This document shows, piece by piece, positions 1-43,874 of a stretch of 43,874 nucleotides of DNA. A program made the position numbers and the translations under genes. The notes beneath the pieces are model-generated. The model was given only the letters and a program-made list of their open reading frames with translations. It did no database searches and was not told the DNA's origin. Source of the stretch: Candidatus Desulfofervidus auxilii (GTDB taxonomy: Bacteria; Desulfobacterota; Desulfofervidia; Desulfofervidales; Desulfofervidaceae); assembly GCA_030262725.1 (NCBI GenBank), contig JAJSZS010000016.1, positions 1,289 through 45,162 of the forward strand, given 5' to 3'. Numbering within the stretch: the first letter of the stretch is position 1; every line of letters begins with the position of its first letter.

Positions 1-77
1 AACATCCAAATGGTGGTTTTGGACATTTATCAAATCAACAACCTCAAGCACAATTTACTTATAATGCTATTGTACTT
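1..77 (+). repeat. Direct repeat copy 1 (77 bp, perfect)
   Basis: Bases 1-77 recur without a mismatch at 289-365, an offset of 288 bp or 96 codons. The repeat may extend left beyond the window. It encodes one GGF toroid unit. Confidence 0.95.
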
Positions 78-1886
78 CTTAAGGAATTAGGAGTATTAAA
101 CAAAATTGACAAGAATAAGCACATAAACTGGCTTAAATTACTTCAAACACCAGATGGTGGATTTAGTCATATTCCAGGTCAATCGTCTCATATCACTCAC
201 ACTTATTTTGCAGTCAAAGCTTTAATAGAATTAGAATCACTGAATCAGATAAATAAAGATAAACTCATCCAGTTCATATTATCCTGTGAACATCCAAATG
301 GTGGTTTTGGACATTTATCAAATCAACAACCTCAAGCACAATTTACTTATAATGCTATTGTACTTTTAAAAGAGTTAAAGACATACTTCATAGAGCTATA
401 TGATAGATGTATTCAAGAATTAGAGAAAATTTCTGATCCCGCAAAAATAGATGAATTAGTAAATAATATTATAAGTGCTCAAGTTTTGGATGATAAATTA
501 GTTAATACGATAAAAAAAGAAGTTGAGAATTTAAAAAACATTACAAAAAATAACTTACTGGAAAAGATTTTAAATATGATTCCGAATTTTGTATACTTTG
601 ATAGTATAGATTTTATAGGGGATTCAATCCCTCTTGACGAATACTTAAAGAATACAGAAAAGTATAAAACTTTTACAAACTTATTTAAATTAGCAGGATT
701 AGACGTTAAAAAAATAAGAGCTACAAGAACACCTCATACTATAAGTCGCCTTTTTAAAAGTGCTACAGCAAAAATTACAGGAATGATTAATGAATTCTGG
801 GAACAAGAAGAAGTAACTGTAAACTTAGAAATGATTGGGGATAAAATATTAGTATCTATTGATGATGCGCTCGGTGCCAAAGCTGATCCACCTAGTAAAA
901 GAAGCGATGGTTTTAGATGGTTTTTATCTTTTTACATCAATTTTATGGCAGGAACAAAAGGAGAATTAAAAAATACAGTTTTACTTTTGGATAATCCGGG
1001 ATGGGTATTACATCCTTCTGGACAAAAAGATTTGTTAAAAGCTTTAGAAGAAATAGCAAAAACAAATCAGATAATAATTGCTACACATTCTCCATTTTTA
1101 ATTGATAAAAACAAATTGGAAAGAATAAGGATTGTTGAAAGAAAAGAAGATGAGGGAACAAAAGTATATGAAAAATTCTGGGATTCACTATATGATTCGT
1201 TGCAAGTAATCAGAGCAAGTATTGGAGCAGATATATCAGATTCTCTCTTTGGTCATAAAAACAACATCATTGTAGAGGGATTTTCAGATAAAGTGTATTT
1301 GGAAGCTATGAACAATTATTTAAAAAGAAAAGATAAGAAAACAATTGGCATTGATAAAGTTATGATCATCGGTGCGGGAGGAGCTGATAAAGTTCCTTAT
1401 CTTGTAGCTTGGCTTAAAGCCGAAAGGTATAATTCATTGGCTTTACTTGATGCGGATAACGAGGGAAGGAGGGTTATTCAAGAAATAGAAAATAGGAATA
1501 TTGAGATAGATAAGGATTTAGATGTTTTAATGTTAAATGAAATTTCTGAGGAATTCAAAGGAAAAGATATAGAAATAGAAGACTTATTTGATGAAAAGTT
1601 TTACAATATGGCTGTCAATAAAGCATACAGAGAGGTCTTTGAAAGTAAATTAAAAAAACTTGAGATTAAATTGGAAGAAATACCTACAAATGGTTTGAAA
1701 ACTAAAAGATATTACAAGTTTTTTAAAAACAATAACTTAGGAGGATTTGATAAAGTTAAAGTTGCATTAGAAATTAAAAGAATCATAAAGGAAAGAGAAG
1801 AAGTAGCAGAAGAAACAATTTCTAATTTTGAAAAATTATTTGAAAAAATCAAAGAAAAATTCAAGAAAAAAGGGATAGAATTGTGA
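1..1886 (+). CDS. Toroid-repeat / OLD-family ATPase-TOPRIM nuclease fusion, 5' partial
   Basis: The frame is open from the first base, so the gene begins upstream; the first ATG in view (486) is internal. Codons from base 3 encode squalene-cyclase/prenyltransferase-type repeats: three GGF cores spaced exactly 48 residues apart, each followed by a TY(N/F)A helix. After about 126 residues comes an OLD/AAA_15 ATPase C-terminal half: a signature-like RSDGFRWFLSF, a Walker B strand LLLDNPG at 981-1001, the THSPFL switch, then a TOPRIM domain with VEGFSD near 1272 and DADN at 1449-1460. OLD proteins are ATP-dependent nucleases used in phage defence and are often linked to type I R-M loci (the Rlo genes). 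No Walker A motif is visible, so it must lie upstream or be missing. The usual catalytic Glu after the Walker B Asp is Asn. Antiviral function is inferred from family and neighbours only. Confidence 0.75.
   Translation, partial: HPNGGFGHLSNQQPQAQFTYNAIVLLKELGVLNKIDKNKHINWLKLLQTPDGGFSHIPGQSSHITHTYFAVKALIELESLNQINKDKLIQFILSCEHPNGGFGHLSNQQPQAQFTYNAIVLLKELKTYFIELYDRCIQELEKISDPAKIDELVNNIISAQVLDDKLVNTIKKEVENLKNITKNNLLEKILNMIPNFVYFDSIDFIGDSIPLDEYLKNTEKYKTFTNLFKLAGLDVKKIRATRTPHTISRLFKSATAKITGMINEFWEQEEVTVNLEMIGDKILVSIDDALGAKADPPSKRSDGFRWFLSFYINFMAGTKGELKNTVLLLDNPGWVLHPSGQKDLLKALEEIAKTNQIIIATHSPFLIDKNKLERIRIVERKEDEGTKVYEKFWDSLYDSLQVIRASIGADISDSLFGHKNNIIVEGFSDKVYLEAMNNYLKRKDKKTIGIDKVMIIGAGGADKVPYLVAWLKAERYNSLALLDADNEGRRVIQEIENRNIEIDKDLDVLMLNEISEEFKGKDIEIEDLFDEKFYNMAVNKAYREVFESKLKKLEIKLEEIPTNGLKTKRYYKFFKNNNLGGFDKVKVALEIKRIIKEREEVAEETISNFEKLFEKIKEKFKKKGIEL
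289..365 (+). repeat. Direct repeat copy 2 (77 bp, perfect)
   Basis: Second copy of bases 1-77. The match ends at 365, where t replaces c at 366 relative to 78. The encoded protein stays identical for a few more residues through synonymous codons. Confidence 0.95.
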
Positions 1887-1907
1887 TATTAAACTGGTTT
1901 GGATATT

Positions 1908-2039
1908 ATGACAGTACCTTATATTTTGTTTCTAGCAGAGTTACTTAAGTATCAGTCTCTAAATAGGCGTTTAGAATTGGAAATAGAATTTATTAAGATT
2001 ATCAAGGTTCTTGGTAATGGGTCGTTCATCTTAATTTAG
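1908..2039 (+). CDS. Possible 43-residue ORF in the gap before hsdS
   Basis: A short ATG-initiated frame of 44 codons lies between the OLD-like gene and hsdS. It encodes a Leu/Ile-rich peptide starting MTVPYILFLAELL. I see no convincing ribosome binding site and recognise no family. It may be a chance ORF or the remnant of an excised gene. The rest of the 182-bp gap shows no promoter or terminator I would defend. Confidence 0.2.
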   Translation: MTVPYILFLAELLKYQSLNRRLELEIEFIKIIKVLGNGSFILI

Positions 2040-2068
2040 ATAAATAAATTACTTGATTCTTTAATGTA

Positions 2069-3214
2069 ATGAAAGAGAGCAGAAATAATGTGTTAAAGGA
2101 ATGGAAGGAAGTAAAATTAGGTGAGGTTTTAGAATTAAAAAATGGCGAAAGGCCAAAGATAAATGATTATGGCATTATTCCAGTTTACGGAGCTAATGGG
2201 ATAATGGGGAAAACAAATGATTTTTTAGTAGATAATGATTTTACGATTATAGTTGGACGAGTGGGAGCTTCAGGCGAAATTCATTTAGCCAAAGGTAAAG
2301 TATGGATAAGTGACAACGCTATTTATAGTCAAAGTTATAAAAGTAAGAAAATTCATTTGCCATTTTTGTTTTACTTACTTACTTTTAAAAATCTTAAACA
2401 ATTTGCTACAAAAACTACTCATCCAATAATTACTCAAAGTTTTCTCAAAAATCTTCCGATCCCCCTCCCTCCCCTTCCTGAACAACAAAAAATTGCTGAG
2501 ATTTTAAGCACTGTGGATAGTGCGATTGAGAAGGTAAATCAAGCCATAGAGAAGACCCAGAGGTTGAAAAAGGGCCTGATGCAGGAGTTGTTAACAAAAG
2601 GCATTGGGTATAATGAATTTAAAGATACAGAAATCGGCAGGATACCGAAGGAGTGGGAGGTGGTGAGGCTAAAAGAATCGGAAGAGATAAAGCTTATAAT
2701 GGGACAGTCTCCGCCGGGAAAAAGTTATAACAAAGAAGGAAAAGGACTCCCATTTATACAAGGAAAAGCCGAGTTTGGTAATATGTATCCCTCCGCTATA
2801 TTATGGACTACTCAGCCTACAAAAATAGCAGAAGAAGGAGATGTTTTAATTTCTGTAAGGGCACCGGTTGGAGATGTTAATATATGCCCTTATAGGTTAT
2901 GTATAGGGAGAGGGTTGGCAGCAGTAAGAATAAAGAAAGGTTCTAATATATTTTATTTTTATTGGTTTCAAAAGGAAAAACAACACATTGAAAATATTGG
3001 TAAAGGTTCCACCTTTAAGGCAGTCACTAAAGATGAATTATCCAATCTTTTTATTCCATTTCCCCCACTTCCTGAACAACAAAAAATTGCTGAGATTTTA
3101 AGCACTGTGGATAAAAGGCTTGAGCTTTTGAAGAAAAAGAAAGAAAAATTAGAAAGGATTAAGAAAGGTTTGATGAATGATTTGCTTACAGGGAAAAGGA
3201 GGGTAAAAGTATGA
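2069..3214 (+). CDS. hsdS: Type I restriction-modification specificity subunit S
   Basis: The 381-residue protein has the two-halved HsdS plan: a target-recognition domain (about residues 10-135), a conserved helix starting PLPPLPEQQKIAEILSTVD (about 137-180), a second TRD (about 195-330) and a second copy of the same helix at the C-terminus. In the family each TRD reads half of a bipartite DNA site, and the helices set the spacing and contact HsdM. The length is near the usual 380-450. There is no clear Shine-Dalgarno before the ATG. The 3' end overlaps the next gene by ATGA, implying coupled translation. hsdM is not in the window; upstream of the OLD-like gene is the likely place. Confidence 0.93.
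   Translation: MKESRNNVLKEWKEVKLGEVLELKNGERPKINDYGIIPVYGANGIMGKTNDFLVDNDFTIIVGRVGASGEIHLAKGKVWISDNAIYSQSYKSKKIHLPFLFYLLTFKNLKQFATKTTHPIITQSFLKNLPIPLPPLPEQQKIAEILSTVDSAIEKVNQAIEKTQRLKKGLMQELLTKGIGYNEFKDTEIGRIPKEWEVVRLKESEEIKLIMGQSPPGKSYNKEGKGLPFIQGKAEFGNMYPSAILWTTQPTKIAEEGDVLISVRAPVGDVNICPYRLCIGRGLAAVRIKKGSNIFYFYWFQKEKQHIENIGKGSTFKAVTKDELSNLFIPFPPLPEQQKIAEILSTVDKRLELLKKKKEKLERIKKGLMNDLLTGKRRVKV
2474..2519 (+). repeat. 46-bp perfect direct repeat in hsdS, copy 1
   Basis: Encodes the PEQQKIAEILSTVD helix start after TRD1. It is identical over 46 bases to 3068-3113. Such repeats let TRDs be exchanged by recombination in HsdS families. Confidence 0.9.
3068..3113 (+). repeat. 46-bp perfect direct repeat in hsdS, copy 2
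   Basis: Second copy, after TRD2, 594 bp (198 codons) from the first and in the same frame. Confidence 0.9.
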
Positions 3215-3558
3215 AGAGACATCATAATCTCAAAAAATATCTCACTACAACTGAATTAAAAGCTATTGATATGCTTGTTACTAAAATAAGTAAAATATGG
3301 CCAAATACGAAATTTAAACTCTTCGGCTCAAAAGTTACAGGAAACTTTGACGAAGAGTCAGATATTGATATTTTGATACTTTTACCTTGTGAAGTGAAAG
3401 AAGAGATTAGAGAACGAATAATTGATATCGTTTTCAATATAAATCTCAAATTTGATACAAATATAAGTCCTCTTATCCTCTCAGAAAAGGAATGGGTAGA
3501 TCTTTCAGTACTTCCGATTCATTATTTTATAGAAAAAGAAGGAGTTACATATGGATGA
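3211..3558 (+). CDS. MNT-type nucleotidyltransferase (antitoxin-like)
   Basis: 115 residues of the minimal nucleotidyltransferase fold. FGSKVTGNFDEESDIDIL at residues 38-55 gives the Gly-Ser and the paired Asp51/Asp53 that hold the metal, with FDTNIS later as the likely third-Asp strand. MntA relatives neutralise HEPN toxins by adding AMP to them. The start is supported by AGGAGG about 8 bases upstream inside the end of hsdS; the gene overlaps hsdS by 4 bp and the HEPN gene by 8 bp. It is read as the antitoxin half of a pair embedded in the R-M operon; the adenylylating activity is inferred from family. Confidence 0.85.
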   Translation: MKRHHNLKKYLTTTELKAIDMLVTKISKIWPNTKFKLFGSKVTGNFDEESDIDILILLPCEVKEEIRERIIDIVFNINLKFDTNISPLILSEKEWVDLSVLPIHYFIEKEGVTYG

Positions 3559-3958
3559 AAAAGATCAAAAAGAAAAATTTGTTAAATATTGGATAGAGAA
3601 ATGTCTTCAATCTCTTGAGGCAGCAGAAGATGACTTAAGAGCTGGTCGTCTTTCTTTTTCCGTTAATAGAATTTATTACGCATGTTTTTATATTGTCAGC
3701 GCTTTATTGCTCCAAAGAGGTTTTAAATTTAAGAAACATTCTGGAGTTAAAGCTTCGTTCCATAAAAATTTTGTAAAGCAAGGACTTGTAAGCCCTGATG
3801 ATGGACGCTTTTACAACGAGCTATTTGAAGCAAGACAAAGAGGAGATTATATTGAATTTGTTTATTTTGAAAAATCACAAGTAGAGGAATGGTTAAATAG
3901 AGCAAAAATGTTTGTTGATACGGTAAAGAGACTAATTGAACAATTCAAAGAGAAATAA
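3551..3958 (+). CDS. HEPN-domain protein (toxin-like partner)
   Basis: 135 residues, mostly helical, with HEPN landmarks: NRIYYACFYIVSALL (about 37-51), a central KHSGV..FHK stretch, and FEARQRGDY near residue 97. HEPN proteins of HEPN-MNT pairs are typically RNases. The classical Rx4-6H catalytic motif is not clear here: the RQRGDY position lacks the His, so this may be a COG1895-type HEPN protein with altered or absent RNase activity. The start has GAAGGAG a few bases upstream and overlaps the MNT gene by 8 bp. hsdR follows after 14 bp. Confidence 0.82.
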   Translation: MDEKDQKEKFVKYWIEKCLQSLEAAEDDLRAGRLSFSVNRIYYACFYIVSALLLQRGFKFKKHSGVKASFHKNFVKQGLVSPDDGRFYNELFEARQRGDYIEFVYFEKSQVEEWLNRAKMFVDTVKRLIEQFKEK

Positions 3959-3972
3959 GAGGTATCCAAGAT

Positions 3973-6900
3973 ATGAAAATAGCCTTTGATGAGAAACATC
4001 TTGTAGAAGACTATATTATTAAACAACTTGGAGGAAAAGGATGGAGGTTTATCCCTGCCGATGCCCTTGAAAGGGAGAGCTATAAAGAACCTTTGCTAAT
4101 CTCGACTCTTATAAGGGCTATCAGAAGGATAAATAAAGGGCTTGAGATTGGTGATGAAGAGATAAATAAGGTCTTAAATGAGCTAAAACTTGCCGGTACA
4201 GGGATAGAAGGGGCAAAGCGGATTTTAAACTTTTATAAATTAGGTGTTCCAGTAAAGTTTGAGAGAGAAAAGGTAGTAAAATATGTTTACCTCTTTGATT
4301 TTGAAGATATTGAAAATAATGAGTTTATCATCAGCAAACAAATAAATTATGAGGGCAGAGAAAGGATAAGAACCGATATAATGCTCTATGTTAATGGCAT
4401 TCCCCTGGTAAATATAGAGTGTAAGAATCCCACCAATCCCTCAGTAAGCTGGTATCAGGCATATAAGCAGATAAAGGATTATGAGGGCATAGTGCCTGAA
4501 CTTTATAAGTATGTCCAGATAGGGGTAGCGGCTGAGAGCAAGGCCAGATACTTCCCCATTGTCCCCTGGCAAGAGGATACAAAGAAACATGAATGGAGAG
4601 AGGAGTTAAGGGACTCTATAGATGCTACTATTGAGATGCTTAGAAGGGATAAATTGCTGGATATAATCAGAAATTTTCTCTTTTACAGGATTGAAAGGGG
4701 AGAGGCAACAAAGGTTATTACTAGATATATGCAATACAGGGCAGCCAATAAGATAGTGGAGAGGGTGATAAAAAATCTTAGAGGTAAGGAAGAGAAGAAT
4801 AAAGGGCTTATCTGGCACTGGCAGGGGAGTGGGAAGACACTGACCATGATATTTGCGGCAAATAAGCTTTACTATATGAAAGAACTAAAGAATCCCACTA
4901 TATTTTTTATCGTAGATAGGATTGAGCTTGAGGAACAGCTTTATAAAGAATTTTATTCCCTTGATATTCTAAAGCCTGAAGTTATTGGTTCAATAGAAAA
5001 ACTTAAAGAAGTTTTAAGTTATGATGATTATAGAGGTAAAAGAGGAGTATTTATTACTTTAATTCATAAATTTAGACCTGAAGAGCTTAAAGCATTGCAG
5101 AAAGAACTTGAAAATATATCAAAGGAAAAAGAAACAATAATGAATCGTAAAAATGTTATTGCCTTTATAGATGAAGGGCATAGGACACAATATGGTATCC
5201 TTGCTGCCCAGATGAAAGGTATCCTTAAAAATGCATTCTTTTTTGCTCTTACAGGCACACCTATTTCAAAGAAAGGAAGAGATACATATCTTGAATTTAG
5301 TTATCCACCAAAAGAACTTTATCTGGACAAATATTTTATTACAGAATCTTTAAAAGATGATTTTACTGTAAAGATTGTTTATCAGCCAAGGCTTGAAAAA
5401 TTACATCTTAAAAAAGATATGCTTAAGACATTTTTAGAGGTGGAGTTTGAGGAATTACCAGAAGAATTTAGGGAAGAGGTAGAAGAAAAAATAAAGAAGA
5501 GATTAAATGCTATAAAACTATTTCTTGAAAATCCAGAAAGGATAAAGGTAATTGCAAAGGATATTGCTCAACATTTTAAAGAGCATGTTGATGGGAAATT
5601 TAAAGCTATGATTGTAGCATCTAGTAGAATAGCTTGTGTTTTATATAAAAAAGAATTGGATAAGCATTTGCCTTATTATGCTGAAGTAGTGATAAGTTAT
5701 TTTGGTAAGGAAGATGAAGAGCCGATTAAATGGTGTGTGCAAGAGGCACAAGCAAGATATGGAGGTAAAGAAATAGATAATTTGAGAAAAGACATAGTAG
5801 AAAGGTTTAAAGAAGAAGAGTATCCAAAAATCTTGATAGTGACAGATATGCTACTTACAGGCTTTGATGCACCCATTCTTCAAACCATGTATTTAGATAA
5901 ACCACTTAAAGAACATAGACTTTTACAAGCTATTGCAAGAACAAATAGACCTTTTAAGGGATTGAAAGAAGCAGGAGTAGTGATTGATTATGTAGGGGTT
6001 TTGAAGGAATTTAAAAAGGCCCTTGAGATGTATAGCACAGAGGACATCAAAGGGGCATTGTTTAGCTATAATAGCTTGAGAGAAGAGTTTTTAGCATTAA
6101 TTAAGGAAATTCTTGAAATACTTAAAGAAGTGCCAAGAGATTATGAAAGGGAGGTTTTATTAAAAGCAGTAGAAGTGCTTACAACTGATGCTGAAAGAGA
6201 AAAAGAATTTATTGAAAAATATAAAAATCTAAGAAAAATTTTTGAATTCCTTGGGCCAGATGAAGTTAAGCTTGAGTATTTTGAAACTTATAAGTGGATT
6301 TCAGCCATTTATACATATTATATGAAAATAGTAATGCAAAAACCCACTTATGAAGGATATGTACAAAAATATTATGAAAAAACAATCAAGTTTGTGCATA
6401 AAACAACAGAGATAGAAAAGCTTGAAAGAGAACTTCCGGCTATAACCTTTGATGAAGATTATCTAAAAAAACTTGAGGAAAAAGTAAAAAATAAAAAAGA
6501 AAAGGCAGCAAATATTCTTTTTACCTTAAATAGACTTGTCCTTGTTGAAAGGCATAGAAGTCCCATTTATGAATCTTTGGTGGATAAAGTTGAGAGATTG
6601 CTTGAATTATGGAAAGAAAAGACAAAGGATTATGAAAGGATATACATGGAAGGGGTAAAGATAATAGAGGAAATAAATGCTCTTTCTAAGAAACAAAAGT
6701 CTCTTGGTCTTTCAGACCTTGAATATTCAATGCTTCTTACCCTTGAAAGAAGGTTTGGAGAAAATAATAAATTGATAAATGAAGTACAAGGACTTTTTGA
6801 AAAACTTAAAAAATTTATGTTTCCTGGATGGATTAATCAACCTGTAATAAGAAAGGAAGTAGAAAGGGAGGTAAGAAGATTTTCAAGGGGTTTCAAAAAT

Positions 6901-6978
6901 AAATATAATCTTTCCCTTCAACAGATTGATGATTTATATGAAAAGCTTATTGAAAATGTAAAGAATTATGGAGCTTGA
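3973..6978 (+). CDS. hsdR: Type I restriction endonuclease subunit R
   Basis: The 1001-residue motor/nuclease subunit. The N-terminal PD-(D/E)xK nuclease shows Asp135 and E149-C-K151. The SF2 translocase follows: Walker A WQGSGKT ending about residue 289, DEGH at 400-403, ALTGTP about 430, LLTGFDAP about 630 and QAIARTNRP about 655. A long helical C-terminus of the kind that contacts the methylase complex completes it. HsdR pumps DNA using ATP and cuts unmodified DNA far from the recognition site, in complex with HsdM and HsdS. All motifs look intact. Arg codons are almost all AGA/AGG, unlike the CGT-rich core genes further right, which supports acquisition by transfer. Confidence 0.95.
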   Translation: MKIAFDEKHLVEDYIIKQLGGKGWRFIPADALERESYKEPLLISTLIRAIRRINKGLEIGDEEINKVLNELKLAGTGIEGAKRILNFYKLGVPVKFEREKVVKYVYLFDFEDIENNEFIISKQINYEGRERIRTDIMLYVNGIPLVNIECKNPTNPSVSWYQAYKQIKDYEGIVPELYKYVQIGVAAESKARYFPIVPWQEDTKKHEWREELRDSIDATIEMLRRDKLLDIIRNFLFYRIERGEATKVITRYMQYRAANKIVERVIKNLRGKEEKNKGLIWHWQGSGKTLTMIFAANKLYYMKELKNPTIFFIVDRIELEEQLYKEFYSLDILKPEVIGSIEKLKEVLSYDDYRGKRGVFITLIHKFRPEELKALQKELENISKEKETIMNRKNVIAFIDEGHRTQYGILAAQMKGILKNAFFFALTGTPISKKGRDTYLEFSYPPKELYLDKYFITESLKDDFTVKIVYQPRLEKLHLKKDMLKTFLEVEFEELPEEFREEVEEKIKKRLNAIKLFLENPERIKVIAKDIAQHFKEHVDGKFKAMIVASSRIACVLYKKELDKHLPYYAEVVISYFGKEDEEPIKWCVQEAQARYGGKEIDNLRKDIVERFKEEEYPKILIVTDMLLTGFDAPILQTMYLDKPLKEHRLLQAIARTNRPFKGLKEAGVVIDYVGVLKEFKKALEMYSTEDIKGALFSYNSLREEFLALIKEILEILKEVPRDYEREVLLKAVEVLTTDAEREKEFIEKYKNLRKIFEFLGPDEVKLEYFETYKWISAIYTYYMKIVMQKPTYEGYVQKYYEKTIKFVHKTTEIEKLERELPAITFDEDYLKKLEEKVKNKKEKAANILFTLNRLVLVERHRSPIYESLVDKVERLLELWKEKTKDYERIYMEGVKIIEEINALSKKQKSLGLSDLEYSMLLTLERRFGENNKLINEVQGLFEKLKKFMFPGWINQPVIRKEVEREVRRFSRGFKNKYNLSLQQIDDLYEKLIENVKNYGA

Positions 6979-7507
6979 ATATAAAGTCTCTTATAGAAAA
7001 GTGAAGTATCCAAGATTAGAGTTTAAAACAGGAGGACTTTTGCTTATTCTTCCTTATGGTGAAGATCCAAAAACTATTTTAGAAAAACATAAAGATTGGA
7101 TAATGAAAAAAACAGAATTTATAAAGGAATGCCTAAAAAATTCTTTAGATAAGAAATTGGTTGAACGAGAAGAAAAAGAATTTAAGGAACTTATTTACTC
7201 TTTGGTTGAAAGAACATCTAAAGAACTTGGGGTAAAAGTAAAAAATATTTATTTTCGGAAAATGAAAACTAAATGGGCAAGTTGTAGTAAAAAAAGAAAC
7301 TTAACTATTAACATACTGTTAAAATATCTACCTGAATGTCTTATAGATTATGTAATTTTTCACGAAATTGCTCATATTATAGAGAAAAAACATAACAAAA
7401 AATTTTGGAGTATAGTTTCAAAAAAATTTAATCATTATCAAGAGCTAGAAAAAGATTTATTTGGATATTGGTTTGTCTTGGGTAAAAAATATAAAAACTC
7501 TTATTAA
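6968..7507 (+). CDS. YgjP/M48-like zinc metallopeptidase (R-M associated)
   Basis: 179 residues. The zinc motif HEIAH lies at 132-136 followed by HNKKFW, and KWASCSKKRNLTIN precedes it, as in the YgjP/DUF45 family. The ATG overlaps the hsdR end by 11 bp, so the genes are co-translated. Families of this type are frequently found next to hsdR; their substrate is not established, and a role in R-M turnover is only inference. It has no signal peptide, so it should be cytoplasmic. Confidence 0.85.
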   Translation: MELEYKVSYRKVKYPRLEFKTGGLLLILPYGEDPKTILEKHKDWIMKKTEFIKECLKNSLDKKLVEREEKEFKELIYSLVERTSKELGVKVKNIYFRKMKTKWASCSKKRNLTINILLKYLPECLIDYVIFHEIAHIIEKKHNKKFWSIVSKKFNHYQELEKDLFGYWFVLGKKYKNSY

Positions 7508-8141
7508 TATTCAATGTCGTTTAAGAAAAAAGGTTATTTTAATTCCTCCTGATAATTTTTCTCCTAAATTGATAGCTGGAGTGGATGTTGCTTATAGTCG
7601 AAAAGATGAATATCTTTATGGTGCTGTTGTTATTTTAACGTTGCCAGAATTAAACATTATAGAGAAAAAGATAGCTATAGGTAAGGTGAAATTTCCTTAT
7701 ATACCAGGATTTCTTTCTTTTCGTGAAGTACCTATTTTATTAAAGGTATTTAAACAAATAAAACAAAAACCTCATGTCATTTTGGTAGATGGACAGGGTA
7801 TTGCCCATCCACGGCGTTTTGGTCTAGCCTGCCACTTAGGGATATGTTTGAATATTCCTACAATTGGTTGTGCTAAATCATGCCTTATTGGTACATATAA
7901 TCCAGTACCAAATCAATTAGGTAGTTATAGCTTTTTAAAAGATAATGAAGAAATTATCGGTCTTGTTTTACGTACTCGTAAAGGAGTAAAACCTATTTTT
8001 GTATCTCCTGGTCATCTTATAGACATAAAAACAACTTACAATATTACTCTTGCCTCTTTAAAAGGTTACCGCATACCTGAACCTATCCGTTTAGCTCATA
8101 TAGAGGCTAATATAGCTAAAGCTTCTCTAAATCTCGACTAG
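7461..8141 (+). CDS. nfi: Endonuclease V (deoxyinosine 3' endonuclease)
   Basis: 226 residues, matching the family length of about 220. Signature blocks are IAGVDVAY (first catalytic Asp), YIPGFLSFRE (catalytic Glu), VDGQGIAHPRRFG (second Asp) and IPTIGCAKS. The enzyme nicks DNA one base 3' of deaminated adenine, which suits an organism with heavy deamination. The ATG at 7461 overlaps the peptidase gene by 47 bp; TTG at 7473 is an alternative, and the N-terminal helix aligned to the E. coli protein favours a start in this region. CGT/CGA codons reappear here, so it looks like core genome. Its 3' end overlaps ihfA tail to tail by 26 bp. Confidence 0.93.
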   Translation: MDIGLSWVKNIKTLINIQCRLRKKVILIPPDNFSPKLIAGVDVAYSRKDEYLYGAVVILTLPELNIIEKKIAIGKVKFPYIPGFLSFREVPILLKVFKQIKQKPHVILVDGQGIAHPRRFGLACHLGICLNIPTIGCAKSCLIGTYNPVPNQLGSYSFLKDNEEIIGLVLRTRKGVKPIFVSPGHLIDIKTTYNITLASLKGYRIPEPIRLAHIEANIAKASLNLD

Positions 8142-8382
8142 GTTTAAAAACCACAGTACCATAAGGGGGAATTTCTACTATTTCCCCACTTACTGGATGT
8201 TTTACTCTTTTAGCTTGGCGCAATACTGGTTGCCACTTTCCAAATCTAACAATCTTTACTTCCTCTCCTTCAATAAGACATTCTCTAATAATTTCTAACG
8301 TTGCATTTACTACCTCTTTAATAAGCAATCTAGGTAATCCTAAACGCCTATGTACCTGTTCAACAATGTCTCTTTTTGTCAT
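8116..8382 (-). CDS. ihfA: Integration host factor alpha-type subunit
   Basis: 88 residues with the HU/IHF fold: N-terminal helices, GEEVKIVRFGKW, and the DNA-binding arm ending PPYGTVVFKPS. It starts 2 bases after the pheT stop, the classical position of ihfA, which is why it is called IHF-alpha rather than HU. It bends DNA in recombination, replication and promoter architecture. It is the last gene of the thrS-pheT operon. Confidence 0.88.
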   Translation of the reverse strand: MTKRDIVEQVHRRLGLPRLLIKEVVNATLEIIRECLIEGEEVKIVRFGKWQPVLRQAKRVKHPVSGEIVEIPPYGTVVFKPSRDLEKL

Positions 8383-8384
8383 AG

Positions 8385-10784
8385 CTATTGCCTCACATTA
8401 ATTTTAAATTGTTTTATTATACTTTGCACAATATTATTGTGCAACTTATCTACTTCCTCATCAGTAAGTGTATGGTCAAAAGCCCGATAGATTAAACGAA
8501 AAGTTAAACTCTTCTTTTCTTTTTCAAGTGGAGGCCCTTGATAGACATCGATAAGAAAAATGTCTTCTATTTCTGGTATCTTTAAATTAAGAACAAAGTC
8601 ATTTATTTTTTGTGCAGAAAAATCTTCTGGTACTACTAAAGATACATCCCTTTCACTTGATGGATATTTAGGTAAAGGTTTAAATTGTTTTTCTCTTTCT
8701 ATTAATTGAAAAACCTTTTCTAAATCAAGCTCAAAGATAAAAGCAGTTCTCTTTAAGTCCCACGCTTCTTTCACTTCAGGATGAATTTCTCCTAAGTAAC
8801 CAATTTTTTCATTATTAGAATTTATCCAAGTTGCATTTGCAGGATGAAGATAAGGTAAATCTGCTGGTTCAAATCTTACATTTTTTAAACCTATTGCTTC
8901 AATTAAAGATTCAACAGCACCTTTTAAATCATAGAAGTCTGCTGATTCTAATCTAAAATGCCAAGAAGGATCAAAGTGATAGCCTGAAAGGATTCCTCCT
9001 AAATGATAACTTTCTTTTGGTAAGTCCTTTCCTATATCAAAAAATACTTTACCTAACTCAAATAGACGAAAGTGATAGATGCGTTGACGCTGATTTATAT
9101 CACAAGCTTCTAAAAGTCCTGGTAATAAGGTGGTTCGCATTACAGCCCTATCACTTGTTAAAGGGTTTAAAAGTTTTATTGTTTTTCTCAAATAAGAATC
9201 ATTTGGAAGGCGAAGTTTATCAAATACTTTGGGATCAATAAATGCGTAAGTAATAATTTCATGCCAACCTAATCCACATAAAATATCCTTTATTTTTTCT
9301 CGCCATCGTTGATAAAGAGGAATAGGTCTTGCTTCTAAAGAGAGAATTGGCATAGTAGAAGGAATTTTTTCATATCCATAAAGACGGGCAATTTCCTCAA
9401 TAAAATCTATCTCTCTTTCTAAATCATGGCGATAACTAGGTGGCATTACTTCTAAGATTTCTCCTTTATCTTTTATATTTACTTTTAAAGCTTTAAGAAT
9501 TTCCATAATTTCTTTTTTAGATATTTTAGCTCCTAAAACTTCTTTTACTTTTGATATTCTTATATTGACAACAGGAGGATATTTAGGGGATGGATAAACA
9601 TCAATTGTTCCCTTTGCCACATTTCCTTCTGCTAATTCTTGCATAAAATAAGCAGCTCTTTGTGCTGCCAAATATGTACCTTCTGGGTCAACTTCTCTTT
9701 CAAAGCGATAAGAAGATTCAGTAATAATATTTAACCGTTTAGCTGTACGTCTAATAGTAATAGGGTGAAAATAGGCACTTTCAAGTAATACATCAGTAGT
9801 TTCTGAGGAGATTTCTGAATTCATTCCTCCCATTATTCCAGCTAAAGCAATAGGGCCATTTTTATCACAAATTAATAAATCTGTTTCTTTAAGCATTTGT
9901 TCCTTCCCATCTAATGTAATGAGTTTCTCATTAGGCTTTGCTAAACGCACAATAATATGTTTTTCATTAATTTTTTTAGCATCAAAGGCATGAAGAGGCT
10001 GTCCATATTCTAACATAACATAATTTGTAATATCCACAATATTATTAATTGGTCTCAAACCAGCTAATAACAGTCTTGCCTGCATCCATAAAGGAGAAGG
10101 TTTTATCTTTACATTTCGAATCAAACGAGCAACATAACGAAAACAATGTTCTGGATTTTCAATTGTTACTTTAAATTCTTTATCAATAGAAATGCCTGTT
10201 TCTTTTATTTCATATTGAGGATAATTTAATTTTAATCTTAAAATTGCTGCAATCTCTCTTGCAATGCCTAAAATACTTAAACAATCTCCTCTATTTGGAG
10301 TAATAGCAATTTCAAATACAGTGTCATCTAGTAAAAGTGCTTTAGCTAAATTAATACCTAAAGGAAAATCATCAGGCAAAATCCAGATTCCACTATGATC
10401 TTCTCCTACACCAAGCTCTTTTTGCGAACAAAGCATCCCTTCTGATATAATACCCCGGATTTTTATTGCCTTTACTTCTTGACCAGAAGGTAATAAACAG
10501 CCAGGAATGGCTAAAGGAGCTTTTATTCCTTTTTTAACATTAGGTGCTCCACAAACAACATTATAAGTAGCATTGCCTGTTGAAACTGAGCAAAGGCTTA
10601 ATTTTTTTGCTTGCGGATGAGGAGAAACAGATTCAACCTTGCCGATAATAACTTTTTTTAAGTAATTATAAGGTTCTAAAATTTCTTCTACTTCTAAACC
10701 AGTCATAGTCAACTTTTCGGCAAGCTCCTCTGGAGAACAATTTATCTCTACAAATTCTTTAAGCCAGTTTAAAGGTATTCGCAT
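8385..10784 (-). CDS. pheT: Phenylalanyl-tRNA synthetase beta subunit
   Basis: 799 residues, full bacterial length. It begins MRIPLNWLKEFV, followed by the EMAP-like tRNA-binding domain (about 40-150; CSVSTGNATYNVVCGAPNV), the B3/B4 editing region, the B5 domain, the catalytic-like core and the C-terminal FDX-ACB anticodon fold with YPSSERDVSLVV. It forms the alpha2-beta2 enzyme with PheS. The start lies one base after the pheS stop. Confidence 0.97.
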   Translation of the reverse strand: MRIPLNWLKEFVEINCSPEELAEKLTMTGLEVEEILEPYNYLKKVIIGKVESVSPHPQAKKLSLCSVSTGNATYNVVCGAPNVKKGIKAPLAIPGCLLPSGQEVKAIKIRGIISEGMLCSQKELGVGEDHSGIWILPDDFPLGINLAKALLLDDTVFEIAITPNRGDCLSILGIAREIAAILRLKLNYPQYEIKETGISIDKEFKVTIENPEHCFRYVARLIRNVKIKPSPLWMQARLLLAGLRPINNIVDITNYVMLEYGQPLHAFDAKKINEKHIIVRLAKPNEKLITLDGKEQMLKETDLLICDKNGPIALAGIMGGMNSEISSETTDVLLESAYFHPITIRRTAKRLNIITESSYRFEREVDPEGTYLAAQRAAYFMQELAEGNVAKGTIDVYPSPKYPPVVNIRISKVKEVLGAKISKKEIMEILKALKVNIKDKGEILEVMPPSYRHDLEREIDFIEEIARLYGYEKIPSTMPILSLEARPIPLYQRWREKIKDILCGLGWHEIITYAFIDPKVFDKLRLPNDSYLRKTIKLLNPLTSDRAVMRTTLLPGLLEACDINQRQRIYHFRLFELGKVFFDIGKDLPKESYHLGGILSGYHFDPSWHFRLESADFYDLKGAVESLIEAIGLKNVRFEPADLPYLHPANATWINSNNEKIGYLGEIHPEVKEAWDLKRTAFIFELDLEKVFQLIEREKQFKPLPKYPSSERDVSLVVPEDFSAQKINDFVLNLKIPEIEDIFLIDVYQGPPLEKEKKSLTFRLIYRAFDHTLTDEEVDKLHNNIVQSIIKQFKINVRQ

Positions 10785-10785
10785 T

Positions 10786-11796
10786 TTAAAATTGCTTTAA
10801 AAATCGAAGGTCATTTTCAAAAAAAAGACGAATATCGTCAATGCCATATTTTAACATAGCAATCCTTTCCACTCCCATACCAAAGGCAAATCCTGTATAA
10901 ACTTCTGGGTCATAACCAACATTAAGAAATACCTTTGGATGCACCATCCCACAACCTAATATTTCTAACCAACCTGTATGGCCACATACACGACATCCCC
11001 TTCCACTGCAAATAACACAAGTAATGTCCATTTCTGCACTAGGCTCAGTAAAAGGGAAAAAGCTTGGGCGGAATCTTACACCAATACCCTTTTTAAAAAG
11101 AGCTTCCATAAAAGCAGTAAGAATGCCTTTTAATTGTGAAAAAGAGACATTTTTATCAACTAAAAGTCCTTCTACTTGATGAAACATAGGGGTGTGCCTG
11201 ATGTCAGCATCACAACGATAAACAGCACCAGGGGCAATTATACGTACAGGTGGAGGCTGTTTTTCCATTACTCGAATTTGAATAGAAGAAGTGTGAGTGC
11301 GCAAAACAACTTCTTCGGAGACATAAAATGTATCTTGCATATCTCTTGCGGGATGATGAGGTGGGATATTTAGTGCTTCAAAATTATAATAATCTAACTC
11401 TACATCCGGACCTTCGGCAATCTCAAAACCCATATTACAAAATATTTCACATATTTCTCTTAAAGTTTGTGTAATAGGGTGAAGTGTGCCAAAGGTATGA
11501 GGGCGACGACCGGGTAAAGTAACATCTAAACGTTTAATAACAATAACTTTTTTTTCAGAAATAGCTTTTTCAATTAAATTTTCTAATTTCTCTTTAAGAA
11601 CATTTGCTTTTTTACCTATAATAGGTCTTTCTTGAGGAGGAAGCTCTTTAACTTTTCTAAGGATTTGTGTAAGTTTTCCTTTTCGACCTAAAAATTTAAC
11701 TCTTATATCCTCAATTTCTTCAATAGAAGAAGCTCCTTCTATGGCTTTAATAGCCTCTTCCTCAATAGCCTCAATTTCTTCAATAAAGTTTTTCAT
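10786..11796 (-). CDS. pheS: Phenylalanyl-tRNA synthetase alpha subunit
   Basis: 336 residues: an N-terminal coiled coil (1-90) and the class II core with [22 protein letters not shown] and a final [14 protein letters not shown] motif 3. [13 protein letters not shown] cluster precedes [13 protein letters not shown], giving four cysteines that could hold zinc, as in many bacterial PheS. It activates Phe and charges tRNA-Phe with PheT. Confidence 0.97.
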
Positions 11797-11797
11797 C

Positions 11798-12157
11798 TTA
11801 AACTGCTAATTGCTGTCGGGCTACCTCAACGAGTCGAGAAAAGCTTTCTTTATCTTTTATTGCCATATCAGCCAATACTTTCCGATTTAATTCAATACCA
11901 GCCAACTTTAATCCATGAATAAAACGACTATAACTTAATCCATTTTCTCTAACTGCTGCATTAATGCGTAATATCCAAAGGCGTCTGAAATCTCTTTTTC
12001 TTGCTTTTCTATCTCGATAAGCATAATTTAATGCTCTAAATACAGTCTCTCTAGCCCGCGCATAAAGTCTACCTCTACCTCCCCAATAGCTTTTAGCCAT
12101 TTTAAGGATTTTTTTGTGTCTTTTTCTCCTTTTAGTACCAGTTTTTACTCTAGGCAT
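11798..12157 (-). CDS. rplT: Ribosomal protein L20
   Basis: 119 residues, very basic, beginning [19 protein letters not shown], the L20 extended N-terminal tail that threads into 23S rRNA. L20 is an early assembly protein of the large subunit and in several bacteria represses its own operon. It sits between rpmI (11 bases upstream) and pheS (1 base downstream). Confidence 0.97.
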
Positions 12158-12168
12158 ATCTCACCTCT

Positions 12169-12369
12169 CTAAAAAGCATTAGGTAACATACGTTTTACTC
12201 TTTCTAAATCTGCTTTATGAACAAGAGCAAAATGACGCAAATGGCGTTTACGCTTTGCACTTTTTTTTCTTAATAAATGACTATGCCAACCTTGCCCCCT
12301 TCTAATTTTGCCTTTAGCAGTAATTTTAAATCTTTTTGCTGCACTTCTATTTGTTTTTATCTTTGGCAT
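12169..12369 (-). CDS. rpmI: Ribosomal protein L35
   Basis: 66 residues, typical length. It starts [17 protein letters not shown] and has the [22 protein letters not shown] block. AAGGAG stands before the ATG. It lies between infC and rplT in the standard order. Confidence 0.97.
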
Positions 12370-12381
12370 TTCTCACTCCTT

Positions 12382-12888
12382 TTATTTAGGCATAAGTATC
12401 ATTGTCATATTGCGCCCTTCCATCACTGGAGGGGTATGTACTTTAGCTATATCTTTTGTTTCTTCTATAATCCGCTGTAATACAGCTTTTCCTAAATCAG
12501 CATGTACTATCTCTCTTCCTCTAAACCACATAATTACCTTTACTCTTGCTTTTTCTTCAGTAAGAAAACGTTTAATATGCTTTAATTTAAATTGAAAATC
12601 GTGTTCCTCTATTTTTGGTCTCATTTTTATTGCCTTTACTTGAATCTGCGCCTGCTTTTTTCTAGCCTCTTGTTGTTTCTTTTTAAGTTGATACTTATAT
12701 TTACCATAATCCATAATGCGACATACAGGAGGATTAGCATTTGGAGCAACCTCTACTAAATCTAAACCTTCTTCCTCTGCACGACGCAACGCCTCATTAA
12801 GACTTACTATTCCAATCTGTTTTCCATCTATTCCAATCAATCTCACTTGTTTTGCCCTAATTTGTTTATTTACCCTTATTTTATTAAT
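12382..12888 (-). CDS. infC: Translation initiation factor IF-3, non-canonical ATT start
   Basis: IF-3 keeps the 30S subunit free and proofreads start codons. The frame shows N-domain sequence [20 protein letters not shown], a lysine-rich linker and the C-domain to [12 protein letters not shown] at 12846 would cut into the conserved N-terminus. The same frame continues upstream to ATT at 12886-12888, giving [14 protein letters not shown], which matches normal IF-3 N-termini and makes 168 residues. AGGAGG lies 7 bases before this ATT. The ATT shares its last T with the thrS stop TAA. An AUU start is the known autoregulatory device of infC in E. coli, since IF-3 discriminates against it. Confidence 0.9.
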
Positions 12889-14812
12889 AAGATTCCCTCC
12901 TTTTTGGTCTTGGTATGGCAGTTTCTTCTTTTAATAATTCAATAAAGGTTTCAAGACCCATACTGCCTAAATTTTCTCCACTTCTTCTTCTTGGAGTCAC
13001 TGTTTGTGTTTCCACTTCTTTATCTCCAATAACTACCATAAATGGAACTTTTTGCAATTGCGCCTCACGAATTTTATATCCTAATTTTTCATTTCGAAAA
13101 TCTGTCTCTACTCTAAATTCTTCCATACAAAGCCTTTCATATACTTTTTGAGCATAAGCTATGTTTCTATCAGTAACAGTTAAAATACGCACCTGTACTG
13201 GTGCTAACCAAGGTGGAAATGCACCAGCAAAATGCTCTGTTAACACTCCAATAAATCTTTCTAAAGTGCCAAGGATAACTCGGTGAAGCATAGCCGGGCG
13301 TTTTTTTTGACCATCACTGTCTATATAAGTAAGGTCAAATCTTTCTGGTAAGGCAAAATCACATTGAATAGTAGCACATTGCCATTTTCTACCAAGGGCA
13401 TCCTTTAATTTAATATCTATTTTAGGTCCATAAAATGCACCTTCACCCTCACAGATTCGGTAATTAATGCCTTTATCTTTTAAGGCTTGTTTTAAAGTCT
13501 CTGTTGCATGCTCCCATATTTCATCAGAGCCAATAAACTTATCTGGACGAGTACTTAATTCGACTTCATAATTAAAACCAAAAATCTGCATAACATCATC
13601 CACAAAATCTAATATTCCTTTAATCTCACTATTCAATTGGTCTGGACGACAAAATATATGAGCATCATCTTGGGTAAATTGCCTTACTCTTAACATACCA
13701 TGTAAAACACCTGATTTTTCATGGCGACAGACTGTACCCAATTCAAAAAAACGCAAAGGCAAATCTCTATAACTTCTTATCTTTGAACGATAAATAAGAA
13801 TATGGGCTAAACAATTCATAGGTTTTATGCCATAAAGATGTCCTTCTATTTCTGTAAAATACATATTTTCTTTATAATAATCCAAATGACCAGATTGCTT
13901 CCAAAGTTCTGCTTTTAATAACTGTGGTCCCATAACCATTTGATAACCGCGTCGCAAATGTTCTTTTATTTCAAATTCTTCTAAAATATGTCTTAAAATG
14001 GCTCCTTTAGGTAAATAAACAGGTAAACCAGCACCAATTTCTTCAAATTGTGTAAATAAATCTAATTCTTTACCTAATCGGCGATGATCACGTCGTTTTG
14101 CTTCTTCTAAATGATGAAGATATTTATCTAAATCTTTCTTATCAAAAAAAGCAGTGCCATAAATCCTTTGAAGCATAGGGTTTCTTTCATCACCACGCCA
14201 ATAAGCACCTGCTACTGAAAGTAATTTAAAAGCCTTAATTTTATCTGTAGATTCAAGATGAGGCCCACGACACAAATCAATAAAATCACCTACTTTATAT
14301 ATAGAAACTATGCCATCTGAAATTCCATTAAGGATTTCTAATTTATAAGTTTCGCCCAAAGATTCAAATAATTTTTTTGCCTCTTCTTTACTAATTTCTT
14401 TTCTTTCAAAACGCTCCCCACGGGCAATAATTTTTTGCATTTCTGCTTCTATTTTTTCTAAGTCTTCTGGAGTAAAACCAGGTGGGTAATCAAAGTCATA
14501 ATAAAATCCTGTTTCAATTGGTGGGCCAATAGTAACTTTTGCTTCAGGATAAAGATGTTTTACTGCTTCAGCCATAACATGAGCAGTACTATGACGTAGG
14601 ATTTCTAAAGCTAAGGGAGAATCCATAGTGATAGGTTCAATCTCTGCTGATTCTTTTAATACAAAACTTAAATCTACTAATTGACCATTTACTTTTGCTG
14701 CTATAAGTTTCTCTTCAGGTATACCTAATTTAAGAAAGATATCTTTGACTTTAGTACCTACTGGAAGACAGATTTTCTTTTTACTACATTTTACCTCAAT
14801 TTCTTCAGCCAT
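12884..14812 (-). CDS. thrS: Threonyl-tRNA synthetase
   Basis: 642 residues from ATG at 14812: a TGS domain (1-60), the second additional editing domain with [11 protein letters not shown], the class II core ([16 protein letters not shown], with Cys/His zinc ligands) and an anticodon-binding C-domain. An in-frame ATG at 14890 would add 26 residues, but those codons lie inside the tRNA-Val gene, so it is rejected; GGGGA precedes 14812. Thr and Phe synthetases, IF-3, L20 and L35 share one transcript. Confidence 0.96.
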
Positions 14813-14829
14813 TTTCCCCAAAATAAAAA

Positions 14830-14904
14830 TGGTAGGCACGGGCGGGATCGAACCGCCGACCTCTACCGCGTCAAGGTAGCGCTCTCCCACTGAGCTACGT
14901 GCCT
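14830..14904 (-). tRNA. tRNA-Val (anticodon GAC), CCA encoded
   Basis: A 75-nt cloverleaf read on the minus strand: acceptor AGGCACG/CGTGCCT, D arm GCTC/GAGC, anticodon stem CTACC/GGTAG with loop TTGACGC (anticodon GAC), T arm GGCGG/CCGCC with TTCGATC, discriminator A and CCA. It lies 17 bases before thrS and 11 bases after a consensus -10, so it must be cut from the 5' end of the synthetase operon transcript. Confidence 0.97.
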
Positions 14905-14915
14905 ACAGTATTTTA

Positions 14916-14944
14916 AAATTATCAATTCTTCCAACCCCTGTCAA
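14916..14944 (-). promoter_or_regulatory. Sigma-70 promoter of the tRNA-Val/thrS operon
   Basis: Minus strand TTGACA (14939-14944), 17-base spacer, TAATTT (14916-14921). The tRNA 5' end follows after 11 bases, so the transcript leader is only a few bases long. Confidence 0.85.
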
Positions 14945-15019
14945 GCACAAAAGAAAATTATCAAAAAAAAGCAAAAAAGTCTAGACAAAAAAAGAAAATA
15001 TTTTTTAAATATCCTCAAT

Positions 15020-15946
15020 ATGGGCAAACGTGTTCTTGTTACAGGAGGAACTGGGTTTATCGGTAGTCATCTTGTAGAATGGTTACTTAAAAAGAATTAT
15101 GAGGTTTTTTGTTTGGTAAGGAATCCTGCTCGATTGAGATGGTTAAAAGGGTTACCAGTATATTTAATTATAGGTGATTGTCAAGCAAAGGATTTAAGAT
15201 TGCCTCAGGTAGAGGTTGTTTATCATGTAGCTGGAGTGGTAAAGGCAAAAAAACCTTCTTTATTTTATAATGTAAATTATAAAGGTACAGTAAATCTTGC
15301 TCAAGCAGTCTTAAAACAAAAATTGCCTCTTAAGTACTTTATCTTTATTTCAACCTTAGCTGTTTGTGCTGATTCTCTTTCTCATTATGCTCATAGTAAG
15401 CTATTGGCAGAAAGAGAACTTTTAAAACTTCCTTTACCTCTTATAATCTTTCGCCCAACAGCTATATATGGCCCAAGAGATAAAGAATTTCTTAGTTTTT
15501 GTCGTTTGATTAAGTATGGTTTGGCTCCAATATTAAATCCTGAAGGAATTTTAAGTTTTTGTTATATTGATGATTTAATAGAAATATTAGGTGCTGTTCT
15601 TGAAAAGGAGATTCCTTCTAAAAAGATCTTTGCAGTTTCTGATGGAAAGGCATATAGCTGGGAAGAGGCTTTAAAAATAGTTGCATCTGCTTTGCAAAAG
15701 AAACCAATTTATTTTAAAATTCCAAAAAAATTAACTTATATTTTAGCTTTGATATTTGAAAAACTTAATATTTTTATTAAAGAACCTATAATTTTTAATC
15801 AAGATAAGTTAAAAGAGATCTTTCATAAAAATTGGTTTTGTGATATTTCAGAAATCCAAAAGCTACTAGGTTATACACCAAAGTATGATTTATTTTCAGG
15901 AATGGTAAAGACGATAAATTGGTATCAAAGACAGGGATGGATATGA
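15020..15946 (+). CDS. NAD-dependent epimerase/reductase, probable ceramide reductase (CerR-like)
   Basis: 308 residues, an extended short-chain dehydrogenase. The Rossmann motif TGGTGFIGSHL is at residues 8-18 and the catalytic pair Tyr123/Lys127 in YAHSK. On its own it could reduce or epimerise many substrates. Its position 8 bp before a serine-palmitoyltransferase-like gene and a GNAT gene matches the three enzymes described for bacterial ceramide synthesis in Caulobacter, where an epimerase-like CerR reduces the 3-keto group of oxidised ceramide. It has no clear Shine-Dalgarno; the start is set by the Rossmann strand. Confidence 0.78.
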   Translation: MGKRVLVTGGTGFIGSHLVEWLLKKNYEVFCLVRNPARLRWLKGLPVYLIIGDCQAKDLRLPQVEVVYHVAGVVKAKKPSLFYNVNYKGTVNLAQAVLKQKLPLKYFIFISTLAVCADSLSHYAHSKLLAERELLKLPLPLIIFRPTAIYGPRDKEFLSFCRLIKYGLAPILNPEGILSFCYIDDLIEILGAVLEKEIPSKKIFAVSDGKAYSWEEALKIVASALQKKPIYFKIPKKLTYILALIFEKLNIFIKEPIIFNQDKLKEIFHKNWFCDISEIQKLLGYTPKYDLFSGMVKTINWYQRQGWI

Positions 15947-15954
15947 GGTAAGTC

Positions 15955-17139
15955 ATGGATATTTTTGCAAAATGTTTTAGATTTGCCTCCCAAGTAGAGG
16001 AAGTGAAATCAGAAAGAAAATATTTTTATTTTCGCACCATTTCTTCTATTCAAGGGCCAGAGGTAATAGTAGGGGGACGTCGTCTAATTATGCTTGGTTC
16101 AAATAATTACTTGGGATTAACAGAAGATCCTCGAGTAAAAGAAGCTGCTATCAAAGCAATAAAAAAATATGGAACAGGTTGTGCAGGTTCTCGTCTTCTC
16201 AATGGAACAGTAGATTTACATGAGGCATTAGAGGCTCAAATTGCCTCTTTTTTTAAAAAGGAAGCAGCAATTGTTTTTTCTACTGGTATGCAAGCAAATT
16301 TAGGCACTATCCAAGCACTTTTAACGCAAGATAGTGTTGCCATTTTAGATAAATTTGATCATGCCAGTATTATTGATGGCTGCCGTTTAGGATATGGAGA
16401 GTTTAAACGCTATCCTCATAATGATATGCAAGCATTAGAAAGATTATTACAGAATGAAAAAGAAAAAGCAAAACTTATTATTGTAGATGGTGTATTTAGT
16501 ATGGAAGGGGATTTAGCTAATTTGCCAGAGATTATTCGTCTTGCTCGAAAATATGATGCAAGGGTAATGGTAGATGATGCTCATGGTATTGGTGTAATGG
16601 GGAAAAATGGTCGAGGTATAGCTGAATATTTTGGTTTGGAAAAAGAAGTGGATATTATTATGGGAACATTTAGCAAATCTTTAGCTACTATTGGCGGTTT
16701 TATTGCTACTAAAAAAGAAGTAATAGAATATGTAAGACATGTTGGGCGTGCCCTTCTATTCAGTGCTAGTTTAGCACCTCCTTTAGCAGCTGCGGCTAGT
16801 ATGGCACTTAAAATTATTGAAACAGAACCAGAAAGAAGAGAAAAACTTTGGGAAAATACACGTTTTTGGTTAGATGGTTTAAAAAATCTTGGTTTTGACA
16901 CAGGTTATAGTGTTACACCAATTGTGCCAGTAGTTATAGGTGATCCTAATAAGACATTTGAGATGTGTCGTCATTTAGAAGAAAATGGAGTATTTGTAAA
17001 TGCTGTTGTACCACCTGCTGTCCCACCTGGAAGAGCTCTATTACGTACAAGTGTTATGGCTACTCATACTAAAGAACAGTTAGAAAGGGCACTTGAGGCG
17101 TTTGCTCAAGCAGGTCGAAAAGTAGGTATTATTCCGTGA
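15955..17139 (+). CDS. spt: PLP-dependent alpha-oxoamine synthase, serine palmitoyltransferase-like
   Basis: 394 residues. Hallmarks are GSNNYLGL, the [13 protein letters not shown] loop, [18 protein letters not shown] and the PLP Schiff-base motif [13 protein letters not shown] with Lys241. The GTFSKS form and the ending [27 protein letters not shown] resemble bacterial serine palmitoyltransferase more than KBL or BioF, which usually carry GTLGKA. SPT joins L-serine and an acyl thioester to make 3-ketosphinganine. The acyl-carrier protein gene that sits beside spt in some bacteria is absent here. The gene overlaps the GNAT gene by GTGA. Confidence 0.8.
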
Positions 17140-18260
17140 TAAAAATAAAAAAAGTTATTACTAAATCCCAATGGCAGACATTTTTACACCTTCCTTGGAA
17201 AATTTATAAAAATGATCCATATTGGGTGCCTCCTTTATTAAAGGATGTAAAATTCTGTTTGAATGAAAAAGAGAACCCATTTTATGACCATGCTTATCGC
17301 GAGCTTTTTCTTGCATATAAAAATGAGGAAGCTCTTGGACGTATAGTAGCTATTGTTGACGAAAATTATAATGCTTATCATCATGAAAAAATTGGTTGGT
17401 TTGGCTTTTTAGAAACAGTAAATGATTTTACAGTTATTTCTGCCTTGATAGATATTGTTAAAGAATATTTAGCCCATTTTGGGATAAAATATCTTTATGG
17501 CCCGGTGAATCCTTCTACTAATGAGACTTGTGGTCTTCTTGTAGAAGGTTTTGATGATCCTCCCTGCTTTTTGATGGCTTATAATCCACCATATTATGCT
17601 CAGTTGTTGGAAAAATGTGGTTTTAAAAAAATAAAAGATCTTCTTGCTTATGAAACTTCCTTACCTTTTTCAAAAACTTTACTTCAAAGATTTGAAAATA
17701 TTTGTATTTGTTTAAAAAATCGCTATCCTGAACTAAAGGTCAGACATATTTATATGGAAGATTTTGAAAAAGAGTTAAAACGCATACAAGAAGTTTATAA
17801 TGAAGCATGGTCTAGAAATTGGGGCTTTGTACCTATGACAGAAGCAGAGATAAGAAAGATGGCAGAACGCCTTAAACCTTTAGTTGTGCCAGAGTTTGTT
17901 TGGTTAGCAGAAATAAGGGAAGAACCAATTGCTTTTATGATGTTTTTACCTGATTATTTTCAGGTATTTAGACATTTAAATGGACGTTTTTTTCTACTTA
18001 ATTGGTTAAAATTCTTTTGGTATCGAAGGAAAATAAATAGAATAAGAGTTGTTACTTTAGGGGTTAAAAGGCAATATCATCATAGTGGAGTGGTACCTCT
18101 ATTTCTTCTTCAAGCAGGAAAAACATTATTAAAATTTCCTTATAAACGTCTTGAATTTTCTTGGATTCTTGAAGATAATCTTCCAGTAATTCGTATTGCT
18201 GAGTTAATAAATGCAAGCTTAAAAAAACGATATCGTATCTATGGAATTAAAATAAATTAA
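17136..18260 (+). CDS. GNAT-family acyltransferase, probable bacterial ceramide synthase
   Basis: 374 residues, starting GTG inside the spt stop. The N-half has [16 protein letters not shown] and NPFYDHA, the GNAT core has [21 protein letters not shown], and a [12 protein letters not shown] block suggests the acyl-CoA pyrophosphate loop. Long GNAT proteins of this type act as bacterial ceramide synthase, N-acylating 3-ketosphinganine. The assignment rests on the combination with the reductase and SPT-like genes; alone it would be an unassigned acyltransferase. The next gene has its own promoter, so the operon ends here. Confidence 0.75.
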
Positions 18261-18271
18261 GCAAGACTTTC

Positions 18272-18301
18272 TTGACATAATTAGAAAGACAATATTATAC
18301 T
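18272..18301 (+). promoter_or_regulatory. Promoter with overlapping palindrome before the HDOD gene
   Basis: TTGACA (18272-18277), 18-base spacer, TATACT (18296-18301). A perfect inverted repeat, ACTAAGC-N7-GCTTAGT (18299-18319), begins within the -10 and ends at the ATG, covering the expected transcription start: operator-like. Confidence 0.72.
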
Positions 18302-18319
18302 AAGCAAAAAGAGCTTAGT

Positions 18320-20017
18320 ATGAAAGAAGATATTTCTGAGGTTTCTTTTCCAAGTTTTCCTGCTGTTGTAATGGAACTTTTGCAATATACAGTTAGGGAA
18401 GATGCATGTGCTGAAGGAGCGGAGAGAATTATAAAAAAAGATCCTGCTCTTACAGCGGAGATTTTAAAAATAGCCAATAGCCCTCTTTATGGAAAGGGAA
18501 AGATCAGTAATCTTCGCCATGCTCTTACTTTTTTGGGATTAAATACTTTAAAATATCTAGCTATTACTATTGCTGTTACTGGTGTATTTTCAAAAATGGA
18601 AATGCTTGCTGATGAAACTGGATTTGATTTTACTGAATTTTGGTCTCATTCTTTGCGTATTGCTTCTATTTCTCAACAAATAGCACAAAAGATAAATTAT
18701 CAAGATCCAGAAGAAGCTTTTATTGCTGGTCTTTTACATGATCTGGGTCGTCTTATACTTGTTCAAAATTATCCTAAAAAATATTCAGAAATAGTAGAAA
18801 GTGTAAGTAAAGCAAAAATAAAGTCTTTTGAAAAAGCAGAAGAAGAAATTTTAGGTGTTACTCACACTGAAGTAGGAGCAAAACTTTTAGATTTTTGGAA
18901 TCTTCCTTCTGCATTTGTGGAGGTAGCCCAGTATCATCATCTTTCTTTATCTGAATTAAAAACCACCCTTGTCCAGATTGTTCATATTGCTCACAATATT
19001 GATAGTCTTTCTACCTTACCTCCTTATGACAGACCATTTGCTATGGAAGCAATATTGAGTGAAATACAGCAACATTGGAAATCAACTTGTGAAGATCTTG
19101 AAGAGATTTTAAAAACAGCTGAAATGCAAGTAGAAGTAATAGCTCAACATTTAGGCATCTCTTTGGAGGAGGCTGAGCTTAGAGTAAAGATGCCATTTCC
19201 TGAACAAGCTGAACTTTTAGCAAAACTTCTTATATTTCAAAACATTTGGTCAGATTTAAAAGATTATTCTATTAAAGGTATATTCAATCAAGCTGCTAGG
19301 GCATTGGCATTGGCTTTCGGTGTAAGGAGGTCTCTATATTTTATGTTAGATAAAGAAAAAAATATTTTAAAAGAAGTAACAATTGAAGGATTTCAAAGAC
19401 AACCATTTATTATTGAAAAAAAAGATTTAGTTTGGGAGGCTATTAGACAAAAAAGAATAGTAAGTTTTTTAGAATTAAAGAAAAAAGGTTTTTCTACTTT
19501 AAAAGAAATAGAAAGTTATTTTCCTGCAGATTTTATTATTATGCCTTTGTGGAATGGTGGTGAAATCATTGGTGTGGTTTTGTTGGAAATGTTTTTAGAT
19601 AAAAAAATAAGTTCTCTTTTGAGTTTTATTGCAGAACAAATAGCTACAAAGATAAAGATCTGTTTGCTTACTAAAGAAAGAGAGTTTTTAGTAAAAGAGA
19701 AAGAAAGAATAAGAGAAGCTTATCAAAGGAGTTTAGAAAAATTAATTGAACTGGAAAAAAGAACAGCTGCTATAGAAACAGCAGGTACTATTTCTCATAA
19801 GCTTAATCAATCTCTTACTGTAATTCAAGCTAGAATAGAACTTCTCTTACACAAGATTAAAGATAGAGAAGATATTAAATCTATTGTTAAGAAAGAATTG
19901 GATATTGTATTAGATGAAAGTAAAAAGATGAATGAATTTATTAAAAAATTACTTGAGTTAAAAACATATAAAACAAAATCTTATATTAATGGTGTTGAAA
20001 TTCTGGATGTTGAATGA
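18320..20017 (+). CDS. HDOD-GAF-DHp signalling protein without a kinase domain
   Basis: 565 residues. An HDOD domain (about 1-270) begins with SFPSFPAVVMELL and keeps the LLHDLGR motif. A GAF-like sensor domain covers about 305-440. A coiled coil leads into a histidine-kinase dimerisation helix with ISHKLNQSLTVIQ, His493. Only 72 residues follow and no N, G1 or G2 box of an HATPase domain is present. HDOD proteins usually act as output or scaffold modules. It could be phosphorylated in trans, or the H-box may be structural. ATGA overlap with the DUF434 gene suggests joint expression. Confidence 0.82.
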   Translation: MKEDISEVSFPSFPAVVMELLQYTVREDACAEGAERIIKKDPALTAEILKIANSPLYGKGKISNLRHALTFLGLNTLKYLAITIAVTGVFSKMEMLADETGFDFTEFWSHSLRIASISQQIAQKINYQDPEEAFIAGLLHDLGRLILVQNYPKKYSEIVESVSKAKIKSFEKAEEEILGVTHTEVGAKLLDFWNLPSAFVEVAQYHHLSLSELKTTLVQIVHIAHNIDSLSTLPPYDRPFAMEAILSEIQQHWKSTCEDLEEILKTAEMQVEVIAQHLGISLEEAELRVKMPFPEQAELLAKLLIFQNIWSDLKDYSIKGIFNQAARALALAFGVRRSLYFMLDKEKNILKEVTIEGFQRQPFIIEKKDLVWEAIRQKRIVSFLELKKKGFSTLKEIESYFPADFIIMPLWNGGEIIGVVLLEMFLDKKISSLLSFIAEQIATKIKICLLTKEREFLVKEKERIREAYQRSLEKLIELEKRTAAIETAGTISHKLNQSLTVIQARIELLLHKIKDREDIKSIVKKELDIVLDESKKMNEFIKKLLELKTYKTKSYINGVEILDVE

Positions 20018-20679
20018 AACTTCCTCATCAAGCAATTTCTCATTTACGTTTTTTACTCGATAAAGGATATTCATCTGGACAAGCTTTACAAATAATAGGA
20101 AATCGTTACCAACTCAATTCATGGGAGAGGAAATGGTTAGAAAGAGGAGTTTGTAGTATAAAGCAAGCAAAAATAAGGGAAAGGAAGAAAAAAGGCTTAT
20201 GGCGTTTAAGACAAGCTAAATTGGGAATAGATGGTCATAATGTATTAATTACTATAGAAAGTGCTATTAAAGGAAAACCTCTACTTTTAGCAGATGATGG
20301 TTTTATTAGAGATATGGCTGGTGTTTCAGCCAGTTATCAGCCTAGTTCCACTACAGAAAAGGCTTTAGAATTAATCTTTGAAATTTTAAAGCTTTATCAA
20401 CCTTTATGGCTTGATTGGTACTTTGATGCTCCTCTCTCATTTAGCGGGGAATTAGCAGCAAATGTGCGTAAAAAATTAAAAGATTATCATTTATCAGGCA
20501 CAGCTCAAGCAGTACCTGTGCCAGAACATTATCTCATACATCATGAATTAATTGCTACAAGTGATAGTGCATTAATAGATATATGTTCAGAAGTTATTGA
20601 TTTAGCAGGAGAAGTTTTAAAATTTTGTGGATTTTCTTTTTCTCTTTTTAAATTTAAAAACTTAAATGTAAATGAATAA
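20014..20679 (+). CDS. DUF434-family protein
   Basis: 221 residues. The N-terminal part (LRFLLDKGYSSGQALQIIGNRYQL) matches the DUF434 pattern; the C-terminal part has DGHNVLITIESA, DDGFIRDMAGVS and a TSDSALID ending. Spaced Asp residues (DG, DD, DW, D..D) resemble PIN-like metal sites, but I cannot show a nuclease. Function is unknown. It overlaps the HDOD gene by 4 bp and runs 26 bp into the unknown gene on the other strand. Confidence 0.72.
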   Translation: MKLPHQAISHLRFLLDKGYSSGQALQIIGNRYQLNSWERKWLERGVCSIKQAKIRERKKKGLWRLRQAKLGIDGHNVLITIESAIKGKPLLLADDGFIRDMAGVSASYQPSSTTEKALELIFEILKLYQPLWLDWYFDAPLSFSGELAANVRKKLKDYHLSGTAQAVPVPEHYLIHHELIATSDSALIDICSEVIDLAGEVLKFCGFSFSLFKFKNLNVNE

Positions 20680-21034
20680 TATCAGGCGTTAAAAAAAACT
20701 TACTTTCTTCTACTTTTTTCTTTATTGGAGAAAAAGTAAAGAAGAATTTTTTTTCTGCTTCTATAATTTTAAAGGTTTTAATAGCTTTAAGTGTAATTAC
20801 TGGAGCAATAGCAAAGGCATAAATAATTTTTCCAGATTCATCAAAGGCAACAATAGACAAAGGTTCTTCTTGAGATTTAGGTGGTCGATAATGAGGTATA
20901 GGTATAAGTTTTTTTTCTCTTATCCATTGAAAAAGAGCACATTTAATTGTATCTGCAATAATATTTTCATATCTTAAAGAAGCTGGTAATGTTTTTAAAG
21001 CCTTTTTTAAATAACTCTCAAGTTCCTTTTCCAT
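20654..21034 (-). CDS. Unknown 126-residue protein coupled to selA
   Basis: I do not recognise the family. The protein starts MEKELESYLKKALKTLP, has a central IVAFDESGKIIYAFAIAPV strand pair and a basic C-terminal half, with no membrane segment or signal peptide. Its ATG lies 17 bp inside the 3' end of selA, so it is translated with SelA. A link to selenium use is a guess from position only. Confidence 0.65.
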   Translation of the reverse strand: MEKELESYLKKALKTLPASLRYENIIADTIKCALFQWIREKKLIPIPHYRPPKSQEEPLSIVAFDESGKIIYAFAIAPVITLKAIKTFKIIEAEKKFFFTFSPIKKKVEESKFFLTPDIIHLHLSF

Positions 21035-22421
21035 AATTTTCCTCTAAAGCAGTTTTAATTAAATGAGGGATCATTTTTATTTCTTCATTAAGTATTGTGC
21101 GAACATCTAAATAAAGCATATCTTCTTCAATACGGGCAATAATTGGTGGATCTATTTGACGAAGTTTTTCTTCTAATTGAGAAACTGAAATATTTTTAGG
21201 TCTTAAAGCAACTACATAAGTAGGCAATGCTTCTCCTGGTAAAGAACCACCTCCTGCTTGAGAAATACTGGATTTTATTGTTAAAAAAATTTCTTTTTCT
21301 GAAATATATTTTTTAATAGCCCTTTTTAATTTCATTGCTTTTCTTTTTAATTCTTTTTGAGATATTGTAAGTAAATATAATGTAGGTATTTCTCTTATAG
21401 CCTTTTCTTCGTCTCGATAAAGTTTTAACGTACTTTCTAAAGCTGCTAATGTAAATTTATCAATACGAAGTGCTCGATTTAAAGGATTCTTTTTAATAGC
21501 CTCTAAATATGAACGTTTACCTAAAATAATTCCAGCCTGTGGCCCTCCTAAAAGTTTATCACCACTAAAACTTACAACAGAAACGCCTGTAGCTAGTGTT
21601 TCTTGCACTGTTGGCTCTTTTCCTATACCATATTTAGTAAGGTTAATAAAATTACCACTGCCTAAATCTTCAATTACTGGTAAATTATATTTTTCCCCTA
21701 AATTTACTAATTCTGTTAAAGAAACCTCTTTTGTAAATCCAATAATTTTAAAATTACTTTTATGTACCTTCATTAATAAAGCAGTTTCTTCATCAATAGC
21801 TTGCTCGTAATCATAAAGATGAGTGCGGTTTGTTGTGCCTACTTCTACTAATTTCACCCCACTTTTTCTCATAACATCAGGCATTCGAAAAGAACCTCCA
21901 ATTTCCACTAATTCACCTCGAGAAACTATAACCTTTTTCCCATATGCCAAAGTGTTTAAAATTAAAAATACAGCAGCTGCATTATTATTCACTACCATAG
22001 CTGCTTCAGCCCCAGTTAATTCACAAAGAAGCTCTTCAACATGAACATAACGGCTCCCTCTTTTGCCTATTTTTAGATCATATTCTAAATTGTTATAGTA
22101 ACGAGCAACCTCAATAAGATGAGAAATTGCCTCTTCAGCAAGAAGAGATCGTCCTAAGTTTGTATGTATTACTACACCAGTTGCATTTATTACCTTTTTT
22201 AAATGATTCTTTTGTTTTATTTTCAATCTTTTTATAATTTCGAAGATAATTTTTTTATAATCAACTTTGTTAATTTTATTATCTAAAATCCCTTTTCGAT
22301 ATATTTCAAGCACTTCTCGTATAGTATTTACTGCTAAATGTCTAGGAAAATTTTGTAAAATTAAATTTTCTTTTAATATCTCATCTACAGAAGGTATTTG
22401 TCTTAATAATTTTTCTTTCAC
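21018..22421 (-). CDS. selA: L-seryl-tRNA(Sec) selenium transferase
   Basis: 467 residues, family length. Features are RQIPSVDEIL at the N-terminus, VINATGVVIHTNLGRS, and the PLP lysine Lys289 in SFSGDKLLGGPQAG. SelA converts Ser-tRNA(Sec) to Sec-tRNA(Sec) with selenophosphate, so the organism should make selenoproteins; selB and selC are not in the window. The start is GTG with no Shine-Dalgarno, only 8 bases after a good -10, so the message may be leaderless. Confidence 0.96.
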   Translation of the reverse strand: MKEKLLRQIPSVDEILKENLILQNFPRHLAVNTIREVLEIYRKGILDNKINKVDYKKIIFEIIKRLKIKQKNHLKKVINATGVVIHTNLGRSLLAEEAISHLIEVARYYNNLEYDLKIGKRGSRYVHVEELLCELTGAEAAMVVNNNAAAVFLILNTLAYGKKVIVSRGELVEIGGSFRMPDVMRKSGVKLVEVGTTNRTHLYDYEQAIDEETALLMKVHKSNFKIIGFTKEVSLTELVNLGEKYNLPVIEDLGSGNFINLTKYGIGKEPTVQETLATGVSVVSFSGDKLLGGPQAGIILGKRSYLEAIKKNPLNRALRIDKFTLAALESTLKLYRDEEKAIREIPTLYLLTISQKELKRKAMKLKRAIKKYISEKEIFLTIKSSISQAGGGSLPGEALPTYVVALRPKNISVSQLEEKLRQIDPPIIARIEEDMLYLDVRTILNEEIKMIPHLIKTALEENYGKGT

Positions 22422-22429
22422 AATTTTAA

Positions 22430-22458
22430 ATCATATTATAGCATATAATTTCTGTCAA
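22430..22458 (-). promoter_or_regulatory. Promoter of selA
   Basis: Minus strand TTGACA (22453-22458), 17-base spacer, TATGAT (22430-22435). The selA start codon is at 22421, so transcription should begin at or next to it. Confidence 0.75.
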
Positions 22459-22465
22459 ATGCTGC

Positions 22466-22494
22466 TTGACATTTTTCAAGAAAATTGTTATAAA
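22466..22494 (+). promoter_or_regulatory. Promoter of rho
   Basis: TTGACA (22466-22471), 17-base spacer, TATAAA (22489-22494). The leader to the rho ATG is about 110 bases. It is back to back with the selA promoter; the -35 boxes are 7 bases apart. Confidence 0.82.
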
Positions 22495-22609
22495 AAAATT
22501 ACCCGCCTACAGGTGTATTAAATCTATTAAGTGGGACAGATTTGTTTAAGAAAATTTTAAGGTTTCCTAGGATATTAATTAAGATATCTTGATTTAATGA
22601 GGGAGGAGC

Positions 22610-23857
22610 ATGAATTTAACTCAACTTAAAGCAATGAAGATTAGTGAATTACTTAACCTAGCGCGTGAACTTAATGTAGAAAGTACACCTGGGATGAGCA
22701 AACAGGAGTTGATTTTCACTCTGTTGCAGACGCAGGCAGAGAGGAATGAAGCAATTTATGGTGAAGGGGTATTGGAAGTTTTGCCAGATGGTTTTGGTTT
22801 TTTGCGTTCCAGTTTTAACAATTATTTTCCTGGCCCTGATGATATATATGTTTCTCCTTCTCAGATTAAAAAATTTGGTCTCCGTACTGGAGATACTATT
22901 AAAGGTGAAATAAGACCACCTAAAGAAGGTGAAAAATATTTTGCTCTTTTAAAAGTAGAAAGTATAAATTTTGAACCACCAGAGAAAGCGAAAGAAATTG
23001 TAGCCTTTGACCACCTTACTCCTCTTTTTCCGAATGAGAAAATTCAATTGGAATATGATCCTAAAAATTATTCTACTCGTATTATGGATTTACTTACACC
23101 TATTGGTAAGGGACAGCGTGGGCTTATTGTTGCACCTCCTCGTACAGGTAAAACTATGTTATTAAAAGATATTGCTCATGCTATAGAAGCAAATCATCCT
23201 GAAATATATTTAATTGTATTACTTATAGATGAAAGGCCAGAAGAGGTTACAGATTGGGTACGCACTGTTCGAGCAGAGGTGATTAGTTCTACATTTGATG
23301 AACCTGCTCACAGGCATATTCATGTAGCAGAGATGGTGATTGAGAAAGCAAAACGTCTTGTAGAATATAAGCATGATGTAGTTATTCTTTTAGATAGTAT
23401 TACTCGTCTTGCAAGGGCTTATAATACTGTTGTTCCAGCCAGTGGTAAAATCCTTTCTGGAGGTATAGATGCTCATGCTTTACATAGACCTAAACGGTTT
23501 TTTGGTGCAGCCCGTAATATTGAAGAAGGTGGTAGTCTTACAATTATTGCTACAGCCTTAATTGAGACAGGAAGTCGTATGGATGAAGTAATATTTGAAG
23601 AGTTTAAAGGTACAGGTAATTTAGAGATTCATTTAGATAGACGTTTAAGTGATAAGAGGGTTTTTCCAGCTATTGATATTAATAAATCTGGAACTAGAAG
23701 AGAAGAGTTATTAACAGACCCAAAGTACCTTCCTCGTATCTGGTTATTACGGAAATTGCTTGCTCCTCTTAACCCTGTTGATGCTATGGAATTTTTATTG
23801 GATAAAATTAGAGCTACTGAGACAAATGAAGAATTTTTAAATTCTATGAACCAATAG
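22610..23857 (+). CDS. rho: Transcription termination factor Rho
   Basis: 415 residues: a Rho_N helix bundle (1-45), a cold-shock-like RNA-binding domain with DGFGFLRS (about 63-130), Walker A APPRTGKT and Walker [17 protein letters not shown], then the Q/R-loop [21 protein letters not shown] hexameric RNA helicase that ends untranslated transcripts. GGAGGAG precedes the ATG. The 110-base leader has room for autogenous attenuation, which is known for rho in other bacteria. Confidence 0.98.
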
Positions 23858-23887
23858 CTTGCCAAAATAAAAAAATAAGTTATAAAG

Positions 23888-23906
23888 CCTCTTTTGAAAA
23901 AGGAGG
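23888..23906 (+). promoter_or_regulatory. Hairpin covering the rpmE ribosome binding site
   Basis: CCTCTTTT (23888-23895) can pair with AAAGGAGG (23899-23906), one G-T wobble, loop of 3. The 3' arm is the AAGGAGG Shine-Dalgarno of L31, so folding would hide it. No T-run follows, so it is not a terminator. Confidence 0.55.
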
Positions 23907-23911
23907 AAAAT

Positions 23912-24127
23912 ATGAAAAAAGGTATTCATCCGAAGTATTATCGTACAAAAATTCGCTGTGCTTGTGGTTTTGAGCTAGAAGTTGGTTCTACTAAAAAAGA
24001 TATTAAAGTAGAGATATGTGCTCGTTGTCATCCTTTTTTTACAGGAAAGGAAAAATTGATTGATGCAGCAGGTCAAATAGAAAAATTTAGAAGAAAATAT
24101 GGAATTCCTGAAAAAGAAGAATCATGA
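23912..24127 (+). CDS. rpmE: Ribosomal protein L31 (zinc-binding form)
   Basis: 71 residues from ATG 23912, which has AAGGAGG in front. A longer frame from TTG 23894 would translate the Shine-Dalgarno and is rejected. [10 protein letters not shown] is the normal L31 start. CAC and CARC provide four metal-binding cysteines (the C+ type). L31 bridges the ribosomal subunits and can serve as a zinc store. The gene overlaps prfA by ATGA. Confidence 0.95.
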
Positions 24128-25194
24128 AGGGTTTTTTGCAAAAATTAGATGAGATAGAAAAAAAATTTAAACACTTGGAGTCTGTTCTAGCAGATCCAAA
24201 TGCTTTAAAAGATCCAGAGAGATATAAAAAGTATGCTAAGGAACATGCTGAATTAGCTCGTATTGTTCAAACTTATCAAGAATATAAAAAATTGGAAAAG
24301 GAATTGGAGGAGAGTAAAGAGCTTTTAAAAGAAAAGGATGAGGAATTAAAGGCATTAGCTAAAGAAGAGATTGCACGATTGAAAGAGAAAATAGCAGAAA
24401 AAGAAAAGGAACTTAAAATTTCACTTTTACCAAAGGATCCAAATGATGAGAAAAATATTATTTTAGAAATTAGAGCTGGCACTGGTGGTGAAGAGGCAGC
24501 CCTTTTTGCGGCTGAGCTTTTTAAAATGTATAGTAAATATGCGGAAAGAAAAGGTTGGCGTGTAGAGATTTTAAGTTCTCATTTTACAGGTCTTGGTGGT
24601 GTAAAGGAAATTATTGCTCTTATAGAAGGGAAAGGAGCATATAGTCGATTGAAATATGAAAGTGGTGTACATAGAGTTCAAAGAGTACCAGAAACAGAGT
24701 CTCAAGGTAGAATTCATACTTCAGCAGTGACAGTAGCTATTTTGCCTGAAGCAGAAGAAATAGATGTAACCATTGATCCAAAAGATTTAAAGATTGAAGT
24801 ATTTAGAGCCTCTGGGCCAGGTGGACAACATGTCAATGTGACTGATTCAGCTGTAAGAATTACTCATATACCCACAGGTATAGTTGTGCAGTGTCAGGAT
24901 GAGCGTTCACAACATAAAAATAAAGCAAAGGCAATGAAGATTTTAAGAGCACGTTTATTAGAAAAAAAGAGACAAGAACAAGAAGAACAGATTGCTAAAG
25001 AAAGAAGAAGTCAAATAGGTAGTGGTGATAGGAGTGAACGTATCCGTACATATAATTTTCCTCAAGGTCGTGTTACAGATCACCGTATTGGTTTAACTTT
25101 ATATCGTTTAGAAGATGTTTTAGAGGGTAATTTAGATGAAATCATAGATGCCCTTGTTACTCATTATCAAGCAGAGGCCATTAAGGCCATGTAA
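24124..25194 (+). CDS. prfA: Peptide chain release factor 1
   Basis: 356 residues. GPGGQHVN carries the GGQ that triggers peptide release, and [10 protein letters not shown] carries the P-x-T form of RF1 (RF2 would show SPF), so it should read UAA and UAG. Its modifying enzyme prmC follows with no gap. Confidence 0.97.
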
Positions 25195-26052
25195 ATGGCA
25201 GAAGTCTGGACTATCAAAGATCTCCTTCAATGGACAACAGAATATTTTAAGAAAAAACAAATAGATGCCCCACATTTAACAGCAGAGCTTTTACTTGCCC
25301 ATGTCCTAAATAAAGATAGGCTTTATCTTTATTTAAATTATGATCAACCACTTAATCAAAAAGAATTAAGTCTTTTTAAAAATTTAATAAAACGTCGTTT
25401 AAAACGTGAGCCATTAGCCTATATACTTGGGGAGCAAATCTTTTTCTCTCTTTCTTTTAAAGTAAATTCATCTGTTCTTATTCCAAGACCAGAGACAGAA
25501 AATTTAGTAGAAATAGCTTTAAAAATTATTCAAGAAAATTATAAAAAACCTATAATTTTAGATTGGGGTACAGGAAGTGGCGTTATTGCCATTTGTTTAG
25601 CCAAAAAAATTCCAAAAGCTACTATTTTTGGTATAGATATTTCTTTTTCTGCCTTAAATATTGCCAGAGAAAATGCCTATAGACATAAAGTAAAAGTTTT
25701 TTTTCTCCTTACAAAAAACTTCTGTTTTAAAGAAAAAACATTTGATGTAATTGTAAGTAATCCTCCTTATATAGAAACAGATACAATTCCTACTTTAGCA
25801 CCAGAGATTCAATATGAACCAAGGGAAGCATTAGATGGAGGGAAGGATGGATTAAAATATATAAAATATCTTATTATTCATAGTCATATTTTTTTGAAAA
25901 AAAATGGCTGGCTTATTATGGAAATTGGCTATAATCAGGCAGAAGCAGTGAATAAAATTATATCGTCTAAAAATTGGTATTCACCTCTGTTTTTCAAAGA
26001 TGATGCTGGACATAAAAGGGTAGTTGCGTTAAGAAAAAGAGGAGATGGCTAA
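25195..26052 (+). CDS. prmC: Release-factor glutamine N5-methyltransferase
   Basis: 285 residues: an N-terminal helical domain, [11 protein letters not shown], the SAM loop [11 protein letters not shown] and the catalytic NPPY in VSNPPYIE. It methylates the Gln of GGQ in RF1/RF2. It starts directly after the prfA stop and overlaps murA by 8 bp. Confidence 0.96.
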
Positions 26053-27292
26053 ATTTATTATTCAAGGTGGTAGACCATTAAAAGGTGAGGTAGTTATTAG
26101 TGGGGCTAAAAATGCTGCTTTACCTATGCTTACAGCCAGTCTTCTTACTAGAGAAAAAATAATATATCACTGTGTTCCTCAATTGATGGATATTTATACT
26201 ATTAAAAAACTTCTTTCAAATTTAGGAGTAAGATTTTCCACTACAGAACCTCTTATAGCACATGCAGAAGAATTAAAAAGTCATTGTGCACCTTATGAAT
26301 TAGTACGCACTATGAGAGCATCTATTTTGGTTTTGGGTCCTCTTTTAGCTCGTGAAGGTAAAGCTTATGTAAGTTTGCCTGGTGGATGCGCTATTGGTGC
26401 TAGACCTGTAGATCTACATTTAAGAGGTCTGAGTCAAATGGGGGCAGAGATTAAATTAGAAAAAGGCTATATTAATGCTAAAGTAAAACGTTTAAAAGGA
26501 ACAGAGATTTATTTAGATGTACCTACTGTTACTGGTACAGAAAATTTGATGATGGCTGCTTGTTTAGCTAAAGGGGTGACAATTTTAAAAAATGCTGCTC
26601 GTGAGCCAGAAGTAGTAGCATTAGCACAAATGCTTAAAAAAATGGGGGCTGAAATAGAAGGAGAAGGTACAGACACTATTATTATTAAAGGTGTGGAAGG
26701 TTTAAATGGTACAGAATGTACAATCATTCCTGATAGGATAGAAGCAGGCACTTATATGGTTGCTGCTGCTATTACAGGTGGAGAAATTGTTCTTAAAAAT
26801 TGTCGTTTAGAACACTTAGGGGCAGTAATAGGTAAGTTAAAAGAGGCAGGTGTAAAGTTCATTGAAGAAAATGATGTAATAAAGGTGAAAGCACCTGAAA
26901 TTATTAAAAGTACAGATGTTACTACACTACCTTACCCTGGTTTCCCCACTGATATGCAAGCTCAATTTATGGCACTTATGTGTTTAGGTGATGGGGTAAG
27001 TGTTATTACTGAACGTATTTTTGAAAATCGTTTTATGCATGTGTTGGAATTAAAGCGTATGGGGGCTGATATAAAGATTGATGGTGCAAGTGCAATAGTA
27101 AGAGGAGTGTCAAAATTAATGGGTGCACCAGTTATGGCTACAGATTTAAGGGCAAGTGCATCTTTAATTTTAGCTGGTTTAGCAGCAGAAGGAGTTACAG
27201 AAGTTGACCGAATTTATCATTTGGATCGTGGTTATGAAAGAATGGAGATGAAATTAAAGGCTCTAGGGGCAGAGATTGAAAGGGTGGCTTAA
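26045..27292 (+). CDS. murA: UDP-N-acetylglucosamine 1-carboxyvinyltransferase
   Basis: 415 residues with the EPSP-synthase fold. [11 protein letters not shown] is near the N-terminus, and Cys115 in [10 protein letters not shown] is the general acid and fosfomycin target, so the enzyme should be fosfomycin-sensitive in principle. It catalyses the first committed step of peptidoglycan synthesis. It overlaps prmC by 8 bp and comEC by 17 bp. Confidence 0.97.
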
Positions 27293-29543
27293 TAGTCATC
27301 CTTTAATCTTTTTTCTACCATTTTATTGTCTTGGTCTTATTATAGGAGGTAATTGGCCTTTTGTTAAATTGTTTTTATTTCTTTTTCTGTTTAATTCTAT
27401 TCTTCTTTTCTTTTTTCGCTCTCGCTATATTTTAGCTATATTTTTTATTTTTCTTGGTACATTTTGGCAAAGTTTATTTTTTCAACCACCTCCTATTACC
27501 AAATTTGTTAATAAAAAAATAACTTTAAAAGGAAAAGTTATCCATATTATAGATAAAAAACGTTTTATTCTTGATGATATTTTTGTTAAAGAAAAGAAAA
27601 TTAAGGGGAAAATTCTTTTAAAAATCTATCAAAATATAAATTTATCCCTTGGTCATATTATTGAAGTTAAAGGAAAATTAAAACTTATCAAATCTCCCAA
27701 TAATCCTGGCACTTATGATTATGCTAGAGAATGGAAAAGAAAAGGAGTGTGGGTAAGGATTAATACAGGAAGAATAAATATTGTTGGTTATGAAAAGCCT
27801 TGGTTTTGGTCTTATATTTTGGAAAAATTTCGAAGAAAAATTAGAACATTTTTATTTAAACATCTTTCTCAACCTATTAGAGGCATATATTGTGCTTTGC
27901 TTTTAGGAGAAAAACAAAATCTTTTACCTCATATACGTGATATTTTTTCCTTTACTGGTACAAGCCATTTACTTGCCATTTCTGGTTTACACTTAGGTAT
28001 GATTATGGGATTATTTTATACTCTTTTTTGGTATATTCTTTCTCGTTCAGAAAGATTGCTTTTATATTTTCAGCTAAAAAAGCTTTCTGCTTTTTTAGCC
28101 ATTTTTCCTAGTTTCTTTTATGCTTCATTAGCCCACTTTTCCCCAGCTACAACTCGCTCTTTTTTTATGCTTTTATTGTTTTGGTGGCTTTATTTTAGCC
28201 GACGTTTAAAAAACACTTGGATTTTTCTAGTTACAGCCGCTTGGATTATGCTTTTATTTAATCCTACACTTATCTATTCTATCTCATTTCAACTTTCATT
28301 TATTGCTCTTGCTTCTATTCTTTATTTCATTCCCAAATTTTCAAAAACACATCATTGGTTAAAATCTGAAAAAAGATTATTGCATTATTTTATTCTTTGT
28401 TTTTATGGTAGCTTAGCTGCCTGGCTAGGAACATTGCCTATAGTAATGCATTATTTTGGTCATTTTTCCCTTATTGCTCCATTTTTAAATCTTATAGCTA
28501 TCCCCTTAATAGGTTTTATTGTTCTGCCATTAGGTTTTCTCTCTCTTTTCTTTTTACCGTTTTCCGAAACTATTGCTTCTTTTTTTATAAAAATAGGTGG
28601 TTTGGCTTTAAAAATTTTAATTTTATTTTTACAAAAAATAGCAAATATACCAGGTACACATTTTTGGCTTTTTATACCCACATGGTTAGAAGTCATTTTT
28701 CTTTATATTCTTTTATTTAATTTTTTTCGTCCAAGATATTTAATCTTAACATTTATCAGTCTCTTTTTATTAGAAATGATTTTTTATTTTTCAGCTAAAC
28801 CAAAAGGATTTGAAGTATCTTTTTTTGATGTTGGTGAAGGAACATCTATATTTCTATATTTTCCAAAAGGAAAGACAATGTTAATAGGTGGTGGAGGCTC
28901 TCGTTCAGATTATGATCCAGGCAGACATATTATTGCCAGAGCACTTTGGACAAAGAGAATCTACAAAATAGATTATCTTGTTTTACCTACACCACATTAT
29001 CGTTATCTTAAAGGACTTAAATTTATAGCAAATCACTTTCACCCAAAAGTTCTTTGGATAAATGGCTTTAAAAGTATTGATAAAGATTATTTGGAATTAA
29101 TAAATCTTTGTAAAAAGAAACATGTTTCTGTTATTTTTCCAAAAACACAAGAGATAGATGGTGTTAAGATAAAAATTCTTTATCCAAAAAAAGAAGCTGT
29201 TACATTAAAAGACAGTCTTTTTATCTATTGTATTTATAATAAAGTAAGTTTTTTATTTCCTTTTTACCTTAAAAGAAGAATCCTTAATCAATATACTTCA
29301 AAAATAGATGTGCTTTTAGCTCCAAATTTTGGGAATAAAAAGGCAAATTCTCTGAAATTTATTAATTTAGCTAAACCAAAATATGTAGTATTTTCAGGAA
29401 GATATCCAGATGAAGAAATTATAAAAAATTATATTATGGTTGGTAGTCAGATATTTATAACATCTAAACATGGTATGATTAGTTTTGTTACAGATGGAAA
29501 ATATTTAAAAAATATAAAGCTTGACCGAAAAAACCTTATATGA
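27276..29543 (+). CDS. comEC: ComEC/Rec2-type DNA channel with degenerate metallo-beta-lactamase domain
   Basis: 755 residues, starting TTG inside murA. N-terminal membrane helices and a DUF4131-like OB region are followed by the competence channel core ([18 protein letters not shown] about 225-245, then about eight helices to residue 500) and a soluble C-terminal domain beginning [17 protein letters not shown]. ComEC normally carries single-stranded DNA into the cell, and the C-domain is a nuclease in many species. Here the HxHxDH metal motif reads TPHYRY: Thr572, His574, Arg576, Tyr577, so only one ligand remains and the domain is probably not a nuclease. No other competence genes are in the window. 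Confidence 0.9.
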
Positions 29544-29592
29544 TAGCTTTTTAGTGGCTCGGATCCTATGGGACCGAGACCAGAAAAATAAG

Positions 29593-29629
29593 CCTTCTGG
29601 TCTTTGGTCCAGAAGGTGTTTTTGTTTTT
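29593..29629 (+). terminator. Intrinsic terminator or attenuator directly before panC
   Basis: Stem CCTTCTGG (29593-29600) with CCAGAAGG (29609-29616), then a T-rich run to 29629, five bases from the panC ATG. An upstream segment GACCAGAA (29578-29585) is complementary to TTCTGGTC (29595-29602), so it could form an alternative antiterminator stem. A third imperfect stem, CTCGG..CCGAG, precedes it. Confidence 0.75.
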
Positions 29630-29633
29630 GACC

Positions 29634-30485
29634 ATGGAAGTTATTAAAGAAATTGAAGTTATGAATAAAAAGGCTGAAGAGTGGCGAAAAAATGGAAAGA
29701 TTATTGCTTTTGTACCTACTATGGGTTATTTTCATGAAGGTCATTTAAGTCTTTTTAGAATAGCCCGCAAAAAAGGGGATATATTAGTAGTAAGTATCTT
29801 TGTTAATCCTATCCAATTTGGTCTAACTGAAGATTTTAAAAGTTATCCAAGAGATTTAGAAAGAGATAAATCTTTGGCAGAAAAAGAAAAAGTAGATGTT
29901 TTGTTTGTACCTTCAGAAAAAGATATGTATCCAGAAGGTTATCAAACATTCGTAGAGGTGACAAAGTTGACAAATCATCTTTGTGGTCTTTCTCGTCCTG
30001 GCCATTTTAAAGGAGTTACAACAGTAGTAGCTAAATTATTTAATATTGTTAAACCACACATTGCATTTTTTGGTTTTAAAGATTATCAGCAATATCTTGT
30101 TATAAAACGTATGGTAAAAGATTTAAATTTTTCTATTGAAATTGTAGGCTGCCCCATTGTGCGAGAACCAGATGGATTAGCTATGAGCTCTAGAAACACA
30201 TATCTTACACCTGAACAGAGAAAATCAGCTCTAAGTTTATTTAAAGGTTTAAGACTTGCTCAAGAAATGATAGATAAAGGAGAGAGAAATGTTAAAGTGA
30301 TTATAAATGCTGTTTCAAAACTTATTGAAAGTCATCCTTATACTGAAATAGATTATGTGAAAATTTGTGATCCAGAAACCTTAGAAGATTTAGATAAAAT
30401 AGATAAAAAAGCCTTATTGGCATTGGCTGTTAAGATTGGAAAAGCTAGACTTATAGATAATACTTTGTTAGAGGTAAAGGAATGA
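29634..30485 (+). CDS. panC: Pantothenate synthetase
   Basis: 283 residues from ATG 29634. The frame also runs back to TTG 29604, but those codons are the terminator stem, and MEVIKEIEVMNKK matches family N-termini. Motifs are FVPTMGYFHEGHLSL (HIGH-type ATP site), SIFVNPIQFG, GHFKGVTTVV and SSRNTYL. It joins pantoate and beta-alanine. No Shine-Dalgarno is visible. panD, which makes the beta-alanine, follows with a 4-bp overlap. Confidence 0.96.
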   Translation: MEVIKEIEVMNKKAEEWRKNGKIIAFVPTMGYFHEGHLSLFRIARKKGDILVVSIFVNPIQFGLTEDFKSYPRDLERDKSLAEKEKVDVLFVPSEKDMYPEGYQTFVEVTKLTNHLCGLSRPGHFKGVTTVVAKLFNIVKPHIAFFGFKDYQQYLVIKRMVKDLNFSIEIVGCPIVREPDGLAMSSRNTYLTPEQRKSALSLFKGLRLAQEMIDKGERNVKVIINAVSKLIESHPYTEIDYVKICDPETLEDLDKIDKKALLALAVKIGKARLIDNTLLEVKE

Positions 30486-30832
30486 GATTTATGTTAAAAT
30501 CAAAAATTCATCGTGCTAAAGTAACTGATGCTAATCTTAATTATGAAGGAAGTCTTAGTATTGATACAGAACTTATGGCAGCAGCAGACCTTATTCCCTA
30601 TGAGATGGTGTATGTTTATAACATTACAAATGGAGAAAGATTTTCTACTTATGTTTTACCTGGAAAAAAAGGAGAAATTTGTCTAAATGGTGCCGCTGCT
30701 CGTAAGGGTGCAAAAGGTGATATTATCATCATTACTGCTTATACACTTGTGGAGGAATCGCAATTAAAAATGTATAAGCCAAAACAGGTATTTTTGGATG
30801 AAAATAATGCCATTGTGAGAAAAGAAGGGTGA
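30482..30832 (+). CDS. panD: Aspartate 1-decarboxylase
   Basis: 116 residues. The proenzyme self-cleaves between Gly23 and Ser24 in NYEGSLSID to make the pyruvoyl cofactor. LNGAAARKGAKGD is also typical. It supplies beta-alanine to PanC. ATGA overlap with panC. Confidence 0.97.
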   Translation: MRFMLKSKIHRAKVTDANLNYEGSLSIDTELMAAADLIPYEMVYVYNITNGERFSTYVLPGKKGEICLNGAAARKGAKGDIIIITAYTLVEESQLKMYKPKQVFLDENNAIVRKEG

Positions 30833-31458
30833 AAAAAATCAAAGATATCTTAAAGAGAAACTTTTTAGCAGGTCTTCTTGTCCTCCTTCCTATTTCTCTT
30901 ACTGTTTATATTATTCTTTTTCTTCTTCGTACAATGGATAAAATACTTAAGTATCTTCCTCCTAAATATAACCCTGAAACATATCTTCCCTTTCGTATTC
31001 CTGGATTAGGATTTCTTTTTGTTATTGTTATTATTCTTCTCACAGGATTTTTAGCTAGAAATTATATTGGGAATAAACTTATTGAGTTATGGGAAAATAT
31101 TGTTAATAAGATTCCATTTATTCGAGCAATTTATTTAGCGATCAAACAATTAATTGAGACGATATTTATGAAAGAAAAAGATTTTAATAGAGTTGTATTA
31201 GTGCAGTATCCAAGAAAAGGTATTTATGCTTTAGGATTCACTACTAGTCAGACAAAGGGTGAACCAGTAGAAAAGGTGCAAAAAAAATTAATAAATGTTT
31301 TTATGCCTACTACACCAAACCCTACTTCCGGATTCTATCTTCTTGTGCCAGAAGAAGAATTAATTTTTTTGGACATGAGTGTGGAGGAGGCATTTAAATT
31401 AATTATATCTGGTGGTATTGTTCATCCAGAAGAAAAATTTGAAAAGAAAAACAAGTAA
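30829..31458 (+). CDS. DUF502-family membrane protein
   Basis: 209 residues, GTG start overlapping the panD stop. Two transmembrane helices (about 12-35 and 63-85) are followed by NKIPFIRAIYLAIKQ and a C-terminal soluble domain with PTTPNPTSGFYLLVP, the DUF502 signature. The molecular role is not established; plant homologues (COV) affect vascular pattern. It is the last gene before a new promoter. Confidence 0.85.
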   Translation: MKKIKDILKRNFLAGLLVLLPISLTVYIILFLLRTMDKILKYLPPKYNPETYLPFRIPGLGFLFVIVIILLTGFLARNYIGNKLIELWENIVNKIPFIRAIYLAIKQLIETIFMKEKDFNRVVLVQYPRKGIYALGFTTSQTKGEPVEKVQKKLINVFMPTTPNPTSGFYLLVPEEELIFLDMSVEEAFKLIISGGIVHPEEKFEKKNK

Positions 31459-31475
31459 AATGTAATTTTCTTCTA

Positions 31476-31504
31476 TTGACATTTGTTCTAAGAAAAGGTT
31501 TATA
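31476..31504 (+). promoter_or_regulatory. Promoter of metK-ahcY
   Basis: TTGACA (31476-31481), 17-base spacer, TTTATA (31499-31504). The transcript should start about 25 bases before metK, leaving no room for a SAM riboswitch. AAGGAG precedes the ATG. Confidence 0.72.
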
Positions 31505-31534
31505 TAGCCAAATTTTCTGAGAAAGGAGTGAGAA

Positions 31535-33956
<2,422 letters not shown>

Positions 33957-33957
<1 letters not shown>

Positions 33958-34595
33958 TGTCAGAATTAATCATTAAACAATTAATAGTAGGTCCACTTCA
34001 AGTTTGTTGTTATTTTGTAGGCTGTTCTAAGACAAAAGAAATTATAATTATTGATCCAGGTGGAGACGAGGATTTTATCATAGAAACCATTGAGACATTA
34101 AAATTAAAGCCAATAATGATTGTTAATACTCATGCCCACCCTGATCATACAGCAGGAAATCGTGCTCTTAAACAAATCTTTAATCTTCCAATTGCCATGC
34201 ATGAAGCTGATGGAGGAAGTTTTTTAAGTCAGATAAGTCTCTTTTTAGGAAGTATGTTTGGTGCCCCTTCTCCTTCACCAGATATCCTTTTAAAGGATGA
34301 GGATGAAATTAAAATTGGAAAAATAAACTTAAAAATAATTCATACCCCTGGACACACGCCTGGAAGCATTTGTCTTTATTATCCTGGACATATTTTTACT
34401 GGGGATACACTTTTTGTTGGAGCAGTAGGTAGAACTGATTTACCAGGAGGTTCTTGGGAAACATTAATAAATTCTATTAAAACAAAACTTTTTACCTTAC
34501 CTGAAGATACCATTGTTTGGCCTGGCCATAATTATGGTGAAAAACCACATTCTACTATTGGTGAAGAAAAAAAATTTAATCCCTTCTTAAAATAA
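33957..34595 (+). CDS. Metallo-beta-lactamase-fold hydrolase (glyoxalase II-like)
   Basis: 212 residues from ATG 33957; an in-frame ATG at 33939 lies inside ahcY and adds only six residues. Zinc ligands: NTHAHPDHTAGN (HxHxDH), His in PGHTPGSIC, Asp in FTGDTLF, His in WPGHNYG. This is the glyoxalase II-like branch, which acts on thioesters; its place behind metK-ahcY suggests expression with the methyl cycle but does not identify the substrate. Confidence 0.88.
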
Positions 34596-34640
34596 TAGAA
34601 CAATTTATTTAAGCAAGTCGATATTTAAAAACAAGCCTTT

Positions 34641-35325
34641 ATGAAAAGTAAGATTTTTTTAGTGATATTTTTCTTATTTTTTTCAGTAGGTATTTGGGCA
34701 GAAGAGTATAAAAATACAACTATTATGGAAAAATTGAGTGTGATTAAAGATACTGTATACCAAGATTATAAGAATTATTTTACAGGCAATGGTTTAGGGA
34801 TTAGTTTAATAATAGCTGGTGTACTGGCTAATACCTCCATAGATAGAGAAATTCAGGAGTGGTATCAAAATTCATTACGAAGTAATGACACTGATAATTT
34901 TTCAAAAATAATAAAACCTCTTGGGGATGGAAGAAAAACTATTCCTGTGTATTTGGGAACAGCTTTACTTGGAGAAATATTTAAAAACACAAAATTGCTT
35001 TCAATAACAGCCGAATGGGGGAGAAAGTCAACAAGAGCAATTCTAACAGGTGTATTTCCAATGTTATTTTTCCAAAGAGCTTTGGGAGCCTCACGTCCAG
35101 AAGAAAATGATTCCCATTGGCGCATCTGTGAAGATAATAATGGTGTAAGTGGACACAGCTTTATGGGAGCCATTCCTCTTTCAGGTGGTATTGGGTTGGT
35201 ACATGGCGTATCTAGCAGCAACGAGTGTAGATATGACAGATAAAAAGATGAAAAAAATAATTATGCCTATAAGTCCTATTGGGATCAAAAATGGTCTAGG
35301 AATAAGGATCATCTTTAGATTTTAG
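34641..35325 (+). pseudogene. PAP2-family phosphatase, broken by internal deletion and frameshift
   Basis: The first frame (34641-35243) has a signal peptide (MKSKIFLVIFFLFFSVGIWA), then PAP2 motif 1 (GASRP) and motif 2 (SGHSFMGAIP), but then ends in unrelated residues. From 35182 another frame resumes family-like sequence, QVVLGWYMAYLAATSVD, ending GIKNGLGIRIIFRF at 35325. The region between, which should hold motif 3 (SR..H with its catalytic His), is missing. An intact ancestor would be an exported membrane lipid or undecaprenyl-type phosphatase. There is no Shine-Dalgarno before the ATG. Confidence 0.75.
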
Positions 35326-35401
35326 ATGCCAAATTTAACAAAACAAACCAATCAAACAGGTCGATATTAGAGATAGAGAATTTTTTCAATAAGGACTTTT
35401 T

Positions 35402-35560
35402 GTGAAAAATAAAACTGTATTTCAACACTATTTAAATGAGCTTCATGTTTATTGCCGATTGCGTAATATTGGTTTGCCAAAAGGGATAGCAAAGGCTCTT
35501 GCTAAAAGGTTGAGTCCTAAATTTTTTTATACAAAAAATCGGAAAAAAGAAAAAAAATAA
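35402..35560 (+). CDS. Small basic protein, 52 residues, unknown
   Basis: GTG start with AAGGA some bases upstream, ending exactly next to the convergent cyclo-ligase gene. The peptide has a plausible protein-like core (HYLNELHVYCRLRNIGLPKG) and a Lys-rich tail. No family recognised. It fills the otherwise empty stretch after the broken PAP2 gene. Confidence 0.4.
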   Translation: MKNKTVFQHYLNELHVYCRLRNIGLPKGIAKALAKRLSPKFFYTKNRKKEKK

Positions 35561-36277
35561 TTACTTTCTTTTACTTAATTCCCACAATGGACGCATACGA
35601 TGAATTTGTTTTTGAGAAAGCTTTTCCCAAAAGATTCTTTTTGGTTTGTCTAAAGGCACCTTAACTTTAATGACTTGACTTGGTGTAATAATATAATCTA
35701 TAGGAACATCTACCATATTTTTTGGCAATGTATTAAGTATTTGTTCATCATGCACTATTGTAATAACAGGAGTGTTTTCATCAATACAACCTAATTCTCT
35801 TAATATAGCATATTCTATGTCAAAAAAACCTGCTCCTTTACCCAAACGTTTTCCATCAATACTTACTGCTACTGCTCCTGTAATTAAAAGGTCAATATGA
35901 CCAATGGCATTCTTTCTAGTTGGAAGCCTTTTACCATATTGTTTTACACCATATGTTTGAATGGCTTTATTCCAAAATTTTCTAGGTATATCTTTTGGTT
36001 TTAAAATATAAAAACCATCAGAAAGTCCTGGAGTAGCCATAATTAAAATTTTTCCATCCATAAGAGCATTAAATCTCACTTCCTTTTGTGCCTCATCTGG
36101 AGGTACCATAATAGTTTTACTTTTTTGATAAATTAAAAGATGACGCAACCTTTCTGCTGCTTTTCCTTGTCCTTTAAATGGAGGAATACGATGGAACGGT
36201 GCCTTTGAAATATTTTTTTCTAATAACAATTGCCATATTTGATAACGTATTTTTTCCTTTTCTTTCATACTTGACAC
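35561..36277 (-). CDS. 5-formyltetrahydrofolate cyclo-ligase family protein
   Basis: 238 residues from GTG 36277, or 235 from ATG 36268. The C-terminal loop RLGKGAGFFDIEYAIL is the family's GxGxGYYD-like ATP/folate site, in the variant common in the longer COG0212 proteins; TIVHDEQ and VPIDYIITP follow. The enzyme converts 5-formyl-THF to methenyl-THF. It is divergent from trpS across 31 bases, with no obvious Shine-Dalgarno. Confidence 0.85.
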   Translation of the reverse strand: MSSMKEKEKIRYQIWQLLLEKNISKAPFHRIPPFKGQGKAAERLRHLLIYQKSKTIMVPPDEAQKEVRFNALMDGKILIMATPGLSDGFYILKPKDIPRKFWNKAIQTYGVKQYGKRLPTRKNAIGHIDLLITGAVAVSIDGKRLGKGAGFFDIEYAILRELGCIDENTPVITIVHDEQILNTLPKNMVDVPIDYIITPSQVIKVKVPLDKPKRIFWEKLSQKQIHRMRPLWELSKRK

Positions 36278-36312
36278 ATTAAATCATTTATGTTTTTAAA
36301 CGCCAAGTATGA
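36265..36312. repeat. 9-bp inverted repeat enclosing both divergent start codons
   Basis: TCATACTTG (36265-36273) and CAAGTATGA (36304-36312) are perfect inverse complements. Each arm contains an ATG: 36268 on the minus strand and 36309 on the plus strand. The plus strand also has TTGACA at 36270-36275 with a weak TTTTTA 17 bases later. Confidence 0.6.
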
Positions 36313-37298
36313 TAGCACAGAAAAAAAGAGTTTTAAGTGGAATGCGTCCTACTGGAAAAATTCATCTAGGTAATCTCCATGGTGCCTTAGCCAATTGGAA
36401 GCAATTACAAGAAGAATATGAATGCTATTTTTTTATTGCTGATTGGCATGCTTTAACAAGCGAATATCAAAATCCTCAAAAAATTAAAGAATATGTTTGG
36501 GAAATGATTATAGATTGGCTAAGTATTGGTCTAAATCCAGAAAAGGCAACTATTTTTATTCAATCAAAAGTGCCAGAACACACTGAATTACATCTTATTT
36601 TTTCTATGATTACTCCTTTGCCTTGGTTAGAAAGGAATCCTACTTATAAGGAACAAAAGCAAGAATTAGTGGAAAAAGATTTAAATACTTATGGTTTTCT
36701 TGGCTATCCTGTACTTCAGGCAGCAGATATTTTGATTTATAAAGCACATTTAGTACCAGTGGGAATGGATCAACTACCTCATATAGAATTAACAAGAGAG
36801 ATTGCTCGTCGTTTTAACTATTTATATCGTGAAGTTTTTCCAATACCAGAACCTTTATTGACTGAAGTACCAAAGTTATTAGGTATTGATGGTCGAAAAA
36901 TGAGTAAAAGTTATAATAATGCTATTTTTATCTCTGATCCTCCCAATGTTTTAAAAGAGAAAGTAAGACAAATGTTTACTGATCAATCTCGCTTACGTCG
37001 CTCTGATCCTGGTCATCCAGAAATTTGTAATGTATTTTCTATACATAAGCTTTATAGTTCATCAGAGATAGTAAATCAGATTGAGACAGACTGCAGAAGA
37101 GCAAAAATTGGATGTGTAGATTGTAAGCAAATCTTGGCAAAAAGTTTAATTCAGGGTTTAGAGCCATATCAGGAAAAAAGGCAATATTATAAGTCACATT
37201 TATCAGAAGTAAAAGAAACTGTTATTGCTGGTATTGAAAAAGCTCGTACTATTGCTAGAGCTACTTTAGAAGAAGCAAAAGCAGTAGTAGGGATTTAA
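36309..37298 (+). CDS. trpS: Tryptophanyl-tRNA synthetase
   Basis: 329 residues, class I. SGMRPTGKIHLGNL carries the HIGH-type motif and KMSKS is intact (about residue 196). GYPVLQAADILIYKAHLVPVG is the tryptophan pocket region. It has no Shine-Dalgarno and lies only about 10 bases after a possible -10. It ends 4 bp into the oppositely oriented ktrA. Confidence 0.97.
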   Translation: MIAQKKRVLSGMRPTGKIHLGNLHGALANWKQLQEEYECYFFIADWHALTSEYQNPQKIKEYVWEMIIDWLSIGLNPEKATIFIQSKVPEHTELHLIFSMITPLPWLERNPTYKEQKQELVEKDLNTYGFLGYPVLQAADILIYKAHLVPVGMDQLPHIELTREIARRFNYLYREVFPIPEPLLTEVPKLLGIDGRKMSKSYNNAIFISDPPNVLKEKVRQMFTDQSRLRRSDPGHPEICNVFSIHKLYSSSEIVNQIETDCRRAKIGCVDCKQILAKSLIQGLEPYQEKRQYYKSHLSEVKETVIAGIEKARTIARATLEEAKAVVGI

Positions 37299-37951
37299 CC
37301 TTTTAATTTTTTTATCCTTTCTATATCTTCAATCCGTCCAATTAAAACTAAAATATCACCTTCCTTTATTTTAAATTCAGGAGAAATTAAAGAAAAAACC
37401 TGCTCTGATCCAGCTTCCCTCACGGCAATGACCTGAACACCATAACGACGTCGCACATCAAGCTCTCCCAAATTTTTACCAATAAATGCTTTTGGTGCAG
37501 CTATTTCTATTACTTGGTACTCTTGCGATAATGGCAAATAATCAAGTACATTTGGAGTATCCAAACTAGCAGCTAATTTGATAGCAATTTCTCTTTCTGG
37601 AAATACAACTTTAGTGGCACCTACAAGCTCAAGAATTTTTTGATGGTCTTCATTTACTGCTTTAACAATAATCTGTTTTACTTCCATTTCTTTTAAATAA
37701 AGGGTTAAAAGAATACTAGCACTAAGATTTTCTCCCAAACTAATTATAGCAAGGTCAATATTATTTAATCCCAAATTTTCTAACAATTCTCTATCTGTAC
37801 AATCAGCTACAATTGCCTGTGTTGTATATTCTTGAGCTTTTTGAACTAAGTCTTTCCTTTGATCAATGGCAATAACTTCATGCCCTCTTTCAAAAAGGGC
37901 TTTGGCAACATGGCGTCCAAAAATACCTAAGCCAAAAATAGCAATACGCAT
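37295..37951 (-). CDS. ktrA: K+ uptake regulatory subunit, single RCK (KtrA-like)
   Basis: 218 residues: a Rossmann RCK-N domain with IFGLGIFGRHVAKAL and the acidic strand end AIDQ, then an RCK-C domain (about 135-218). A cytoplasmic nucleotide-gated ring that opens the KtrB channel. The length and single RCK pair fit KtrA rather than TrkA. It follows ktrB by 9 bases. Confidence 0.9.
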   Translation of the reverse strand: MRIAIFGLGIFGRHVAKALFERGHEVIAIDQRKDLVQKAQEYTTQAIVADCTDRELLENLGLNNIDLAIISLGENLSASILLTLYLKEMEVKQIIVKAVNEDHQKILELVGATKVVFPEREIAIKLAASLDTPNVLDYLPLSQEYQVIEIAAPKAFIGKNLGELDVRRRYGVQVIAVREAGSEQVFSLISPEFKIKEGDILVLIGRIEDIERIKKLKG

Positions 37952-37960
37952 GATATTCCC

Positions 37961-39295
37961 TTATCCAATCATAACGTTTTCTTCTGCATATTGGTAGCGT
38001 TTAGCTACTTCTTTTATTTTTACAAAATGTACAACAGTAAGTGGCCCTACTCTACCAATAAACATAAGGCACATAATGATAATTTTCCCCCATGCATTCA
38101 AATTAGGAGTAACACCAGTAGTCAGTCCCACTGTTCCAAGGGCAGAAATTGTTTCAAATAAATATGAAATTAAAATACCTTCTTTATGAGGTATGCCGTA
38201 ACTTTGAGTTAAAATAAGCAATATTGTAGAAAAAAATATTAAACAACAAGATAATCCAAAAAGCACAATTGCTCTATAAACTGTTTCATCTGGAAGTGTG
38301 CGAGAAAATACATGAACTTTCTCTCTCCCCATAATTTTATTAACAATGAAACTGATAAATACAGCAAAAGTAATTGTTTTTATGCCACCCCCACAAGAAC
38401 CAGGAGAAGCACCAATAAACATCAATAACATCAATAACATAAGGGTAGCATCAGTTAAAGAGGCAATAGGGAGGCTATTAAAACCAGCTGTTCTAGGAGT
38501 AACGGCTTGAAAAAAAGCATTTAAAAATTTTTGAGAGAGAGAAAGTCCTTTTAAAGTATTTGTATTTTCAAAATAAAATAAAGAAATGGTGCTAATAATT
38601 ATTAAATAAAATATAGTTGCAAGAGTAAGTTTTGTATGAAGAGAAAGACGTGTCTTTTTTCCTCTTAAACGGAAACCACATTCAGCAACAACTAAAAATC
38701 CTACACCCCCAAGAATAAATAAACAGGCTATTGTAAGTAAGACAACATAATCTGTGCAGAAAGACTCAAGACTTGTAGAAAATAAAGAAAAACCTGCATT
38801 GCAAAAAGCAGATATAGCATGAAATATTCCATAAAATATAGCCTTTTGCCAAGGGAAAATATTTTTCCAATGAAATGCTAAAATAATGCTTCCAACAAGT
38901 TCTGTAATTAAAGTAAAAATAACAACATCTTTTACTAAAGAAAAAATGTCTTTTGTTGGAGAATGGGTCAAGGTATCTTGAAGTACTAAACGACCTTTAA
39001 AAGAAGGCGATTTACCCAAAAGCAATAAAATGACAGTAGAAAAAGTCATCAATCCCAATCCTCCTAATTGAATAAGACACAAAATAATGACATGCCCCAA
39101 AAATGTAAATTTTGTTCCTGTATCCACTACTATTAATCCAGTTACACAAACAGCTGAAGTAGCTGTAAAGATGGCATCTAAATAAGAAATTGAACCATAA
39201 TGAGAGAAAGGTAAAAAAAGAAGGAAAGAACCAATTACAATTAAAATAATAAAAGAGAAAGCTAAGATAGTTGGTGGAGAGAGATTTTTAAACAT
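37961..39295 (-). CDS. ktrB: K+ transporter membrane subunit (KtrB-like)
   Basis: 444 residues, four M1-P-M2 repeats. Filter sequences: AVCVTGL, AFCNAGF, RTAGFN and GTVGLTTG, each with the conserved Gly. KtrB is Na+-coupled in several bacteria. It is encoded next to ktrA and 6 bases after trkH. Confidence 0.92.
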   Translation of the reverse strand: MFKNLSPPTILAFSFIILIVIGSFLLFLPFSHYGSISYLDAIFTATSAVCVTGLIVVDTGTKFTFLGHVIILCLIQLGGLGLMTFSTVILLLLGKSPSFKGRLVLQDTLTHSPTKDIFSLVKDVVIFTLITELVGSIILAFHWKNIFPWQKAIFYGIFHAISAFCNAGFSLFSTSLESFCTDYVVLLTIACLFILGGVGFLVVAECGFRLRGKKTRLSLHTKLTLATIFYLIIISTISLFYFENTNTLKGLSLSQKFLNAFFQAVTPRTAGFNSLPIASLTDATLMLLMLLMFIGASPGSCGGGIKTITFAVFISFIVNKIMGREKVHVFSRTLPDETVYRAIVLFGLSCCLIFFSTILLILTQSYGIPHKEGILISYLFETISALGTVGLTTGVTPNLNAWGKIIIMCLMFIGRVGPLTVVHFVKIKEVAKRYQYAEENVMIG

Positions 39296-39301
39296 TTTAG
39301 A

Positions 39302-40744
39302 TTATTTTCTCCAAAATTCTAGGGTAAATAATACAAGGATTGTATAAATCTCTAATCTACCTAAAATCATGCAAAAAATGAGCAACCATTTACCTAAACA
39401 GGGAATAAACTCATAATTTTGAGCAGGTCCTACTATCCCTAAGCCTGGACCAACATTACCTAATGTAGCAGCTACAGCACTAATAGAACTCATGAAATCC
39501 ATGCCCAAAGTAGCAAGTAGGATAGAAAAAATAATAAACAATACTATGTATAATACAAAAAAACCTATTACACCATTTATAACATCTAAAGGAACAATCT
39601 TTTTCCCTAATTTTGTTTGATGTACAACATGGGGATGGATGATTCTAAGCAATTCTTGATAACTATGTTTTAATAATAATAAAATACGTACACATTTTAT
39701 TCCTCCTCCTGTAGAACCTGCAGAACCTCCTATAAACATACAAATTAATAAAATAATCTTAGAAAGAGTAGGCCATTTATCAAAATCTGTTGTAGTATAT
39801 CCGGTAGTAGTAATGATAGAGCAAACTTGAAAGATACTATAACGGAATGAAGTTAAAATACCATTAAATTGTTTATATATGTTAAGACAAATTATAAAAG
39901 TAAAGATGCCTATTATAGATATAAAAAATTTAAGTTCTGGGTCTTTTAAAACATCTTTTATATTTCCCTTTAAAATCCGATAATGAAGGGAAAAATTTAT
40001 ACCAGCCAAAAGCATAAAAAAGGTAATAACATAATGAAGGTATGCACTTTGAAAATAACCAATACTTATGTTTTTTGTAGAAAATCCACCTGTAGCCATA
40101 GTAGTAAAAGTATGGCAAAATGCATCAAAAAGTTTCATTCCGCCAATTTTTAATAAAAATACTTCAATAGCAGAAATTAATACATAAACTTTCCATAAAA
40201 CTTTTGCTGTTTCAGAAATTCTAGGTCTTAATTTATCTACTACTAAGATAGGAGCTTCTGCTTTATAAAGCTGCATACCTCCTATACCTAAGAATGGAAG
40301 GATAGCTATAGAAAGGACAATAATCCCCATACCTCCCAACCATTGAGTTAAACTTCGCCAAAATAAAATGCTTTGAGGTAAAGATTCTATATCTGTTAAA
40401 ACACTTGCTCCTGTTGTAGTAAAACCAGAAATAGATTCAAAAACAGCATTTGTGAAATTATCAAAAACTTTAGCAAATATGTATGGAAGAGCACCAAAGA
40501 TGCCTGCAGCCATCCAACCAAATGCAACAATAGCTATACCTTCACGATGGGAGAGTTTATTACTCTTTTTTCTAAATATAAAATAAAGAGATAAACCAAA
40601 AAAAATAGTTATTAAAATGGATTTTATAAAAGCGAAATGGACTCCATCTTGATAAAAGATAGAGATAAACAAAGGGGCTATCATAGCAAGCCCGATAAGG
40701 GAAATAATAACACCAATAGAGTGAAGTGTATAAGAAAACCTCAA
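39302..40744 (-). CDS. trkH: K+ transporter membrane subunit TrkH
   Basis: 480 residues, longer N-terminus than KtrB as expected for TrkH (two extra helices). Filters: FTTTGAS, MATGGFS, TTTGYTT and TLGNVGPG. GGSAGSTGGGIKCVR is the conserved cytoplasmic loop after the third filter. It pairs with TrkA, whose gene is 6 bases upstream. Confidence 0.95.
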   Translation of the reverse strand: MRFSYTLHSIGVIISLIGLAMIAPLFISIFYQDGVHFAFIKSILITIFFGLSLYFIFRKKSNKLSHREGIAIVAFGWMAAGIFGALPYIFAKVFDNFTNAVFESISGFTTTGASVLTDIESLPQSILFWRSLTQWLGGMGIIVLSIAILPFLGIGGMQLYKAEAPILVVDKLRPRISETAKVLWKVYVLISAIEVFLLKIGGMKLFDAFCHTFTTMATGGFSTKNISIGYFQSAYLHYVITFFMLLAGINFSLHYRILKGNIKDVLKDPELKFFISIIGIFTFIICLNIYKQFNGILTSFRYSIFQVCSIITTTGYTTTDFDKWPTLSKIILLICMFIGGSAGSTGGGIKCVRILLLLKHSYQELLRIIHPHVVHQTKLGKKIVPLDVINGVIGFFVLYIVLFIIFSILLATLGMDFMSSISAVAATLGNVGPGLGIVGPAQNYEFIPCLGKWLLIFCMILGRLEIYTILVLFTLEFWRK

Positions 40745-40750
40745 TTTACT

Positions 40751-42085
40751 TTAATGCCAAATTTTTTCTACTTTAGAAACAGCTTCAGTGCTAGAAAAAA
40801 TGATTACTCTATCTCCAGGTAATATTACAGTCTCACCACTAGGGATAATAACCTCCTTTCCTCTAACAATAGCACCTACAATACTATCTTTTGGAAATTT
40901 TAATTTCCTTAAAGGTTTTTCAATCATATCTGAAACAGATGTAGTTATCACCTCTACAGCCTGTAAGTCTTCTCCTAAAGGCATTACTGAAAGCACCTTC
41001 CTTTGAAACATACGTTTAAGTAAAGCACTAATAACAGACAAAGCAGGACTTACCGTAATATCTAAACCAATAGCTGAGACTAAAGGTAAATAGCTGGTTT
41101 TATTTATACGTGTTAATACCCTTTTTACCCCTAATGCTTTGGCTAAAAGTGAAATCAATACATTTTGATCTTCTTGTCCAGTTACTGTAATTACATAATC
41201 AGTATCTTCAATGTTTTCTTCTTTTAACAAACTTAAATCAGTGCCATCTCCTTCTAAAATAGTTGTTTTGTCTAATTTTTCTGCTAAATAAGCGCAACAT
41301 TTTGGATCCTTTTCAATAATTTTCGTTTTAATACCTCTTTTTTCCAATTCATAAGCCAAATTTTCCCCTACATTACCTCCTCCTACAATAAGGACATTGG
41401 TTACAGGTTTTATCTCCTTTCCAAATAACTCTAATATCTTAGTGGATTCTTCACCTTTACTTATTACATAAACCAAATCACCTAATTTTATCTCATCCTC
41501 ACCTCTAGGGATAATTAGACGTCCATTGCGAATAATAGCAACAATAAGAAAGTTATAAGATAATTCCTTTCCTAAATTTTTTAATTTTATCCCAATAGGG
41601 CTGAATGCATCTGCCTTAATCCCAATAATCCTTACCAATCCACCTATAAAATCAACCACATCCGATGCTCCTGGAAATTCTATCAATTTTAAAATCGTTT
41701 TTACAATTTCTAATTCAGGATTTAAAACCAGATCTATATTTAAAAAATGACGGCTAAAAAATTTTTCGTATTTAACAAACTCTTGGTTTCTTATCCTTGC
41801 CACTTTAATAACAGATGGAGAAAAAAAGTTTGAAAGAAGACAAGCTACTATATTAGTTTCATCACTATCTGTAACAGCAATCAACATATCTGCTGATTTA
41901 ATTCCAGCAATTTCTAAAACACTAGGATCACTTCCTGAACCTTGAATAGTAGCTACATCTAAATATTCAGAAATATACTTAATTTTCTCTGGATTTCTTT
42001 CGACAATTACAATATCATTTTGTCCACTTAATTTGTTGGCAATATGATAACCTACTTCTCCGGCACCTATAACAATAATATTCAT
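40751..42085 (-). CDS. trkA: Trk system regulatory protein TrkA (two RCK domains)
   Basis: 444 residues with a tandem layout: Rossmann 1 IVIGAGEVGYHIANKL (residues 4-19), RCK-C 1, Rossmann 2 VLIVGGGNVGENLAYEL (about 228-244), RCK-C 2. NAD(H)/nucleotide-sensing gate of TrkH. 25 bases separate it from the preceding peptidase gene. Confidence 0.95.
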   Translation of the reverse strand: MNIIVIGAGEVGYHIANKLSGQNDIVIVERNPEKIKYISEYLDVATIQGSGSDPSVLEIAGIKSADMLIAVTDSDETNIVACLLSNFFSPSVIKVARIRNQEFVKYEKFFSRHFLNIDLVLNPELEIVKTILKLIEFPGASDVVDFIGGLVRIIGIKADAFSPIGIKLKNLGKELSYNFLIVAIIRNGRLIIPRGEDEIKLGDLVYVISKGEESTKILELFGKEIKPVTNVLIVGGGNVGENLAYELEKRGIKTKIIEKDPKCCAYLAEKLDKTTILEGDGTDLSLLKEENIEDTDYVITVTGQEDQNVLISLLAKALGVKRVLTRINKTSYLPLVSAIGLDITVSPALSVISALLKRMFQRKVLSVMPLGEDLQAVEVITTSVSDMIEKPLRKLKFPKDSIVGAIVRGKEVIIPSGETVILPGDRVIIFSSTEAVSKVEKIWH

Positions 42086-42110
42086 TTAAAAAATTGATAA
42101 TTTAAGGTAT

Positions 42111-42806
42111 TTAATCTTCGCGGTTACCAAGTAAGCCTGCCCTGATTAAAAAGTAAAGTAGTTGTAAGATGGAAGCCAGTGCAGCAGCAATATAGGTCAT
42201 TGCTGCTGCAGTTAATACTTGTCTTGCACCTCCAATTTCCTCTTCTCTTAATAATGCTGTTTCTCTGATAGCTACAAGAGCACGACGGCTAGCATCAAAT
42301 TCAACAGGTAAAGTAACTAATTGGAAAAGTACTGCTCCAGAAAAGAATAAAATACCAAGTTTAATTAAGGACATAGCATGCATGATAAAGCCAATAAAAA
42401 GGAGAGGCCAAGCAAGATTAGATCCAATCATTGTTATTGGAACAAGAGCAGTACGTAATTTTAAAGGAGCATATCCAAGTGCATGTTGTAGAGCATGTCC
42501 AGCTTCATGGCAAGCAATACCCACAGCGGCTATTGTACGGCTATTATAAACTTCAGGTGATAATCTAAGTGTTTTATTTTGAGGGTCATAATGGTCAGTT
42601 AAAAAGCCATGACTCATTTCAATTTGAACATCATATATACCTTGTCTTTCCAACATATAAGCAGCTGCTTCTGCTCCAGTGATTCCTCGGGTATTTGGTA
42701 TGTGGCTATATTTTGCATAGGCACTTTTCACCCAAATTTGTGCAATTAATGATAAAATAAAAGCTGGTGCTAAAAGCAAAAAATATAAAGGATCAAAAAA
42801 TAACAT
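42111..42806 (-). CDS. YugP-like membrane zinc metallopeptidase
   Basis: 231 residues from ATG 42806, which has GGGGTGAG just upstream; an upstream in-frame start at 42917 adds 37 residues with no support. N-terminal membrane anchor, then RGITGAEAAAYML, HEAGH at 100-104 followed by ALQHALGY, and three further hydrophobic helices with LPVEFDASRRAL between them. The family is Zn_peptidase_2 (YugP); its substrate is unknown. It is the first gene of the minus-strand potassium operon, perhaps by membrane-quality-control association, which is inference. Confidence 0.9.
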   Translation of the reverse strand: MLFFDPLYFLLLAPAFILSLIAQIWVKSAYAKYSHIPNTRGITGAEAAAYMLERQGIYDVQIEMSHGFLTDHYDPQNKTLRLSPEVYNSRTIAAVGIACHEAGHALQHALGYAPLKLRTALVPITMIGSNLAWPLLFIGFIMHAMSLIKLGILFFSGAVLFQLVTLPVEFDASRRALVAIRETALLREEEIGGARQVLTAAAMTYIAAALASILQLLYFLIRAGLLGNRED

Positions 42807-43006
42807 TTTCTCACCCCTATTATAAATATTTTTTAAATTTTTAACCAAGGTTAAGCTTAAAGTCAAGGGAAGGGTAGTGTCCCAAAATCCGCGATTGATT
42901 TTTGTTAAAAAAGACATTTGGGAAAAAAGATGAATCCCTTTGGCATTTGTCTCTCACAGTGTTTTATAAACTCCAAGTTTACTTTAGATCTTGTGAGTGT
43001 GTTTTC

Positions 43007-43031
43007 GCCTTTTAGGTGAAAGGCATTTTTT
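43007..43031 (+). terminator. Hairpin with T-run, no gene upstream on this strand
   Basis: GCCTTT (43007-43012) pairs with AAAGGC (43019-43024), loop of 6, then A and six T. It has terminator form but no plus-strand gene ends before it, so it may end a small RNA or be a relic. Confidence 0.45.
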
Positions 43032-43105
43032 CAAAATCGCTTTATTATAGCACACTTACGGGGTTTCTTGTAGGACAAACAAGGATTTGAGGGAAAAAAT
43101 TTTTC

Positions 43106-43134
43106 TTGACAAAGACAAAAAATAAATTTAGAAT
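43106..43134 (+). promoter_or_regulatory. Promoter of the HAO-like cytochrome gene
   Basis: TTGACA (43106-43111), 17-base spacer, TAGAAT (43129-43134). Start codon at 43171 with AAGGAG about 8 bases before it. Confidence 0.85.
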
Positions 43135-43170
43135 AATTTTTTAAAAAAAGAAATTAAAAAGGAGAGAAAC

Positions 43171-43874
43171 ATGCAGGCAAAAATTACAGTGATAAGTATA
43201 AGTATTTTTATAGTATTATTCCTTTTAAATTCGGCCATAGCCGGAGAAGTCTGTATTTCTTGTCATAAAACAGTTACTCCAGGATTGGTAAAGGATTGGC
43301 AGACAAGTAAGCATCGTGAAATGGATGTCACTTGCTCTATTTGTCATGGGGAAAAACACAATAGTCGCAAAAATGTAAATTTGGCTCAATTACCTGATGA
43401 ACATGTTTGTGCTCAATGCCATGAGACCCAATTCAATCAATTTATTAAAGGAAAACATAATCGGGGTTGGACTGCCTTGAATGCCATGCCTGTTACCCAT
43501 TTGGAGCCTGATGAATTGATGGAAGGAGGAAGAGGTTGTGGAGGCTGTCATAATATGGGTATTAAAAGTGAAGAGCAGAAGAAGGAATTACATGCAAAAG
43601 GTTATCGTTATCAAAACAATTCTTGTGATGAGTGTCATACGAGACATAGTTTTTCTAAAAAAGAGGCATTAGATCCCCATGCCTGTCAGCAATGCCACAT
43701 GGGTTATGACCATCCCCAATGGGAGATGTGGAGCAGTAGTAAGCATGGTGCTCGCTGGTTTGCCAAAGAGGCAGGAGGACTTTCAAAAGATGCACCTGCT
43801 CCCAAGTGTCAAGATTGTCATTTACCTAATGGCACTCATACCAATAGGACTGCCTGGGGATTTTTAGGAGTGAG
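43171..43874 (+). CDS. HAO-like multiheme cytochrome c, 3' partial
   Basis: The gene runs off the window after 234 codons. A signal peptide with cleavage after Ala24 (SAIA) sends it to the periplasm. Seven CxxCH heme motifs are in view: CISCH, CSICH, CAQCH, CGGCH, CDECH, CQQCH and CQDCH. The blocks CHMGYDHPQWEMWSSSKHG and NGTHTNRTAWGFLGV are those of hydroxylamine oxidoreductase and its reductive relatives, which carry eight hemes, so one or more should follow. In anaerobes such proteins reduce nitrite or hydroxylamine. The residue that separates oxidative HAO from the reductive form (the crosslinking Tyr) lies beyond the end. Confidence 0.88.
   Translation, partial: MQAKITVISISIFIVLFLLNSAIAGEVCISCHKTVTPGLVKDWQTSKHREMDVTCSICHGEKHNSRKNVNLAQLPDEHVCAQCHETQFNQFIKGKHNRGWTALNAMPVTHLEPDELMEGGRGCGGCHNMGIKSEEQKKELHAKGYRYQNNSCDECHTRHSFSKKEALDPHACQQCHMGYDHPQWEMWSSSKHGARWFAKEAGGLSKDAPAPKCQDCHLPNGTHTNRTAWGFLGV

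Follow-up and report, generated by a model that had tools for sequence, protein, structure and literature searches.

A prenyltransferase-type toroid inserted in the ATPase of an OLD-family protein: a candidate infection sensor beside restriction genes

An open frame of Candidatus Desulfofervidus auxilii raises the question of what a ring of the prenyltransferase kind is doing inside an OLD-family nuclease encoded next to type I restriction-modification (R-M) genes. Infection recognition by OLD-family defense proteins is largely open, the clearest case being PARIS, whose OLD-type ATPase detects anti-restriction proteins of phages, releasing a TOPRIM nuclease (PMC11455837). In the protein described here (toroid-OLD), the candidate sensor has a well-known fold and forms a domain of its own, which can be deleted cleanly or produced in isolation; with toroid-free sister proteins as natural controls, sensing would be directly testable. 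Our literature searches, which did not reach some key subscription papers, found neither an earlier description of a toroid-containing OLD nor a paper combining TOPRIM with a prenyltransferase, in agreement with the first-pass annotation, which knew of no equivalent.

Position of the toroid within the gene

The window (the whole stretch of DNA analyzed, 43,874 nucleotides) starts at base 1289 of a contig of 45,162 bases (C16), in a genome assembly of 2.27 Mb and 72 contigs (G000). Its frame 3..1886 is an uninterrupted ORF. In it Pfam places a toroid first (Prenyltrans, PF00432, E 8.8e-21, above cut-off), followed by the C-terminal half of an ABC ATPase (AAA_15/AAA_21) and then by a TOPRIM domain of the OLD-like kind (OLD-like_TOPRIM, likewise over its cut-off). 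The earlier reading of the GGF repeats as toroid-like, and of the following region as an OLD ATPase half with a nuclease, was thereby borne out (Table 1). The gene itself starts at C16:658, 631 bases upstream, and the window begins where it does because a scaffold gap, a run of 100 N (C16:1189-1288), extends up to its first base.

The annotation had left open whether the toroid is inserted between the ATPase lobes or takes the place of the first one; the former proved correct, and the latter is ruled out by the sequence upstream of the gap. The frame beginning at C16:658 encodes an ABC N-lobe (MRIKKIRIKNFLSIIDSG...LLGKNEQGKTNFLKAL; AAA_15, E 1.5e-12) with the intact Walker A motif that had been sought there (LLGKNEQGKTNF), in the same reading frame as the window ORF, and then, still before the gap, the first toroid hairpin (FAFLNQIDKNKHINWLKLLQTPDGGFSHIPG). 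With the N-lobe and its Walker A ahead of the gap, both ATPase halves are accounted for, and the toroid lies between them as an insertion.

The toroid hairpins measure ~48 aa and combine into double units of 96 aa (288 bp). The presence of the gap inside these repeats could be taken as a sign of an assembly chimera, or else of a passive, non-functional repeat insertion. Both gap junctions are in frame, however, and the repeat copies that flank the gap are 96-98% identical in a 288-nt register, which places the gap inside a tandem repeat; it is a tandem repeat left open by the assembly, and unrelated sequence was not joined. Judged by the register, the gap stands for 109+288k nt, so that this assembly does not fix the number of double units; k=1 would bring the toroid to six hairpins. 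No second match to PF00432 occurs anywhere in the genome, which excludes a mis-join with another toroid gene. In an independent assembly, where a join between repeats and ATPase might have come to light, one Archaeoglobales contig carries the entire gene without a break, and the toroid junctions of a third copy are likewise continuous. Together with the purifying selection on the toroid described below, these observations rule out an assembly join, and the broader reading, with its passive insertion, retains next to no probability.

Table 1. Features of the toroid-OLD gene and its downstream neighbors (window positions; C16, contig positions).
Feature	Position	Strand	Remarks
Toroid-OLD gene, 3' part	1..1886	+	627 aa in window
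Toroid (Prenyltrans, PF00432) insert 3' of gap	1..371	+	Last ~2.7 helical hairpins
Repeat copy (C16:1289-1377)	1..89	+	DNA 96% identical to 289-377 (C16:1577-1665), spacing 288
Repeat copy (C16:1384-1467)	96..179	+	DNA 98% identical, across the gap, to C16:1105-1188
Second copy of 89-nt repeat	289..377	+	Toroid end at 'VLLKEL'
Returning helical arm of insert	372..580	+	Then back into ABC fold
ABC ATPase C-terminal half	581..1134	+	Pfam, alignment, fold match
Signature-loop region RSDGFRW	900..920	+	Alignment
Walker B LLLDNP	981..998	+	Asn at 993-995 where most OLDs have Glu
H-loop ATHSP	1080..1094	+	Alignment
TOPRIM nuclease and C-terminal helical part	1260..1886	+	
TOPRIM acidic residues	within 1260..1886	+	VEG..D 1272-1289, DAD 1449-1457
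HsdS, type I R-M specificity subunit	2069..3214	+	
MNT-type nucleotidyltransferase (PDC-S09-like)	3211..3558	+	Probable antitoxin
HEPN protein (PF05168)	3551..3958	+	Probable toxin partner
HsdR, type I restriction subunit	3973..6978	+	

Relatives, descent and turnover of the repeats

The window protein was scanned against one genome per species (GTDB 220), and three relatives were returned. The Archaeoglobales gene, from a MAG (L038), is a single uninterrupted frame of 951 aa (940 aa from the likely start MRIRKVRIRNF), with an identity to the Desulfofervidus protein of 71-76% (N-lobe, 75%; C-half plus TOPRIM, 76%). The insert starts after residue 150 (at 151) in the alignment of both proteins, and in the archaeal one it comprises six GGF hairpins. 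The remaining two relatives are truncated: that of candidate division WOR-3 (L039) consists of the C-half only, being cut at its 5' side, with stop codons ahead of the C-half, and that of Theionarchaea (L040) is cut by the contig end. Directly upstream of the WOR-3 gene lies a pentapeptide-repeat protein (L039 851-1333). A profile search with the C-half revealed a third toroid-OLD in the same phylum as the Archaeoglobales genome (G437), which encodes an N-lobe with Walker A, four hairpins and the Walker B of the other two, so that the domain order first seen in the window recurs in two further genomes. The G437 frame shifts inside TOPRIM (L077 8500-8540), owing to either pseudogene formation or a sequencing error.

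Among the matches inspected from 1,002 genome scans (OLD profile), which covered four phyla, no further toroid-OLD was detected, and the architecture is therefore rare; its distribution is very patchy, close relatives of the carriers lacking it. Viral contigs, queried with the single protein, an alignment and the toroid, contained none either. The alignment query returned 25 OLD or ABC relatives from them; the ten examined were devoid of GGF repeats, and Walker B was readable as DEP in nine. Phage records gave no match to the toroid, none of the plasmid matches to the toroid was annotated as an ATPase, and a viral fold library yielded ABC/SMC-type matches only. No recent donor of the toroid stands out, the stand-alone toroids of the phylum and of Archaeoglobi being 23-46% identical in local alignments.

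In a tree built with the toroid spliced out, the three toroid-OLDs and the two truncated genes form one clade (support 100/99), whose sister group (99/97) consists of four toroid-free OLDs (G362, G547, G793 and G268). The toroid is seen in three of the five members, and no member is known to lack it, the other two being too truncated to tell. The bacterial gene pairs with that of the Archaeoglobales (100/98), a position in the tree that indicates gene transfer between bacteria and archaea.

Comparison of these two genes (NG86) gave a dN/dS of 0.155/1.82, or about 0.09, for a toroid unit and of 0.148/1.39, or 0.11, for the OLD C-part, with dS near saturation; judged by these ratios, purifying selection acts on the toroid as strongly as on the OLD part. 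Units of different genes are 59-74% identical, and the three units kept by the Archaeoglobales gene are just as divergent from one another (59-74%). Within the G437 and Desulfofervidus genes, however, the units are 94-98% identical and hence were recently duplicated or homogenized. The toroid of G437 comprises two units, 94% identical in DNA, although its four hairpins are possibly a minimum, since short-read assembly may collapse near-identical repeats.

Fold of the toroid and affiliation with the OLD family

An AlphaFold2 model of the Archaeoglobales protein reached a mean pLDDT of 84.8, mostly 85-95 in the toroid blocks, with a pTM of 0.50, at which the orientation of the domains is not reliable. 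The model contains twelve helices, i.e., six hairpins, flanked by two helical arms. Residues 152-438 superpose on the beta subunit of RabGGTase (protein geranylgeranyltransferase type II) with Z 33.9 and an rmsd of 1.8 A over 280 residues, and the insert is thus predicted to form a complete alpha6/alpha6 toroid ring, in keeping with the original assignment of the repeats.

So strong a likeness in fold, and in sequence as well (E 8e-33), could mean that an active prenyltransferase or cyclase-like enzyme has been joined to a nuclease. This is very improbable, as two of the catalytic Zn ligands of RabGGTase (D, C and H), namely D and C, align with Q and Q in the toroid, the DxDD cyclase motif is absent from the frames (regex scan), and no prenyltransferase alpha subunit occurs among the profiled genes. 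Since these Zn ligands and DxDD are missing, a role as a binding module is probable for the toroid, and catalysis less likely. Many His, Gln, Thr and Tyr residues stand at the starts of its inner helices (SHIIHTYY, QTQFTYH, SHITNTYF). In contrast to the RabGGTase ring, that of toroid-OLD sits within an ATPase and is built of 96-aa double units. A eukaryotic-type prenyltransferase ring has been placed in a prokaryotic defense-like ATPase, at the position that corresponds to the hinge or hook of SMC/Rad50 ATPases.

The ATPase and nuclease parts carry the features of the OLD family. The Walker A motif reads GKNEQGKT upstream of the gap, in the Archaeoglobales protein and in L061; RSDGFRW and ATHSP align with the signature and H-loop of other OLDs; and a helical segment between the ATPase halves is evident from the alignment and from helices predicted on either side of the toroid. 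The acidic residues of TOPRIM are intact, by alignment, in the Desulfofervidus, Archaeoglobales and WOR-3 proteins. The exception is the acidic pair of Walker B, where D is kept and E is replaced by N or S (LLLDNPG in all three toroid genes, LLLDSPG in the WOR-3 gene). At this position DN or DD occurs in the toroid-free sisters, in contrast to DE in nearly all other OLDs examined, so that the altered Walker B is a trait of the clade and is ruled out as a trait specific to the toroid. ATP hydrolysis might have been lost in the toroid-OLD clade, which is put forward solely as a hypothesis because departures from these motifs are known among OLDs, such as that of Ts OLD at E276 (PMC7049728); nor, with Ts OLD deviating at Walker B too, is the acidic pair treated here as defining the family. 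In several archaeal OLDs and one bacterial OLD (L062, L063, L070, L072 and L064), Asn or Asp replaces the Walker B Glu; these OLDs are possibly slow or non-hydrolyzing.

Like P2 Old and the Class 1 OLD of Thermus scotoductus (Ts OLD, PDB 6P74), toroid-OLD is a single polypeptide with an ABC ATPase interrupted by a helical insert, a C-terminal TOPRIM, Walker A and an H-loop, and of the PADLOC profiles 'Old' fits the entire protein best; unlike them, it has a toroid insert of about 284 aa and the Walker B Asn. Its returning arm lies in the segment that holds the dimerization domain in Ts OLD (alignment, model; PMC7049728). Modeled by itself (pLDDT 78.4), the C-part matched the Class 2 OLD C-terminal regions 6nk8 (Z 11.5) and 6njx (Z 10.7) above full-length Ts OLD (Z 8.6) and GajA (Z about 8), and the C-part of this stand-alone gene fits the Class 2 CTRs, with their helical domain, better than Class 1. 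The Class 2 protein GajA of Gabija likewise combines ATPase and TOPRIM but is distinguished by the lack of the toroid insert, and no GajB/UvrD-like helicase was found among the profiled neighbors in the Desulfofervidus genome, where a contig edge lies upstream, or in G437. No reverse transcriptase, as in retron OLDs (Class 3), was detected among the profiled ORFs. The N-lobe scores best with AriA of PARIS (Class 4), a system also found near R-M genes, and a toroid-free sister matches AriA end to end; in contrast to the separate ariA and ariB genes, toroid-OLD is one fused polypeptide with a toroid insert, and the fused AriAB profile matches only in part (57.6 bits). The sisters, to two of which the Archaeoglobales protein is 46% (G362) and 43% (G793) identical, share the Asn/Asp at Walker B and have a short loop at the toroid site. 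IbfA, another two-domain protein of ATPase and TOPRIM, gives abortive infection, and no toroid is described for it (PMC12111858). By the features tested, toroid-OLD belongs to the OLD family, yet no named class fits cleanly.

Neighborhoods and the possible role of the toroid

The type I R-M setting noted at first sight was confirmed by the HsdS, MNT/HEPN and HsdR genes that follow toroid-OLD. Upstream, the contig ends 657 bp from the gene. The genome has a single strong HsdM match, which ends near the edge of another contig (C5) and is followed by MNT and HepT (L110 187-2809); a single hsdM - toroid-OLD - hsdS - hsdR operon has likely been split by the assembly, although no overlap between the ends of C5 and C16 was found by sequence, and we infer their adjacency. 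In G437, AIPR/AbiU-like and HNH genes lie upstream, and a type II REase and MTase downstream; R-M loci thus host two of the three toroid-OLDs. The Archaeoglobales gene has a transposase-like gene upstream (by its translation) and a tyrosine integrase downstream, in what looks like a mobile-element neighborhood, with no recognized defense gene among the profiled ORFs of its flanks.

We favor, with a probability of about 0.5, the interpretation of this protein as a toroid-gated OLD defense nuclease, in which the toroid would act as an infection sensor at the arm tip, beside restriction systems, on the pattern of PARIS (PMC11455837). The defense role, the sensing of a ligand and allosteric activation are all inferred. 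The ATPase heads would dimerize on ATP and keep the TOPRIM nuclease inactive; the non-catalytic toroid would recognize, in its cavity or on its rim, an infection-related ligand such as a phage protein, a peptide or a hydrophobic molecule; binding would be signaled along the helical arms to the heads; and the TOPRIM domain, thus released, would cleave nucleic acid and so add a second line to the restriction enzymes. Sensing of a peptide, lipid or phage protein by the toroid is plausible in view of its arm-tip position, the lack of a known catalytic motif, purifying selection and the fast turnover of the repeats. Several observations count against this interpretation: toroid-OLDs are present in three genomes only, the TOPRIM of G437 is frameshifted, the pTM of the model is 0.50, the profiled ORFs around the Archaeoglobales gene include no recognized defense gene, and the Cran1 precedent (PMC12796447) means that an OLD ATPase alone is no proof of defense.

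Cran1 of Saccharolobus, an archaeal OLD with a role in the cell cycle (PMC12796447), and the presence of archaea in the toroid-OLD clade are also what would suggest a housekeeping OLD, acting on the chromosome or in the cell cycle, whose toroid binds a host factor. Such a role appears improbable given the very patchy distribution (the OLD profile turned up three toroid-OLDs in about 1,000 genome scans), the R-M and mobile-element neighbors and the transfer between archaea and bacteria.

The toroid might instead be a structural hinge that joins two subunits and senses nothing, comparable to the SMC hinge or to the domain through which Ts OLD dimerizes. It occupies the segment of the Ts OLD dimerization helices (PMC7049728), Foldseek matches of the whole model include cohesin SMC heads, and, with two units visible in G437 and three in the Archaeoglobales gene, the repeat number apparently varies, as a spacer would allow. 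On the other hand, the toroid-free sisters manage without it, and the helical arm segments are retained besides the toroid. Moreover, alpha/alpha toroids usually act through their cavity. On balance, a mere hinge is rather unlikely.

A more far-reaching version of the sensor interpretation, to be regarded as tentative, would define a new class of toroid-gated OLDs, spread among bacteria and archaea through gene transfer. In these proteins the ring would have been recruited as an infection sensor at the hinge position, its near-identical repeats would recombine in copy number, and the state of the Walker B-altered heads would be set by ligand binding and not by ATP turnover.

Further genes near these loci deserve mention. 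Two genes directly downstream of the Archaeoglobales toroid-OLD (273 and 738 aa; L080 4543-7720) have no Pfam or PADLOC match. AIPR is encoded near an OLD in the Halorhabdus tiamatea plasmid pHTIA (L056 23-3916) as well as in G437 (L077 3385-8539), possibly a recurrent pairing. Farther along the window, a row of genes on the + strand (15020-20679) looks like a sphingolipid synthesis locus of bacteria; it includes an SDR/epimerase and, at 15955-17136, a BioF/Kbl enzyme similar to serine palmitoyltransferase.
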